From: a bacterium | GTDB taxonomy: Bacteria; Patescibacteriota; Saccharimonadia; Saccharimonadales; Saccharimonadaceae | Direction: 5' to 3' | DNA length: 43,338 nt | NCBI GenBank assembly: GCA_030429975.1 | Contig: JAUIGB010000006.1 | Location: forward strand, 1-43,338 | Part shown: one piece after another, positions 1 through 43,338 of the stretch | Layout: every line of letters starts with the position of its first letter | Numbering within the stretch: the stretch's first letter is position 1 | Notes under the pieces: generated by a model | Databases searched by the model: none | Seen by the model: the letters and a program-made list of their open reading frames with translations, nothing else | What the model was told of the DNA's origin: nothing | Made by a program: the position numbers and the translations under genes

Positions 1-38
1 TAACTATCGTGCTAATGTTTTATGGTCTCTTACAGATG

Positions 39-47
39 TGATACGCT
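39..47 (+). promoter_or_regulatory. Extended -10 of a leaderless gene
   Basis: TG-A-TACGCT resembles an extended -10 (TGnTATAAT). Its last base is followed by exactly 6 nt and then the ATG at 54, with no Shine-Dalgarno in between. The predicted transcription start therefore falls on or next to the start codon. The -35 region (TTTATG) is poor. Confidence 0.5.
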
Positions 48-53
48 TTTTGC

Positions 54-728
54 ATGTCACGCCAAGAATCATTACCGCAAATTGTGGAGTCTATTCGACC
101 ACATCTCGAAACCGAGCTTTCTCGTAATGATCCTTCCCTGATCTACTTCGGCATGGAATCCAGCAGACTACTCCATCTGCAATTACGTATCCCTGTTTGC
201 GGTCTAGCGAGTCGTGCCCTTCAGGCCGTACTACGTGATGGCTATCAGGTCGACACGCAACTGGTCAGTATAACCACCGACGTAATCCCCAGTTATTCAA
301 GCGAAGATATCCCGCATCAGCACGTCAGATTACAAACCGATGAACATGTGGTTGATCCCTCTTTTGGCCAACATATGGGCTTATTCGGTTTGTGTTATTC
401 AGTAGCCAAACATTATAATCTATCAGACTTATATCCAGACGAACGAATAGCCGTCTACCCTCTGGATCATACGGATCAATTCGCCGAAGATTTCGCCAAC
501 CACGGCCATGCCCGAATACCGCTCATTCCAATGCCTCCATACCGTGAACGAGTTCCGTATGGCGTGTCACGAAACGCGTCGCTAGACCAATCAATCGACA
601 CCATGCAGACAATCTGGAATCCGGGGGAGTATGTTCCGCATAAATTGCAACGAACGGATTGGGAACATGATATTCAAACGGCTGCAGAATCTATATCAAA
701 AGCAGTCTTGGTTAGAATTAATAGTTAA
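54..728 (+). CDS. Predicted Cys-His-Asp (papain/transglutaminase-like fold) protein, copy 1
   Basis: The function is unknown; this is one of two diverged paralogues lying in tandem (the other is at 920). Both share a C-G-x-A segment in a predicted helix, then H-V-x-L, then V(V/I)DPxxxQ, then LYPxE(R/K). Here the candidate triad is C49, H90 and D101; in the paralogue it is C43, H82 and D93, so the His-Asp spacing is the same. This arrangement is typical of transglutaminase-like cysteine hydrolases or deamidases (family knowledge; assignment inferred). No signal peptide or membrane segment is visible. The ATG sits 6 nt after an extended -10, so the mRNA is probably leaderless. The stop codon lies inside a palindrome that starts at 723. 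Confidence 0.8.
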   Translation: MSRQESLPQIVESIRPHLETELSRNDPSLIYFGMESSRLLHLQLRIPVCGLASRALQAVLRDGYQVDTQLVSITTDVIPSYSSEDIPHQHVRLQTDEHVVDPSFGQHMGLFGLCYSVAKHYNLSDLYPDERIAVYPLDHTDQFAEDFANHGHARIPLIPMPPYRERVPYGVSRNASLDQSIDTMQTIWNPGEYVPHKLQRTDWEHDIQTAAESISKAVLVRINS

Positions 729-753
729 CACGTTAACTATTAACGTGTTAACT
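723..753. repeat. Palindrome over the stop codon: 14-bp arms, 3-nt spacer
   Basis: Perfect inverted arms AGTTAACACGTTAA and TTAACGTGTTAACT are separated by CTA. The stop codon of the upstream gene (TAA 726-728) is inside the left arm. A near-identical element at 35561-35603 also covers a stop codon. There is no U-tract, so it is not a standard intrinsic terminator. It could be a protein-binding site, an mRNA 3'-end hairpin or a dispersed repeat. Confidence 0.8.
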
Positions 754-884
754 TACGTCCACAAACATGCAGATGTTTACATATTGCCTCTTATTTATGT
801 TTCAAATGGTTGTGATAGACCCCTTGGTGGCAATGTCACGGATAGTAGGGCATCCTCACCTACTTTTCTCTATCCTCTACTCGT

Positions 885-913
885 TTGACTTTTTATTATG
901 TTTATGCTAAAAT
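885..913 (+). promoter_or_regulatory. Strong promoter of a leaderless gene
   Basis: TTGACT (885-890), a 17-bp spacer ending in TGC, then TAAAAT (908-913). Six nucleotides later comes the GTG at 920, the only start that opens the long frame, since an ATG at 915 is followed at once by TGA. This fixes the start and predicts a leaderless mRNA. The 130 nt between the preceding palindrome and this promoter hold no gene that I can support. Confidence 0.75.
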
Positions 914-919
914 TATGAA

Positions 920-1567
920 GTGAACCACCACAATACAGAAACAATCAAAAATGCAGTCGAAAAACACATACCCGAACTAGAGGCTGTTTTGGCTGAACAT
1001 GTTGATGGCGACGTCGACCCCGGAATTACACTGTACATGGCCAATTGCGGATTTGCTACGGCCGCATTGCAGCGGCTGCTGGACGAGAAGTATGGTATCC
1101 AGACCGAACGAGTAGCAACTCGCCTACCTAACCCCGACCCGAACGAATACAAGGGATTAAACCATGTGGTATTACGTCATGGTGACACTGTTATAGATCC
1201 CACGCCAAACCAGTTTATAAAAATGGTCGGACTCACCACTGAACGCGCCCAGAACGAAGACTTGCGGCACTTATACCCCACAGAAAAAGTCTGGGTAACC
1301 AGCATCGCCGAGGCCCGGGAGCGAGCCAACATGTTCGCTGAACATGTGTACAATCTGGACCAGCAAGGCTTAGTTTCCCAGCCCGAACAGCACGAACTAG
1401 GACTGTACGGCGTAGGCGTCCTGCGTGGCAGATCATTAGAGGATATGCAGAATGTCTATGGTGACCTATGGGATATCGAAAATTACAAACCCTACCCTGT
1501 CAGCGAACAACGTGAACAATTCACGCACATCGGCCACGATTTAGTCGAACGAGTAAAAAACAGCTAA
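920..1567 (+). CDS. Predicted Cys-His-Asp protein, copy 2
   Basis: This paralogue of the gene at 54 has 215 aa. The candidate catalytic residues are C43 (in NCGFATAALQRLL), H82 (in NHVVL) and D93 (in VIDPTPNQF); the overall order and the C-terminal SLEDMQ...W segment match copy 1. The function is unknown; a cytoplasmic cysteine hydrolase, deamidase or acyltransferase is inferred from the triad. The start is GTG, supported by a promoter whose -10 ends 6 nt upstream. The 3' end overlaps the convergent gdhA by 4 bp. The two copies have diverged strongly, which suggests an old duplication with specialisation. Confidence 0.8.
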   Translation: MNHHNTETIKNAVEKHIPELEAVLAEHVDGDVDPGITLYMANCGFATAALQRLLDEKYGIQTERVATRLPNPDPNEYKGLNHVVLRHGDTVIDPTPNQFIKMVGLTTERAQNEDLRHLYPTEKVWVTSIAEARERANMFAEHVYNLDQQGLVSQPEQHELGLYGVGVLRGRSLEDMQNVYGDLWDIENYKPYPVSEQREQFTHIGHDLVERVKNS

Positions 1568-2766
1568 TCTTCGTAAAGTTTTTTCAGCGCTAGGACAAAG
1601 CCGGATTCTTTCATACCGGTATGGTTTTCGGTAACGTAATCGTACAAATCATTAGTGGCGGATTTCATATATTTGGCTAGGCGCTGATTTACCTTCGTCT
1701 TGCTCCAGCTTTCGCTTGCCCTATTTTGGACCCATTCCAGATAACTGACAATCACGCCACCGGCGTTTGCGATGATATCGGGCAGGATTATTCTGCCGTT
1801 TTTTTCTAGGTATTCGTGAGCATCGTAGGTGACGGGACTGTTTGCCATTTCTACTAAATATTTCGCCTTTACTGACTTCATGTTATCCCTGTTCACGGCG
1901 TCTTCTAGCCCAGCTAGGACCAGCACGTCGACGTCTAGCGCGAGCAGTTCTTCGTTGGTGATTTGTTTGCCCTTTTCGTAATCAGCAAATCGACCCCGAC
2001 CATCCTTGAACTTCTGCAGTTCTTCGGCGTCAAATCCGTTAGAATCAAAAACTCCACCGGCTGAGTCGCTGGCGGCTACAAGTTTCCATTTGGGATTTAG
2101 TTCCTTGGCAGTGGTCGCAAAAAACGAACCTACGTTGCCAAAACCTTGGACGGCATAGGTCAGCGATTCTTCGGCCTGACCTTCTAGCGCCAGCCACTCC
2201 GTCAAACATAGCACGCCACCACGACCAGTTGCCGCGTCACGACCCAATGATCCGCCATTTGGAATAGATTTGCCAGTAAAGCTAGCGCGTGACTTATCGC
2301 CGGTCAGTTGTTCGTATTCATCCACCATCCAATCAATAATAGTGCTGTTTGTATTTACATCCGGTGCTGGCACGTCTTGGTCGGGACCAATGTGCTGATG
2401 CAGTCCACGGACATATTTGCGGGTTAGCTCCTCTAGCTCCTCGGGTGAAAGCTCGCGCGGATTGACGGCAATTCCGCCTTTGCCACCACCCAACGGCAGA
2501 CCTACAGCGGCGGTTTTTAGACTCATCAAGGTAGCTAAGGTTTTAACCTCATCTAGCTTGACATTGTGGTGATATCGTATGCCGCCTTTGTATGGGCCAC
2601 GTGCATTGTTGTGCTGGACGCGGTATGCATCAAACTTTTTGCCACTATCCAGTTCTATCCGAAATACATGTTCGGCGTTCGCCTTTTTTACTTGTTTTTG
2701 TATGTCCGCGCCCAGACCCAGACGTGCTACCGCCAAGTCCAAAAATCTATGAGTATCGTCCAACAT
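1564..2766 (-). CDS. gdhA: Glutamate dehydrogenase
   Basis: This 400-aa member of the Glu/Leu/Phe/Val dehydrogenase family interconverts glutamate with 2-oxoglutarate and ammonia using NAD(P). Visible signatures are the dimerisation-domain segment GPYKGGIRYH, the glycine-rich segment PLGGGKGGI carrying the catalytic-type Lys, and the Rossmann turn VQGFGNVG. The length is typical for bacterial hexameric enzymes. A good SD (AAAGGGGAG) lies 4-5 nt before the ATG, and a TATAAT-like -10 lies further upstream. The promoter region is shared back to back with the GC-rich genes at 2900. No other nitrogen-assimilation gene is adjacent. The cofactor (NAD or NADP) cannot be decided by eye. Confidence 0.95.
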   Translation of the reverse strand: MLDDTHRFLDLAVARLGLGADIQKQVKKANAEHVFRIELDSGKKFDAYRVQHNNARGPYKGGIRYHHNVKLDEVKTLATLMSLKTAAVGLPLGGGKGGIAVNPRELSPEELEELTRKYVRGLHQHIGPDQDVPAPDVNTNSTIIDWMVDEYEQLTGDKSRASFTGKSIPNGGSLGRDAATGRGGVLCLTEWLALEGQAEESLTYAVQGFGNVGSFFATTAKELNPKWKLVAASDSAGGVFDSNGFDAEELQKFKDGRGRFADYEKGKQITNEELLALDVDVLVLAGLEDAVNRDNMKSVKAKYLVEMANSPVTYDAHEYLEKNGRIILPDIIANAGGVIVSYLEWVQNRASESWSKTKVNQRLAKYMKSATNDLYDYVTENHTGMKESGFVLALKKLYED

Positions 2767-2816
2767 ATCACTCCCCTTTCAAGACTTTTTCGTTCGAGCT
2801 TTCATTATAGCATTTT

Positions 2817-2872
2817 TTGACAAAACAGGTTCAAAGGTATATAATATTTTTATTACTGGGTTCCCGCCCAGT
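2817..2872 (+). promoter_or_regulatory. Consensus promoter plus 5'-end hairpin
   Basis: TTGACA (2817-2822), a 17-bp spacer and TATAAT (2840-2845) form a perfect consensus promoter. Around the expected transcript 5' end lies a 6-bp hairpin, ACTGGG (2855-2860) pairing with CCCAGT (2867-2872). A stem-loop at the extreme 5' end is a known mRNA stabiliser, so strong expression of the two downstream genes is inferred. Confidence 0.75.
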
Positions 2873-2899
2873 ATTTATGTGCAAAAAGAGAGGGTACGT

Positions 2900-3202
2900 A
2901 TGTCACGCAGGTTCGACGCTGTGATCGTCGAAAGTTCCAACCCAACCGCTGGCACGGAGGTTTCGATGGCTATCAGCCCCGCTCTCCGAGTAACCGGCAT
3001 GGTGGAAGATCCCCGACACATCGGTCTCCTCGTCATAGAGGAGTACTCGAGCGCGGACAATGGCGTCACTGTCAAGTGGATCGCTAACCTGTTGTGGGTG
3101 GAAGCGCCCTTCAACAAGGTGCAAGAAGTCGCCGATACCGTCGACAACATCGTCAATGTCTACCGATACGAGAAACGTCCAGCGCCCGCACGGTTGCGCT
3201 GA
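2900..3202 (+). CDS. Small GC-rich protein, tandem paralogue A
   Basis: No family is recognised. This 100-aa protein is soluble with no membrane segment. It aligns with the next gene: both have a SMxISPA block, a basic (R)V segment, D-R-x-x-G, an (I)-x-E-x-x-S segment, W-x-x-x-L-L-x-V-E and a C-terminal helix ending near a lysine. They are therefore tandem duplicates. The start is the ATG at 2900 with GAGAGG 6 nt upstream; an upstream in-frame GTG at 2879 is less likely because it precedes that SD. Codon use is much richer in C/G-ending codons than in the neighbours. It is co-transcribed with the gene at 3221 (18-bp gap) and the unit ends at the strong terminator at 3582. Confidence 0.75.
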   Translation: MSRRFDAVIVESSNPTAGTEVSMAISPALRVTGMVEDPRHIGLLVIEEYSSADNGVTVKWIANLLWVEAPFNKVQEVADTVDNIVNVYRYEKRPAPARLR

Positions 3203-3220
3203 CAACGAGAGGAAGAGCTA

Positions 3221-3562
3221 ATGCAAATCCTAGAAGTAGTTGTTGCCCGAGAGGCAGGAGAACTGTCACTCGGTGGTAGCATGCGAATCAGTCCCGCCGA
3301 CGCCAATCGTCCGGCGCGCGTGCTAACCCGCACCGTCAAGGACCGTAAATTCGTTGGCGACCGAATCGTCGACGAGTTCCGAAGCAACTTCGACGTGAGT
3401 GCCGAGTGGCACATGGGTCATTTGTTGCGAGTCGAGTTGCGTCAACGGGCCATAAAGTCCGTCCGGCGTTTGGCGCTGAGAGTTGAAGAAATCATCGACA
3501 CGCACAAGGACTCGAAGTACGTGCCCGAGAACGAGGAACCGTTCAGTCGGGCGTCGATCTGA
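3221..3562 (+). CDS. Small GC-rich protein, tandem paralogue B
   Basis: This 113-aa relative of the preceding gene shares the SMRISPA block, the D-R-x-x-G turn, E-F-R-S-N and a W-x-x-x-x-L-L-R-V-E stretch followed by an amphipathic helix. No known domain is recognised. It has an SD (GAGAGGAAG) and an ATG start. It is the last gene before a strong intrinsic terminator, so the pair forms a closed unit with its own consensus promoter. High GC and strong signals suggest either high expression or acquisition from a higher-GC source; the sequence alone cannot separate these. Confidence 0.75.
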   Translation: MQILEVVVAREAGELSLGGSMRISPADANRPARVLTRTVKDRKFVGDRIVDEFRSNFDVSAEWHMGHLLRVELRQRAIKSVRRLALRVEEIIDTHKDSKYVPENEEPFSRASI

Positions 3563-3581
3563 CAAGACGGGGGTAGAAGTG

Positions 3582-3624
3582 GCCCATCGCCATGCGTGAC
3601 TACACGCTGGCGATGGGCTTTTCT
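3582..3624 (+). terminator. Intrinsic terminator of the tandem paralogue unit
   Basis: GCCCATCGCCA and its complement TGGCGATGGGC, with a further GCGTG/CACGC pairing inside, form a long stem followed by TTTTCT. It lies 19 nt after the stop at 3562. Confidence 0.9.
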
Positions 3625-3628
3625 CATT

Positions 3629-4054
3629 TCAAGCCACTTGTTCTAGGTCTATTTGTGACGATACATAGCCAAACTCTTGTCTGGGAACGCCCTTATTTAT
3701 CTTGACACGGATATGTAGCAGGTTGAGCGCGGGATTGCCCATATATACACGTAGCATTACTTCGAAATACTCTGCGGTATTGTTGTTACCCACCATGCGC
3801 ATAGCAACCTCTTTGGCATGTTCTAGGGCGCCCGGCCCGTACTTATTTGCCAAATCAATTGGCGCGACATACGTGGCGCCCTCGACCTGTCTTACGGAGT
3901 TTTCGTCATCAATTAGGGTAACGTTGCCCTCGTCTAGGTATAGAGTTGCCATATGATGGGCGGATGCCATATAGGGGTCGTATGGATCAGGCTCTAACAT
4001 CCAGTCCAGTATCTCTGACTCTTTTAGATTCCTAATATACGGTTCGGGGTTCAT
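3629..4054 (-). CDS. Unknown 141-aa protein
   Basis: No family is recognised. The protein is acidic and soluble, without a signal peptide, and has a mixed alpha/beta composition (PEPYIRNLKESEILDWML at the N-terminus). The ATG at 4054 is preferred over an upstream in-frame ATG because the segment before it contains AT-rich -10-like hexamers (TATATT/TATTAT) ending about 7 nt before this ATG and no SD, matching the leaderless pattern of this window. It reads convergently towards the GC-rich pair and follows the terminator of the GC-rich gene at 4271. Confidence 0.7.
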   Translation of the reverse strand: MNPEPYIRNLKESEILDWMLEPDPYDPYMASAHHMATLYLDEGNVTLIDDENSVRQVEGATYVAPIDLANKYGPGALEHAKEVAMRMVGNNNTAEYFEVMLRVYMGNPALNLLHIRVKINKGVPRQEFGYVSSQIDLEQVA

Positions 4055-4091
4055 AATATAAATAATATACCACCATTTTGTACAAATAAAA

Positions 4092-4128
4092 GCAAAAACC
4101 CACCTAACCATACAGGCCGGGCGGGCTT
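4092..4128 (-). terminator. Probable terminator after the Cys-rich mini-gene
   Basis: On the minus strand AGCCCGCC can pair (with G-U pairs) with GGTGGGT across an 18-nt loop, followed by TTTTTGCTTTT. It sits just after the stop at 4146 of the small Cys-rich frame, closing that unit. Confidence 0.55.
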
Positions 4129-4145
4129 CTGCATGATTAGATGGG

Positions 4146-4274
4146 TCATGAATTGGAAGAGAGACGATTCAAACGGCCGACGACCTGTTGCGCAACCGCG
4201 CAGGTCCAGTCACAACAGTGCTGTTCGCCATGCTTGCATTCAGCACACCGACAGTGACACTTGATACTGCTCAG
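4146..4274 (-). CDS. Cys-rich 42-aa mini-protein with a CTG start
   Basis: This frame is missed if only ATG/GTG/TTG starts are allowed. It encodes IKCHCRCAECKHGEQHCC followed by DWTCAVAQQVV: eight Cys and three His within about 30 residues, like a zinc-binding or disulfide-rich peptide. The frame opens at CTG, which overlaps the TGA stop of the upstream gene as CTGA, the same geometry as the common ATGA coupling. An SD-like AGAGG lies 7 nt before it. Codons are GC-rich like the upstream gene, and a terminator follows. A CTG start is unusual, so this rests on composition, coupling geometry and the Cys pattern; function unknown. Confidence 0.5.
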   Translation of the reverse strand: MSSIKCHCRCAECKHGEQHCCDWTCAVAQQVVGRLNRLSSNS

Positions 4275-4603
4275 AGTTCTACCTCTTTCCAGCCGGTTTG
4301 ACGTTGCGTATACAACCGCTCTCGTGAAGCTAGGGCGCTGCGTCGCGCTGCGGCCTGGTCACTGTACTGAAGTGGTGCGCGACTGACGTGCCACACCTGC
4401 TTCAATTCGCCCTTGGGCAACATGTCGAACTCTGCCAGAAGTGCCTTGGTCATCGCGGCACACATGTCGTCCGCGGCCTGTTGTTCGCCCGTGGTCAGCG
4501 GCCATTGGTTGTCGCCCCATTGGCGATGAGCCAGGTCTCGCAACCGATGCTCCAGCCGCTGATAGACGTCGGCTGTTAACGTATCACTCTCTTGAATCCC
4601 CAT
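4271..4603 (-). CDS. GC-rich unknown protein, 110 aa
   Basis: No family is recognised. The protein is soluble, helical and Ala/Gln/Arg-rich (for example EHRLRDLAHRQWGDNQW), without membrane segments. The ATG at 4603 is chosen because AGGAG lies 7 nt upstream; the upstream AT-rich stretch supplies -10-like sequence. GC-rich codon use sets it apart from its flanks. Its stop overlaps the CTG start of the Cys-rich mini-protein, so the two are probably made together and may form a complex (inference). Confidence 0.65.
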   Translation of the reverse strand: MGIQESDTLTADVYQRLEHRLRDLAHRQWGDNQWPLTTGEQQAADDMCAAMTKALLAEFDMLPKGELKQVWHVSRAPLQYSDQAAARRSALASRERLYTQRQTGWKEVEL

Positions 4604-4704
4604 AAAAGTACTCCTAGTGTAGTAGGTGGTTAGGATTATTAATATTATTACATAAAAATTTAGATAAATCAATATGAGCTATCCAGAGCTGGAGTTCAAT
4701 ATTC

Positions 4705-5592
4705 TTATAACAACCTGCCCCCTGTGGCACCAATGACATCACCGGACACAAAGCTCGACTCTTGACTTGCCAGAAAGACATACAGCGGTGCAAGTTCGGC
4801 AGGTTGACCAGCACGCCCTAATGGAGTGTTCTGTCCAAACTTCGTTAATTTATCTTGGGATTGTCCGTGTGATGGTTGCAACGGGGTCCATACCGGCCCC
4901 GGCGCCACGGCATTCACACGAATACCCTTCGGTGTCAGTTCCTGTGCTAGGCCTTTGGTAAAGCTAGTAATCGCGCCCTTTGTCGACGCGTAGTCTAATA
5001 GACCCGGGGATGGTCGCGTAGCCTGAATAGACGTGGTGTTAATAATAGAAGCTCCGGGTTTTAGATATTCAGATGCCTCCTGACATATCCAAAACATAGA
5101 GAACACATTTACCGTAAATGTATTGACCAGCTGTTTCGATGATATATCCGTAAAATTCTCTTTAAATACTTGCTTGCCCGAATTATTCACGACGATATCT
5201 AGACCGCCTAACTCTTTTGCGGCTTTATGTACCAACTTTCGGGCCTCGTCCTCGTTCGTGAAATCCGCTGGCACGCCCACGGCTTTCTGACCGCTGTCGC
5301 GCATGACGCCCAACACATCTTCGGCATCGGATTTTTCCGAATCCAAATAACTAATCACGACATCGGCTCCTTCGCGGACGAACGCTATCGCGATAGCCCT
5401 GCCAATACCGCTATCGGCTCCAGTTATAAGCGCTTTTCGCCCTTTCAATCTACCGTTACCTTCATAGGTTTCGACTCCGTGATGCGCCTTCGGTCTCAAT
5501 CCACTATCAAGTCCTGGCTCTGGTTGCTTTTGCTCTGGTATTTCCATAACAGGATATTGAGTCCTGGGATCTGCTATTTTGTACTGATTCAT
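4705..5592 (-). CDS. SDR oxidoreductase, general-stress YdaD/YhdF/YghA type
   Basis: This 295-aa short-chain dehydrogenase has an N-terminal extension rich in Pro/Glu (PVMEIPEQKQPEPGL), the NAD(P)-binding TGADSGIGRAIA, NNSG, an active-site Ser before YASTK, and the PGPVWTP loop. The extended N-terminus and the ending SGDVIGATGG match the general-stress-protein-39/YghA group, which act on aldehydes, alcohols or sugars. The substrate is unknown. A strong SD (AGGAGGT) precedes the ATG, and ChaB lies just upstream in the same direction (11 bp), so a two-gene stress operon is likely. Confidence 0.92.
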   Translation of the reverse strand: MNQYKIADPRTQYPVMEIPEQKQPEPGLDSGLRPKAHHGVETYEGNGRLKGRKALITGADSGIGRAIAIAFVREGADVVISYLDSEKSDAEDVLGVMRDSGQKAVGVPADFTNEDEARKLVHKAAKELGGLDIVVNNSGKQVFKENFTDISSKQLVNTFTVNVFSMFWICQEASEYLKPGASIINTTSIQATRPSPGLLDYASTKGAITSFTKGLAQELTPKGIRVNAVAPGPVWTPLQPSHGQSQDKLTKFGQNTPLGRAGQPAELAPLYVFLASQESSFVSGDVIGATGGRLL

Positions 5593-5603
5593 TGATATAC
5601 CTC

Positions 5604-5834
5604 CTAGCTTTTATGCCATTTGTCATCATCGCGTCTTTGATACCCGGCCTTTTTTACTGCACCCCAAGCTACTTTGTGGGCGACCTGTTCTATGTCCTCA
5701 TTACCGCGACGCTTTTTCGGGTCTTTGTAATGACCGTATGCACTATTAAATGCCTCTTTGTATACGTTTTGGGCATGAGCCGGTAGCGCATGTTGCACGC
5801 CATCGGGTAAATCTTTGGTTGTTCTGTATGGCAT
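5604..5834 (-). CDS. chaB: ChaB family protein
   Basis: This 76-aa protein has the ChaB signature: an N-terminal LPDGVQHALPAHAQNVYKEA stretch, a central KKRRGN loop and the ending HKVAWGAVKKAGY. ChaB was named as a cation-transport regulator in E. coli, but its biochemical role is not settled. The SD AAAGGAGGG precedes the ATG. It is first in an operon with the SDR at 4705. A ChaB and stress-SDR pair suggests a general or osmotic stress role (inference). Confidence 0.92.
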   Translation of the reverse strand: MPYRTTKDLPDGVQHALPAHAQNVYKEAFNSAYGHYKDPKKRRGNEDIEQVAHKVAWGAVKKAGYQRRDDDKWHKS

Positions 5835-5948
5835 ATATCCCTCCTTTTACGTACTATTCTTTGGCCATTGTATATGCGAAGGCTTATGTTTGACTTAAAT
5901 ACAGACAGGGAGGATGCTTCTATCTCGAACAGGACTTGGCGTAGCATA

Positions 5949-5985
5949 GAAAAAATCCCCAGCCTTTTGGCTGAGGGTTTTTTCT
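5949..5985. terminator. Bidirectional intrinsic terminator next to the initiator tRNA
   Basis: AGCC-TTTT-GGCT forms the core of a C/G-rich stem with T6 runs on both strands (AAAAAATCCCC... and ...GGGTTTTTTC). It lies directly 3' of the minus-strand tRNA and also faces the chaB promoter side. Confidence 0.85.
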
Positions 5986-6063
5986 TGGTTGCGGGGGCAG
6001 GATTCGAACCTGCGACCTTGTGGTTATGAGCCACACGAGCTGACCAGACTGCTCCACCCCGCG
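5986..6063 (-). tRNA. Initiator tRNA-fMet (CAU)
   Basis: This is a full cloverleaf of 78 nt with encoded CCA. Acceptor arms CGCGGGG/CCCCGCA leave the C1xA72 mismatch diagnostic of bacterial initiator tRNA; the D-stem GAGC/GCTC gives the A11:U24 pair also typical of initiators. The anticodon loop is CTCATAA. The anticodon stem is TGTGG/CCACA, so only 30:40 and 31:39 are G:C and pair 29:41 is U:A, in place of the usual run of three G:C pairs. It is followed by a bidirectional terminator. Confidence 0.95.
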
Positions 6064-6109
6064 GCGTATGTACAATCCTAGCACTTTAAATACATTTTTT
6101 CAAGTGATG

Positions 6110-6553
6110 TCAACTGCCTGTCTCGGGCTTATCACCAAACAAGAAATCCATCCATTGTTCAAACGGCGTCTTTTTAACCGGACCGACCGTCACGACAGGC
6201 TCCACGCTCTCGTCCACCGCCAATGCCTCTTCCGAGTTTGGCGGAAGGATTAGTACCCTTTCGCCAGGTAACGCAAGCCCTAGGCGACGCTTTAACTCTA
6301 GAGTTTTGTACTCGTCACTTTGGTAATATCTTTGCTCGTAGCGTAGTGTATCTGCCTGTAACTCCGCCAGTTGTAGCTGGCGATTCTTGTCGTTAATAAC
6401 GCGTTGTAGCTGGTAGTTTCTCTCGACGGACTGCACCGACGAAATAGCCCAGCTACCAGCAATTACCAATGCCACCAGTAATACGATGTTATTAGATGTC
6501 AGCCATCTGTGACGAATGTGGTAGATTAAACTATTCAAACGACGGTTTTGCAT
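6110..6553 (-). CDS. FtsB/DivIC-like septum formation protein
   Basis: This 147-aa single-pass protein has a short basic cytoplasmic N-terminus, one membrane helix at about 22-43 (NIVLLVALVIAGSWAISSV), then a coiled coil at about 48-90 and the segment YYQSDEYKTLELKRRLGLA, which matches the FtsB/DivIC layout (helix, coiled coil, then the 'E-x-x-A-R-x-x-L-G' type region). These proteins bridge the divisome. The C-terminal tail (about 45 aa) is low complexity. Start: a -10-like TACAAT lies 10 nt before the ATG and an AGAGAAG could act as a weak SD. Confidence 0.75.
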   Translation of the reverse strand: MQNRRLNSLIYHIRHRWLTSNNIVLLVALVIAGSWAISSVQSVERNYQLQRVINDKNRQLQLAELQADTLRYEQRYYQSDEYKTLELKRRLGLALPGERVLILPPNSEEALAVDESVEPVVTVGPVKKTPFEQWMDFLFGDKPETGS

Positions 6554-6756
6554 ATGCTTCTCTATTGTATCGTAGAGAACCTATCCAATAACATCTTTTC
6601 GGCTATAAAACCTCGTATGACGCCCCGGTCATAATCTCCGCTCCGCAAAGTGTGTAATAATACTTTTTGTCACGGAGATTAAGTCCAGCATCGCCATTCC
6701 AGGATTTTCGCACTTGAAAAGTGTCATTAAATGGGTTCTAGTGGTAAAATGGTGCA
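6554..6756. other. Intergenic stretch with an inverted repeat and the tRNA promoter
   Basis: About 200 nt with no gene. It contains an 8-bp inverted repeat, AATCTCCG (6633-6640) and CGGAGATT (6673-6680), and an extended -10 TGGTAAAAT (6742-6750) just before the tRNA at 6762. The repeat could be a small-RNA stem or operator; no promoter or terminator pair was found to support an RNA gene. Confidence 0.4.
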
Positions 6757-6761
6757 GGCAA

Positions 6762-6837
6762 GGGGCAGTAGCTCATCGGTTAGAGCAGGACGCTCATAAC
6801 GTCTTGGTAGTAGGTTCGATTCCTACCTGCCCCACCA
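6762..6837 (+). tRNA. tRNA with CAU anticodon (elongator Met or Ile2)
   Basis: A 76-nt cloverleaf with encoded CCA: acceptor GGGGCAG/CTGCCCC fully paired (so not an initiator), D-stem GCTC/GAGC, anticodon arm GGACG-CTCATAA-CGTCT, variable loop TGGTA, T-arm GTAGG/CCTAC. A CAU anticodon with a paired acceptor is either elongator Met or the lysidine-modified Ile2 that reads AUA; the variable region resembles Ile2 as much as Met, so I leave it open. Confidence 0.93.
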
Positions 6838-6856
6838 GAATTTATATATCTTACTA

Positions 6857-6882
6857 CCAGTATTGCAAAATACTGGTTTTTA
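6857..6882 (+). terminator. Intrinsic terminator of the tRNA
   Basis: CCAGTATT-gcaa-AATACTGG (8 bp, tetraloop) followed by TTTTTAT, starting 19 nt after the tRNA CCA. Confidence 0.85.
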
Positions 6883-6922
6883 TGATAAAATATACATAGT
6901 TTGGTACCTACAAATCCGGAGG
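6883..6922 (+). promoter_or_regulatory. Extended -10 and SD of the GC-rich gene at 6928
   Basis: TG-A-TAAAAT (6883-6891) is an extended -10; the SD GGAGG (6918-6922) lies 5 nt before the ATG at 6928. The leader is about 30 nt, unlike the leaderless genes nearby. Confidence 0.65.
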
Positions 6923-6927
6923 TCGTG

Positions 6928-7401
6928 ATGACTACCCAAACCAGCCAGCAATTGCGCTGGATATCAGACGGCAAGACAAACGGCGCCGTCTTTACCTGGG
7001 CCGAGAGTGAGCTTCGCAAGCTCGCTCCGCTCGCGATCGAAGCCTACCAGCGACAGATGCGCGATCGATTCCCGCTCTCACACGAAGAGGTCGAACGCCG
7101 GCGTGCACACAACGACTGGCTGAAGACTCCGCCCGCGATCGTGCGTAAGGAAATCCTGCTGAGGATCTCGTTGAACATCCAGAACCCCATGTTGGATGCC
7201 TACACGAGTCGTGGCGAGGATTGCGACGACGCATATCAGGTGGTCATGTTCGACACCGTGGAGTCGACTCTGCGCCGTGACAATGATTACGACGCCGACT
7301 TGCGAGACGCAACAATCGCGGTTCTGCCGGAGGTCTGGAGTGAAATCGGTCGAGAGATCGACGAGCTGGTCGCCAACTTGCCCCGCGCCTACAGCGAGTG
7401 A
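6928..7401 (+). CDS. GC-rich unknown protein, 157 aa
   Basis: No family is recognised. This soluble, mostly helical, charged protein contains stretches such as WAESELRKLAPLAIEAYQ and EEVERRRAHNDWLK and ends in an acidic helix. The start is the ATG with GGAGG 5 nt upstream. Codon use is clearly GC-rich and C-ending against AT-richer neighbours, and the gene has its own extended -10 and a 15-bp perfect terminator stem, so it is an isolated single-gene unit. Its build (promoter, leader, SD, gene, strong hairpin) matches the other GC-rich genes of this window. Confidence 0.75.
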   Translation: MTTQTSQQLRWISDGKTNGAVFTWAESELRKLAPLAIEAYQRQMRDRFPLSHEEVERRRAHNDWLKTPPAIVRKEILLRISLNIQNPMLDAYTSRGEDCDDAYQVVMFDTVESTLRRDNDYDADLRDATIAVLPEVWSEIGREIDELVANLPRAYSE

Positions 7402-7408
7402 TGTTCTA

Positions 7409-7449
7409 GAAAGAACCCCGCGCTGACTGGCGCGGGGTTCTTTCTTTTT
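7409..7449 (+). terminator. Very strong intrinsic terminator
   Basis: GAAAGAACCCCGCGC pairs perfectly over 15 bp with GCGCGGGGTTCTTTC across a 6-nt loop and is followed by TTTTT. It starts 7 nt after the stop at 7401 and probably also serves the convergent gene at 7448. Confidence 0.93.
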
Positions 7450-7816
7450 ATTTCTCGTTACTTAAGTTTTCGGACTGTTGTTCGCGCCGCTCCACGATAC
7501 CGTGGACCTTTTCTAATCGCGCGCGTAACTGAGCGGCCAGCTCAATATCACCCCGCTCGCGAGCTTCATCTATCCTAGTTGTCAATTCTTCTATCTCTGG
7601 TTGCCTCCGCTCTATGCTAGAATCGACGCCCTGTATTTGTGCTTCTCGGCGCGCTATAACCTCGGCTCGCTGGATTACGGTATCGCCACCTCGGCCCTGA
7701 TTGTGCATAGCCATCACTTGGTCATCGGTCAGCTCTGTTAGATTAAAAGGCTCGTCACTACCGACGGTATCGTGCCATTTATCCGTGTCTATTTCTTCGG
7801 AACGTTCGTAGTTCAT
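7448..7816 (-). CDS. Coiled-coil protein with a UVR-like motif
   Basis: This 122-aa protein has an acidic N-terminal half and a C-terminal helical hairpin. The segment IDEARERGDIELAAQLRARL resembles the UVR motif that joins UvrB to UvrC and also occurs in McsA and some Clp proteins. No other domain is seen, so it may be a small adaptor (inference). The ATG at 7816 is preferred to one 18 nt upstream because TATAAT ends exactly 6 nt before it with no SD, the leaderless pattern. It is transcribed towards the terminator at 7409. Confidence 0.7.
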   Translation of the reverse strand: MNYERSEEIDTDKWHDTVGSDEPFNLTELTDDQVMAMHNQGRGGDTVIQRAEVIARREAQIQGVDSSIERRQPEIEELTTRIDEARERGDIELAAQLRARLEKVHGIVERREQQSENLSNEK

Positions 7817-7844
7817 ATCATCATTATATAACACCCGGGCGGAC

Positions 7845-7875
7845 CAAAAACCCCCGCATTTCTATATGCGAGGGT
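7845..7875 (-). terminator. Intrinsic terminator for the minus strand
   Basis: On the minus strand ACCCTCGCAT pairs (one mismatch) with ATGCGGGGGT and is followed by TTTTTGG. It lies downstream of the small gene at 8015 and upstream of the promoter at 7823. Confidence 0.75.
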
Positions 7876-7964
7876 AATTTGGCACCTGTTTGTTTGTAGT
7901 TACATAGTAGCACCAACAAAGACCAAACCGCAAGTGCTTATCGGTGTATTTCGTACCATAAAAT

Positions 7965-7994
7965 GCAAACCGCCCCCAGGTGGAGGCGATTTGC
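7965..7994 (-). terminator. Hairpin 3' of the 68-aa gene
   Basis: GCAAACCGCC and GGCGATTTGC form a 10-bp stem with one mismatch, about 20 nt past the stop at 8015; the minus strand continues ATTTTAT. It may be a weak terminator or RNA 3'-end hairpin, with the one at 7845 as back-up. Confidence 0.55.
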
Positions 7995-8014
7995 GAAGTA
8001 TATACCAGTAGGTA

Positions 8015-8221
8015 TTATTTCTTCTTTGAGATGGTTAGGAAACCGTTTCGTGGGTTTTCCTTTACTACTCGATCCTCTGGAAGATCAGTAGGTTCACCCT
8101 TTTCGTTCTTTTCTACCTTTGCGAAAAAGTAGATAGTCTGTGGCTTGCCGCCACGAAGAGTAACTGTTGTTTTGTGTAGGTAGTATGTAACACCTTTAGA
8201 GTTGGTGTGCTTGTAAGCCAT
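8015..8221 (-). CDS. Small conserved-looking basic protein, 68 aa
   Basis: The function is unknown. The sequence is beta-rich and basic: MAYKHTNSKGVTYYLHK, LRGGKPQTIYFFAKVE, then RVVKENPRNGFLTISKKK. I have the impression of similar short proteins in other Saccharibacteria, but this could not be checked. The SD AAAGGAGGT is near perfect, and the promoter TTGACA (8280-8285)/17 bp/TAATCT (8257-8262) is good, so it is probably highly expressed. It is monocistronic, with hairpins at 7965 and 7845 downstream. A small nucleic-acid-binding protein is possible from its charge, but nothing more specific is visible. Confidence 0.85.
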   Translation of the reverse strand: MAYKHTNSKGVTYYLHKTTVTLRGGKPQTIYFFAKVEKNEKGEPTDLPEDRVVKENPRNGFLTISKKK

Positions 8222-8256
8222 TGGTCTTATACCTCCTTTAATGCTATACAGGTGTT

Positions 8257-8285
8257 AGATTACAGGGTCACGAGGCCCGTGTCAA
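8257..8285 (-). promoter_or_regulatory. Promoter of the 68-aa gene
   Basis: On the minus strand TTGACA, a 17-bp spacer and TAATCT. The leader of about 28 nt carries the AAAGGAGGT SD. Confidence 0.65.
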
Positions 8286-8287
8286 CA

Positions 8288-8461
8288 CCTAGGGACTAGT
8301 TTGCGCCCCTCCGTTGAAGGTGAATTTCCAACAGCCGGCTAATTTTACATCTGTTTTCTTGAGACAAAAACGTAGCAATACGCTACGTTGCGAAGCAAAA
8401 AACAGATGTAAAATGCCAGACCTGAAAATTGTAGCTAACGGAGAGGCGCAAACTAGTCCTA
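8288..8461. repeat. Nested 165-bp inverted repeat (structured RNA or MITE-like element)
   Basis: There are three nested stems. The outer stem, 8295-8315 with 8437-8457, is 21 bp with one mismatch (starting ACTAGTTTGCGCC). The inner stem, 8342-8357 with 8399-8414, is 16 bp and perfect (starting ATTTTACATCTG). The apical stem, 8369-8376 with 8382-8389, is 8 bp (AACGTAGC/GCTACGTT). Between the outer and inner stems is an unpaired bubble of about 22-26 nt per side. CCTA flanks both ends, and the stop codon of the upstream gene lies at its edge. No U-tract follows. A 6S-like RNA, a 3'-UTR structure or a MITE with 21-bp terminal repeats are all possible. Confidence 0.8.
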
Positions 8462-9094
8462 CCCCCGATTGCTGATTTTGAGTATCAGTTTTAGTACTAT
8501 TATCCCTATAAAACGGGCAACTATCATTACGATGATTAGGATGCATATCAGTACCGACCAGCCCGCGAAATCATTAGACCAAAGAGGTGAAGCAAAGCTA
8601 TGACTATAGGCGGCTGTCTTCGGTAATTTCACCGTTGACCGTAGCTCACCCGACGGTCCATATCTTTCCAGATAGTCCACGGTGCACTGTAAATAGGCAT
8701 GGGAGTAGCTAGAGAATCGTGGCGCGCAAACATCTTGTGCCTTTTTGTATATGTTGCCATTTGCACTTTCAACTCCGCTGGCCTCGTTAATTATCTCCTG
8801 GCTATCACGGTTGTATTGATGCTCTAGATAGATGGTTCCCATGTTGGTGTTCATATGAGAAGTAACGTAGCGTTGCAAATCAAATAGGCGGCTTTTTATC
8901 TGGTCGGCGTCACCCTGTTGGTCGGCATTCAACACTGCTTCGCGCCTTTGTATCATGCCTATGTTATTTAGTCGTAGAAATGTGGCCGCCAAAAACCCAA
9001 ACAAAACCAACAGAATAATAAGCTGCCACGTCTTAACAGACTGCAACCTTTTGATACCGTGTTTTATACCTGTATTTTCTGCCACGAATCCCAC
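8459..9094 (-). CDS. Unknown membrane protein with an extracytoplasmic central domain
   Basis: This 211-aa protein has a membrane helix at about 25-42 (LIILLVLFGFLAATFL), a central polar domain with two Cys (C123 and C137) that could form a disulfide, and a second hydrophobic helix at about 178-203. This gives an in-out-in topology with about 130 residues outside. No family is recognised. The start is GTG at 9094; an extended -10 (TGCTATACT) lies 15 nt upstream and AAAGAG could act as SD. The stop codon falls at the edge of the nested inverted repeat at 8288, so the C-terminus may have been set by insertion of that element. Confidence 0.75.
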   Translation of the reverse strand: MGFVAENTGIKHGIKRLQSVKTWQLIILLVLFGFLAATFLRLNNIGMIQRREAVLNADQQGDADQIKSRLFDLQRYVTSHMNTNMGTIYLEHQYNRDSQEIINEASGVESANGNIYKKAQDVCAPRFSSYSHAYLQCTVDYLERYGPSGELRSTVKLPKTAAYSHSFASPLWSNDFAGWSVLICILIIVMIVARFIGIIVLKLILKISNRG

Positions 9095-9131
9095 CTATTG
9101 CTACTCTTTAGTATAGCATGAGCAATTATCG

Positions 9132-9137
9132 TATAAT
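9132..9137 (+). promoter_or_regulatory. -10 of murC
   Basis: TATAAT ends 8 nt before the ATG at 9146, leaving no room for an SD; the mRNA should be leaderless or have 1-2 leader bases. Confidence 0.6.
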
Positions 9138-9145
9138 TGGTATGT

Positions 9146-10396
9146 ATGAATATCTATTTTTGCGGAATTGGCGGCGTAGGAATCGGTCCATTAGCCGAGA
9201 TAGCATTTGATGCCGGCCACAATGTCTGGGGGTCTGACAAAAACGAAGGCATGGTTACGAAGCTACTAGAGGCCAGGGGTATCTCTGTCAGTTATGATCA
9301 GTCTGGTGACAACTTGCGCGCTATAAACGAACAACACCCTATCGATTGGTTCGTGTACACGGCAGGCATCACAGAAGAACATCCAGAACTAGTGACGGCA
9401 CTGTCAATGGGCATCAGAACATCCAAGCGCGATGAATTACTCAGCGAAATAGTCGAGCAAAAAGGCCTAAAATTGATAGGCATCACTGGAACCCACGGTA
9501 AAACCACTACCACTGCCATGATGATATGGACACTCAAACAATTGGGTATTCCTATTAGCTATTCTGTAGGCGCAACTATGCAGTTCGGACCTAGCGGCCA
9601 CTTTGATCCCGACAGCGAATATTTTGTATATGAATGCGACGAGTTCGATCGCAACTTCCTAAAGTTTCACCCGTATCTTTCAATAATTACTTCGATAGAT
9701 TACGACCATCCCGATATCTACGATTCATCCGAAGATTACACGAGAGCTTTTCGAAAATTCATCGACCAAAGCGCATGGACAATATTGTGGCGCAGTGATG
9801 CCGACAAGGTTGGTGATGTCAAAAACGGTTGGGTACTGGGTAATCATGATTCGGCGGATATCAGACTGGCGGGCCAACACAACCGCGACAACGCTAGCCA
9901 AGTCATAAAAGCTATCGAACGACTCGGTATCAAGGGCGATGCCGTCACCGCAATAAACAAGTTTCCCGGGGCAAACAGACGCTTCGAAAAGCTTGCAAAC
10001 AACCTGTACACCGATTACGGACATCATCCTATAGAGGTAGAGGCGACTTTGCAAATGGCAAAAGAAGTCGCGGAAAAGGTCGTGCTTGTTTATCAGCCCC
10101 ACCAAAACGTTCGCCAACACGAACTGCGCTCTCACTATACAAATTGCTTCGAACAGGCCGACAAAATATACTGGCTACCAACATATTTAACTCGCGAGGA
10201 TCCGGAATTACCCGTTCTGACCCCCAGTGACCTGATTGAAAACGTCACGAACAAGGATGACGTAATCATATCAGAGCTCGACGACAACCTGTGGCGTCAA
10301 ATCCAATCAGAGATTGATAATGGATCACTCGTGCTGGTTATGGGCGCCGGTTCAATCGATGACTGGGTTCGCAAGGAACTACGACAAAAAGCCTAG
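9146..10396 (+). CDS. murC: UDP-N-acetylmuramate--L-alanine ligase
   Basis: MurC adds L-alanine to UDP-MurNAc with ATP, the first peptide step of cytoplasmic peptidoglycan precursor synthesis. The 416-aa protein has GIGGVGIGPLAE at the N-terminus, the P-loop GITGTHGKTTTT, the central CDEFDRNFL segment (Mur ligase Glu/Asp region), DYDHPDIY, and C-terminal GHHPIEVEAT and YQPHQNVR. These fit MurC (or the close Mpl) and not MurD/E/F. ATG 9146 is chosen over a TTG 9 nt earlier because the -10 overlaps that TTG. It is slightly shorter than typical MurC (about 450-490 aa). It overlaps the convergent MazG gene by 4 bp. Confidence 0.9.
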   Translation: MNIYFCGIGGVGIGPLAEIAFDAGHNVWGSDKNEGMVTKLLEARGISVSYDQSGDNLRAINEQHPIDWFVYTAGITEEHPELVTALSMGIRTSKRDELLSEIVEQKGLKLIGITGTHGKTTTTAMMIWTLKQLGIPISYSVGATMQFGPSGHFDPDSEYFVYECDEFDRNFLKFHPYLSIITSIDYDHPDIYDSSEDYTRAFRKFIDQSAWTILWRSDADKVGDVKNGWVLGNHDSADIRLAGQHNRDNASQVIKAIERLGIKGDAVTAINKFPGANRRFEKLANNLYTDYGHHPIEVEATLQMAKEVAEKVVLVYQPHQNVRQHELRSHYTNCFEQADKIYWLPTYLTREDPELPVLTPSDLIENVTNKDDVIISELDDNLWRQIQSEIDNGSLVLVMGAGSIDDWVRKELRQKA

Positions 10397-10734
10397 CGAT
10401 TATCACCGCTACCGTGTAGCTTGCCTCTTTGTTGACGACTAGCTAGTTTATCTATATTTGCTTGGGCTACATCCTCTAGCGAGTAGCCAAGTAGATGTGA
10501 AACAGCGTTAACATACCAAAGCACGTCGCCAAGCTCCTTCATGATTTCTTTTTTATCTTCATCACTTAGGACACCTTGTTTATCACGCAATAGTTTTTTA
10601 AATTTACCCAGAACCTCTCCGCTCTCATCAGATAATCCCAAAATCTGACCCATCATTTGCGAGGTAATGTCGCCGTAGTCATACTGTGTTGTTAGTGTTG
10701 TTATAGCGCGCTTCGAATACTCATCAATATTCAT
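10393..10734 (-). CDS. MazG-like nucleotide pyrophosphohydrolase (MazG-I)
   Basis: This 113-aa all-alpha NTP-PPase carries the MazG metal-binding pattern: GLSDESGEVLGKFKK followed by EIMKELGDVLWYV. Such enzymes cleave (d)NTPs, including damaged ones and possibly ppGpp, to NMP and PPi. The start is ATG 10734 with SD AGGAGGG 5 nt upstream. It follows the wHTH-Nudix gene (30-bp gap), so it is probably the second gene of that operon. A second, different MazG-like gene (11525) starts the divergent operon. Confidence 0.88.
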   Translation of the reverse strand: MNIDEYSKRAITTLTTQYDYGDITSQMMGQILGLSDESGEVLGKFKKLLRDKQGVLSDEDKKEIMKELGDVLWYVNAVSHLLGYSLEDVAQANIDKLASRQQRGKLHGSGDNR

Positions 10735-10763
10735 GTCAGCCCTCCTGTTAGTTCTATCTAATA

Positions 10764-11435
10764 CTAACAATTGTGTTCGAATTCCTCAAAATAAAAGGGG
10801 TCACGAAAAAAAGTTCGGGTCATAATTTGTTCGACGCCGGGTGCCAAGTCCAATTGCATCAGTTTGTGCGGACGCATCCACTGCGTATGTTCGTTCGTCT
10901 CTATATTATCGCGATAAAAGGCGAACACATGGGCAAGCGTCAAGATAACCTGCTCGCCGTTCTGCGTAACACGAATATAGCAGTCACCGGCATGGCGCAT
11001 TTCTTGATCTACCACCCCCAATTTCTCCCGTGCCTCGCGCCGAGCAGCCATGTGCACATTGGCGTCATCATTGTGCAGCTTGCCGTTTGGCAGGTTCCAA
11101 CTGTCAATAAATGGTTGTTTCGTTCGTCGTTGCAACAAGATGTCGCCCTCACTGTTTTGGATGACGAACATGGTCACTATCTTTGGCTGATTTCTGACGA
11201 ATAGCTTATCTTCGTTTACTCTATCGACATAAATCAGTCCGGCAACATCAAGAGTATAGCCATCGTCAACCTTTTTGACCATCCCGCCTTTTAGTAGCTG
11301 GGTCAGATGATAGCTATATAAATTCGTGTCTACGCGAGGCGGTCGCATATCACGAAATCGAGCAGTTTTTTGATGCATCAATGTGCTCAAAATATTTTTT
11401 TGTATATTGTGTTTTACTACTGTTTGATCAATCAT
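10764..11435 (-). CDS. wHTH-Nudix protein (paralogue 1)
   Basis: This 223-aa two-domain protein has a winged-helix N-terminus at about 1-70 (helical segment, TNLYSYHLTQLLKGGMVKKV, then a beta wing) and a Nudix domain at about 80-200. The Nudix box GKLHNDDANVHMAARREAR runs on as EKLGV; it departs from GX5EX7REUXEEXGU at the first Glu (Asp) and has E-K in place of the second E-E. Activity may be altered, or the domain may act as a ligand sensor. The order is opposite to NrtR (Nudix then wHTH). The palindrome TTGAGTCAA sits 2 nt before the ATG, over the expected transcription start, which suggests autoregulation. The paralogue is at 24312. Confidence 0.85.
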   Translation of the reverse strand: MIDQTVVKHNIQKNILSTLMHQKTARFRDMRPPRVDTNLYSYHLTQLLKGGMVKKVDDGYTLDVAGLIYVDRVNEDKLFVRNQPKIVTMFVIQNSEGDILLQRRTKQPFIDSWNLPNGKLHNDDANVHMAARREAREKLGVVDQEMRHAGDCYIRVTQNGEQVILTLAHVFAFYRDNIETNEHTQWMRPHKLMQLDLAPGVEQIMTRTFFRDPFYFEEFEHNC

Positions 11436-11437
11436 TT

Positions 11438-11446
11438 TTGACTCAA
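11438..11446. promoter_or_regulatory. Candidate operator TTGACTCAA in the divergent promoter region
   Basis: A 9-bp palindrome lies between the -10 (TATATT on the minus strand) and the ATG of the wHTH-Nudix gene, facing the MazG-aaRS-CYTH operon. The same 9-mer occurs twice upstream of the second wHTH-Nudix gene (24196, 24226). A shared binding site for these two regulators is inferred. Confidence 0.5.
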
Positions 11447-11524
11447 AATATACTGTCTAGATGTTTATATGGTATCACGTTACGATGAAAATGTGATAGA
11501 AATCCACACGGAAAGGAATAGGGT

Positions 11525-11797
11525 TTGGCAAAGGAAAAACAACCAACAAATATTGGGTATCATCTGACCGAGATCCCCAAAGGCCAAGTGGGAGAATCTA
11601 GCAAAATATTGGAGGAGGTATTAGAGCTACAGGACGCCGAACAACAAGACGCGAAAATCATGCAACTAGTTGAACTTTCGGACATAATCGGTTCAATCGC
11701 CCTATACATGGAAAAGCACCATCCATCGACCACGATTGACGACTTAATAATAATGGCGCGTATAACGAGGAGGGCTTTTGAAAATGGCAGACGTTAA
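11525..11797 (+). CDS. MazG-like protein (MazG-II)
   Basis: This 90-aa protein has the phage/archaeal-type MazG-like pattern: an ESSKILEEVLELQDAEQQD helix carrying E-E-x-x-E and then ELSDIIGSI. A short NTP pyrophosphohydrolase is inferred; family members bind Mg through these acids. The start is TTG with AAAGGA about 8 nt upstream; no alternative ATG precedes the conserved part. It is the first gene of a three-gene operon and overlaps the next gene by 14 bp. Confidence 0.8.
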   Translation: MAKEKQPTNIGYHLTEIPKGQVGESSKILEEVLELQDAEQQDAKIMQLVELSDIIGSIALYMEKHHPSTTIDDLIIMARITRRAFENGRR

Positions 11798-12371
11798 AAA
11801 CCATAGGCCTCAATTTATAGATTATCGTAAGATTTCGGAGGCATTAGACTACTATGAATCTCGGGGATACGAGTACATGGAGGTGCCTTGGGTTATTGAC
11901 CATAAATCTACCGAGATAACATTACCAGCAGGCCGTGAAGCTACTGCACTACAATATGGTGATTTGGTCGGCAGTGCCGAGCAGAGCTTCATCGAACTAA
12001 TGCGTCGTGGCGAAACTATACTAAAAGCCTGCGCTGTTACCCCGTGTTTTCGTATCGAGGATAGTTATGATGACCTACACTATCCGTACTTTTTAAAATG
12101 CGAGTTAATTGATACTGATGCAACCGACGAGAACTTGCACCAAATGATAGACGACGCCAGTGCTTTCTTTTCGCAGTATACAGAGGTCGATATAGAGGAA
12201 ACAGAGCCTGACGCATACGATATAGTCGACCGCAAAATGCGAATAGAGTTGGGCTCATACGGTATCCGTAACTGTGAGGGTAAGCGGTTCATATACGGGA
12301 CCGGCGTTGCACTACCTCGTCTGACTTCAGTTCTAGAAAGAAATCGTGATAATATACAGGTTAATACATGA
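11784..12371 (+). CDS. Stand-alone class II aminoacyl-tRNA-synthetase-like catalytic core
   Basis: This 195-aa protein looks like a bare class II aaRS core. LVGSAEQSFIELM (61-73) matches the 'TxE' substrate loop of Ser/Thr/ProRS; AVTPCFRIE (84-92) and the following HYPYFLKCELI match motif 2 (fRxE ... F); YGTGVALPRLTSVLER (171-186) matches motif 3 (G-x-G ... R). There is no anticodon-binding or editing domain and no motif-1 dimer interface that I can see. Such orphan cores (HisZ, AsnA, PoxA, BirA-like) make aminoacyl or acyl adenylates for uses other than translation. ATG 11784 has GAGGAGGG upstream. It overlaps the next gene as ATGA. Confidence 0.72.
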   Translation: MADVKNHRPQFIDYRKISEALDYYESRGYEYMEVPWVIDHKSTEITLPAGREATALQYGDLVGSAEQSFIELMRRGETILKACAVTPCFRIEDSYDDLHYPYFLKCELIDTDATDENLHQMIDDASAFFSQYTEVDIEETEPDAYDIVDRKMRIELGSYGIRNCEGKRFIYGTGVALPRLTSVLERNRDNIQVNT

Positions 12372-13546
12372 CAGAAAAAACACCACACATCGATGATTAT
12401 GTTCATGATGACTATGCCCAAATCGAGAGAAAATACATTCCAGACAGCGATGCCCGTGATCTGTTGAATGATACTTTTACAGATAATCGTACGCGCATAA
12501 CCCAACTGCAACTGAGTCATACTTCGGAACCATACAATTTATGTATGCGCAAACATACCCCCGAGGGTAAACCACCGGATTTTCGCGTAGAAATAAAAAA
12601 CGTGGGAATGATGAGCGAAGATGGGTGGCGACGTATGCAGATACCGGCCGACATAGACCGAGAGCTTTTTGAACAGTACGAGGATCAAGATGTTCCAGTC
12701 GTTAAAAAATGGCGCGCATATCCGCTAGACAACCGTGATGTACATATTGATTTCTTTGACAACGGACACGTCCACGCCAAAAGCCGCAATCCCAAATCCT
12801 GGACACAATTCATTCGTTCGTACGATCTGTCAGAAAACTTTGCAGATATCACTGGTAATCCCCTTTCCAGTAGCGAATGGTACGCGCATAACGATTACAA
12901 GCGAAGCCATGGTGGACGCGAGATATTGGCGCCACGCACCAATCCGTCGGTTGACCATGCTATATCTGAAATACATGCATGGCGCTCTATACATAATGAA
13001 AAGCCTATCATACAAGTTAGTGGCAGATCTGGATCGGGCAAAACGTATTTTGCACATCTAATAAAGCAAGAATTGTCGAATGGCAGTAATCCACTACAAG
13101 CAATAGTGCTATCAACCGACGAATATAATCGAGGGCGCACCGAGCTCTACAAGCGTGGCGGTGGAACCTGGCATAATTACGATGCCGACGAAGTATGGGA
13201 CACGCTTGAATTTGGGCACGACATGCAGCGATTGCGTTCCGGAGAATCAATCCCCAAAATATATTTTAACTATGATACCGAGGAAAGAGAGATAGTTGGC
13301 ACGATTAATCCAGATGAATATGACGTTATTGTTTACGAGGGCGTAAAATCCCACAGCCCCGATCTGCATGGACTAGCCGACCTGACCTACGAGGTCCCGA
13401 CGCCACTGGCAACATCGCTCGGCCGACGTATTGTGCGCGACCTTATGACCCGCCCGCGTTTTGCGGATCCAAAAGCAAATCTAACTTATTATCTTACATA
13501 CGCCGAGCCTGAATATAGCAGACTATACCTACCTAGCTCCAGTTAA
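12368..13546 (+). CDS. CYTH (triphosphate tunnel) - uridine-kinase-like fusion
   Basis: This 392-aa fusion has an N-terminal CYTH domain at about 15-145: it opens with QIERKY (the ExExK signature with Gln first), then alternating basic and acidic strands and KKWRAYPL...HIDFF. The C-terminal P-loop kinase at about 210-390 has IIQVSGRSGSGKT (Walker A), VLSTDEYNRG as in uridine kinase/PRK, and DVIVYEG. CYTH enzymes hydrolyse triphosphates or act as adenylate cyclase or thiamine triphosphatase. Plant TTM1/2 carry the same two domains in the opposite order. Translation is coupled (ATGA) to the aaRS-like gene. The substrate is unknown. Confidence 0.8.
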   Translation: MTEKTPHIDDYVHDDYAQIERKYIPDSDARDLLNDTFTDNRTRITQLQLSHTSEPYNLCMRKHTPEGKPPDFRVEIKNVGMMSEDGWRRMQIPADIDRELFEQYEDQDVPVVKKWRAYPLDNRDVHIDFFDNGHVHAKSRNPKSWTQFIRSYDLSENFADITGNPLSSSEWYAHNDYKRSHGGREILAPRTNPSVDHAISEIHAWRSIHNEKPIIQVSGRSGSGKTYFAHLIKQELSNGSNPLQAIVLSTDEYNRGRTELYKRGGGTWHNYDADEVWDTLEFGHDMQRLRSGESIPKIYFNYDTEEREIVGTINPDEYDVIVYEGVKSHSPDLHGLADLTYEVPTPLATSLGRRIVRDLMTRPRFADPKANLTYYLTYAEPEYSRLYLPSSS

Positions 13547-14031
13547 CTGCGGGATATAGCTATCTTTGCAACGATTGTCCGAAGGTTTCCATATTCCGGT
13601 CTGTCCGCAGTTGCGATGTATAAATTCTTTGACACGTATCCTTTTGGGTTTACCGTCTCGCCCTGTTGATGCGTAATATGTGGCCGAAATCCTTCATGAG
13701 TATATTGTGGCTTCTCATGTACGGCGTCTAGACTAACAAGAGACGAAACGACTCTTTCGTGCAAATCAATAAGTTCATGACGTCTCTCTAACGTCGTGAC
13801 GGTTACTGGAATTTCGCCTTCATTTGTCGTAGCAGTAAACGTTTCCTGACCATTCGGCGTCAAGCGAATTGACCTTGTGTAGTTATCTCCAACACAATCT
13901 GAAATTTCTCCCGTCGTAATTTCCTGATCTAGCCAAAACCAATGCACCAGCGTGGAATGCAGTGGTAACATCTCGTATTGCTCGCCTGTTTGCACGGGCG
14001 TTACTTCGTTTGCGATTAGGTATGGTTTCAT
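13543..14031 (-). CDS. 2H phosphoesterase (LigT-like)
   Basis: This 162-aa protein has two H-x-T motifs, HSTLV at 25 and HITHQ at 118, the signature of the 2H superfamily (2',3'-cyclic phosphodiesterases, LigT/ThpR, oligo-2',5'-A phosphodiesterases). It overlaps trmB upstream as ATGA (start 14031) and ends overlapping the CYTH-kinase gene tail to tail. The coupling with trmB suggests an RNA-related role; the position opposite the aaRS-like/CYTH operon suggests a link to it. Both are inferences. Confidence 0.8.
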   Translation of the reverse strand: MKPYLIANEVTPVQTGEQYEMLPLHSTLVHWFWLDQEITTGEISDCVGDNYTRSIRLTPNGQETFTATTNEGEIPVTVTTLERRHELIDLHERVVSSLVSLDAVHEKPQYTHEGFRPHITHQQGETVNPKGYVSKNLYIATADRPEYGNLRTIVAKIAISRS

Positions 14032-14675
14032 TTCGTATTCCTTGTCCGAACAAAATTCGTCTTTAATCCTTCGCCTAACCACTTTATTTCATATGTAGTC
14101 ATGATTTTGTAGTCGTCGTTTAGGTCTGAATTTTGCAGATCATTAGACTCCTCCAAAATCGTCCAGTTTTCTTTTTTGAATTGTTCAATGCTCCAATCAA
14201 AAAACTCTCGATTGTCATGTTTCAGCAAGATTTCCCCATCACTACGTAACAGCTCTTCGTACTGTCGCAAAAAATACGGATGCGTCATACGACGTCGTTC
14301 AGATCGCTCCCGCGGGAATGGATCGGGGAACGTTATCCATAGTTTTTTTAGCGATTTTGCAGGCACAACTTCATGTAATAAATCGGCACGGGTGCGTACA
14401 AACCAGATGTTTTCTAGTTTTCTTTTTTCAGCCTCAAGAGCACCCTTTTGTAATCGATCGGCCTTTACATCGATTGCGACAAACGTTGCTTCGGGATGTC
14501 TGGTTGCCAACTCTACAGAGAAAAGAGCCGTACCAGCTCCGAGTTCTATTACATCAACCTCGCGTCTCTTCCATTCTTCCAGCTCGAAACATAGTGATGA
14601 ATTAGCAAACAATGCAAACTTATACTTTTTGCGTTTTCTAGAAATGACAAAATCGTTTGGATTAAGGCGCGTCAA
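14028..14675 (-). CDS. trmB: tRNA (guanine-N7-)-methyltransferase
   Basis: TrmB methylates G46 in the tRNA variable loop with SAM. The 215-aa protein has the SAM-binding VIELGAGTALFSVELA, FVAIDVKADR, and the TrmB-specific ITFPDPFPRERSERRRM and P-x-F-L segments, followed by the LLKHDN strand. The length is normal for the single-subunit bacterial enzyme. The start overlaps the upstream gene by 14 bp, and the stop overlaps the 2H phosphoesterase start, so it belongs to an operon of four genes (15547 to 13543). Confidence 0.95.
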   Translation of the reverse strand: MTRLNPNDFVISRKRKKYKFALFANSSLCFELEEWKRREVDVIELGAGTALFSVELATRHPEATFVAIDVKADRLQKGALEAEKRKLENIWFVRTRADLLHEVVPAKSLKKLWITFPDPFPRERSERRRMTHPYFLRQYEELLRSDGEILLKHDNREFFDWSIEQFKKENWTILEESNDLQNSDLNDDYKIMTTYEIKWLGEGLKTNFVRTRNTK

Positions 14676-15021
14676 TTCCTAATGCCTCGTCTTCAAGCGC
14701 ACTGGTTTCGAACACACCTTCGCTATCAACACGCATTGTTTCTCGATCATACAGCTCTAAAAACTCGTCGATTGTGTCAGAGTCGACTTCGCCAGACGCT
14801 GGGAAGCTCTCGAAGGTGCTTGGCTGGACTTGGTCTTGTACCGATTTATATCCGGGACGACTGATGTCTAGTTGTGCAGAGCCGCTCGACGCGTACAAAG
14901 CCATAGCTACCATCACTAAAACCAGCGCCAGCACAATACTACCAACAACCAGTACTAGCAATCTCTGTTTGTACCACGGAATCCTAACTTCTGGAGAAAC
15001 TAGGTCTACGTCATTCATCAT
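14662..15021 (-). CDS. Unknown single-pass membrane protein
   Basis: This 119-aa protein has a short N-terminus, one membrane helix at about 21-45 (LLVLVVGSIVLALVLVMVAM) and an acidic extracytoplasmic tail with Ser/Asp/Glu repeats. No family is recognised. It starts with ATGATG inside the 3' end of the preceding gene (11-bp overlap) and overlaps trmB, so it is part of a tightly coupled operon with the secreted protein at 15011; the two may act together at the cell surface (inference). Confidence 0.75.
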   Translation of the reverse strand: MMNDVDLVSPEVRIPWYKQRLLVLVVGSIVLALVLVMVAMALYASSGSAQLDISRPGYKSVQDQVQPSTFESFPASGEVDSDTIDEFLELYDRETMRVDSEGVFETSALEDEALGIDAP

Positions 15022-15547
15022 CTGTCTCCGTTAAATTATCGACTCTAAACTTCTCCACTTGGCTACGGTATTTAGATATTAGCGCCTGGATTTCTATAAC
15101 GGCCTCTCTTACCTCTCCGCGTTGTTCGCGTGCCACTGCAACCCTGTCATAAAAAGTAACTGGTGTTCGCTGGCAATCCATCCGAACTAGTTCAGACATC
15201 GTGTCATCGTATATTTTATACACCTTGCGAAACTTATCCAGCGTAGCAACGTAATCGCTAGCTGTTTTTACTAGGCTACTTGCATCGAATTGGTTTAGTG
15301 TCAATCGACTATTCAATCTAGCCATTAGTTTGTCACCGGTAGAATAATATATCTGGTTACTGTTAATGTACTGCGGGGCATCGCTAGCGTGTATGCGACC
15401 CAGCGTCGCTAAGGCAACTGGACAGTTTTCTTTGATGCGTGCCACGTGTGCATCCGTCATTGTCACAGTAACGGCCAGCGCAGGACTTACGACTACTGTC
15501 GCGATAACAACCGGTATGGCAATCAGCCTTGGAATATTGAACTTCAT
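15011..15547 (-). CDS. Secreted or periplasm-facing helical protein
   Basis: This 178-aa protein has an N-terminal signal peptide or anchor (MKFNIPRLIAIPVVIATVVV, cleavage plausible after ALA at about 23-25) and a mature part rich in helices with two Cys (about 42 and 132). No family is recognised. The promoter TTGACC (15578-15583)/17 bp/GATAAT (15555-15560) ends 7 nt before the ATG, predicting a leaderless mRNA; it lies over the 3' end of the mutY-like gene. It is the first gene of the operon leading to trmB. Confidence 0.78.
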   Translation of the reverse strand: MKFNIPRLIAIPVVIATVVVSPALAVTVTMTDAHVARIKENCPVALATLGRIHASDAPQYINSNQIYYSTGDKLMARLNSRLTLNQFDASSLVKTASDYVATLDKFRKVYKIYDDTMSELVRMDCQRTPVTFYDRVAVAREQRGEVREAVIEIQALISKYRSQVEKFRVDNLTETDDE

Positions 15548-15554
15548 TGCTCTT

Positions 15555-15583
15555 ATTATCCCGCCCAGCGGTTATTTGGTCAA
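15555..15583 (-). promoter_or_regulatory. Promoter of the 15547-13543 operon
   Basis: Minus strand TTGACC, 17-bp spacer, GATAAT, then 7 nt to the ATG. No SD; leaderless. Confidence 0.65.
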
Positions 15584-16393
15584 ATACAGATTATTGCCCC
15601 TACGGGACACCAGTCCATCTTTGATGAGTCCAGACAGCGCCGTATCAAAACGATGATCATTAATAACCGTTTTTTGTAGTTCCTCAAACGTCGTACTGTG
15701 CCGAGATAGTTCCCTGATGATTTGCCCCCTCACCTCTCGGACACTACCCTTTAGTGGCGCCTGTTTTTTGTAGTGACGACTGCGGTTCGGACCAATACCC
15801 TCTTTCTTGAGCCAGGAGCCATAATCCATCAGCGCCCAATAAAAATCACGCGGGCTAAAGTCTGGCAAACTTTCAGTTCTTTCCATCATCCATGGCACTG
15901 TTTCCCGCATTTTTTCCAAAATAGAACTATCGTCAACACTGTCAACATCGCCAAAAAAGTGATGGATATACACAGCACGAACATTCGTCTCGATAAATAA
16001 CGTTGGTTTATTTAGCGAGTACACCACGATAGCACCGGCCGTATTCTTACCAACACCTGGTAGTTTTATAAGCTCGGATTCAGTATCTGGAAACTTATCC
16101 AAACGATGAACGTGCTTGGCCACTTCATGCAAAAATTTTGCACGGCGATTATACCCCAAACCCTGCCATGCCCGTAGCACGTCCGCCAGTGGCGCCTCGG
16201 CTAGTATCTCCTCGTTTGGAAACTGTTCGATGAATGAATTGAACTTCGGTATAACACGATCGACTTGCGTCTGCTGTAACATCAGTTCGCTGACAAATAC
16301 GTAATACGGTCGCGTATCCTGCCGCCAAGGCATATCCCGATACAACTCCTTGCCTCTCTGACTGACCAGTCGTATAAATTCGTCATTGTTCAT
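15572..16393 (-). CDS. MutY-like A/G-specific adenine glycosylase, cluster-less
   Basis: This 273-aa HhH-GPD protein has MPWRQDTRPYYVFVSELM, then LQQTQV (with the catalytic-type Glu of MutY), and the hairpin LPGVGKNTAGAI. The position of the catalytic Asp reads FIETNVR (Glu instead of Asp). The four-Cys Fe-S loop is absent, replaced by YGSWLKKEGIGPNRSRHYKK, and the C-terminal MutT-like domain is replaced by a short winged-helix-like tail (about 205-273). It should remove A opposite 8-oxoG, but the changed residue leaves room for another substrate. The ATG at 16393 is 7 nt after the -10 it shares with msrA. Confidence 0.85.
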   Translation of the reverse strand: MNNDEFIRLVSQRGKELYRDMPWRQDTRPYYVFVSELMLQQTQVDRVIPKFNSFIEQFPNEEILAEAPLADVLRAWQGLGYNRRAKFLHEVAKHVHRLDKFPDTESELIKLPGVGKNTAGAIVVYSLNKPTLFIETNVRAVYIHHFFGDVDSVDDSSILEKMRETVPWMMERTESLPDFSPRDFYWALMDYGSWLKKEGIGPNRSRHYKKQAPLKGSVREVRGQIIRELSRHSTTFEELQKTVINDHRFDTALSGLIKDGLVSRRGNNLYLTK

Positions 16394-16400
16394 ACTAACT

Positions 16401-16408
16401 AGTATAAT
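16401..16408. promoter_or_regulatory. Symmetric bidirectional -10 for mutY-like and msrA
   Basis: The 8 bp AGTATAAT read TATAAT (16403-16408) forward and TATACT (16406-16401) in reverse. The forward -10 ends 6 nt before ATG 16415 (msrA); the reverse -10 ends 7 nt before ATG 16393. Both transcripts would be leaderless, and the promoters overlap physically. Confidence 0.7.
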
Positions 16409-16414
16409 AAAATT

Positions 16415-16945
16415 ATGATGCAATTTACTCTTGCCGGTGGGTGTTTCTGGTGTTTAGATGCCGTTTATCGACGTATCAAGGGTGTCGAAAATGTCGTTAG
16501 CGGCTATACCGGCGGTGATGTTCCGACGCCGACCTACGATCAAGTATCACTTGGCACAACCGGCCACACCGAATCGGTACAAATCACTTTTGACGAATCA
16601 ACGGTGAGTGCCGATGTGATATTGGATTTGTTCTTTTTGATTCACGACCCGACCACAAAGGACAGACAAGGTAACGATGTCGGTAGCCAATATCGTTCTG
16701 CTATGTTTTATGAAAATGATAGACAAAAGAAATTGTTCGAGAACGCGATAGAGCGTGCCGGGGAACATTGGGGCGACAATATCGTCACCGAGATATCACC
16801 GCTTGGCATGTTCTATCCTGCCGAGGATTACCATCAAGATTACTTTAGCCAAAACCCCGGCAACGGATACTGCTCTGTAGTGATAGATCCGAAGATTACG
16901 AAAGCCCGTAAGAAATTCGAAAAATATTTCAAGGACAAAGCTTAA
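16415..16945 (+). CDS. msrA: Peptide methionine sulfoxide reductase A
   Basis: MsrA reduces methionine-S-sulfoxide in proteins. The 176-aa protein carries the active-site GGCFWC, GYTGG, GHTESVQ, GSQYRS and the D-Y-H-Q-D-Y motif, with a recycling Cys near NGYCSVVI. The length is normal. The start is ATGATG 6 nt after TATAAT with no SD. It is translationally coupled (TAATG) to the MBL gene and shares its promoter with the adenine glycosylase, pairing protein and DNA oxidation repair. Confidence 0.96.
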   Translation: MMQFTLAGGCFWCLDAVYRRIKGVENVVSGYTGGDVPTPTYDQVSLGTTGHTESVQITFDESTVSADVILDLFFLIHDPTTKDRQGNDVGSQYRSAMFYENDRQKKLFENAIERAGEHWGDNIVTEISPLGMFYPAEDYHQDYFSQNPGNGYCSVVIDPKITKARKKFEKYFKDKA

Positions 16946-17580
16946 TGTTGATTACAAAATTCCAGCACGCGTGTTTCATGGTCGAGCAGGATAGCAAGTC
17001 GCTAATAGTTGATCCGGGAGCTTGGAGTGATGACTTCATTATTCCAGAAAATGTATCAGCCATTATAATTACTCATGAACACCAGGACCATCTGGACAAG
17101 TCTAAGCTCGCTGCGGTTATAAACGATAACCCTGACGCGGTAATAATTGGCCACTCTGACGTAATGAACCAGCTAGCAGGTATGAACACTAAGTCTGTTA
17201 ACTCTGGAGAATCCCTTATGATTGGCGGATTCGAGCTGGAATTTTTTGGCGGCGAACATGCGATTATCTCGCCCGACCTCCCAACAATCGCTAATTTAGG
17301 AGTGATGATAAACGGCGAACTATACTATGGTGGCGATTCGTTCTCGGCCCCACGAAAGCCGGTCAGCTTACTTGCGCTGCCCGTGTCTGCCCCATGGATG
17401 AAATATAGTGAAGTTGAGGCATATCTGCAGTCGGTGAAACCGAGCAAAGTTTTTCCAACGCACGATGCCATACTGTCGGACAAGGGTAAGGAACTCGCAG
17501 ATAGAATGACGTCCAGGGCGGCCGAAAGAATAGGCGCCCGTTACGAGCGCCTACCATCTGCTACACCAATTAAAATCTAG
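16945..17580 (+). CDS. Metallo-beta-lactamase-fold hydrolase (UlaG-like)
   Basis: This 211-aa MBL protein has the metal-binding ITHEHQDHLD, VDPGAW before it, and later His residues (GGEHAI, TIANLG, FPTHDA) placed as in the short UlaG/YtkL-type hydrolases. The substrate is unknown. The start ATG overlaps the msrA stop (TAATG), so it is the second gene of that operon. It overlaps the convergent YtxH gene by 4 bp. Confidence 0.88.
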   Translation: MLITKFQHACFMVEQDSKSLIVDPGAWSDDFIIPENVSAIIITHEHQDHLDKSKLAAVINDNPDAVIIGHSDVMNQLAGMNTKSVNSGESLMIGGFELEFFGGEHAIISPDLPTIANLGVMINGELYYGGDSFSAPRKPVSLLALPVSAPWMKYSEVEAYLQSVKPSKVFPTHDAILSDKGKELADRMTSRAAERIGARYERLPSATPIKI

Positions 17581-17930
17581 CTAGGGTTTTTGAAATGCTT
17601 TTCGGCATCGGTTTTTACGTTTTTTGCCGTTTTTACTGCATCGTCAGAAACTCTCTTGGCTCGAGTTCGCGCTTCACCACCCAGCTCTGCTGCTTCCGCC
17701 GCAATCTTCTCGGCTGATGCCTTTGCGCTGCGTCCAAAAGCAACCGCTTCTTTGCTAGCTACATCCGCGCTTCGCTTGATGGTTTTTCCACCTTCAGTAG
17801 CTGCTTTTTTTGCCTCGCCAGCAGTTCTTTTTAGATCCGCGCGCGTTTCCTTGCCACTTTTTGGAGCTACTAAAATACCTGCTACGAATCCAGCCACCGT
17901 TGCTACTGCTAATTTGAAAACTTTTGACAT
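17577..17930 (-). CDS. YtxH-like protein
   Basis: This 117-aa protein has an N-terminal membrane helix at about 5-22 followed by APKSGKETRADL, the YtxH (gas-vesicle-like) signature, and then a long Ala/Lys-rich repetitive helix (K-x-A-x-x-A). Family members are stress-associated membrane-anchored proteins of unknown mechanism. The SD GGAGG is 4 nt before the ATG. It follows the DUF948-like gene, a common partner. Confidence 0.85.
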   Translation of the reverse strand: MSKVFKLAVATVAGFVAGILVAPKSGKETRADLKRTAGEAKKAATEGGKTIKRSADVASKEAVAFGRSAKASAEKIAAEAAELGGEARTRAKRVSDDAVKTAKNVKTDAEKHFKNPS

Positions 17931-17939
17931 ATTTCCTCC

Positions 17940-18158
17940 TTACTTCTTGAACATATCTACTATTGTGGATATTAGCTTTACCGGACTTAACCAGTCAGTT
18001 GCTTCAGCGACGTTATCTGAAACGCGTTCAATATTTTTCGCTATACGATTTACTCGCACTATTAAAACCGTCACTGCCGCTACCAGCGAAACAATTACGA
18101 CGGACAACAGAATGACCGCGATTGTTAGTAATACTATGATTGTTGAATAATCTTCCAT
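17940..18158 (-). CDS. DUF948-like membrane protein
   Basis: This 72-aa protein has a long N-terminal membrane helix (about 6-35) followed by an amphipathic helix with N-R-I-A-K-N-I-E-R-V-S-D-N-V, the DUF948-type pattern. TATAAT ends exactly 6 nt before the ATG (leaderless). It is first in a two-gene operon with the YtxH-like gene, the usual association in other bacteria. Confidence 0.8.
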   Translation of the reverse strand: MEDYSTIIVLLTIAVILLSVVIVSLVAAVTVLIVRVNRIAKNIERVSDNVAEATDWLSPVKLISTIVDMFKK

Positions 18159-18164
18159 GTCTTT

Positions 18165-18170
18165 ATTATA
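18165..18170 (-). promoter_or_regulatory. -10 of the DUF948/YtxH operon
   Basis: TATAAT on the minus strand, 6 nt before the ATG at 18158; leaderless. Confidence 0.7.
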
Positions 18171-18236
18171 TTACTTTTGTGTTTATTAGTCATTGTTATA
18201 TTAACATCAAACGTAGTTTTGTTAACAACATACGTA

Positions 18237-18821
18237 TTACTTGTCTACTATGTAGTCTTCGTTGTCATTTAGTGGAATAACTATAAAATTAGGATTCAAT
18301 TCCTGTATTTCTGGAGCACGATTTCTGTATATCTCCTCGATACTATCGTTGTGCGGTACGATTATCGAATCTATTATGCCCGCGCCGTCCCATATCGGAT
18401 TACTAGGAGCGTCATCCATGATATCAAAGCCACGAAGACTAGGGCCCACCACAATAGCGCCAGCACTTTCCCCTACATATGTGCCCCCTTGCCCTAAATA
18501 CTGCTTCAAGGTTTCGTCAAATCCCGACTCAACCATTGCGCGTCTCAGATCAAACGTATTGCCCCCAATGGCATATATGAAATCGTAATCGGATGGCTTA
18601 AACTCATCATTACGTAAATCAACTCTAACGGTATTATTTAGACCAATATTCGATAGAAATGTTTCTAGTTTGGATATTTTTTGCTCGCGATTTGCAGGAG
18701 ACTTGCGATCTTTGGCATTCGTTATTATGGCGCCAGAGATTTCGCTCGGGTTCTTGCCGATCAAAGCATATAACTTTTTAGGATTCGGAACCCTATACGA
18801 TGATAGATATAGTTTGTTCAT
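18237..18821 (-). CDS. Peptidase S51 (dipeptidase E-like)
   Basis: This 194-aa member of the class-I-glutaminase-like S51 family has YAIGGNTFDLRRA and the nucleophile elbow GESAGAIVVG (Ser within GESAGA), plus the later PHNDS motif in place of the usual H. Relatives cleave Asp-X dipeptides or cyanophycin fragments; here an intracellular dipeptidase is inferred. It starts 3 nt after the aspS stop with no SD, so it is probably translated by coupling. Confidence 0.9.
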   Translation of the reverse strand: MNKLYLSSYRVPNPKKLYALIGKNPSEISGAIITNAKDRKSPANREQKISKLETFLSNIGLNNTVRVDLRNDEFKPSDYDFIYAIGGNTFDLRRAMVESGFDETLKQYLGQGGTYVGESAGAIVVGPSLRGFDIMDDAPSNPIWDGAGIIDSIIVPHNDSIEEIYRNRAPEIQELNPNFIVIPLNDNEDYIVDK

Positions 18822-18823
18822 TA

Positions 18824-20137
18824 TTAAGGAGAGAGACGATTGATGTCCCTTGGGAACAAGGTTGCTTCTTTTACGTTATTCAGCCCGATGGTTTTTTCGA
18901 CTAACCTGTCGATACCAAAGCCACACCCGCCATGCTGAGGTAGACCATACTTAAACGCCTGCAGATAGTATTTGAATCCGTCGTGCGTAACGTCCAGCCC
19001 CGCATCCGTCATTTGTTGAATCATCTTTTCATAGTTATTTTCGCGTAGAGGAACTGTGGATATTTCCAAACCACGAAACAGCAAATCGCCCCACGCTACA
19101 GTCCCGTCGTCTTTGAATTTGTGATAAAACTTACCAGCTTCCTTTGGAAAATCTACGGCATACACTAGGTCGCTACCCAGCTGTTTGCGGGCATGCTCTG
19201 ATATCCACTTTTCCTCGTCCGGCGTCAAGTCCTTTTCGTGAGTTGTATCGTTTTTTGTAGCTTTGGTATACATATCGTGAATTTCGGCGATCGTGAAACG
19301 GGGCACCTTACCGTCCTCTGGTAGCTTCAGTTCCGGCGCGTTTAGGGATCGCAGGTCATCTGCATGCTCGTCGTAAACACGGCGCAGTACGGACCGAGTC
19401 ATATCACCAACCGTGTCCAAAACCTCGTCATGGCTTTCGACGAAGCCCATTTCTATATCTAACATAGTCAATTCTGTTAGATGTCGGGTGGTAGCACTAG
19501 GCTCAGCACGATAGCTATGACCAATCTCATATACGCGCTCAAAAGCACCAACCATAATTTGCTTATAGAACTGTGGGCTCTGGGCTAGCGTAGCTGTCTT
19601 GCCGAAATAGTCTAGCTTAAATACCTCGGCTCCACCCTCAGTCGCTTCAGCCAATAGTTTGGGCGTGTCGATTTCCACGAACTCATTCTGTGTTAAATAA
19701 TCTCGTATGTATCTAGTTAAATCAGCGCGTATCTTGAATATTTTTTGCTCTTGAAGATTTCGAATATTCAGAACTCTATACTCAAAAAGCGTATCTAGGT
19801 TGTCAGGTTTATGACCTATTGGCTTATCTATTTCTATAGGTGGTTCATCCGTGACGGGCACCTCAACTTCTACCTTTACATCATGTAGCTCCGCGCCACC
19901 AGGAGCGCGTTCGTCAGCGACCACTTTTCCGGTAAACTTAACGACTGTACCTATTTGCATACCGCGAAGTTTTTCGATTTCATCTTTGTCCTCAACCAAG
20001 CTCTGCGCCAAGCCGCTACGATCACGCACAGTCAGAAAATTCAAACCACCTAGCAAGCGTTTTTTGTGAAGCCAACCATGTATAGTAACGGTCTCGCCAA
20101 TTTTTTGAGATAAATCTCGAATAAGAAGTCGTGTCAT
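18824..20137 (-). CDS. aspS: Aspartate--tRNA ligase, archaeal/non-discriminating type
   Basis: This 437-aa class II synthetase charges tRNA-Asp, and possibly tRNA-Asn. It has an N-terminal OB fold (about 15-100, TIHGWLHKKRLLGG), then FVEIDTPKL, AQSPQFYKQ, motif 2 in HSYRAEPSATTRHLTE and motif 3 in GCGFGIDRLVEK, ending LFPRDINRLSP. The short form without the bacterial GAD insertion is the archaeal-type AspRS. Non-discriminating AspRS works with GatCAB to make Asn-tRNA; no gat gene is in the window. The -10-like TGGTAAAAT ends 9 nt before the ATG, so any leader is only a few bases. Confidence 0.93.
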   Translation of the reverse strand: MTRLLIRDLSQKIGETVTIHGWLHKKRLLGGLNFLTVRDRSGLAQSLVEDKDEIEKLRGMQIGTVVKFTGKVVADERAPGGAELHDVKVEVEVPVTDEPPIEIDKPIGHKPDNLDTLFEYRVLNIRNLQEQKIFKIRADLTRYIRDYLTQNEFVEIDTPKLLAEATEGGAEVFKLDYFGKTATLAQSPQFYKQIMVGAFERVYEIGHSYRAEPSATTRHLTELTMLDIEMGFVESHDEVLDTVGDMTRSVLRRVYDEHADDLRSLNAPELKLPEDGKVPRFTIAEIHDMYTKATKNDTTHEKDLTPDEEKWISEHARKQLGSDLVYAVDFPKEAGKFYHKFKDDGTVAWGDLLFRGLEISTVPLRENNYEKMIQQMTDAGLDVTHDGFKYYLQAFKYGLPQHGGCGFGIDRLVEKTIGLNNVKEATLFPRDINRLSP

Positions 20138-20184
20138 ATCAGAGGTATTTTACCATCAAAAACCGATTTACACTAGCACGAGCA

Positions 20185-21084
20185 TTATTTTCCTAGCAGA
20201 GATCCGGCAATGTCAGATAGGGTCAATATTCCCATGGTTCGTCCCTCTTCGTCAACGACAATCAATACATTGAGCTGGCTTTTTTGAAGTATTTTTAATG
20301 CCGATGGCAACATGTCGTCTGACTTTATTCGGAGTACTTGTGGTGACATAATCTTTTCCACTACCTGTGATTTTCTGCCGCTGTCGATTTCTAGCAGGTC
20401 AGACGTATTTAAAATACCAACAACCGTGTCTAGGTTACCGTCAATAACCGGAAAACGACTAAAGCCACTGCGATGCAAATCATCTAGAACTAGAGGACCC
20501 AAGAGCTCTCCTTGTTTAATGGGTACTATGGATTCTCGCGGGGTCATAATCTCGCTTACTGGCGTATTATGCCATGTAATACTACGTTTTATTATGGTTT
20601 GTTGCTGAGGAGTCAGCACTCCACTGGCAGATTCAACCATATACACTAACTGTTCGGTTGACTCTAGCTGTTTATCCTTGGGTATTCTTCGCTTGCTCCC
20701 CAGTAGTTTACCAACAAAGGCATACTTTTCAACAAAGTTGAGGAACTTTGATTCGTACTGCGAATAAGCACGGGTCATGCCACCTTCGAGTTTTTTCTGT
20801 GATGCGACAAGCATGCCGAATATTATCGCGATCAGGGCGAACGCTATACCCCACCATTGCCACAACACTATCGACGTCGCGGTAACTAGTAGAATCGAAA
20901 GATATACGTAAAATCGAATGATGGCACGTATGTCATCTAGTAACTCCTCGCGCCTTATCGAGTGTTTGTCCTGGTTCTTTTTCAACTGGAACCAACTGCT
21001 GGCAGTCCTCTCGGGGCGTATCGCCATTAATAGCACCATGCTAAAGAATAAAACCCCCCAGGATATTAGCAATAGCGTTGTCAT
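20185..21084 (-). CDS. CBS-pair membrane protein (CNNM/CorC-like)
   Basis: This 299-aa protein has a membrane helix at about 3-22, two more at about 55-95, a cytoplasmic linker, and a C-terminal CBS pair: SEIMTPRESIVPI, VVGILNTSDL, then KIMSPQVLRI and TMGILTLSDIAGSLL. The layout resembles CNNM/HlyC-CorC transporters or regulators but with a shortened membrane part. CBS pairs usually bind adenine nucleotides. TATAGT ends exactly 6 nt before the ATG (leaderless). Confidence 0.85.
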   Translation of the reverse strand: MTTLLLISWGVLFFSMVLLMAIRPERTASSWFQLKKNQDKHSIRREELLDDIRAIIRFYVYLSILLVTATSIVLWQWWGIAFALIAIIFGMLVASQKKLEGGMTRAYSQYESKFLNFVEKYAFVGKLLGSKRRIPKDKQLESTEQLVYMVESASGVLTPQQQTIIKRSITWHNTPVSEIMTPRESIVPIKQGELLGPLVLDDLHRSGFSRFPVIDGNLDTVVGILNTSDLLEIDSGRKSQVVEKIMSPQVLRIKSDDMLPSALKILQKSQLNVLIVVDEEGRTMGILTLSDIAGSLLGK

Positions 21085-21090
21085 ACGACC

Positions 21091-21105
21091 ACTATACTAT
21101 ATAAT
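21091..21105. promoter_or_regulatory. Back-to-back promoters for the CBS protein and the DsbA-like gene
   Basis: The minus-strand -10 TATAGT (21096-21091) is 6 nt from its ATG. The plus-strand -10 TATAAT (21100-21105) gives a short leader with a GGAGG before the GTG at 21131. The two -10 boxes lie 3 bp apart. Confidence 0.65.
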
Positions 21106-21130
21106 TGGGGTATAAGTAACGGAGGAAACT

Positions 21131-21814
21131 GTGAGTAGAAATACATGGATTATATTTGTCATCGTATGCGTGACTATTTTGGGCGGGCTAATATTTTTGT
21201 CTAGGCAAAATCGCGTCGAGGTTGGCGACGTAAATACCGGTGCCGTGATAGCCGCTAGCGAAGCAAACGGAAATATCGCCGATCACGTGTATGGATCAGA
21301 AGAAGGAAAAGTAACGCTGATAGAGTACGGCGACTTCCAATGCCCAGCATGCCGTAGTGCATTTCCAATTCTTCTAGAGTTAAAGGAAGAGTTTAAAGAC
21401 GATTTGACGTTCGTATTTCGTAACAACCCGCTACCTCAGATTCATCCAAATGCAAGAGCGGCGTCAGCAGCGGCTGAAGCCGGCGGACTACAAGGTAAGT
21501 TCTGGGAGATGCATGATGCCCTGTTCGAACAACAAAATATATGGGGTAACGCATCTATCGAGGAACGACTACCTATGTTTGTCACCATTGCCGAAGATGC
21601 AGGAGTCGAGGATTTGGATAAATTCAAACGCGACATGGAAAGTAAAAGAGTTAGCGATAAAATTAATTTCGATCTAGAGCTAGGGCGCAAAGACGGAGTT
21701 AGTGGAACGCCAACCATATTGCTCAATGGCGAAAAAATAGAAAGCGACGTTTGGTCGGTTTACGACAAGCTTGCCAAAAAAGTACAAGAAGCTATAGACG
21801 CAACAAAAGAGTAA
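21131..21814 (+). CDS. Membrane-anchored DsbA-like thioredoxin
   Basis: This 227-aa protein has an N-terminal anchor (about 5-24, WIIFVIVCVTILGGLIFL) and a thioredoxin-fold domain with active site CPAC in YGDFQCPACRSAF, an inserted helical part typical of DsbA, and cis-Pro GTPTIL. It should catalyse disulfide formation or isomerisation outside the membrane. The start is GTG with GGAGG 6 nt upstream. It is monocistronic with a strong terminator. Confidence 0.93.
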   Translation: MSRNTWIIFVIVCVTILGGLIFLSRQNRVEVGDVNTGAVIAASEANGNIADHVYGSEEGKVTLIEYGDFQCPACRSAFPILLELKEEFKDDLTFVFRNNPLPQIHPNARAASAAAEAGGLQGKFWEMHDALFEQQNIWGNASIEERLPMFVTIAEDAGVEDLDKFKRDMESKRVSDKINFDLELGRKDGVSGTPTILLNGEKIESDVWSVYDKLAKKVQEAIDATKE

Positions 21815-21830
21815 TCTATTCGTCAAAAAT

Positions 21831-21866
21831 AAAAAATCGCTCCGGTGCATCGGAGCGATTTTTTAT
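21831..21866. terminator. Bidirectional intrinsic terminator
   Basis: A 14-bp perfect stem AAAAAATCGCTCCG/CGGAGCGATTTTTT with loop GTGCAT serves the DsbA-like gene (plus) and the 30-aa gene (minus). Confidence 0.93.
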
Positions 21867-21880
21867 TCCCTATAGTGGGT

Positions 21881-21973
21881 CTATTGTGCTATGTAAAGTT
21901 GCCACTCGGCAGGCTCCACTTCCACCGCGATCTGCTTGCGTCTTGATGACACAAACTTGATTGCTATTGGCAT
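21881..21973 (-). CDS. Predicted 30-aa small protein
   Basis: The short frame starts MPIAIKFVSSRRKQIAVEVE and ends with a Trp-Gln-Leu-Tyr segment. Support comes from a complete transcription unit: promoter TTGACT/17 bp/TAAGAT (22095 to 22067), a leader with a hairpin (GTCTCGACCA against TGGTCG...CGAGAC), an AAGGGAG about 13 nt before the ATG, and the 14-bp terminator right after the stop. Codons are GC-rich like the other GC-rich genes. Amphipathic and basic; no family is recognised. Confidence 0.5.
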   Translation of the reverse strand: MPIAIKFVSSRRKQIAVEVEPAEWQLYIAQ

Positions 21974-22066
21974 GAGGCTTTTTACTCCCTTTTATTACAT
22001 ATGTCTCGCTTTAATCGACCAAAATTTTTATGTTTTTGTTTCGTATCTGGTCGAGACACAAGATTA

Positions 22067-22095
22067 ATCTTATCAATCAATAGGCCTAGAGTCAA
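22067..22095 (-). promoter_or_regulatory. Promoter of the 30-aa gene
   Basis: Minus-strand TTGACT (22095-22090), 17-bp spacer, TAAGAT (22072-22067). AAGATTAATCTT, a 12-bp palindrome (22060-22071), overlaps the -10 and could be an operator. Confidence 0.6.
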
Positions 22096-22112
22096 TACTT
22101 TTTACAGGGGTA

Positions 22113-22147
22113 GTGCTAATGCTTTGCCATGTTTGTCGCATTAGCAC
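22113..22147. repeat. 10-bp perfect inverted repeat
   Basis: GTGCTAATGC (22113-22122) and GCATTAGCAC (22138-22147) are separated by 15 nt, just after the 3' end of the minus-strand gene at 22166. No U-tract. It may be an mRNA 3'-end hairpin. Confidence 0.65.
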
Positions 22148-22165
22148 AAGCGCTATGAACCCTCT

Positions 22166-22663
22166 TTATTCATTGCCTATCCCGTGTCTCCAGGACCAGT
22201 ACTTTCTGTCCAGCAATGGACGTCGCGTAATGTATGTTAACTGTTGGGATATATTGCACGAAAATCGCCAAGATTCCCGGCGAGTATCGGAGTCTATGGT
22301 TTGATCAAATACTAGCCTATCTAATTCGTCGCGAAAGTTCCTCAAACGTTCCACATGGGGGGCTGGCATGGGCTCGTGTATGTCACACAGGACTAGCGCG
22401 AGCCGTACAAAGGTTTCACTGGGTAATATTGGATCGCCTCGTTTATCTTTGGATAAAGGTCTGATGTCATGATCAAAATGAATGCCGTCTTTCTTTCCTT
22501 TATACGCAAATGTCCCGTGATCGTATTGATTCATGGGAATCACGAGCACGGGATGTTCACGAAGTTCATGCGTGTCTGGATAACTGTCAAAATGGCGCTT
22601 GTAATACAAGACGTGGTGGGCATTGTGATTAGAAGGTAATTTAGGCTGCCCACCCTTTTCCAT
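22166..22663 (-). CDS. HNH-like or His-rich unknown protein
   Basis: This 165-aa protein has an N-terminal cluster NHNAHHVLYYKRHF, followed by PVLVIPMNQYDHGTF and HFDHDIRP, a spacing reminiscent of HNH-type nucleases (HH...H...H), although no Cys zinc knuckles are present. The rest is helical and polar. The function is not established. TATAGT ends exactly 6 nt before the ATG (leaderless). It may be linked to the phage-like phosphoesterase upstream (same strand, 31-bp gap). Confidence 0.65.
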   Translation of the reverse strand: MEKGGQPKLPSNHNAHHVLYYKRHFDSYPDTHELREHPVLVIPMNQYDHGTFAYKGKKDGIHFDHDIRPLSKDKRGDPILPSETFVRLALVLCDIHEPMPAPHVERLRNFRDELDRLVFDQTIDSDTRRESWRFSCNISQQLTYITRRPLLDRKYWSWRHGIGNE

Positions 22664-22669
22664 AGCTAC

Positions 22670-22675
22670 ACTATA
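22670..22675 (-). promoter_or_regulatory. -10 of the HNH-like gene
   Basis: TATAGT on the minus strand, exactly 6 nt before the ATG at 22663; leaderless. Confidence 0.65.
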
Positions 22676-22694
22676 TGCCCCCTATAAAAGTTAT

Positions 22695-24059
22695 CTATCG
22701 TCGGCGTCTCGTTGACCTAGCCGCCCTAACCGCTTCTTCTTTTGCGTCTTGTTCTAGTTCGCGTGCATCTATTGTCTCGCCGTTATAGCGCAACACGCCA
22801 CCTTGAATATCTACTTGCTGGAATTCGTAATCACCGTCGCCGTAGTCACGGATGACCATGACACCGTTCGTCCAGTTTTCAGAATACCTATATGGACGGT
22901 TTTTCTCATTGATTGCCGAGTGGAAGCTCGGTACGTTACCGTTTAGGTTACACAGCGCGCCACAAACATATGCGCCAAGCTGTTTGCCTCGTCGATCACG
23001 ATGTAATTGCATTTCAGCCTTGTGCGTATGGCCCTGAACAACGTTACGGTCCTGATTGTGCGGGTGATTAGCCAGCCATACCGCGGTACCGCCACGACCA
23101 GATGATTTAGTGCCGTGGAAAAAGGCTAGGTCTTCGCGTGCATAATGATCTTCATCCTCTGGCTGCTGAAAATCTTCCATGCTGCCGTTGTATCGGAACG
23201 TAGCCTCACCATATCCGCCAACGAAATCCCATCCAAAGTTCTTGTCATTCATCCCTATCATGCCAGGATATGACAGCTGTGAATGTTGTGTTTTACCGAC
23301 ACGAACATTGTACAACTCTGGTGCGTTTTTCAACATGTACTTATCCCAACGTTCAGAGTGATTTGAATCCAGGATTATACGTCGTTGTGCATGAGGAGTT
23401 GCGTCACGCAGATCCATATAGAATTGCTGTGTTCGTTCTAGTGATGGACCTAGGGTTCCATGGAAGTGATCCGCGTCGGCACCAAATCGGCTCATTTCTG
23501 CCAAATCAGTGGTATCGCCTAGGTCTATTACTACATCGGGCTTCACGTGCGCCGCCAAGGCAACTGCGGCCCTCATAGCATCTTCGTCGTGAAGTGTTAG
23601 AACTTCACCATCTTCTAGTCGACGATAGCCAATCTGAGCATCACCTACTACGAATAATAGGTTGTGATCGCGCTTGACTGGTTTTAGTTTTCTTCGATTT
23701 GGTTTTGGTACATCTAGGGGCTGTACTATTAGGTCGCTCAATGTCTTTTTAGGGCGAGTTTTGGTAGAGATTTTTCGTAGGTTAACCGTATGCGCAACAC
23801 CATCGTTATCCTTATAAAAACCCTGGTAGTCATTTCGGATCGAGCTAACAACCTCTTCGCGCTCTGGATCATGCCGAGAAACAATCGCATCCGCAGAGTC
23901 ATAGATTTCACTTAATTCCGCTTCGCCCATGTGGCGGTCATATTCGTGATCCGCATGAAAGGTTCGCTCTGCGGCCCTAGCCTCGTCTTCAGTAAAGTCG
24001 CTACCCTCTCCGCTATTTTTTACTACTGTTGTTTTTGATTCTGGTGATTTTCTCGGCAT
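22695..24059 (-). CDS. Phage-like calcineurin-type metallophosphoesterase
   Basis: This 454-aa protein has a 130-residue polar N-terminal extension followed by a metallophosphoesterase fold: VVGDAQIGY (in place of D-x-H), VIDLGDTTDL, DSNHSERW (GNH-E equivalent), FFHGTKSS and VQGHTHKAEM. The arrangement resembles phage-encoded phosphoesterases; the basic Arg-rich C-terminus may bind nucleic acid. The first metal motif has Gln instead of His. SD GGGGGAT precedes the ATG. A 6-codon frame and a hairpin lie in its leader. Confidence 0.82.
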   Translation of the reverse strand: MPRKSPESKTTVVKNSGEGSDFTEDEARAAERTFHADHEYDRHMGEAELSEIYDSADAIVSRHDPEREEVVSSIRNDYQGFYKDNDGVAHTVNLRKISTKTRPKKTLSDLIVQPLDVPKPNRRKLKPVKRDHNLLFVVGDAQIGYRRLEDGEVLTLHDEDAMRAAVALAAHVKPDVVIDLGDTTDLAEMSRFGADADHFHGTLGPSLERTQQFYMDLRDATPHAQRRIILDSNHSERWDKYMLKNAPELYNVRVGKTQHSQLSYPGMIGMNDKNFGWDFVGGYGEATFRYNGSMEDFQQPEDEDHYAREDLAFFHGTKSSGRGGTAVWLANHPHNQDRNVVQGHTHKAEMQLHRDRRGKQLGAYVCGALCNLNGNVPSFHSAINEKNRPYRYSENWTNGVMVIRDYGDGDYEFQQVDIQGGVLRYNGETIDARELEQDAKEEAVRAARSTRRRR

Positions 24060-24088
24060 CTTATCCCCCTATGTTTATACATAATTTA

Positions 24089-24162
24089 TGGCCACCCTCT
24101 ACTGTGGTGGCCACCCTATCCTATTTTTACCTTCATATGCACTCCCTTTTAATGTAATTATA
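24089..24162 (-). promoter_or_regulatory. Leader of the metallophosphoesterase: -10, mini-ORF and hairpin
   Basis: On the minus strand: TATAAT (24162-24157), SD AAGGGAG, a mini-frame of six codons plus stop (24136-24116; M-K-V-K-I-G), then an 8-bp hairpin TGGCCACC/GGTGGCCA (24089-24113), then the SD and ATG of the main gene. This looks like a leader-peptide/attenuator arrangement. Confidence 0.4.
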
Positions 24163-24195
24163 AGTATTCAATTTATGCTTTTCAGCCACATAGTG

Positions 24196-24270
24196 TTGAC
24201 TCAATAGCAATTGACTCGCCTATGCTTGACTCAAATTGGGTTGACTTGTGACACTTTCGCAACTTATAAT
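24196..24270 (+). promoter_or_regulatory. Four 15-bp direct repeats forming the promoter of the second wHTH-Nudix gene
   Basis: TTGACT starts at 24196, 24211, 24226 and 24241, an exact 15-bp period. Units 1 and 3 are the full palindrome TTGACTCAA, unit 2 is TTGACTCGC and unit 4 TTGACTTGT. Unit 4 is also the -35 of a promoter with an 18-bp spacer and TATAAT (24265-24270). The array reads as regulator sites overlapping a promoter. Confidence 0.75.
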
Positions 24271-24311
24271 TCTAGTAACAACGACAGTAATACGAGGGAG
24301 CTTGCCGAGCA

Positions 24312-25022
24312 ATGCACTATATCCAAAAAGGTATCATTCAAAAGCTAGCTAGGCTCGCCCCCCAACGATTCTCAGACCTTCAACCAGACGATGTACCGAA
24401 CAATACTTTTTCGTATCATTTAAAGAAATTATCCCAAGCTGGCTACGTAGAGCTAACGGATGGAGGTTATGTTGCCACGCGAAAGGCCATGAAGTCCATC
24501 CAGTATGCAGCTGATGGCGACAAAAAGACCCGTGTTCCTATTTTTATTACCGCTATATACGTTACTAACACTGATGATGAAGTCCTGTTAATCGAACGTA
24601 ACAAACAACCATTCGTGGGCTGGTGTGGCATACCGGCAGGCCTCATACACCAAGGCGAGCATATGCACGACGCTGCTAGACGTGAATTGATGGAGAAAAC
24701 GTCCATAAAGGCACCCAGCCTAAAATTCGCCGGGGTGCTCGATTTCCAATACCTCGAGCAAATCAGTGGTGACCTTTTCGTACACACCGTGGCATTTATA
24801 TACTCATACAAATTGCCAGGTGACGGCAAACAACTTGCTGGCCACACTACGAGATATGGAAAACTTTTGTGGTCAAAACTAGATCATGCTCATATCCTTC
24901 CAGAGGTGGAAACCGTAAAGGATTTGGTAAAAAATTCTACTCCATCAGTTGAATCTGTTAACTACGATGAGCCAACCATTAGTACTCAAACTAAAGAGAG
25001 TCAGCGTTTTTTAAGGAAATAG
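24312..25022 (+). CDS. wHTH-Nudix protein (paralogue 2)
   Basis: This 236-aa protein has the same build as the gene at 10764: winged helix at about 1-65 (PNNTFSYHLKKLSQAGYVEL and a wing DGGYVATRKA) and Nudix at about 75-200. The Nudix box GLIHQGEHMHDAARRELMEK keeps the first Glu but, like paralogue 1, has E-K and then T-S-I for the usual E-E-x-G-U. A regulator sensing a nucleotide-type ligand is inferred. The start ATG has GAGGGAG 12 nt upstream. The promoter carries four TTGACT repeats of 15 bp. It overlaps corA tail to tail by 22 bp. Confidence 0.85.
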   Translation: MHYIQKGIIQKLARLAPQRFSDLQPDDVPNNTFSYHLKKLSQAGYVELTDGGYVATRKAMKSIQYAADGDKKTRVPIFITAIYVTNTDDEVLLIERNKQPFVGWCGIPAGLIHQGEHMHDAARRELMEKTSIKAPSLKFAGVLDFQYLEQISGDLFVHTVAFIYSYKLPGDGKQLAGHTTRYGKLLWSKLDHAHILPEVETVKDLVKNSTPSVESVNYDEPTISTQTKESQRFLRK

Positions 25023-25915
25023 AATCCCAGCAGACCTGCCAGCAAAATACTAATCAGCACTATCGCCCAAAAGGTCAGAGGCCAACCCCCGCCTGGTAAA
25101 TCAACGTTCATGCCATAAAGTCCGGCAAACATTGTAGGTATAGCCAACGCTAGCGTAATAACGGTGAGCAATCGAATTGTCTCGTTCAGACGCGTATCCA
25201 TGACCGCGCGATACGAATCACGAACATTGGTAATTGTACGCAAAAGTGATTTACAACGTGCTATCAACTGTTCAAACTCGATGGATACGTCTTCGACCAA
25301 GTCACGGTCATCTTCATATAGTGGTAGCATCTTTCCGCCTAGGATCTTTTCGAGTGCGGCATTCGTAGATAACAGTGCGTCTAGATAATCATTGAGCTTT
25401 CTTTCGTATTCCGTCAACGTACGAATATCACGGCTGGTGAGGCGGTGGACGTCACTCGTCGTTGCCCGCATTTGGCGGTTGATACTAGATACGCGAGTTT
25501 GATACTGACGCGTGATTGCCTCTAGCATAAACATAAAGAACTGGGTTTTACGCGTCGTCGAAGATTTAGACTTGTCGATAAATGGGCCCCACATTCTCTC
25601 TAGGCTGTCGCGACTAATCGTATATATATGCTTTTTACCCAGGGCAAACAGTATAGGAGTGGTAAAGTCATTAAATTCATCATCGGTATCAGGCAGGCGC
25701 GTGATGAAATACACCCAACCGTTCTCCAGATCGACACGCGGAACCTCATGCGGGTCCAATGCGTCGTTCATTAGATCTTCGTCCATACCCAAACCAATCA
25801 ATATAGCTTTCTCTTCGTCGGTAGGACGCTCTACGCGAACCCAACTGCCTGGTTGCAGCTGATCGCGCTTTTTGATAGTCATCCTATACTGGGTGGAGCG
25901 TAAATATGTAATCAT
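25001..25915 (-). CDS. corA: CorA-family Mg2+/Co2+ channel
   Basis: This 304-aa protein has the CorA layout: N-terminal cytoplasmic alpha/beta domain, long helical stalk (about 130-235), two C-terminal membrane helices (about 242-262 and 275-298) with the pore signature YGMN between them. It imports Mg2+ and possibly Co2+/Ni2+. The length is normal. ATG 25915 has a TATAAT about 25 nt upstream and a weak GAGAA SD; an internal ATG at 25882 is possible. Confidence 0.94.
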   Translation of the reverse strand: MITYLRSTQYRMTIKKRDQLQPGSWVRVERPTDEEKAILIGLGMDEDLMNDALDPHEVPRVDLENGWVYFITRLPDTDDEFNDFTTPILFALGKKHIYTISRDSLERMWGPFIDKSKSSTTRKTQFFMFMLEAITRQYQTRVSSINRQMRATTSDVHRLTSRDIRTLTEYERKLNDYLDALLSTNAALEKILGGKMLPLYEDDRDLVEDVSIEFEQLIARCKSLLRTITNVRDSYRAVMDTRLNETIRLLTVITLALAIPTMFAGLYGMNVDLPGGGWPLTFWAIVLISILLAGLLGFYFLKKR

Positions 25916-26041
25916 GTTATTCTCTGTTTCTCATCTGTTAATTATAGCAAGAATACACCTTAACCCCAAGGAGTAGCTATTGTCGCTTTTGTGATTTCAG
26001 TTTATACTATCGCAAACGCAATAAACTCGAGGTACAACAAT

Positions 26042-27079
26042 ATGCCCAGAAAAGAAGCTTTTTGTCGCAAAGAGAATAACCGAAACAGAGTCCATCAGAA
26101 CGCAATTCGACTAAACGCGTCACGAGACGGGGTGCATTTTCACGCCGGTGACATTGATTGGGACAGGCTAACGGTGGACCCAGACGATCCGCGCTGGCAA
26201 CTACATCCAAAAATCCATCCTATTGCTAATCATGAATGGCACAAAAAGGAATTAACGGAAGAAGACAGAATTAGATTGGGCATACAGATGTATGCTCACA
26301 CGTTTTTGGTCGGGGCGCAGTTCGAGCTAGCGCTCATGGCTGGCGCCGCGGCTCACTCTATGAGGCTTTCCACTTCCAAAAACAAGTCACGTCATTCGGA
26401 CTTTCAATACATTATGCAAGAGGTAGCGGACGAGGCAAATCACGATATGATGTTCGTCAAGTTCAACGAAAAGGTTCAGGAAGCAGGAATCGACACGACA
26501 GATGGTGCATCGCCTTGGTTCCGAAAAATAACTCCAGCAGTCGCGCAATTCGCCTATAACCAACCCGCCGGATTTTGGACCGGCGTATACATGGGTGAGG
26601 CACCTATAGAACGCGTGCAAGAAAATATGATTGCCCTGCATGATAGTGGCGAAGTAGAGTTACCAGAGGTGCTGGAAAACGTTATCAAGATTCATATCAG
26701 CGAAGAGCGTCGACACATAGCATTCGTAAAGGACTACTTGGGCGATGTTCTAGGAGAGGACGATGGTGGCAACCTGCGGATTGATGGGCTCAAGCGGTCA
26801 ACCTACAAAGCAACCTATCCAGCTACATTGGCATTTGCCAGGCGATTGATTACGTATCCAAACAAAGAAGCTAGAAAAGTCATGGGCATACCCGATAGGG
26901 TCGCGCGTCAAACAAGCCGATCCGAGGAATCCAAGAGATATATGTTGGATCTAGTAGAAGATCCTATCGAGTTTGCACATAATAACGGTTTGATGGACAG
27001 CAGGCTGGGGCGAATCAGCGCGAAAGTTCTAGGCGTATATGACAAGGAGTTCGTACGCCAACTTGACGCCCGACAATAG
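26042..27079 (+). CDS. AurF-like diiron oxygenase
   Basis: This 345-aa helical protein has ferritin-like diiron ligands: E in FELALMAGAA, EVADEANH (E-x-x-H), E in YMGEAPIE, and ISEERRHIAF (E-x-x-H). The pattern fits the p-aminobenzoate N-oxygenase AurF/diiron family and ribonucleotide-reductase-like radical enzymes. The substrate is unknown; such enzymes occur in secondary metabolism and fatty-acid oxidation. ATG 26042 has GAGG 9 nt upstream and TTGTCG/18 bp/TATACT further up. It ends 1 nt before the convergent kinase gene. Confidence 0.8.
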   Translation: MPRKEAFCRKENNRNRVHQNAIRLNASRDGVHFHAGDIDWDRLTVDPDDPRWQLHPKIHPIANHEWHKKELTEEDRIRLGIQMYAHTFLVGAQFELALMAGAAAHSMRLSTSKNKSRHSDFQYIMQEVADEANHDMMFVKFNEKVQEAGIDTTDGASPWFRKITPAVAQFAYNQPAGFWTGVYMGEAPIERVQENMIALHDSGEVELPEVLENVIKIHISEERRHIAFVKDYLGDVLGEDDGGNLRIDGLKRSTYKATYPATLAFARRLITYPNKEARKVMGIPDRVARQTSRSEESKRYMLDLVEDPIEFAHNNGLMDSRLGRISAKVLGVYDKEFVRQLDARQ

Positions 27080-27679
27080 CTACCGATCAGCCAATCCTAG
27101 AACACTATCTATGTCGTTATAGTATGGCCCTGGTTTAGAATAATTGTTCGTTATAGAAAAATGCGCCATCCTACGAACCGCGTCCAAATTAGCCACCGTT
27201 TTGTCACTAGGATCACCAAACTCTTCTACCAAACTACGCGCCGTGAAATCTTTTAGTGTCTGTTGGGATTCGGTGTCGCGCTGCCTCCGTACTATTCGAC
27301 GATGGCGAAGCTCTGTCATAGCCTCGACGAATATTAACGTACCTCCCATTTCTAGCAATTTTTCCGCCTCGCCCACGGTGCGCATACCAGTTACCGCAAG
27401 TCCACCTGGATAAGCTTCAGGGGACTGTTCCCATTTTTCCATAGACGCCATTACCAATGCACCTACGCTCCTGTATTCACGGCGCAATTGTATACCTAGA
27501 TCGATCAGTGTTTGTCTTTCGGTATCAAGTCCTCTGTCACGAGCCACTTCACGAACCAAATCTCCTGTTGGAGAATGCAAAAAACCGTGATTCTCCTCTA
27601 GGTATTTTCCGCCTTCATCTTTTCCAGAGCCTCTCAGCCCCGCTATGCCAACCAGTCTTCCCTCGCCAAAATCAGTCAT
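27080..27679 (-). CDS. P-loop nucleotide/dephospho-CoA kinase-like protein
   Basis: This 199-aa P-loop protein has GIAGLRGSGKDEGGKYL (Walker A), a LVREVARDRGL lid-like helix, GLAVTGMRTVGEAEKL and a C-terminal RRMAHFSITN segment, as in dephospho-CoA/adenylate kinase-type NMP kinases of archaeal style. The substrate is not clear. ATG 27679 is chosen because GGGGGAAGG lies just upstream; longer in-frame starts exist. Confidence 0.75.
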   Translation of the reverse strand: MTDFGEGRLVGIAGLRGSGKDEGGKYLEENHGFLHSPTGDLVREVARDRGLDTERQTLIDLGIQLRREYRSVGALVMASMEKWEQSPEAYPGGLAVTGMRTVGEAEKLLEMGGTLIFVEAMTELRHRRIVRRQRDTESQQTLKDFTARSLVEEFGDPSDKTVANLDAVRRMAHFSITNNYSKPGPYYNDIDSVLGLADR

Positions 27680-27763
27680 ACCTTCCCCCGTTGTTATTGT
27701 TATCATCCTAGCCCATGGCCGATAACCATACAAGCACAAACGACATCAACACTGTTTATTTTT

Positions 27764-28699
27764 TTATCTACGCAACAATCTTTTTAGCCAACTCTTTTTA
27801 TTGAGCTTGTCTGTGTCTATTCCATAACTGTCTATCATCGACTGTTCCGTTATGTCTAACGTGCCCTGAATCATATCCGCGAATTGGTCATCACTTGTGC
27901 CTTTTATGGTGTCGGTTAGATCATAGCTGTTCAGATATATGGCGGCGGCCCCGAATGGCATCATTAGATGGCGTTCGGCGTATCGAGTAGGCAGGTCGTC
28001 TATAGATTCCTCATCTTCTGATATATCTTGGACGGCCACATCTAGCCTGTATGTTTCCAGTGTGGAATTAAACTGTCGGCTCAGCGCTTGCCCGGCTTTT
28101 GTAGGGCCTGTTCTTAATAAAGAACGAAGAGCTAAGCCGGCAACTACGGTAGATAGACCGGCGGCACCAGTAACTTGAGTCCTAGTTAAATCCAATATGG
28201 GCGCCATGTTGTCACTCGCTAGAAACAAACCGGAAGTTGTCGCACCCGAAACTGCGAAAGCTCCAGCAAATCGCATCTTTTTATGCGTGGCTAGCCATTG
28301 TTTTGCACGTTCGGTACGCGACATTTCCAAACGCTTACGATAATCCATGGTTACCATTTGACGCTTTGACTGCTGAACATAACCCAATACGCCTCGTTTG
28401 ACGGCTCCGGTGTCTCCGTGCTCGTCATACAGCCTATGCGCCATATCTAGGGCGACATATCCCAGCAATTTGGTATAGACATTATATGCATCCATATATC
28501 GATACTGTTCGGATTTTTTGTGCATTCCGGTCATCAGATTCGCAGCTGACTCGGCCACATAATGTCGTACTTCTTGTTGTAGTTGGATTACGTCTTCGTC
28601 AATATGAAGTGGCTTCTCGCCATGGACTGACAGCCCGACATCTTCTATGCGAGCAGTCATGCCCCTCAAGGGGACACGTTCAGTACCTCTTTTTTTCAT
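27764..28699 (-). CDS. Unknown protein with two central hydrophobic segments
   Basis: No family is recognised. The 311-aa protein has a charged helical N-terminal half, then two hydrophobic segments at about 143-162 and 175-193 (FAGAFAVSGATTSGLFLA; TGAAGLSTVVAGLALRSLL), and an acidic C-terminal half. TATAAT ends 7 nt before the ATG, predicting a leaderless mRNA. Confidence 0.75.
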   Translation of the reverse strand: MKKRGTERVPLRGMTARIEDVGLSVHGEKPLHIDEDVIQLQQEVRHYVAESAANLMTGMHKKSEQYRYMDAYNVYTKLLGYVALDMAHRLYDEHGDTGAVKRGVLGYVQQSKRQMVTMDYRKRLEMSRTERAKQWLATHKKMRFAGAFAVSGATTSGLFLASDNMAPILDLTRTQVTGAAGLSTVVAGLALRSLLRTGPTKAGQALSRQFNSTLETYRLDVAVQDISEDEESIDDLPTRYAERHLMMPFGAAAIYLNSYDLTDTIKGTSDDQFADMIQGTLDITEQSMIDSYGIDTDKLNKKSWLKRLLRR

Positions 28700-28706
28700 T
28701 AAATAT

Positions 28707-28712
28707 ATTATA
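28707..28712 (-). promoter_or_regulatory. -10 of the 311-aa gene
   Basis: TATAAT on the minus strand, 7 nt before the ATG at 28699; no SD. Confidence 0.65.
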
Positions 28713-28738
28713 ACATATTTGTAGATAAATAAAAGGTA

Positions 28739-29116
28739 CTAGGCTGCATCCGGATTCCTTGGTTCAGAGATGCCTGCTATATCTAAAACGTCGGACCCCA
28801 GGCTCCGACGTTCTTCTTGTTCGTCATGTTCGCGCATAATATCTTGGCGAAGCTCTGTTATGGTATGGAGTGAGTCCTTAAATTCCAGAAATGCTTCAAC
28901 CATTTTGGCCGCCTTTTCCTCGGCGTCGTTGTATGCGTCAATCAAATCTTTTCGGGTATAAAAATAGGCGTCTGCACGCTCTATTCCACTATTCACCTCA
29001 TCTACTCTGTTGTCGAAACGTTTTTTTCTAGTATTAAATGCCGAGATGCCATTCTGATCAATAAAACATAGGATATCCCGTTCTCGGGGGTCATAGTCAC
29101 CTCGCGCCTCGCTCAT
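28739..29116 (-). CDS. Unknown helical/coiled-coil protein, 125 aa
   Basis: No family is recognised. The protein is highly charged and mainly helical (for example DAYNDAEEKAAKMVEAFLEF and ITELRQDIMREHDEQEERR). TGCTAGTGT, an extended -10-like sequence, ends 6 nt before the ATG. It lies just upstream of the 311-aa gene in the same direction but that gene has its own promoter. Confidence 0.7.
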   Translation of the reverse strand: MSEARGDYDPRERDILCFIDQNGISAFNTRKKRFDNRVDEVNSGIERADAYFYTRKDLIDAYNDAEEKAAKMVEAFLEFKDSLHTITELRQDIMREHDEQEERRSLGSDVLDIAGISEPRNPDAA

Positions 29117-29220
29117 ATATAGACACTAGCACTTCATATTTTTGCTGTCAAATTGCCCCCTTATTCGACAGACATGATATGATATCTTGGATATAACCAT
29201 AATCATAAATAGGAGTATGT

Positions 29221-29655
29221 ATGGAATTTATCTTGGATAACATGAACGAACTAAATCTTTGGGCGGTCCTAGTGGCGGCTGCAGTACCATTTGTGGTTGG
29301 CTTTGTCTGGTACGACATGAAGGCCGGCTTTGGCAAACGATGGGCGAAATTAGTTGGCCTGAGCAAAAAGGATATAGAAAAGACGGATGGCATGGCTATG
29401 ACATTTGCGGTTTTGGCTGTTTTCTCGCTAGCTACCGCTGTGATATTGGCATGTATGATGCGCGTGCTTGATATAACGGGCATATACGAGAGCGCCGTGT
29501 TTGGCGTTATTGTTGGTCTCGTGTTACGAGGTGGTGCTCACTTCATCCATAACGGCTTTTCCAAAAGGCCAATGGAATTAACTTTACTAGACGCTGGTCA
29601 TGACATGGTCTCAATCGTAGCGATGACGGTTGTATTAGGACTCTGGGCATTCTAG
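29221..29655 (+). CDS. DUF1761 membrane protein
   Basis: This 144-aa protein has four membrane helices (about 15-32, 60-80, 92-108 and 122-142) with WAVLVAAAVPFVVGFVWYD at the start, GKRWAKLVG, and GAHFIHNGFSKRPMEL, matching the DUF1761 pattern. The function of the family is unknown. SD AGGAG lies 5 nt before the ATG. It ends at a bidirectional terminator shared with the MMPL gene. Confidence 0.88.
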   Translation: MEFILDNMNELNLWAVLVAAAVPFVVGFVWYDMKAGFGKRWAKLVGLSKKDIEKTDGMAMTFAVLAVFSLATAVILACMMRVLDITGIYESAVFGVIVGLVLRGGAHFIHNGFSKRPMELTLLDAGHDMVSIVAMTVVLGLWAF

Positions 29656-29668
29656 AAATATGAAGCTT

Positions 29669-29700
29669 TAAAAATGCGGCTCCTAGAAGCCGCATTTTTA
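29669..29700. terminator. Bidirectional intrinsic terminator
   Basis: TAAAAATGCGGCT and AGCCGCATTTTTA form a 13-bp stem with A/T runs on both sides between the convergent DUF1761 and MMPL genes. Confidence 0.92.
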
Positions 29701-29712
29701 TTATTGTTACAA

Positions 29713-32028
29713 TTATTTCTTTGGTTTTCGCCAAAGCTTGGATGGCCACCACATCGGGGGACCTACTTCCAGCGTCAATGCCGGCACTAGTAGTGACCGG
29801 ACAACGATCGTGTCGAGCAGGACGCCAAATGCGACTATGAATGCAATTTGAACTAGGAACAAAATCGGTATCACGCTCAATGCCGAGAACGTAGCGGCCA
29901 AAACAATTCCAGCGCTCGTGATAACACCGCCCGTTACCACTAGGCCTTTTATAGTGCCCTTTGCCACGCCAGACTTAATAGTTTCTTCTCGTACACGAGT
30001 CATTAGGAATATGTTGTAATCAATGCCAAGAGCTACCAAAAACACAAAGCTGAATATGATAACCGCGGGATCAGCACCAGCGAACTCCCATACATGGTTG
30101 AATAGAAGCGCCGCGATGCCAATTGCTGCCCCGAACGATAGTACCGTTGTCATCAACAATAATAAAGGCGCGACGATGGCACGAAGTAACAACATCAAGA
30201 TTATCGTTATTGCTAACAGTATAGCCGGCATCACTACTTGAACATCACGCATGGCCGAACGGTTAGTGTCTAATTGAATGGCGCTGGTTCCGCCAATAAT
30301 TGAATTTCTGTCGATTTTCTCTATCTTATCGCGCAATCTCTCGACTGTTTCTCGCGCTACCAAGGAATCTGCAGCATCAGCCAGAGTAACCTGTAATAAC
30401 ACTTGCCCCCTAGACACATTCAACTCTGCTTTTTTAAATGGATCAGCTTTCTCGACCAACTCGTCTACGCTTGGCACCTTGGCAACAGCCGATTGATATG
30501 CCGAGTCACGATACTCCACGGGCAGGCCGGCCATAGATTCGTTGATTGTTTCACGAATGGAAGCCAGTTGCGCATCACGCTCTTTTTTGACTTCCTTTCT
30601 GATTTTGTTATATACCTCGTCCGCTGCGGCTCCCAAAGGCATCGAACCAGAATCGAGTCCACTAACGCTACCTGCCACGCTGTCCACGCCCTTGTCGGCC
30701 TCGAGCATTGATATAGTATCGTCCAATGTATCTTCATCTGTAATAACAAGTGCCGGCGATCCAGATCCAGCGGCGAAATGTTTATCGATAATTTTTTGAC
30801 CCTCTACAGCCTCGGACTTACCCAGTACCAAGCTACTCTGTGACACGCCCTCGGCCCTTAGTTGTGGCACGCCAAAACACGCCGCTACTAGTAGTACTAC
30901 GCACCCCATCCATATACGTCGAGGATGTTTACGAACTAGTCCACCTACTTTTGCCCAGACGGGATGATTAGATATATAGTGCTGTTCAGCTTTGCCTTTT
31001 ATGTATTTTGGTTTTCGTGGCCAAAACACGCTTCGACCAGCCAATAGCAACAAAGACGGCAGTAGTGTCAAGGCGACCAGTACGGACAGCGCGATTCCCA
31101 GGCCACCTACGGGACCAAGTGCCTTGTTCGAACCAAGGTCTGATAGCAATAGACACAACAGTCCCGCGGAAACCGTCGCGCCAGCCGCGATAATTGGTTC
31201 GTACGATGATTTCAAGGCGGCCAATGTCGCCTTCCATTTATCTACATGATCAGTTAGTTCTTCGCGATATCGAGCAATGTATAGCAATGAATAATCGGTT
31301 GCCGCGCCAATTACTAATATGAACAATATTCCTTGCACCTGGCCATTTATTTGTACGATATCAGCGCGCGCTAATTCAACGACCAACCATACCGCGACGG
31401 CCAGCGCCGCCATAGCGGAAAACAGAACAATAAACGGCAACAAAGGCGAACGATAAACAACTAATAATATTAGGAATACGACGGACAGCGCGACTATCAG
31501 TAACGTACTATCTATGCCAGAGAAGGCATCTTGTAAGTCCCTCGCGAAGGACGCGGCCCCCGTTAGGGTATAGTCCATGGCTAAATTCGCGTCATCCAGC
31601 TCACTCCGCACTTCTTTAAAAAGAGTCTTGAAATCAGCATCGCTCTGGAGTGGCAATATCGAAATTACCGCCTTTTCGTCCTCGGACTTTATAGGTGGCG
31701 CGGCTTCACCTACTATCGCCTCGTTCTCTGCGAGTATTTCGGTGACGTTAGTAATTTGCTCTACATGAGTCTCGGTCAGTTTTTTGCCGTCATTCTCAAA
31801 TGCTATTACCAATGGTATCGACTTTTTGTCAGAAAACTCATCTAATCGATTATTGACCTTGGTAGCATCGGCATTTTCGGGCAAGAATGTCGTTAAATCA
31901 GTGCTAGATTCTTCGGTAATTTGTTCAAAAAACTGTCCACCAAATCCAGCAAGCGCTATCCAAATCACTACCAAGAAACTTGGTAGAGCTACCCTCAGCC
32001 ATTTTGGTACGCTTGCTTTTTTTGGCAT
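29713..32028 (-). CDS. MMPL/RND-family membrane exporter
   Basis: This 771-aa protein has 12 predicted membrane helices in the RND/MMPL pattern: one N-terminal helix, a large extracytoplasmic loop (about 35-170), five helices, a second N-terminal-like helix (about 377-395), a second large loop and five more helices. GAATDYSLLYIARYRE and GIDYNIFLMTRVREE are the two repeated proton-relay segments. It probably exports lipids or hydrophobic compounds using the proton gradient. The extended -10 TGGTAAACT ends 7 nt before the ATG (leaderless). The terminator is shared with DUF1761. Confidence 0.94.
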   Translation of the reverse strand: MPKKASVPKWLRVALPSFLVVIWIALAGFGGQFFEQITEESSTDLTTFLPENADATKVNNRLDEFSDKKSIPLVIAFENDGKKLTETHVEQITNVTEILAENEAIVGEAAPPIKSEDEKAVISILPLQSDADFKTLFKEVRSELDDANLAMDYTLTGAASFARDLQDAFSGIDSTLLIVALSVVFLILLVVYRSPLLPFIVLFSAMAALAVAVWLVVELARADIVQINGQVQGILFILVIGAATDYSLLYIARYREELTDHVDKWKATLAALKSSYEPIIAAGATVSAGLLCLLLSDLGSNKALGPVGGLGIALSVLVALTLLPSLLLLAGRSVFWPRKPKYIKGKAEQHYISNHPVWAKVGGLVRKHPRRIWMGCVVLLVAACFGVPQLRAEGVSQSSLVLGKSEAVEGQKIIDKHFAAGSGSPALVITDEDTLDDTISMLEADKGVDSVAGSVSGLDSGSMPLGAAADEVYNKIRKEVKKERDAQLASIRETINESMAGLPVEYRDSAYQSAVAKVPSVDELVEKADPFKKAELNVSRGQVLLQVTLADAADSLVARETVERLRDKIEKIDRNSIIGGTSAIQLDTNRSAMRDVQVVMPAILLAITIILMLLLRAIVAPLLLLMTTVLSFGAAIGIAALLFNHVWEFAGADPAVIIFSFVFLVALGIDYNIFLMTRVREETIKSGVAKGTIKGLVVTGGVITSAGIVLAATFSALSVIPILFLVQIAFIVAFGVLLDTIVVRSLLVPALTLEVGPPMWWPSKLWRKPKK

Positions 32029-32035
32029 CTACTCT

Positions 32036-32041
32036 AGTTTA
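32036..32041 (-). promoter_or_regulatory. -10 of the MMPL gene
   Basis: TAAACT preceded by TGG (extended -10) on the minus strand, 7 nt before the ATG at 32028. Confidence 0.6.
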
Positions 32042-32053
32042 CCAAATCCGGAA

Positions 32054-32132
32054 TATAAAAGAACTCCCAATCGGGAGCTAACATGGAGATCGGGGGCGTG
32101 CCGCTAGTTGCGACACGCCCCCGTGAGTTTTT
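32054..32132. terminator. Two terminator-like hairpins between the SPFH and MMPL genes
   Basis: CGGGGGCGTG (32091-32100) and CACGCCCCCG (32114-32123) form a 10-bp stem with a T run on the plus strand; CTCCC (32064-32068) and GGGAG (32073-32077) form a small stem followed on the minus strand by TTCTTTTAT. The second would end transcription of the SPFH gene; the first faces the opposite way and no plus-strand gene ends here. Confidence 0.65.
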
Positions 32133-32172
32133 TTCGGCTAGACCGATGGAAACATCTGCTCCGTGTTTGGGA

Positions 32173-33270
32173 TTATCCGCCCGGCTGAGGGGCTGGTGTT
32201 GGCGTTAGCGTGGGAGCCGGCGCCGGTTGCGGAGGTGCGGGCAATGACAGAATCGGTGCGCTGCCGTCCTGCGGAGCGATCACGATCATGTTGCCCTTTT
32301 CCGACGCGACCTTCAGAGCTTCGTACCACTTGGTGGTCAGAACTTGCTCGTTCAGCCGATTCTCGCACTGGTCAGCCGACTTCGGCGTCACCACCAGGAC
32401 CTCGTCATTGACTCCGTCGCCGTTGATGTCCTTGGTGTTATCCAGTTCGGTGTCAGCACCGCAACGAAGAATCTGATCAGCGTCGGCCTCACCCTGCGCA
32501 GTGACTCGAAGCGTGTTCGCGTCGATCATCGCCTTGTCGAACAGTGCCTTTGCCGACTGCACGTGCTGCTGATTGGCGACGACTTCGCTGATTGCCTCTT
32601 CGGTCTTCTCGTCCAGCGTGATGCTGCCGATGTTGACCTGATCGATGACCACGCCCTTCGGGCCCAGAGCATCCTGAAGCGCCACTTTGACATCAGACGC
32701 ATAGATGTCACGCCGTTCCTTGATCTTGATTGGCGTGAACCTGGGACCGACATCGCGCGAGATCGCACGCATCTGCGGTTTGATGGCGTTGTTCATCAGA
32801 CCCTCGAGGTCCTTGAACTCGTTGTAGACACCCTCGACCGCATCCGGACGGATGCTGTAGATGGTCGTCATCGACACGAACGCCGTGGCGCCACCCTGCA
32901 CCGGAACGGTCAACTCGGCGCCGTCCTTGCCCTGTTCGATCACGTTATTCGAACCGTCCTTGATGGTGAACATCTCGACGGACTGGTTGCGAATGTTGAA
33001 CGTGACAGTCTTTTCCCAAGGCTTCTTGAAGTGCATGCCGGGCTCTTGGCTGACGCCCGACACCGTACCGGTGAATGAACGAATCAACTGTGCCTGACCG
33101 GGATCCTGGGTAAAGACTGACCCAAATCCCCATGTGAGCGCGAACGCTACCACGGCAACGACAGCGACCAAGGCACCAAGCCTCTTGTTTTGTCGTCGCT
33201 TCGCAACCACCCAGTAGCCCAGACCGCAAAGCGCCACTAGTCCAAACAGGACCAGAAACACCAGTGCCAT
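32173..33270 (-). CDS. SPFH/band-7 (prohibitin-like) membrane protein
   Basis: This 365-aa protein has two N-terminal membrane helices (about 2-22 and 32-52), a band-7 domain (GMHFKKPWEKTVTFNIRNQS; MRAISRDVGPRF; VIDQVNIGSITL), a helical stalk (EEAISEVVANQQHVQSAKAL), a DINGDGVNDEV stretch like a Ca-binding loop, and a Pro-rich C-terminus. SPFH proteins form membrane-organising cages. GC-rich, C-ending codon use contrasts sharply with the flanking genes. A leader of about 100 nt with hairpins and an SD (TTGGAGG) precede the ATG. Confidence 0.9.
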   Translation of the reverse strand: MALVFLVLFGLVALCGLGYWVVAKRRQNKRLGALVAVVAVVAFALTWGFGSVFTQDPGQAQLIRSFTGTVSGVSQEPGMHFKKPWEKTVTFNIRNQSVEMFTIKDGSNNVIEQGKDGAELTVPVQGGATAFVSMTTIYSIRPDAVEGVYNEFKDLEGLMNNAIKPQMRAISRDVGPRFTPIKIKERRDIYASDVKVALQDALGPKGVVIDQVNIGSITLDEKTEEAISEVVANQQHVQSAKALFDKAMIDANTLRVTAQGEADADQILRCGADTELDNTKDINGDGVNDEVLVVTPKSADQCENRLNEQVLTTKWYEALKVASEKGNMIVIAPQDGSAPILSLPAPPQPAPAPTLTPTPAPQPGG

Positions 33271-33456
33271 AGTTTACCTCCAAATATTCCCTATTGCAGA
33301 TACAGTCTGCGGCTGCAGGATTTTCATCCCGTACGTATTGCCGACCCTCACCACAAGACACACAGAACGAATATCGGTTATATATTATATAATTTCATTG
33401 GAATTATTGCAATATTATTTCTTTGTATTTTGTGTGAATTCGTATATAGGAGTATG
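33271..33456. other. Divergent promoter region of the SPFH and glycosidase genes
   Basis: The minus-strand leader holds a GCAGA/TCTGC hairpin and the GGAGG SD. The AT-rich stretch at 33376-33420 supplies TATAAT-like -10 sequences for both directions. The plus side has AGGAG (33448-33452) before the glycosidase ATG. Confidence 0.45.
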
Positions 33457-34830
33457 ATGAATATACCAACTGTTATGGAGCCCGATTTCAATAAAATCGA
33501 ACAGCGCGCGTGGGACGTATTGCGGATGAATAATCGCGGTACTCATACGGTGCCCTCCAGCGGACATAAAAACACAAAACACGAGATGTACGGCCACTCC
33601 TGGCTATGGGATGGCGCGGCGCATGCGATAGGAATAGCGCACCGCGACCCTCGATTTGCCGCCACGGAGCTAGATCATATATTACAGGCGCAGTGGCAAA
33701 ATGGAATGGTTCCACACATGAGATTCCGCGATGGTAGTCTGGATCGTTATTATTGGATGGCACATATATTACATCCGCACTCGCACGATTCCATACATGG
33801 TTCGGGAATCACACAACCACCAGTGTTGGCTGACGCCGTTCAGCGCGTGAGTCGACGCATGGAAGGTGACGACAGACGTGCCTTCGTGGACAATGCCCTG
33901 GGACGACTAATTCGATACCACGAATGGATTTACGCTGAACGTGACCCAGCCGGCGATGGTGGCATGGTTACATTGCACCCATGGGAGCATGGCCACGATA
34001 ATTCACCACGATCTATCGAGCCTTTGCGCGAATATGAAAACGGGACTTTGGGTATGGCGGTTCGTGGTTTGTATTCTGTTATTCATCTATTCCGCAGGGA
34101 TCTAAAGAACGCGCCAGCCGAACAACGGGCCAGTCGCGACGCCGCTCGTCTAATGACGCAAAACTTCATATCATTGCTCGTGGCTGGTTACGATATTGAT
34201 AAAATCCGCGGGCACATACCCTTGCACGAAGACGTCCATATGACCAGTGTCTTGGCCCGCAACAACCAAGTGTTGACCGAGCTAGCCCATGAGTCTGGCG
34301 TGACGTTGCCAGAAAGTTTGCGAGAAAACATGGCACGAACCATAGATAATTTCGAATCGATGCGCGATCCTACCACCGGGCTATACCTCAACAAAGACTC
34401 AGAAACGGGGAAGTTAGTTCCAATCGTAACGTCCGCGTCACTAGAACCACTAGCTATCGCCGACCAGTTACCACCGGAACACGTCGACAAGTTGGTGCAA
34501 CACCTCCGGGATCCAAAATCTTTTGGTTTGCGTTATGGTTTGCCATCCGTGCCAAAAGACTCGCCGTACTATCGCCAATACGAATATTGGTCTGGCGCGG
34601 CATGGACCTATCCGGAATGGATAATAGCCGATGGGCTAGAGCGCGCTGGCCATCATGATGTCGCCCGCGATATTGCCGCGTTGTCGATAAAACGTGCTAG
34701 CTATAGTGACTTTCATGAATACGCGTCGCCCGAAACGGCCGAAGGTTGCGGCGCGCCAAACTTTTCGTGGACTGCAGCCCAAACCATCGACCATATTCGC
34801 CGTTTTTATCCCGAATCACAAGCAATTTAG
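33457..34830 (+). CDS. GH63/MGH-like (alpha/alpha)6 glycoside hydrolase
   Basis: This 457-aa protein resembles mannosylglycerate/glucosylglycerate hydrolases and GH63-type enzymes: HSWLWDGAAHAIGIAHRDP, QWQNGMVPHMRF, a HPWEHGHDNSPR motif (W-E-x-G-x-D-N-S-P), and a C-terminal GCGAPNFSWTAA. The substrate is inferred as an alpha-glucoside, possibly a compatible solute. Start: AGGAG (33448-33452) favours ATG 33457 (4-nt spacing) over ATG 33454. Confidence 0.82.
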   Translation: MNIPTVMEPDFNKIEQRAWDVLRMNNRGTHTVPSSGHKNTKHEMYGHSWLWDGAAHAIGIAHRDPRFAATELDHILQAQWQNGMVPHMRFRDGSLDRYYWMAHILHPHSHDSIHGSGITQPPVLADAVQRVSRRMEGDDRRAFVDNALGRLIRYHEWIYAERDPAGDGGMVTLHPWEHGHDNSPRSIEPLREYENGTLGMAVRGLYSVIHLFRRDLKNAPAEQRASRDAARLMTQNFISLLVAGYDIDKIRGHIPLHEDVHMTSVLARNNQVLTELAHESGVTLPESLRENMARTIDNFESMRDPTTGLYLNKDSETGKLVPIVTSASLEPLAIADQLPPEHVDKLVQHLRDPKSFGLRYGLPSVPKDSPYYRQYEYWSGAAWTYPEWIIADGLERAGHHDVARDIAALSIKRASYSDFHEYASPETAEGCGAPNFSWTAAQTIDHIRRFYPESQAI

Positions 34831-34842
34831 AAAATGGTACGA

Positions 34843-34870
34843 CCCCACGGTTTTACCCGTGGGGCCTTTG
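34843..34870. terminator. Hairpin between convergent genes
   Basis: CCCCACGG and CCGTGGGG form an 8-bp stem with loop TTTTAC, 12 nt after the glycosidase stop. The T run is poor (CCTTTG); it may terminate both converging transcripts weakly. Confidence 0.6.
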
Positions 34871-34877
34871 ACCAAAA

Positions 34878-35441
34878 TCATCCTTTGTGGCGCTTCGGGA
34901 TGATTTCGGTCTGATAGTGGAAGTCGTCTCTCTCTTTGTTGTGCTTGAGATTCTCGCGATCTTTCGGGATGAGACTATTGATGTAGCCCGCCCCCTTTTC
35001 GCCATACTCATTCAACTTGAGAGCTTCCGGCACGGTCGGAACAAGGGACAGTTCAACCTTGTCCGTCACCTGACCACGCTCGCCGTTTCGGTCCGATTCC
35101 GGTCGATACTTCACTTGTGTTCGGTGGCCATTGACCAACCAAATGCAAGAGTAGGTATTTCCCAGTCGATCCCACGGCGATTCCATACTGCCGGTGGCGC
35201 TGAACTCCTGACCGGTGTCAGGGTTGCGCAATTTCAGGGTCAGCTTTGGCGCCGACAGGTTATTGCCGGAGTAACGAATCGCGATGACCTGCTCGGGGGT
35301 ACCGTGTAGTCTGTCGTTATTCGCATTGTCCCTGTACTCGACGTACTTGGCCCACTGGATCATCAAATCCAGCATGTTCTCAATCCCGGGTCCAGTCAAG
35401 ATGACGGCCCGTTCCATGGTTACTGCGACATTGAATCGCAT
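34878..35441 (-). CDS. GC-rich unknown protein, 187 aa
   Basis: No family is recognised. It is soluble and beta-rich in the first part (MRFNVAVTMERAVILTGPG) and ends in a very basic/polar tail (KDRENLKHNKERDDFHYQ). ATG 35441 has GAAGGG 7 nt upstream and a TATAAT-like -10 about 95 nt further up; the leader can form TGGGTG/CACCCA and GAG/CTC hairpins. GC-rich codons and a structured leader place it with the other GC-rich genes. Confidence 0.7.
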   Translation of the reverse strand: MRFNVAVTMERAVILTGPGIENMLDLMIQWAKYVEYRDNANNDRLHGTPEQVIAIRYSGNNLSAPKLTLKLRNPDTGQEFSATGSMESPWDRLGNTYSCIWLVNGHRTQVKYRPESDRNGERGQVTDKVELSLVPTVPEALKLNEYGEKGAGYINSLIPKDRENLKHNKERDDFHYQTEIIPKRHKG

Positions 35442-35560
35442 ATTTCTACCCTTCGATGTGCCCAATTTTGGCTGGGTGCCGACCGTTAGCGAGCAAACTC
35501 ACCCACTCTGTCATGCGACAAAGAATTAATATTATTATAACATAATAGCTATTTTAATCA

Positions 35561-35603
35561 ATAAATAGTTAACGTGTTAATTATTAACACGTTAACTATT
35601 TAT
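35561..35603. repeat. 43-bp palindrome over a stop codon: 20-bp arms, 3-nt spacer
   Basis: Perfect 20-bp inverted arms around TTA (35581-35583). The inner 14 bp of each arm (AGTTAACGTGTTAA and complement) match the element at 723-753 with the AC/GT bases exchanged between arms. The stop codon of the gene at 35596 (TAG) is inside it. No U-tract. Confidence 0.88.
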
Positions 35604-36024
35604 CTTGATGAAGCTTGGACCATTCATCATTGTCGTAGGCTTTTTTGATCAGCTTGCGCAATACCTGTTCGTCTACATCGGCTAGTTTTTTGATATATAT
35701 ACAGCCCTTGCCGTGTCCACACTTTCCCATTTCGTCTAGTAAGTCTTTGTACTGTGACGCGTCACACGACATATATAGTGATAGTTTGTCCTTGCGTGGA
35801 CTGAATCCAATTCGCATCCACTCGCCTTCTCGGCCGGACGCGTATTTATATTTGGCCACGCCAAATCCAATGATGCTACTTCCCCACATCACGGGCTTTT
35901 CGCCAGAAACTTCGCTCATTATTTCTATCAAAGTCTGGCTATCGCTCAGTTGTTCGTCGTCTAGCGTGTCTAATAAATCGCTAACTTTTTTATCATTGGG
36001 CAGGGTTATATTCTGTTTAGTCAT
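35596..36024 (-). CDS. DUF1801 (YdhG-like) protein
   Basis: This 142-aa protein has MWGSSIIGFGVAKYKYASGREGEWMRIGFSPRK and then CDASQYKDLLDEMGKCGHGKGCIYIKKL, matching DUF1801; the function is unknown, although relatives are linked to stress or iron uptake. The -10 TGTTATCAT ends 6 nt before the ATG (leaderless). The stop codon lies in the palindrome at 35561. Confidence 0.9.
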   Translation of the reverse strand: MTKQNITLPNDKKVSDLLDTLDDEQLSDSQTLIEIMSEVSGEKPVMWGSSIIGFGVAKYKYASGREGEWMRIGFSPRKDKLSLYMSCDASQYKDLLDEMGKCGHGKGCIYIKKLADVDEQVLRKLIKKAYDNDEWSKLHQDK

Positions 36025-36030
36025 GCAATC

Positions 36031-36036
36031 ATGATA
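36031..36036 (-). promoter_or_regulatory. -10 of the DUF1801 gene
   Basis: TATCAT preceded by TGT on the minus strand, exactly 6 nt before the ATG at 36024. Confidence 0.6.
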
Positions 36037-36050
36037 ACAGACGAACGTCT

Positions 36051-36863
36051 TTAACTAATTGCGTACATACTAGTCGACGCAAGTTCACGTAGGAATACTT
36101 CGTTCTTGCGTAGTGACTCGCATCCTTCTTCCTTCATTTTCCAATACACGTCCTTGGCGAGTTCAAAATCCAGCACGTCATTTGCGCCCTTGACCATATT
36201 GCTGACTTCAGCATCGGGATATATATGAACGGCTTTGCCACCGTGTTTTCGTTGCCATGTTTTCATTTGCCTGTTTAGGCGGTGCTCTAGAAATTGGCCA
36301 GCCGGTATACGCAAGTTGCCTACAGGTGGTTTGAAGTGCCTAGCAAATGCCGAGATAGTTATCAGATTGTGCGCACGAGGAGCAACGTCTGCGGAAGTAA
36401 TGGAACGCACGCCTCCATCTACGTATAATTTGCCGTCGATATGATGGGGCAGGAATAGTCCCGGAATAGTAGACGAGGCGGCGGCCTTGTCGGCGATGCT
36501 ATGATCTCGTAATTTTGCAGCACGCATATGAGGAACTTCAAATGCCATGGCGCGGAGGTTAAACGCATACTCGTCACCGAATACTTCGTTCATTACACCC
36601 TTCATATATCCAGGTTTATAGTTAGGGAAGCTTATCTGTGGAATATTTTCTACGTCCTCGTATGTTTTTCCAGATACGATTAGTCCACCAGATACCGAAC
36701 CACCCGACGTGCCTAATATCTCGGCATTTTGGGCTTCTATTCCGTATTCTTCCTGTAAGGTTTCTACAATTGCCATTTGGACAGCGATCGCATAGCTACC
36801 GCCGCCAGCAAGAGCAAGCGCTAGTTCCGGCCTGTCGTTGCTGTTTCGTAGAGTTTCTGACAT
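36051..36863 (-). CDS. Patatin-like phospholipase
   Basis: This 270-aa protein has ALAGGGSYA (oxyanion loop), GTSGGSVSGGL with the catalytic Ser, and DGGVRS with the catalytic Asp, as in patatin phospholipases. It is predicted to hydrolyse acyl ester bonds of lipids. The length is typical of the bacterial short form. SD GAGGAG precedes the ATG; TGCTATAAT supplies a promoter. Confidence 0.93.
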   Translation of the reverse strand: MSETLRNSNDRPELALALAGGGSYAIAVQMAIVETLQEEYGIEAQNAEILGTSGGSVSGGLIVSGKTYEDVENIPQISFPNYKPGYMKGVMNEVFGDEYAFNLRAMAFEVPHMRAAKLRDHSIADKAAASSTIPGLFLPHHIDGKLYVDGGVRSITSADVAPRAHNLITISAFARHFKPPVGNLRIPAGQFLEHRLNRQMKTWQRKHGGKAVHIYPDAEVSNMVKGANDVLDFELAKDVYWKMKEEGCESLRKNEVFLRELASTSMYAIS

Positions 36864-36996
36864 ATGTCTCCTCTGTTAACTCTGGCACCTACCTCTATAG
36901 ATGTCTATGTTACTATTATAGCATAATCGTTAATTTTTTTCAACACCTTGGCTATGGCGCTCATGGTAGAATAGTTATAAATCAACAGGAGAAAAT

Positions 36997-37803
36997 ATGC
37001 TAGTCAAAAACAAGGTATTCGTAGTAACCGGCGCAGGTGGCGGTATCGGTGGAGCCCTAGTGGCGGAACTTTTATCGCGTGGCGCGAAGGTATCGGCCGT
37101 GGATCTGAAGGGCGAGAGTCTGAACGCGCTAAAGACCAAACTTGATGCCAACGATAAACTATCGACCCACGCCGTGAACATCGCGGACCGAACGGCCGTC
37201 GAAAAATTACCAAAGGACGTAGAAAAAACACATGGTCATGTGGATGGAATAATAAATTGCGCCGGTATTGTACAGCCATTCGTAAAAATCAACGATCTGG
37301 AATTTGACGCCATAGAGCGCGTCATGAATGTCAATTTTTATGGCACGTTAAACATGACAAAGGCTTTTTTGCCTCATCTGCTGAAACGGCCGGAGGGTCA
37401 CGTTGCAAACGTTTCTAGTATGGGCGGTTTTTTACCAGTTCCTGGACAAGCCGTTTATGGTGCGTCAAAGGCCGCGGTAAAGTTGATGAGCGAAGGGCTA
37501 TTCGCCGAACTGTTGGACACGAACGTACACGTCACGACTATTTTTCCGGGCGCTACAAAGACCGATATTGGCAAAAACTCTGGCGTAAAAACGCCGGGTG
37601 GCGCCGATCCCGAAGAAGCTGCCAAAAAATTTCCAATGCTAACGCCAGAAAAGGCCGCCAAAATCATGATCGACGGTATCGAAAAAAACAAAGCGCAGAT
37701 ATTTACTGGAAAAGATTCAAAAATGATGAGCAAGCTTTATCGACTGAATCCAGTATTCGCGACAAAGTTCATTGCAAAGCAGATGGGATCATTACTGAAA
37801 TAA
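36997..37803 (+). CDS. SDR-family oxidoreductase
   Basis: This 268-aa short-chain dehydrogenase has TGAGGGIGGAL (cofactor), NCAGI, an active-site Ser, YGASKAA (Tyr-Lys), and PGATKTDIG. The tail (KAQIFTGKDSKMMSKLYRLN) resembles SDRs with a membrane-associated C-terminus. The substrate is unknown. SD AGGAG lies 5 nt before the ATG. It ends 4 bp before the convergent 111-aa gene. Confidence 0.93.
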   Translation: MLVKNKVFVVTGAGGGIGGALVAELLSRGAKVSAVDLKGESLNALKTKLDANDKLSTHAVNIADRTAVEKLPKDVEKTHGHVDGIINCAGIVQPFVKINDLEFDAIERVMNVNFYGTLNMTKAFLPHLLKRPEGHVANVSSMGGFLPVPGQAVYGASKAAVKLMSEGLFAELLDTNVHVTTIFPGATKTDIGKNSGVKTPGGADPEEAAKKFPMLTPEKAAKIMIDGIEKNKAQIFTGKDSKMMSKLYRLNPVFATKFIAKQMGSLLK

Positions 37804-37807
37804 CCGT

Positions 37808-38143
37808 CTATTGTTCAGCGGTTTCGACAGTGACTCCACAGTGACTTTGCAAGGCCTGAACCGCCAAATCAAAATCACCGAAATCACCAACGCCACCCCA
37901 CTGCGGAGCTTCTAATCCACTATTGTCCTCTTCGTATGGTCGCCAGTTTACTCGATAGTACGGCAATTCGGCGTTTGGATTATCAGAACTCTCATAAGTA
38001 ATTTCCCATATGGCGTACTGTTTGTCCTCGGTCCAGCATACCCATGCCCGACATCCGGTCATGTCAGTTTCCATACCATGATGTTCGTGAACGACGTTTC
38101 GCGCCATTCGCGGAACTTCCGGCTTTTGTGGTTGGTTCTCCAT
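37808..38143 (-). CDS. Unknown 111-aa protein
   Basis: No family is recognised. It has three Cys and an aromatic-rich middle (CRAWVCWTEDKQYAIWEITY; YYRVNWRPYEEDN), soluble. SD AGGAGGT is strong. It lies just downstream of nhaA (12-bp gap), so it may be co-expressed with it. Confidence 0.75.
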   Translation of the reverse strand: MENQPQKPEVPRMARNVVHEHHGMETDMTGCRAWVCWTEDKQYAIWEITYESSDNPNAELPYYRVNWRPYEEDNSGLEAPQWGGVGDFGDFDLAVQALQSHCGVTVETAEQ

Positions 38144-38155
38144 GTACCTCCTGGT

Positions 38156-39361
38156 TTAATGTTTGGCGAATCGCAATATTGCCAGACCTACAACGGCGGT
38201 AAATGCCGACGCTATGAATATGCCTAGTTTTGAAATCAATATGTACTGTTCGTTAGTAAATGCTAGGTCCGTAACGAATATCGCTACCGTAAATCCGATA
38301 CCCGCCAACACGCCAACGCCCGCAATATGACTCCACCTGGCACGGTGCGGCAAGTCGGCAATGCCCGTCTTTACCATCAACCATGTCATTCCCAATACAC
38401 CCAATGCTTTGCCTAATACCAAGCCAGCAATTATTCCACCGCCCAGTGGAACGGCTGTTTCTAGATCTATAGGACCAGAGTTAAAGTTAAGGCCTGTATT
38501 CGCGAACGCGAATATTGGCACTACGAATAATGTCGAGAACGGAATCATGGCACGCTCTGCCCTTTCCGCGATTTGCTCTCCTGGATTCCTGTGACTGGCC
38601 ATAGGTGCCATAAATCCTAGCACCACGCCAATGATGCTCGGGTGAACCCCCGATTGAATAGCCAGTAGCCACATGACGATACCAACGAATACAAATCCCC
38701 ACATTGGCAGTAGTCCGCGTTTGCCCAATAGGTATGCCTGCAAACCTATGACAAACATGGCTGCTAGTATTAATGGCTCTAGACCGTTGTTAAAGAACAG
38801 GGCTATTACCATAACGGCCAAAATATCATCAACGATGGCGAGTGCTAGCAGGAATATTCGAACAGAAGATGGAATGTGTTTACCGGCCAAAGTTAGTATA
38901 CCGACCGCCAGGGCGATATCAGTAGCAGTCGGGATAGCCCAGCCACCCGATGTCTCGCGTCCCATGTTAATTGCCAAAAATATCAATGCCGGTAATACCA
39001 TGCCCCCGACGGCCGCCGCCACTGGCAGAATGGCTTTTCTGCGATCACGAAGCTCACCGCGCACCAACTCGCGTTTTAACTCTAGTCCCACTACTAGGAA
39101 GAAAAATACCATTAGGCCTTCGCCTATCCAGTGTTTTATGTCAAAGGCTATTTCCCAACCGTTAAAGCCAAGTCGTAAATCCGTGTGTAGAAATGCATCA
39201 TAAAAAGGAAAAAGCGGTGTATTGGCAACTAGTAACGCCACCGCAACCGCGACTAATATCAACTTGCCACTAATCGCCTCGTCGCGCAACAAATGCTCGG
39301 CCGTGGCCGTCAAACGGTCACGATGAAGTCGTTTCGTGATTGATTTTAGTCTCTCTTTCAT
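38156..39361 (-). CDS. nhaA: Na+/H+ antiporter NhaA
   Basis: This 401-aa protein has about 12 membrane helices and the NhaA signatures: GWEIAFDIKHWIGEGLMVFFF, LVVGLELKRELVRGELRD, the TATDIALAVG region with the Asp-Asp ion-binding pair (IVDDILAV), and GIGFTVAIFV. It uses the proton gradient to export Na+. ATG 39361 is chosen (SD GGGGAA); a TTG 12 nt upstream is unlikely. The promoter lies in nested inverted repeats at 39370-39427. Confidence 0.96.
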   Translation of the reverse strand: MKERLKSITKRLHRDRLTATAEHLLRDEAISGKLILVAVAVALLVANTPLFPFYDAFLHTDLRLGFNGWEIAFDIKHWIGEGLMVFFFLVVGLELKRELVRGELRDRRKAILPVAAAVGGMVLPALIFLAINMGRETSGGWAIPTATDIALAVGILTLAGKHIPSSVRIFLLALAIVDDILAVMVIALFFNNGLEPLILAAMFVIGLQAYLLGKRGLLPMWGFVFVGIVMWLLAIQSGVHPSIIGVVLGFMAPMASHRNPGEQIAERAERAMIPFSTLFVVPIFAFANTGLNFNSGPIDLETAVPLGGGIIAGLVLGKALGVLGMTWLMVKTGIADLPHRARWSHIAGVGVLAGIGFTVAIFVTDLAFTNEQYILISKLGIFIASAFTAVVGLAILRFAKH

Positions 39362-39369
39362 AGAATTCC

Positions 39370-39427
39370 CCAATAGGTGTCGCTAGGTATTTTATCATCT
39401 ATAAACTAGGGCACCTAATACTATTGG
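39370..39427. promoter_or_regulatory. Nested inverted repeats around the nhaA promoter
   Basis: CCAATAG (39370-39376) and CTATTGG (39421-39427) enclose AGGTG/CACCT and CTAG boxes; the nhaA extended -10 (TGATAAAAT on the minus strand, 39397-39389) is in the middle. The symmetry suggests an operator. Confidence 0.5.
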
Positions 39428-39455
39428 TAATTTTACGTACAGAATCTATGTTTTG

Positions 39456-39461
39456 TATAAT
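39456..39461 (+). promoter_or_regulatory. -10 of the YdeI-like gene
   Basis: TATAAT exactly 6 nt before the ATG at 39468; leaderless. Confidence 0.7.
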
Positions 39462-39467
39462 AGTATT

Positions 39468-39770
39468 ATGTTTAGCAAAGCAATATCAGCAGGTACGGTG
39501 CACAAAATGCCGGCAGATTTGAAAAAAGCACTGACATCTGACCGCAAGGTTTTGAACTTGTGGGAAGACATCACGCCACTAGCGCGCAATGAATTTATAT
39601 GTTGGGTAGAAAACGCCAAAGGCAACGAAACTCGCGATCGACGAGTCCGCCGAACCTGCGAGGAATTGTTAGAAGGCAAGCGTCGACCGTGTTGCTGGAT
39701 GGGGTGCATACATCGAACGGACAAAGAAATCAGTCCGTCTGTTCGCGGAATTTTGAACAAAAGAAAATAG
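39468..39770 (+). CDS. YdeI/OmpD-associated-like protein
   Basis: This 100-aa protein has PADLKKALTSDRKVLNLWED, ITPLARNEFICWVENAK, TRDRRVRRTCEEL and RRPCCWMGC, matching the short 'bacteriocin-protection, YdeI or OmpD-associated' family. The function is poorly defined. The start is ATG 39468, 6 nt after TATAAT with no SD. Confidence 0.85.
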   Translation: MFSKAISAGTVHKMPADLKKALTSDRKVLNLWEDITPLARNEFICWVENAKGNETRDRRVRRTCEELLEGKRRPCCWMGCIHRTDKEISPSVRGILNKRK

Positions 39771-39834
39771 TGTATAAATTATGTTGTTATCGGCCAAGTT
39801 AGGATGGTAGTAGTTAGTTGAAATTGGAGGATTT

Positions 39835-40338
39835 ATGAATAGCAAAACAATCGCGTTGGTAGTAATAGCATTGGTCGTCGGGCTAGGCGGTGGATATTGG
39901 TGGGGTAATCAAAACACCGCGACAGTATCAAATAAGACAGCAGACATGTCAGAACACGACCACATGGAACACGACGACGAAAAAATGAGCCATGACCATG
40001 GCATGTTTATGGTTGACCAGGCCGACGCGCCTACTGTTGATTTAGTCGTGGAAGAAGACGCAAAATCTGGCTGGAATATTACCGTAAAAACAACTGATTT
40101 CAAGTTCATGCCAGGAAGTGTAAACGAAGAGAATGTAGTCGGCGAAGGACATGCTCACCTGTTCGTTGACGGCGAGAAGGTTGCTAGGCTATACGGACCC
40201 GACTTTCACTACGACGTGAACTTTGACGGAGTAAAGACATTCAAGGTTACCTTGAATGCAAATGATCACAGTGAATACATGGTCGGCGACGATATGATTT
40301 CGGCATCAAAAGAAGTCCATCACGAACATCACGAATAG
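39835..40338 (+). CDS. His/Met-rich exported metal-binding protein
   Basis: This 167-aa protein has an N-terminal anchor or signal (about 5-22, IALVVIALVVGLGGGYWW), a linker with HDHMEHDDEKMSHDHGMFM, a beta domain with GEGHAHLFVDGEKVARLYGP and NANDHSEYM, and a HHEHHE tail. It is probably a periplasm-facing copper- or other metal-binding protein (inference from the His/Met pattern). SD GGAGG lies 6 nt before the ATG. It is convergent with a small membrane protein, 3 bp apart. Confidence 0.8.
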   Translation: MNSKTIALVVIALVVGLGGGYWWGNQNTATVSNKTADMSEHDHMEHDDEKMSHDHGMFMVDQADAPTVDLVVEEDAKSGWNITVKTTDFKFMPGSVNEENVVGEGHAHLFVDGEKVARLYGPDFHYDVNFDGVKTFKVTLNANDHSEYMVGDDMISASKEVHHEHHE

Positions 40339-40341
40339 CCA

Positions 40342-40539
40342 CTATTTACGCTTGCTAAAAACTAGTAGAGCAACGACGGCCCCAACGATCACAAGAATAA
40401 ATGCTCCCATAAATATGAGTGACGTGGAGTCAGAGCTGTTAGCGAGTTCTAGAGGATTAGCCGATGGCAAAGCCACCTCACTTTCGGGATGCTCCGTCCC
40501 GGGGGCATGTGTTCCGCCGTGTGCGAATTTATTTAACAT
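40342..40539 (-). CDS. Small single-pass membrane protein, 65 aa
   Basis: The protein has an N-terminal polar part with His and Pro (FAHGGTHAPGTEHPE) and one C-terminal membrane helix (about 43-62, LIFMGAFILVIVGAVVALLV). No family is recognised; the adjacency to the metal-binding protein suggests a metal link. TGTTATGAT ends exactly 6 nt before the ATG at 40539 (leaderless). Confidence 0.7.
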   Translation of the reverse strand: MLNKFAHGGTHAPGTEHPESEVALPSANPLELANSSDSTSLIFMGAFILVIVGAVVALLVFSKRK

Positions 40540-40545
40540 AGTACT

Positions 40546-40551
40546 ATCATA
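40546..40551 (-). promoter_or_regulatory. -10 of the 65-aa membrane protein
   Basis: TATGAT with TGT in front on the minus strand, 6 nt before the ATG at 40539. Confidence 0.6.
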
Positions 40552-40566
40552 ACAAATTGCACATGC

Positions 40567-40617
40567 TTGCATATTTACCTCTGTTATTGTACATTATGTC
40601 AGTCCCGTAACACGGGA
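40567..40617 (+). promoter_or_regulatory. Promoter and 5'-end hairpin of the GC-rich gene at 40653
   Basis: TTGCAT (40567-40572), 17-bp spacer, TACATT (40590-40595). At the expected transcript 5' end lies TCCCGT-aac-ACGGGA (40603-40617), a 6-bp hairpin, as in the unit at 2817. Confidence 0.6.
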
Positions 40618-40652
40618 AGAATCACTAGCAAGCAGACATCGAAGGGAAGCGT

Positions 40653-40982
40653 GTGAACGCTGAAATTGCCGAGCAAAACTCGGGTACCATAATCAGGATG
40701 ACGAACCTAGGATTTGAATTCTGGTTCGACGACCTACACGAATGCGCCTTATGGCAAGCACAGCTGAACCTGATGGTTGGTGTCTTTTTGCCCCAGGGCA
40801 ACGAATTCAGCTTTCTAGTACAGCCAGGGGTCGAGGTAGACAACAACCTGATGCAGTCACTGCACTTCATTTTGACCAAGGTCAAAGGTCCGAACACCAT
40901 CGCTTACGACTTGAACGGTTCACATCACGTCATCGCCCAGAACGGCGACCGCGTATCGATTGCTCGTGGCGAGGACAACTGA
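40653..40982 (+). CDS. GC-rich unknown protein, 109 aa
   Basis: No family is recognised. It is soluble and beta-rich (RMTNLGFEFWFDDLHECALW; NTIAYDLNGSHHVIAQNGD). The start is GTG with GAAGGGAAG 3 nt upstream of a GTGTG; no ATG is available. Its unit has a promoter, a 5' hairpin, UTR-flanking 13-bp inverted repeats and a 14-bp hairpin at 41015. Codon use is GC-richer than the neighbours. Confidence 0.68.
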   Translation: MNAEIAEQNSGTIIRMTNLGFEFWFDDLHECALWQAQLNLMVGVFLPQGNEFSFLVQPGVEVDNNLMQSLHFILTKVKGPNTIAYDLNGSHHVIAQNGDRVSIARGEDN

Positions 40983-41014
40983 AGGTCACGAATTTTTCGA
41001 TCCAGTAAGGGCAC

Positions 41015-41047
41015 GCGGTGGTTGTGGCGTCATGCCACAACCACCGC
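41015..41047 (+). terminator. 14-bp perfect hairpin without a U-tract
   Basis: GCGGTGGTTGTGGC pairs perfectly with GCCACAACCACCGC across a 5-nt loop, 32 nt after the stop at 40982. No T run follows, so it may be an mRNA 3'-end structure or a Rho-independent terminator of unusual type. Confidence 0.8.
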
Positions 41048-41074
41048 CCCGCACTGTCTGCTTGCTATATTTAC

Positions 41075-41533
41075 CTAGTATTCACTAATCACGATTTTCT
41101 TTTGACCCATCATAGTTGCGTAAGAACCAGGTTTTTCCATTAATTCCTCGATGTTTTCTGGTACTATTTGCCAACTCAAACCGTATTTATCTTTGCACCA
41201 ACCACACTGTTCAGCCTCGGGTACAGATGATAGCTTTTCCCAATAATAGTCGATTTCGTCTTGGTCTTTGCAATACACCGCGAATGAAACAGCCTCGGTA
41301 AACTTGAACTCGGGGCCAGCATTAATCGTGGTGAAATGCTGTCCAAATAGCTCGAACTCTACTGTCAAAACCTTGCCCGCTAGTCCCATCTGAAAATCAG
41401 CCAAACCCTCGTCCATCGTTTTCGGATAATGGGTTTTGTTTAGTATTTTGCCATCAGGAAATATTGCTAGATAAAAATCTACTGCTTCTTCAGCGTTTCC
41501 ATCAAACCATAAGTTGGGTATTATTTTTTGCAT
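41075..41533 (-). CDS. PhnB-like VOC-family protein
   Basis: This 152-aa protein has MQKIIPNLWFDGNAEEAVDFYLAIF, then CGWCKDKYGLSWQIVP, the PhnB/'3-demethylubiquinone-methyltransferase-like' VOC pattern. These proteins are mostly of unknown substrate (glyoxalase/dioxygenase fold). SD AAGGAGA lies 7 nt before the ATG. Confidence 0.9.
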   Translation of the reverse strand: MQKIIPNLWFDGNAEEAVDFYLAIFPDGKILNKTHYPKTMDEGLADFQMGLAGKVLTVEFELFGQHFTTINAGPEFKFTEAVSFAVYCKDQDEIDYYWEKLSSVPEAEQCGWCKDKYGLSWQIVPENIEELMEKPGSYATMMGQKKIVISEY

Positions 41534-41574
41534 TTCATTTCTCCTTGTATATATGTTTGATTATACTAGCCTAT

Positions 41575-42597
41575 TTATGGCTTGCTCGCGTCGGTAGCAT
41601 CCGTTTCTGGTTCAGTTGGTTTCAGTGGACGTTTTTTGATGATCTCGTAACGCTCGCCCGTTAACGCTGATTCCATATAGTCATCGTTTAACAAGTTAAC
41701 GAATTTGGACATGTCCTTGTCATCCATGATTATTATCGATCCAGCGTCGTCTTCCATTAATTCAACACCTATCTCGCTGGCGTGATCTATTAGTTTGTCC
41801 TGTGTAACAGACGTTGGATTGATGTCTTGCAACTTCTTGATGGCGCTTTTCTTGCCCTCTACCATAGTTTGCAAACTCTGCCCTTCCGGAAATGACAGCT
41901 TGAAATGCGTGTCTATCTCGGCGACCTTTTTCTCGGCTATCATGGCTTCTTTGGCATTGTACGAAAATAGTTGCCCTAGGCGCGCCTGACTAAATACATA
42001 TACGTCCTGATCGATGAATAACATTTGATTATCTGCTGGTATCCTCAGCGCGGCCTCGGCATCAAACGGCACGAACTTGCCGTTTTTTACCATCCAGCCA
42101 GTTTTGCCCTGCATAACGTTAGAGCCTGGTAGCACCTTTGCTACGTATACTTCATGTTTCATGTCCGGATGTTTGACGCGGACCAGCATACCCTTTATCT
42201 TTCCCAGATCCCCGTCGGTTTGATCAAAGTTTTCTATCTCGGATTCTTGAGTATGAATCCAGCGCAATGTTTCGCGAATATTCGGCACCTTGAAAGTCTG
42301 CGTGCGCTGCAATACACCCGTTTCAGCCTCGGCCTGTTCAAATCCACGGACAACCATGCCGGTCTCGGCACCCTCGAACAAATATTCTAATAGTCCGTCT
42401 ATGAACAAAACTTCCTGCTGTTCGCGTAACGATGGAGCCAGGCTGGTTTTGTACAGCATATAGTTTTTGTTGATCAGAAATATTTCGAACATTAATTCTT
42501 CTTTGTATTGCAATACATTATTAGCCCATGCGAACGGATCCGTCTCTACATAGTTCTTTTTTTCTTGTTCTTCGGCCGCTAGAATATCGTGGTCCAT
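41575..42597 (-). CDS. KwaB/DUF4868-like protein
   Basis: This 340-aa protein shows a two-part layout: an N-terminal half (about 1-150) and a C-terminal half with MLFIDQDVYVFSQARLGQLF, an A-x-x-A helix (KEAMIAEKKVAEIDTHF), K-x-x-A-I-K-K-L and FVNLLNDDYMESALTGERYE. This resembles DUF4868 (KwaB of the Kiwa anti-phage system). KwaB normally acts with the membrane protein KwaA; a small membrane protein lies divergently at 42829. ATG 42597 is chosen; the SD is weak (AAAGG, 12 nt). The assignment is tentative. Confidence 0.65.
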   Translation of the reverse strand: MDHDILAAEEQEKKNYVETDPFAWANNVLQYKEELMFEIFLINKNYMLYKTSLAPSLREQQEVLFIDGLLEYLFEGAETGMVVRGFEQAEAETGVLQRTQTFKVPNIRETLRWIHTQESEIENFDQTDGDLGKIKGMLVRVKHPDMKHEVYVAKVLPGSNVMQGKTGWMVKNGKFVPFDAEAALRIPADNQMLFIDQDVYVFSQARLGQLFSYNAKEAMIAEKKVAEIDTHFKLSFPEGQSLQTMVEGKKSAIKKLQDINPTSVTQDKLIDHASEIGVELMEDDAGSIIIMDDKDMSKFVNLLNDDYMESALTGERYEIIKKRPLKPTEPETDATDASKP

Positions 42598-42723
42598 GAG
42601 CAAATATGCCTTTCTGTTATTTCACGCTATAGAACGTATTGGTTTTTATACTGTTATTTATAGTTTAAACCAAAACTAATATTAATAATGGTGTAAAAAA
42701 TGCAAGATGACAGGCTAGCCACG

Positions 42724-42770
42724 AAAAAGCCCTGCGCAATGACAGGGACTTTTCATGGCTCAGAGTGATA
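42724..42770 (-). ncRNA. Possible very short RNA or leader with terminator
   Basis: On the minus strand TATAAT (42782-42777) is followed by about 45 nt and then AAAAGTCCCTG...CAGGGCTTTTT (42754-42724), a terminator-like stem. This would make a transcript of under 50 nt between two divergent genes. No known RNA family is recognised. Confidence 0.35.
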
Positions 42771-42813
42771 GAGAAAATTATAAACGAGGTCGAGAAAGAC
42801 AAATATAACGGAG

Positions 42814-42822
42814 TGTTATAAT
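42814..42822 (+). promoter_or_regulatory. Consensus extended -10 of a leaderless gene
   Basis: TG-T-TATAAT is a perfect extended -10; exactly 6 nt later is the ATG at 42829. Confidence 0.75.
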
Positions 42823-42828
42823 TATCGT

Positions 42829-43113
42829 ATGAATTTCCTACGAATACTACCTGGAACTGTTCTAGTTACTGTGATTATTTTTATACTAATACATCCAGAT
42901 GCCAATCACGCTGCAATTCAAATACCGTTAGTCGCAATTTTAGGTTTTTTCCTTGGATTATATGGATTGCTTGGCAACCAAAGACTCTGGACTACTCAGG
43001 GTAGTCTTAAAAGTATCTTACCAATCATTCGGCTCATTTATATAGTAGTTGGTCTCACAACAATTGTTTATGCAGTGGTTAAAATATTTATCCTGTGGTT
43101 TACTAATCCCTAA
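42829..43113 (+). CDS. Small membrane protein with three helices
   Basis: This 94-aa protein has three hydrophobic helices (about 7-24, 30-48, 64-88: LPGTVLVTVIIFILI; IPLVAILGFFLGLYGLL; LIYIVVGLTTIVYAVV). No family is recognised. It lies divergent from the KwaB-like gene; KwaA of Kiwa is a larger four-helix membrane protein, so equivalence is only speculative. The start is ATG 42829, leaderless after a perfect extended -10. A terminator follows at 43175. Confidence 0.7.
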   Translation: MNFLRILPGTVLVTVIIFILIHPDANHAAIQIPLVAILGFFLGLYGLLGNQRLWTTQGSLKSILPIIRLIYIVVGLTTIVYAVVKIFILWFTNP

Positions 43114-43174
43114 TGGCAAAAGAAGTTATGCTGAATAGTCGTCGATTCCAAATTCTATCCTGTGCATAAAAACT

Positions 43175-43203
43175 CAGAACTGAATTAACAGTTCTGTTTT
43201 TAT
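43175..43203 (+). terminator. Intrinsic terminator
   Basis: CAGAACTG-aattaa-CAGTTCTG followed by TTTTTATT, 62 nt after the stop at 43113. Confidence 0.88.
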
Positions 43204-43240
43204 TCATTATGCCATGGCTCCGGCGACTGGATGGACGCTT

Positions 43241-43300
43241 CGATGTTCCCGCTATTCTAGCGGGAACATCGGCTAGATACCGTACAAATCAAAGATTTGA
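43241..43300. repeat. Hairpins at the right edge
   Basis: CGATGTTCCCGCTA and TAGCGGGAACATCG form a 14-bp perfect stem with a 3-nt loop (43241-43271); CAAATC-AAA-GATTTG (43286-43300) follows. The segment is GC-richer than its surroundings and resembles the terminal hairpins of the GC-rich genes, so the 3' end of another such gene may enter from the right on the minus strand. Not resolvable from this window. Confidence 0.6.
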
Positions 43301-43338
43301 CTGTGTGCGAACTCAGTGGCTGTGCCAGCAAGCTGTCA

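What the first reader, a model, noticed from the sequence alone, without database searches (positions are those of the whole stretch)
10393..14031. Candidate new nucleotide/tRNA-linked system: two divergent operons of MazG, wHTH-Nudix, aaRS-like core and CYTH-kinase, next to a 2H phosphoesterase
Seen: [wHTH-Nudix (10764-11435), MazG-I (10393-10734)] and, divergently, [MazG-II, class II aaRS-like core, CYTH-uridine-kinase fusion], the latter three with overlapping starts and stops; a 2H phosphoesterase abuts tail to tail. Known: MazG and Nudix hydrolyse nucleotides, CYTH enzymes handle triphosphates or make cyclic nucleotides, orphan aaRS cores make adenylates, 2H enzymes cleave cyclic phosphates. 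Inference: six enzymes acting on phosphoester/anhydride bonds of nucleotides in 3.6 kb, with a regulator-like wHTH-Nudix, suggest a pathway making, sensing and removing a nucleotide or aminoacyl-nucleotide (second messenger, modified cofactor or RNA repair).
Basis: partly seen in the sequence, partly recalled or inferred. Interest (0 to 1): 0.8.

Follow-up and report, generated by a model that had tools for sequence, protein, structure and literature searches.

The report
Phage-type MazG plus mini-seryl-synthetase gene pair
A pair of overlapping genes, one for a nucleotide-cleaving enzyme and one for a stripped-down seryl-tRNA-synthetase-like enzyme with no tRNA-binding part, is kept together (sometimes fused) in hundreds of phage records and a few tiny-genome bacteria; here it sits in a nucleotide-gene locus next to a predicted repressor, and what the pair makes is unknown.

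Summary
Its core is two genes: MazG-II (PHROG 6408) and the 'aaRS-like' protein (PHROG 4806). The latter is a 195-aa class II synthetase core (AF2 pLDDT 94) whose profile is closest to seryl-tRNA synthetase. It keeps the activation motifs and lacks a tRNA-binding domain.

The pair is adjacent, usually overlapping, in diverse phages (near-identical host tallies over about 270 records; MazG-II within about 2 kb in 37 of 41 IMG/VR loci). It is fused in a Woesearchaeota MAG, a Patescibacterium and Microcystis phage MaMV-DC.

Two separate bacterial clades, five genomes, carry the pair beside a wHTH-Nudix protein; four also have a P-loop kinase. In all five a palindrome TTGASTCAA lies in the controlling intergenic region; it is upstream of 27 of 29 wHTH-Nudix genes, and its full form occurs once in this genome (11437-11447). 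The murC-trmB interval swaps nucleotide-metabolism genes. The CYTH-kinase usually accompanies wHTH-Nudix without the pair. The 2H gene is not part.

Best guess: MazG-II supplies a nucleotide, and the mini-synthetase activates serine or a similar acid and attaches it to that nucleotide, under a ligand-sensing repressor. Chemistry unproven.

The parts
11525..11797 (+). MazG-II: small all-alpha NTP pyrophosphohydrolase-like protein (90 aa, TTG start), PHROG 6408; first gene of the conserved pair
   Evidence: E 7e-35; E30 E31 E34 E50 D53 invariant in 27 relatives; three-helix model; MazG and HisE structures among the weak hits, E >1
11784..12371 (+). Mini class II (seryl-type) synthetase core, 195 aa, no tRNA-binding domain; PHROG 4806; overlaps MazG-II by 14 nt
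   Evidence: pLDDT 93.8, pTM 0.88; class II aaRS cores, TM 0.61-0.69; 17 best PDB profile hits are all SerRS, best E 8.5e-7
12368..13546 (+). CYTH - uridine-kinase-type P-loop kinase fusion (392 aa); CYTH domain degenerate in this copy, kinase motifs intact; 4-nt overlap with the mini-synthetase gene
   Evidence: family found divergent from wHTH-Nudix in 15 loci without the pair
11437..11447 (.). Predicted wHTH-Nudix operator TTTGACTCAAA, 1 nt upstream of the wHTH-Nudix start codon and 77 nt upstream of MazG-II; only exact copy in the genome
   Evidence: TTGASTCAA within 150 bp upstream of 27 of 29 wHTH-Nudix genes; expectation about 0.0014 per region
10764..11435 (-). wHTH-Nudix protein: predicted ligand-sensing repressor (N-terminal winged helix, C-terminal Nudix domain with degenerate Nudix box)
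10393..10734 (-). MazG-I: MazG-type pyrophosphohydrolase downstream of wHTH-Nudix; optional member of the locus (also in G005, G006, G007, G008, G123)
13543..14037 (-). 2H-type phosphoesterase-like gene; tail-to-tail neighbour, judged NOT part of the system
   Evidence: E 6e-4, below cut-off; not found in the related cellular loci scanned
9137..10396 (+). murC-like Mur ligase: left border of the variable locus
14028..14675 (-). trmB: right border of the variable locus

Best explanation
The core is a two-enzyme cassette shared with phages. MazG-II is predicted to hydrolyse a (deoxy)nucleoside triphosphate to the monophosphate and pyrophosphate. The mini-synthetase is predicted to activate serine, or a similar small amino or carboxylic acid, with ATP as an acyl-adenylate, and, having no tRNA-binding domain, to hand it to a small acceptor. 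Because the two genes are translationally overlapped and sometimes fused, I infer that the acceptor is the nucleotide MazG-II produces (as MazG-like MazZ feeds dGMP to the ligase PurZ), giving an aminoacyl-nucleotide. In Patescibacteria the cassette lies, in two separate clades, beside a wHTH-Nudix protein that probably binds TTGASTCAA, represses the operon and releases it on binding a nucleotide-like ligand, and usually with a P-loop kinase that could phosphorylate the nucleoside or the product. Shown by computation: gene pair, fusions, fold, conserved activation motifs, conserved palindrome, separate clades. Inferred: every catalytic activity, the acceptor, DNA binding, the direction of regulation, and the kinase's role.
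For: Pair conserved: MazG-II within about 2 kb of the mini-synthetase in 37 of 41 IMG/VR loci, mostly overlapping; isolated phages; near-identical host tallies, 275 and 272 records. Fusions: Woesearchaeota MAG; G496; MaMV-DC. Fold. SerRS as closest family; and all 10 testable weaker genome hits of the profile were SerRS. Invariant S-x-E-Q, P-C-x-R, F-x-K-x-E, GT and final R. The genome has its own full-length SerRS. MazG metal-binding motif invariant. Nucleotide context: thymidylate synthase, DHFR, RNR, dCMP deaminase near the pair in some phages; variable genes of the bacterial locus include Nuc_deoxyrib_tr, YfbR-like HD, NTPase_I-T and Nudix. Regulation. Separate clades: tree. MazZ-PurZ precedent: PMC8342488.
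Against: No activity is known for either PHROG. Many phage genomes carry nucleotide genes, so that context is weak and was not tested against a background. The acceptor is a guess by analogy. No third partner is constant in phages. Foldseek ranks PylRS and PheRS above SerRS, so amino-acid specificity is unsure. The MazG-II fold search gave no significant hit (E >1).
Confidence: 0.38

Rival explanations
1. Sensor-effector pair: the mini-synthetase does not ligate anything but binds amino acid or aminoacyl-adenylate (as HisZ or the HisRS-like domain of GCN2 do) and switches MazG-II, which then trims a nucleotide pool or alarmone during infection or starvation.
For: Tight coupling and fusion of the two; precedent for aaRS-derived sensors (own knowledge).
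Against: The class II activation motifs are conserved across very divergent phage and bacterial copies, which favours catalysis. Cyanophage MazG does not hydrolyse magic-spot nucleotides (title of Rihtman et al. 2019, seen in the reference list).
Confidence: 0.2
2. Counter-defence or detoxification: the pair destroys or modifies a nucleotide-like toxin or defence signal (for example an aminoacyl-nucleotide inhibitor), and some bacteria acquired it for protection.
For: Wide but patchy presence in unrelated phages; separate cellular clades; a Nudix-type regulator that could sense a nucleotide.
Against: No recognised defence genes stood out among the neighbours tallied beyond one methylase family; in bacteria the locus holds metabolic nucleotide genes.
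Confidence: 0.15
3. DNA-base hypermodification: the product is a modified (d)NMP that a kinase returns to the triphosphate for incorporation into phage DNA.
For: MazZ-PurZ precedent (PMC8342488); thymidylate synthase, RNR and DHFR next to the pair in some phages.
Against: Present in cellular genomes with no modification polymerase known; no constant kinase or polymerase partner in phages.
Confidence: 0.12
4. Small seryl-tRNA synthetase supporting phage translation, as phage annotators assume.
For: SerRS is the closest family; annotated as seryl-tRNA synthetase in several phages and taken at face value for phage RXM (PMC8953757).
Against: About 180-195 aa with no tRNA-binding domain; pairing with MazG; the bacterial host here has its own SerRS.
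Confidence: 0.08
5. No functional link between the pair and the other genes here: chance co-location in a variable insertion hotspot.
For: The murC-trmB interval is clearly a hotspot with varying content.
Against: The pair sits beside a wHTH-Nudix gene with a TTGASTCAA site in two separate clades, and outside the murC-trmB locus in one of them.
Confidence: 0.07

Closest known systems
Seryl-tRNA synthetase catalytic core (class II aaRS)
   Same: Class II fold; S/T-x-E, P-C-[FY]-R-x-E and F-x-K-x-E motifs; best profile match
   Different: About 195 aa against about 425; no tRNA-binding domain; encoded with MazG
Amino acid:[carrier protein] ligases, EpmA/GenX, AsnA (tRNA-free class II aaRS relatives)
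   Same: tRNA-independent class II cores; single members hit these models weakly
   Different: Much smaller; partner is a MazG protein, not a carrier protein or EF-P
MazZ-PurZ of Z-genome phages (PMC8342488)
   Same: Works alike in outline: a MazG-like enzyme encoded beside a nucleotide ligase, in phages
   Different: PurZ is an adenylosuccinate-synthetase homologue, not an aaRS; no datZ noted here; different MazG family
NrtR/AraR Nudix-type repressors (PMC4666351)
   Same: Nudix domain plus wHTH; predicted repressor at a near-symmetric site
   Different: Domain order reversed (wHTH first); operator TTGASTCAA; different genes controlled
Plant TTM1/TTM2 (uridine kinase + CYTH)
   Same: Same two domains; TTM1 (7z66) matched weakly through the kinase part
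   Different: Reverse domain order (own knowledge); the CYTH of this copy is degenerate

Membership tests
Class II aminoacyl-tRNA synthetase core | Class II antiparallel fold | tested here: met
   AF2 pLDDT 93.8, pTM 0.88; Foldseek PylRS/PheRS/SerRS probability 1.00, TM 0.61-0.69
Class II aminoacyl-tRNA synthetase core | Motif 2 Arg and acidic residue, motif 3 Arg | tested here: met
   R90 and R179 invariant, E/D at 92 in nearly all of 32 relatives
Seryl-tRNA synthetase | Closest to SerRS by profile, S/T-x-E and F-x-K-x-E motifs | tested here: met
   17 best PDB profile matches all SerRS
Seryl-tRNA synthetase | N-terminal tRNA-binding arm | tested here: not met
   195 aa, core only; so not filed as a SerRS
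Seryl-tRNA synthetase | Aminoacylation of tRNA-Ser | not testable with these tools
   needs enzyme assay
All-alpha NTP pyrophosphohydrolase (MazG/HisE) | ExxE...ExxD metal-binding motif | tested here: met
   invariant in 27 relatives
All-alpha NTP pyrophosphohydrolase (MazG/HisE) | MazG fold or family profile match | tested here: inconclusive
   no Pfam hit for MazG-II; Foldseek lists MazG/HisE but E >1; PDB profile E 0.1
Catalytic Nudix hydrolase | Nudix box GX5EX7REUXEEXGU with both Glu of EE | tested here: not met
   second Glu replaced (mostly by Lys) in all 22 sequences aligned, with a one-residue insertion in most
NrtR-type Nudix repressor | Nudix + wHTH and a conserved palindrome at its own promoter | tested here: met
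   domain order reversed, so works like it rather than is it
NrtR-type Nudix repressor | N-terminal Nudix, C-terminal wHTH domain order (PMC4666351) | tested here: not met
   wHTH first, Nudix second
NrtR-type Nudix repressor | Ligand (ADP-ribose, NAD or sugar) and DNA binding | not testable with these tools
   needs EMSA or ITC
CYTH/TTM triphosphate enzyme | Family membership by profile and EXEXK motif | tested here: met
   family profile hits 2fbl/3typ E 7e-10; ExExK in nearly all relatives
CYTH/TTM triphosphate enzyme | Acidic tunnel residues intact in the window copy | tested here: not met
   first Glu of EXEXK is Gln and the ExE after R89 reads QIP in the window copy
MazZ-PurZ Z-genome cluster | PurZ homologue beside the MazG gene | tested here: not met
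   the partner gene is a class II aaRS core

The most novel reading that the evidence does not exclude
A widespread, undescribed two-enzyme phage pathway, present in two separate Patescibacterial clades, that makes an aminoacyl- (probably seryl-) nucleotide as a signal, cofactor or DNA precursor, controlled in bacteria by a new type of Nudix-domain repressor recognising TTGASTCAA.
Probability: 0.3. Interest if true: 0.9.

Novelty: categorically new. Interest (0 to 1): 0.7.

Why it matters
About 270 phage records, including well-studied E. coli and Acinetobacter phages, carry a gene annotated 'histidyl' or 'seryl' tRNA synthetase that has no tRNA-binding part and travels with a MazG gene. Recognising it as one cassette turns two little-understood PHROG families into a single testable enzyme pair, available in easy laboratory phages. 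It may reveal an unknown nucleotide modification. It also supplies a predicted regulator and operator in Saccharibacteria.

Tried and rejected
Six-gene system: rejected, since the 2H gene was not found in the related cellular loci scanned and the CYTH-kinase mostly occurs without the pair. PheS or D/K/N-type synthetase: first weak hits, replaced by SerRS on the profile search, though the fold search ranks PylRS/PheRS first. Replacement SerRS for the host: rejected, an intact SerRS exists elsewhere. A constant third phage partner: none found. Plasmid-borne copies: none found. hhalign against local SerRS gave a poorly scored alignment, although the motifs lined up. A first genome-contig scan with a single sequence found nothing. 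A wider regulon by operator search in this genome: only two other, weaker sites, one inside an ORF and one near small hypothetical ORFs. No paper on the pair was found in the open-access library; subscription journals were not searchable.
Full report
OBSERVATION. All reported genes are present at the stated coordinates. MazG-II (11525-11797) overlaps the synthetase-like gene (11784-12371) by 14 nt; that gene overlaps the CYTH-kinase (12368-13546) by 4 nt; the CYTH-kinase meets the 2H gene tail to tail. wHTH-Nudix and MazG-I lie divergently to the left. The borders are a murC-like gene and trmB. The window is one contig of a 1.02-Mb genome, and related records are named Candidatus Saccharibacteria.

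WHAT IS CONSERVED. In nine same-genus genomes only G008 has the synthetase-like protein, in the order murC / MazG-I / wHTH-Nudix // MazG-II / synthetase / trmB, without the CYTH-kinase or 2H gene. Class-wide, the two-sequence profile found it in 4 of 295 genomes. A genome-contig scan added Saccharibacteria UBA6223, whose locus has wHTH-Nudix divergent from CYTH-kinase, MazG-II and synthetase in that order, a Woesearchaeota MAG, a Proteobacteria MAG and a Flavobacteriaceae contig. A phylum search added G496. The CYTH-kinase, in contrast, occurs in 15 loci divergent from wHTH-Nudix without the pair.

THE PAIR IS A PHAGE CASSETTE. MazG-II is PHROG 6408 and the synthetase is PHROG 4806. They match 275 and 272 phage records with nearly the same host tallies. 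In isolated Vibrio, Caulobacter, E. coli, Morganella, Cronobacter and Acinetobacter phages they are adjacent, MazG first. Of 41 IMG/VR loci, some near-duplicates, 37 have MazG-II within about 2 kb, in a few with reversed order; of the four without, one is cut by a contig end. The two are fused, synthetase first, in the Woesearchaeota MAG, in G496 and in Microcystis phage MaMV-DC, where the MazG match lies inside the 266-aa 'histidyl tRNA synthetase' gene. On the tree the window, G008 and UBA6223 copies form one clade (100/97) beside viral sequences; G090 and G069 form another (98/86); strongly supported branches force at least three changes of the cell/virus label. These may be gains or losses, because the root is unknown.

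THE MIDDLE PROTEIN. The AF2 model on 32 relatives has pLDDT 93.8 and pTM 0.88. Foldseek returns only class II synthetase cores in its best 50 (PylRS, PheRS, SerRS; TM 0.61-0.69). By sequence profile the 17 best PDB matches are all SerRS (best E 8.5e-7), ahead of AspRS and PylRS; the alignments pair S-x-E-Q with T-[AS]-E, TPCFRxE with PCYRRE, and FxKxE with FDKVE. Ten weaker genome hits long enough to test were all SerRS. Invariant residues include S64, E66, R90, F103, K105, E107, E155, T173 and R179; the resemblance of motif 3 (GTGxAxPR) to SerRS is from my own knowledge. There is no tRNA-binding domain. The genome has a separate full-length SerRS. I therefore call it a mini-synthetase of seryl type and do not file it as a SerRS. 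Amino-acid specificity is unproven.

MAZG-II. The ExxE...ExxD motif is invariant, but Pfam finds nothing and the fold search lists MazG and HisE only at E >1. Membership is likely but not formally shown.

REGULATOR. The wHTH-Nudix family has a Nudix box in which the second Glu of the EE pair is replaced (mostly by Lys) in all 22 sequences aligned, which suggests a sensor. Reading the divergent promoters showed a palindrome, ATTTGASTCAAAT. TTGASTCAA lies within 150 bp upstream of 27 of 29 wHTH-Nudix genes, usually 2 nt from the start codon (expected 0.0014 per region). In G090, where the wHTH-Nudix gene is downstream of the kinase and outside the murC-trmB locus, the site lies instead in the divergent promoter between the MazG-II/synthetase operon and the kinase/wHTH-Nudix operon. 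Exact TTTGACTCAAA occurs once in this genome, at 11437-11447. In the same-genus genomes in which the locus was read, the site lies at the wHTH-Nudix gene whatever lies beside it. Caveats: many of these regions are related by descent; the palindrome was noticed before being counted; and its TTGACT core resembles a -35 element, so promoter function is not excluded. Binding is untested.

LOCUS CONTENT. Around the wHTH-Nudix gene relatives carry, in place of or beside these genes, a Nuc_deoxyrib_tr protein (G006), a YfbR-like HD protein (G016), NTPase_I-T (G211), a nucleoside deoxyribosyltransferase-like gene plus an HD gene (G186), extra Nudix genes, MazG-I, or unknown genes (G004, G007). This suggests a nucleotide-handling locus under one regulator. 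In phages thymidylate synthase, DHFR, RNR and dCMP deaminase occur near some copies, but phage genomes are rich in such genes and I ran no background test. A published phage shows the same pattern, dNMP kinase, ThyX and two MazG genes close to a gene read as ordinary SerRS (PMC8953757).

KINASES. In four of the five bacterial loci where the pair meets wHTH-Nudix a P-loop kinase is present: CYTH-uridine-kinase type (window, UBA6223), AAA_28-CYTH in reverse domain order (G090), AAA_28 alone (G069); G008 has none. The kinase is thus a frequent, not obligatory, partner. CYTH is confirmed for the family by profile (2fbl/3typ, E 7e-10), but the window copy has lost several near-invariant residues, so its CYTH activity is doubtful.

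MECHANISM. Most likely MazG-II makes a nucleoside monophosphate and the mini-synthetase activates serine or a similar acid and attaches it to that nucleotide. The nearest precedent in logic is MazZ-PurZ, where a MazG-like enzyme supplies (d)GMP to a ligase (PMC8342488). My probabilities: pair is a real unit 0.95; mini-synthetase forms an acyl-adenylate 0.75; nucleotide acceptor about 0.4. Rivals are a sensor pair, counter-defence, DNA hypermodification, plain SerRS, and chance co-location.

NOVELTY. Each part belongs to a known superfamily and both phage genes are already catalogued, but I found no description of the pair as a system in the open-access library, and I know of no kind of system that combines a tRNA-free seryl-type synthetase with MazG. 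'Categorically new' refers to the system as composed; its product could still prove to be a variant of a known pathway, and subscription papers were not searched.

Noticed in passing
24312-25022 (+): Second wHTH-Nudix paralogue in the window, with TTGASTCAA sites 77 and 107 nt upstream; possibly a second operon of the same regulator type. A third paralogue lies on contig C37 without the site.
   Followed up: partly
13543-14037 (-): 2H-phosphoesterase-like gene overlapping the CYTH-kinase stop by 4 nt; not found in the related cellular loci scanned, so probably a recent insertion.
   Followed up: partly
L009:4394-6133: In G001 the murC-like Mur ligase ORF continues into a Nudix-like C-terminal domain in one 579-aa frame.
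   Followed up: no
L165:2117-3067 and L167:2172-2843: Unknown proteins with no Pfam match occupying the slot next to wHTH-Nudix in G007 and G004; candidates for further nucleotide enzymes.
   Followed up: partly
L073, L080, L111 (viral contigs): AAA_28-like kinase ORF within about 3 kb of the pair in three viral contigs, echoing the AAA_28 kinases of G069 and G090.
   Followed up: no
viral neighbour set, alignment A10: R2K-clade ATP-grasp domains (3 of 104 neighbour proteins), DUF4326 and ADP-ribosylglycohydrolase near the pair in a few phages.
   Followed up: partly
alignment A8: Two mini-synthetase members weakly match NCBIfam NF051887 'PheS-related mystery ligase SrmL' (best E 0.001), another uncharacterised class II-type ligase.
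   Followed up: no
27080-27739 (-): P-loop nucleotide-kinase-like ORF (GLRGSGKDEGG) near the second wHTH-Nudix gene.
   Followed up: no

Follow-up and report, generated by a model that had tools for sequence, protein, structure and literature searches.

The wHTH-Nudix loci and the array upstream of N1

We analysed a window of 43,338 nucleotides (one whole contig stretch of a Saccharimonadaceae genome), in which two genes, N1 and N2, encode proteins with an N-terminal winged-helix domain (wHTH) and a C-terminal Nudix domain. At the N1 locus the following features are found:

22695 to 24059, minus strand: phage-type metallophosphoesterase gene, divergent from N1 (PHROG 20266, 3e-40)
24157 to 24185, minus strand: possible divergent promoter of the metallophosphoesterase gene, CTGAAA-17-TATAAT (10/12 matches)
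24196 to 24204, plus strand: putative operator unit 1, perfect 9-bp palindrome TTGACTCAA, kept in relatives
24211 to 24219, plus strand: putative operator unit 2, TTGACTCGC, 7/9
24226 to 24234, plus strand: putative operator unit 3, perfect TTGACTCAA
24241 to 24246, plus strand: half-site TTGACT of unit 4, also the -35 hexamer (promoter scan); the full unit reads TTGACTTGT
24265 to 24270, plus strand: -10 hexamer TATAAT, with an 18-bp spacer from unit 4 (promoter scan)
24312 to 25022, plus strand: N1, wHTH-Nudix regulator of 236 aa, Nudix box ending RELMEKTSI (Pfam NUDIX 3.2e-15; alignment)

The N2 locus contains a single site:

10393 to 10770, minus strand: gene of a MazG-type pyrophosphohydrolase, overlapping the end of N2 (Pfam MazG 1.9e-10)
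10764 to 11435, minus strand: N2, wHTH-Nudix regulator of 223 aa, Nudix box ending REAREKLGV (Pfam NUDIX 1.1e-13)
11438 to 11446, minus strand: single putative operator, TTGAGTCAA, kept in 41/41 relatives
11447 to 11452, minus strand: -10-like TATATT abutting the operator (consensus in relatives TAGAAAGTATAAT-TTGASTCAA-ATATG)
11525 to 13546, plus strand: cluster divergent from N2, with a small phage-family ORF (PHROG 6408), a HisRS-like ORF (PHROG 4806) and a uridine-kinase protein

The first-pass annotation had described four TTGACT units upstream of N1 in an exact 15-bp period, two of them palindromic and the last doubling as the -35 box, directly before a TATAAT and a wHTH-Nudix gene. The window sequence bears this out. 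The units start at 24196, 24211, 24226 and 24241, the palindromic ones are units 1 and 3, the last TTGACT with its TATAAT gives 11/12 matches in the promoter consensus scan, and the ATG follows at 24312. The best score for four units at a 15-bp period is 31/36, a value that no sequence among 300 dinucleotide shuffles attains, and no other period from 10 to 21 scores as well. The segment TCAGCCAC just upstream of the array is kept in N1 relatives and overlaps the -35 of the possible divergent promoter, so that the array stands between two promoters. A phage-type metallophosphoesterase also lies beside the N1-type gene in G002, G077, G096 and G116. In the leader of this divergent gene, GGGTGGCCA is found twice on the minus strand (24085 to 24120), and one copy is visible in L017.

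At N2, whose ATG is at 11435 on the minus strand, the putative operator begins 11 bp before the start codon, and the MazG-type gene is a probable operon partner. The uridine-kinase protein on the divergent side falls in the homology cluster of CYTH-uridine kinases. Between it and N2 (11525 to 12371) lie the small PHROG 6408 ORF and the stand-alone HisRS-like ORF of PHROG 4806, both families known from phages. The TTGACT at 11438 was also considered as a -35 for the divergent gene at 11525 and was rejected, as there is no -10 at the proper distance. It had been claimed that the 9-mer occurs in the promoter of the only other wHTH-Nudix gene. The promoter site is real, and "only other" holds for the window alone: a third, distant wHTH-Nudix gene lies elsewhere in the genome, on contig C37 at about 24267, and is without the 9-mer.

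Rarity and conservation of the site

Genome-wide counts reveal a rare 9-mer tied to particular promoters, rather than a frequent word with no link to them. The exact TTGACTCAA occurs six times in the whole genome (1,018,513 bases, 38 contigs), three times at the promoters of the two wHTH-Nudix genes and three times within ORFs, while TTGACT-N9-TTGACT is found in the N1 array only. Counting sites with up to one mismatch gives no enrichment in the window (11 matches, 10.8 expected); the signal therefore lies in the exact sites and their register. Ten genomes of the genus together hold 66 sites, and the reversed pattern occurs 37 times in them. Every site outside plausible ORFs lies at a wHTH-Nudix promoter, with the qualification that a few sites fall within short reading frames (61-84 aa) that are possibly not genes. 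In eight further genomes, 49 of the 56 examined sites are within ORFs of at least 100 aa; the other seven are four sites at wHTH-Nudix genes or operons, two in small ORFs and one before a HAM1/RdgB-like gene. For the latter, TTGAGTCAA stands at position 928 of L252 (G016:C5 near 354427), 68 bp upstream of a gene that resembles HAM1/RdgB-type NTP pyrophosphatases from the look of its sequence alone, and this gene is a possible extra regulon member. A shared regulon had been proposed from the two window loci. The site is indeed present at both the N1 and the N2 promoter, without a spread over many promoters, and the regulon that can be detected would essentially be the regulator's own promoter or operon, possibly with the divergent gene.

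Orthologues might have been expected to lack the site if it were not the operator of this family. It is found in all 41 named N2 relatives and, as an array, in six N1 relatives besides the window. The 41 loci were collected by a protein pattern, which makes the set independent of the DNA motif, and TTGA(C/G)TCAA lies within 90 bp upstream in every one of them. A broad protein alignment showed no conserved upstream word; the narrower one gave the site. These relatives are mostly labelled Candidatus Saccharibacteria, with two Nomurabacteria and some named only Patescibacteria or bacterium. By our start calls the site is at exactly -11 in 36/41, mostly directly after a TATAAT-like -10; a -10-like sequence precedes it and the start codon follows. 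An alignment anchored on the site (40 relatives and the window) has the consensus ATAGAAAGTATAAT-TTGASTCAA-ATATG. At the centre of the site 29 sequences have G and 12 have C, none has A or T, and the other eight bases are invariant.

Since only 3 to 11 nt separate the N2 site from the AUG in 36/41 loci, one may ask whether the 9-mer acts in leaderless mRNAs, as a leader or translation-start signal, instead of being bound by a protein as DNA. We regard this as very improbable. The central base has switched between C and G at least six times on the protein tree of the N2 relatives, and because C:G read from the other strand is G:C, the palindrome is unchanged by the switch, as a symmetric protein site predicts and a one-strand signal does not. 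Furthermore, the same 9-mer is found 70-130 bp upstream in the arrays, and it is not used at other genes. The recognised sequence would then be TTGA-S-TCAA, with C or G at the centre. A dyad-symmetric site of this kind in the regulator's own promoter is what the orthologues have, in all 41 loci, with the flip at the centre and the arrays in addition.

In the N2-type upstream regions L163-L203 we also observe a second conserved block about 20-60 bp before the operator, roughly TAACAGATGACATTTTCACTATAGCGTGCTATTATGA. It includes ATGACA-17-TATTAT and the inverted repeat ATAGC-GT-GCTAT, and possibly represents a second or divergent promoter.

N1 relatives are rarer: at E 1e-30 or better they are found in 8 of the 392 genomes from the order, our own genome included. 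In seven of the eight upstream regions, again counting the window, the score for four units at 15 bp is higher than in any of the 300 shuffles, and no other period between 10 and 21 does as well. The units swap TTGACT and TTGAGT among these relatives, and unit 2 reads TTGAGTCGC in G008 and G009. In the three closest relatives (G002, G008 and G009) the last unit is 17 bp from TATACT, so that it still doubles as putative operator and -35. A blind scan of the 392 genomes for TTGASTCAA-N6-TTGAST gave 17 matches and its reversed control six; of the 17, 14 precede a wHTH-Nudix or wHTH gene or its operon, one probably does, and two are inside unrelated ORFs.

That the -35 hexamer recurs here by chance, or that the array arose by a recent tandem duplication, has next to no probability in our view. 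It is true that the unit begins with a -35 hexamer, and that the bare pair TTGACT-N9-TTGACT exceeds its control by little in 198 genomes, which makes it a poor marker, unlike the full-palindrome tandem. But the spacers vary between units, the 15-bp register is kept at 46-73% protein identity across genera, and the exchange of TTGACT and TTGAGT preserves the palindrome. Taken together, the rarity, conservation, register, dyad symmetry and gene linkage of the 9-mer strongly support its earlier description as the predicted operator of the wHTH-Nudix family.

The regulator, its gene neighbourhood and the proposed switch

Both proteins have the Nudix superfamily fold, with PF00293 at 56.8 and 51.8 bits for N1 and N2 (cut-off 21.1). 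The AlphaFold model of N2 (pLDDT 90) has its wHTH at residues 10-75 and its Nudix domain at 85-222, and the nearest structures to the Nudix half are AraR of Bacteroides thetaiotaomicron (5bs6, Z 16.3, 17% identity) and NrtR (Z 16.1). As this whole-model comparison barely tests the wHTH, a separate model of that domain was compared. It has the winged-helix fold (H10-21 H27-30 H37-49 E53-56 E59-62 H64-75, pLDDT 86), it resembles MarR-/HxlR-type winged helices, and the leading Foldseek matches are nearly all winged-helix proteins, although their E-values are weak (best 0.0024). The Pfam matches to HTH_20 and DUF7347 are below their cut-offs.

The intact hydrolase box GX5EX7REUXEEXGU is absent from both proteins, where K replaces the second E of EE. 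In MsNrtR the box is GX5EX7RQUXEKXDU, with the same EE-to-EK change and no detectable hydrolase activity (PMC6800001), and by this analogy a sensor role is supported for the wHTH-Nudix proteins. Among 64 homologues the last Glu of the box is kept by 0/24 with the motif upstream and by 18/40 without it (Fisher 3.5e-5, uncorrected for kinship). It seems likely by comparison with MsNrtR that the Nudix domain, having lost its catalytic Glu (usually to Lys), acts as a ligand sensor.

A CYTH-bearing protein is divergent from the N2-type gene in 20/41 loci by the CYTH profile, mostly as CYTH-uridine kinase fusions; the looser homology clusters 9 and 14 exceed this count, and several members of cluster 14 have only the HD part. 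Other N2-type loci have divergent YfbR-like HD proteins. Judged by gene order, MazG follows the N2-type gene in 13/41 loci, and a nucleoside deoxyribosyltransferase is found at seven of the 41. In G042 and G031 the site heads an operon where the wHTH-Nudix gene comes after a P-loop kinase gene, with a CYTH-like part next to the kinase or fused to it. At L049 and L208 the P-loop kinase genes of such site-headed operons, with CYTH-like proteins fused or adjacent, belong to AAA_28. This context of CYTH, HD, MazG, deoxyribosyltransferase and kinase genes suggests that the ligand could be of nucleotide type.

We consider it very likely, on comparative grounds, that TTGA-S-TCAA is the autoregulatory operator of a wHTH-Nudix subfamily in Saccharibacteria, which would be bound by the wHTH, with the Nudix domain sensing a ligand that relieves repression. 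Binding, repression, action as a dimer and a nucleotide-like ligand are all steps that we infer. The N-terminal domain would read the site as a symmetric unit. Bound at N2, the regulator would occupy the stretch between -10 and start codon and so keep transcription from initiating. At N1 the four operators would fill the space between the two divergent promoters, and because the last unit is the -35 box, cooperative occupancy would exclude RNA polymerase. Once the Nudix domain has bound its ligand, the DNA would be released and repression lifted. At 9 bp, with half-site centres (TTGA to TCAA) 5 bp apart, the palindrome is short for a wHTH dimer. In the array 10 bp, roughly a turn of the helix, separate the TCAA of one unit from the TTGA of the next, so that dimers could bridge units, and the lone site at N2 argues that one palindrome suffices. 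The dimer geometry may hence differ between array and single site.

The regulator might instead be an activator, or have a dual role, with dimers in the N1 array recruiting RNA polymerase from upstream of the -35, where three of the four units lie. We think this unlikely, because the best-conserved layout, that of N2, has the site in a repressor position between -10 and start codon, and unit 4 overlaps the -35.

Known systems and paralogue clades

Of the known systems, NrtR is among the closest to the proposed autorepressor. Like the wHTH-Nudix proteins, NrtR (MsNrtR included) joins a Nudix-fold sensor with a degenerate box to a winged helix, and autorepression through a palindrome is common to NrtR and, as predicted, to the proteins studied here. 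However, NrtR has the Nudix domain first and the wHTH at the C-terminus (PMC10311068), an order that is reversed in N1 and N2. The MsNrtR operator is the 23-bp GTTTTCGA-N7-TCGAAAAC (PMC6800001), in contrast to a putative operator of 9 bp with a 15-bp tandem form. The NCBIfam model of NrtR-type repressors, NF050029, gives 20.7 and 24.8 bits against a cut-off of 400. Linkage to NAD biosynthesis genes is a mark of NrtR, as is ADP-ribose or NAD as effector. Around the 41 loci the neighbours that could be named encode CYTH-kinase, HD/YfbR, MazG and deoxyribosyltransferase proteins, and no NAD genes were recognised among the annotated clusters. AraR belongs to the NrtR family and regulates sugar use (PMC4666351). 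Its Nudix domain has been converted to a sensor, as we propose for the wHTH-Nudix proteins, but it controls a sugar regulon and has an N-terminal Nudix domain (aligned chain residues 10-141), in contrast to the nucleotide-related context here. Regulators of the MarR, ArsR and HxlR types share the helix-helix-helix-strand-strand-helix N-terminal domain, in Foldseek matches that are weak (E 0.002-0.1), and differ from the wHTH-Nudix proteins by the fusion of the latter to Nudix. The system would thus be a variant of Nudix-sensor regulators that works like NrtR and is not NrtR.

The eukaryotic AP-1/Gcn4 site is TGASTCA. Its heptamer is identical to the core of the wHTH-Nudix site, but there is no bZIP protein here and the likeness is one of convergence only. 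A limited search of the open-access literature found no described transcription-factor operator in Saccharibacteria, and among the matches listed by a text search for the 9-mer none concerns bacterial regulation; they are probably primer sequences. A 9-bp site predicted jointly with its cognate regulator, register and targets, and conserved across an order, would make a rare, directly testable genetic switch in these bacteria. Binding, ligand and specificity could be addressed with short DNA and a protein of roughly 25 kDa, which offers a route to the metabolite monitored by the reduced, host-dependent Saccharibacteria cells.

The paralogues bear on the question whether the site belongs to another transcription factor that controls the wHTH-Nudix genes, with the wHTH-Nudix protein binding elsewhere or not at all. 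Such a factor would fit the absence of the 9-mer from some Lys-box paralogues. The motif is missing at several Lys-box relatives, for example L022 and L078, and at the third genomic paralogue on C37, which speaks against the main reading, and the upstream regions of the C37-type (N3) paralogues have no shared palindrome. But the site tracks the wHTH-Nudix gene across changing neighbours and genera and at two paralogues in different contexts, and it is also found at operons whose first gene is a kinase. The clade that keeps the Glu has a different recognition helix (SDHFNFHI, against SNLYSYHL) and a different upstream motif, AAGTNNACTTNNCTAG, which is present in 16/19 of this clade and 0/47 others, figures that describe rather than test the pattern since it was derived from the same sequences. 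We judge a separate factor improbable; for a regulator site with almost no other targets, binding by the regulator itself is the best explanation.

Under self-binding, AAGTNNACTTNNCTAG is a candidate second, clade-specific operator. It is conceivable, though we hold it only tentatively and would not quite bet on it, that the Saccharibacteria wHTH-Nudix proteins form an expanded family of one-component switches. Their clade-specific palindromic self-operators would be matched to the recognition helix (TTGASTCAA in the box-degenerate clade, AAGTNNACTT-NN-CTAG in the intact-box clade), they would read a nucleotide-type metabolite and control CYTH, HD and MazG enzymes, and the 15-bp arrays would be cooperative, bidirectional versions of the single switch. 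The clade-wise pairing of recognition helix and palindrome would provide a natural series for studying how winged helices read DNA. In the intact-box wHTH-Nudix genes, AAGTNNACTTNNCTAG is located 48 to 104 bp before the start (loci L033, L038-L042, L044, L081, L085, L090, L093, L095-L097, L099, L102 and L106).
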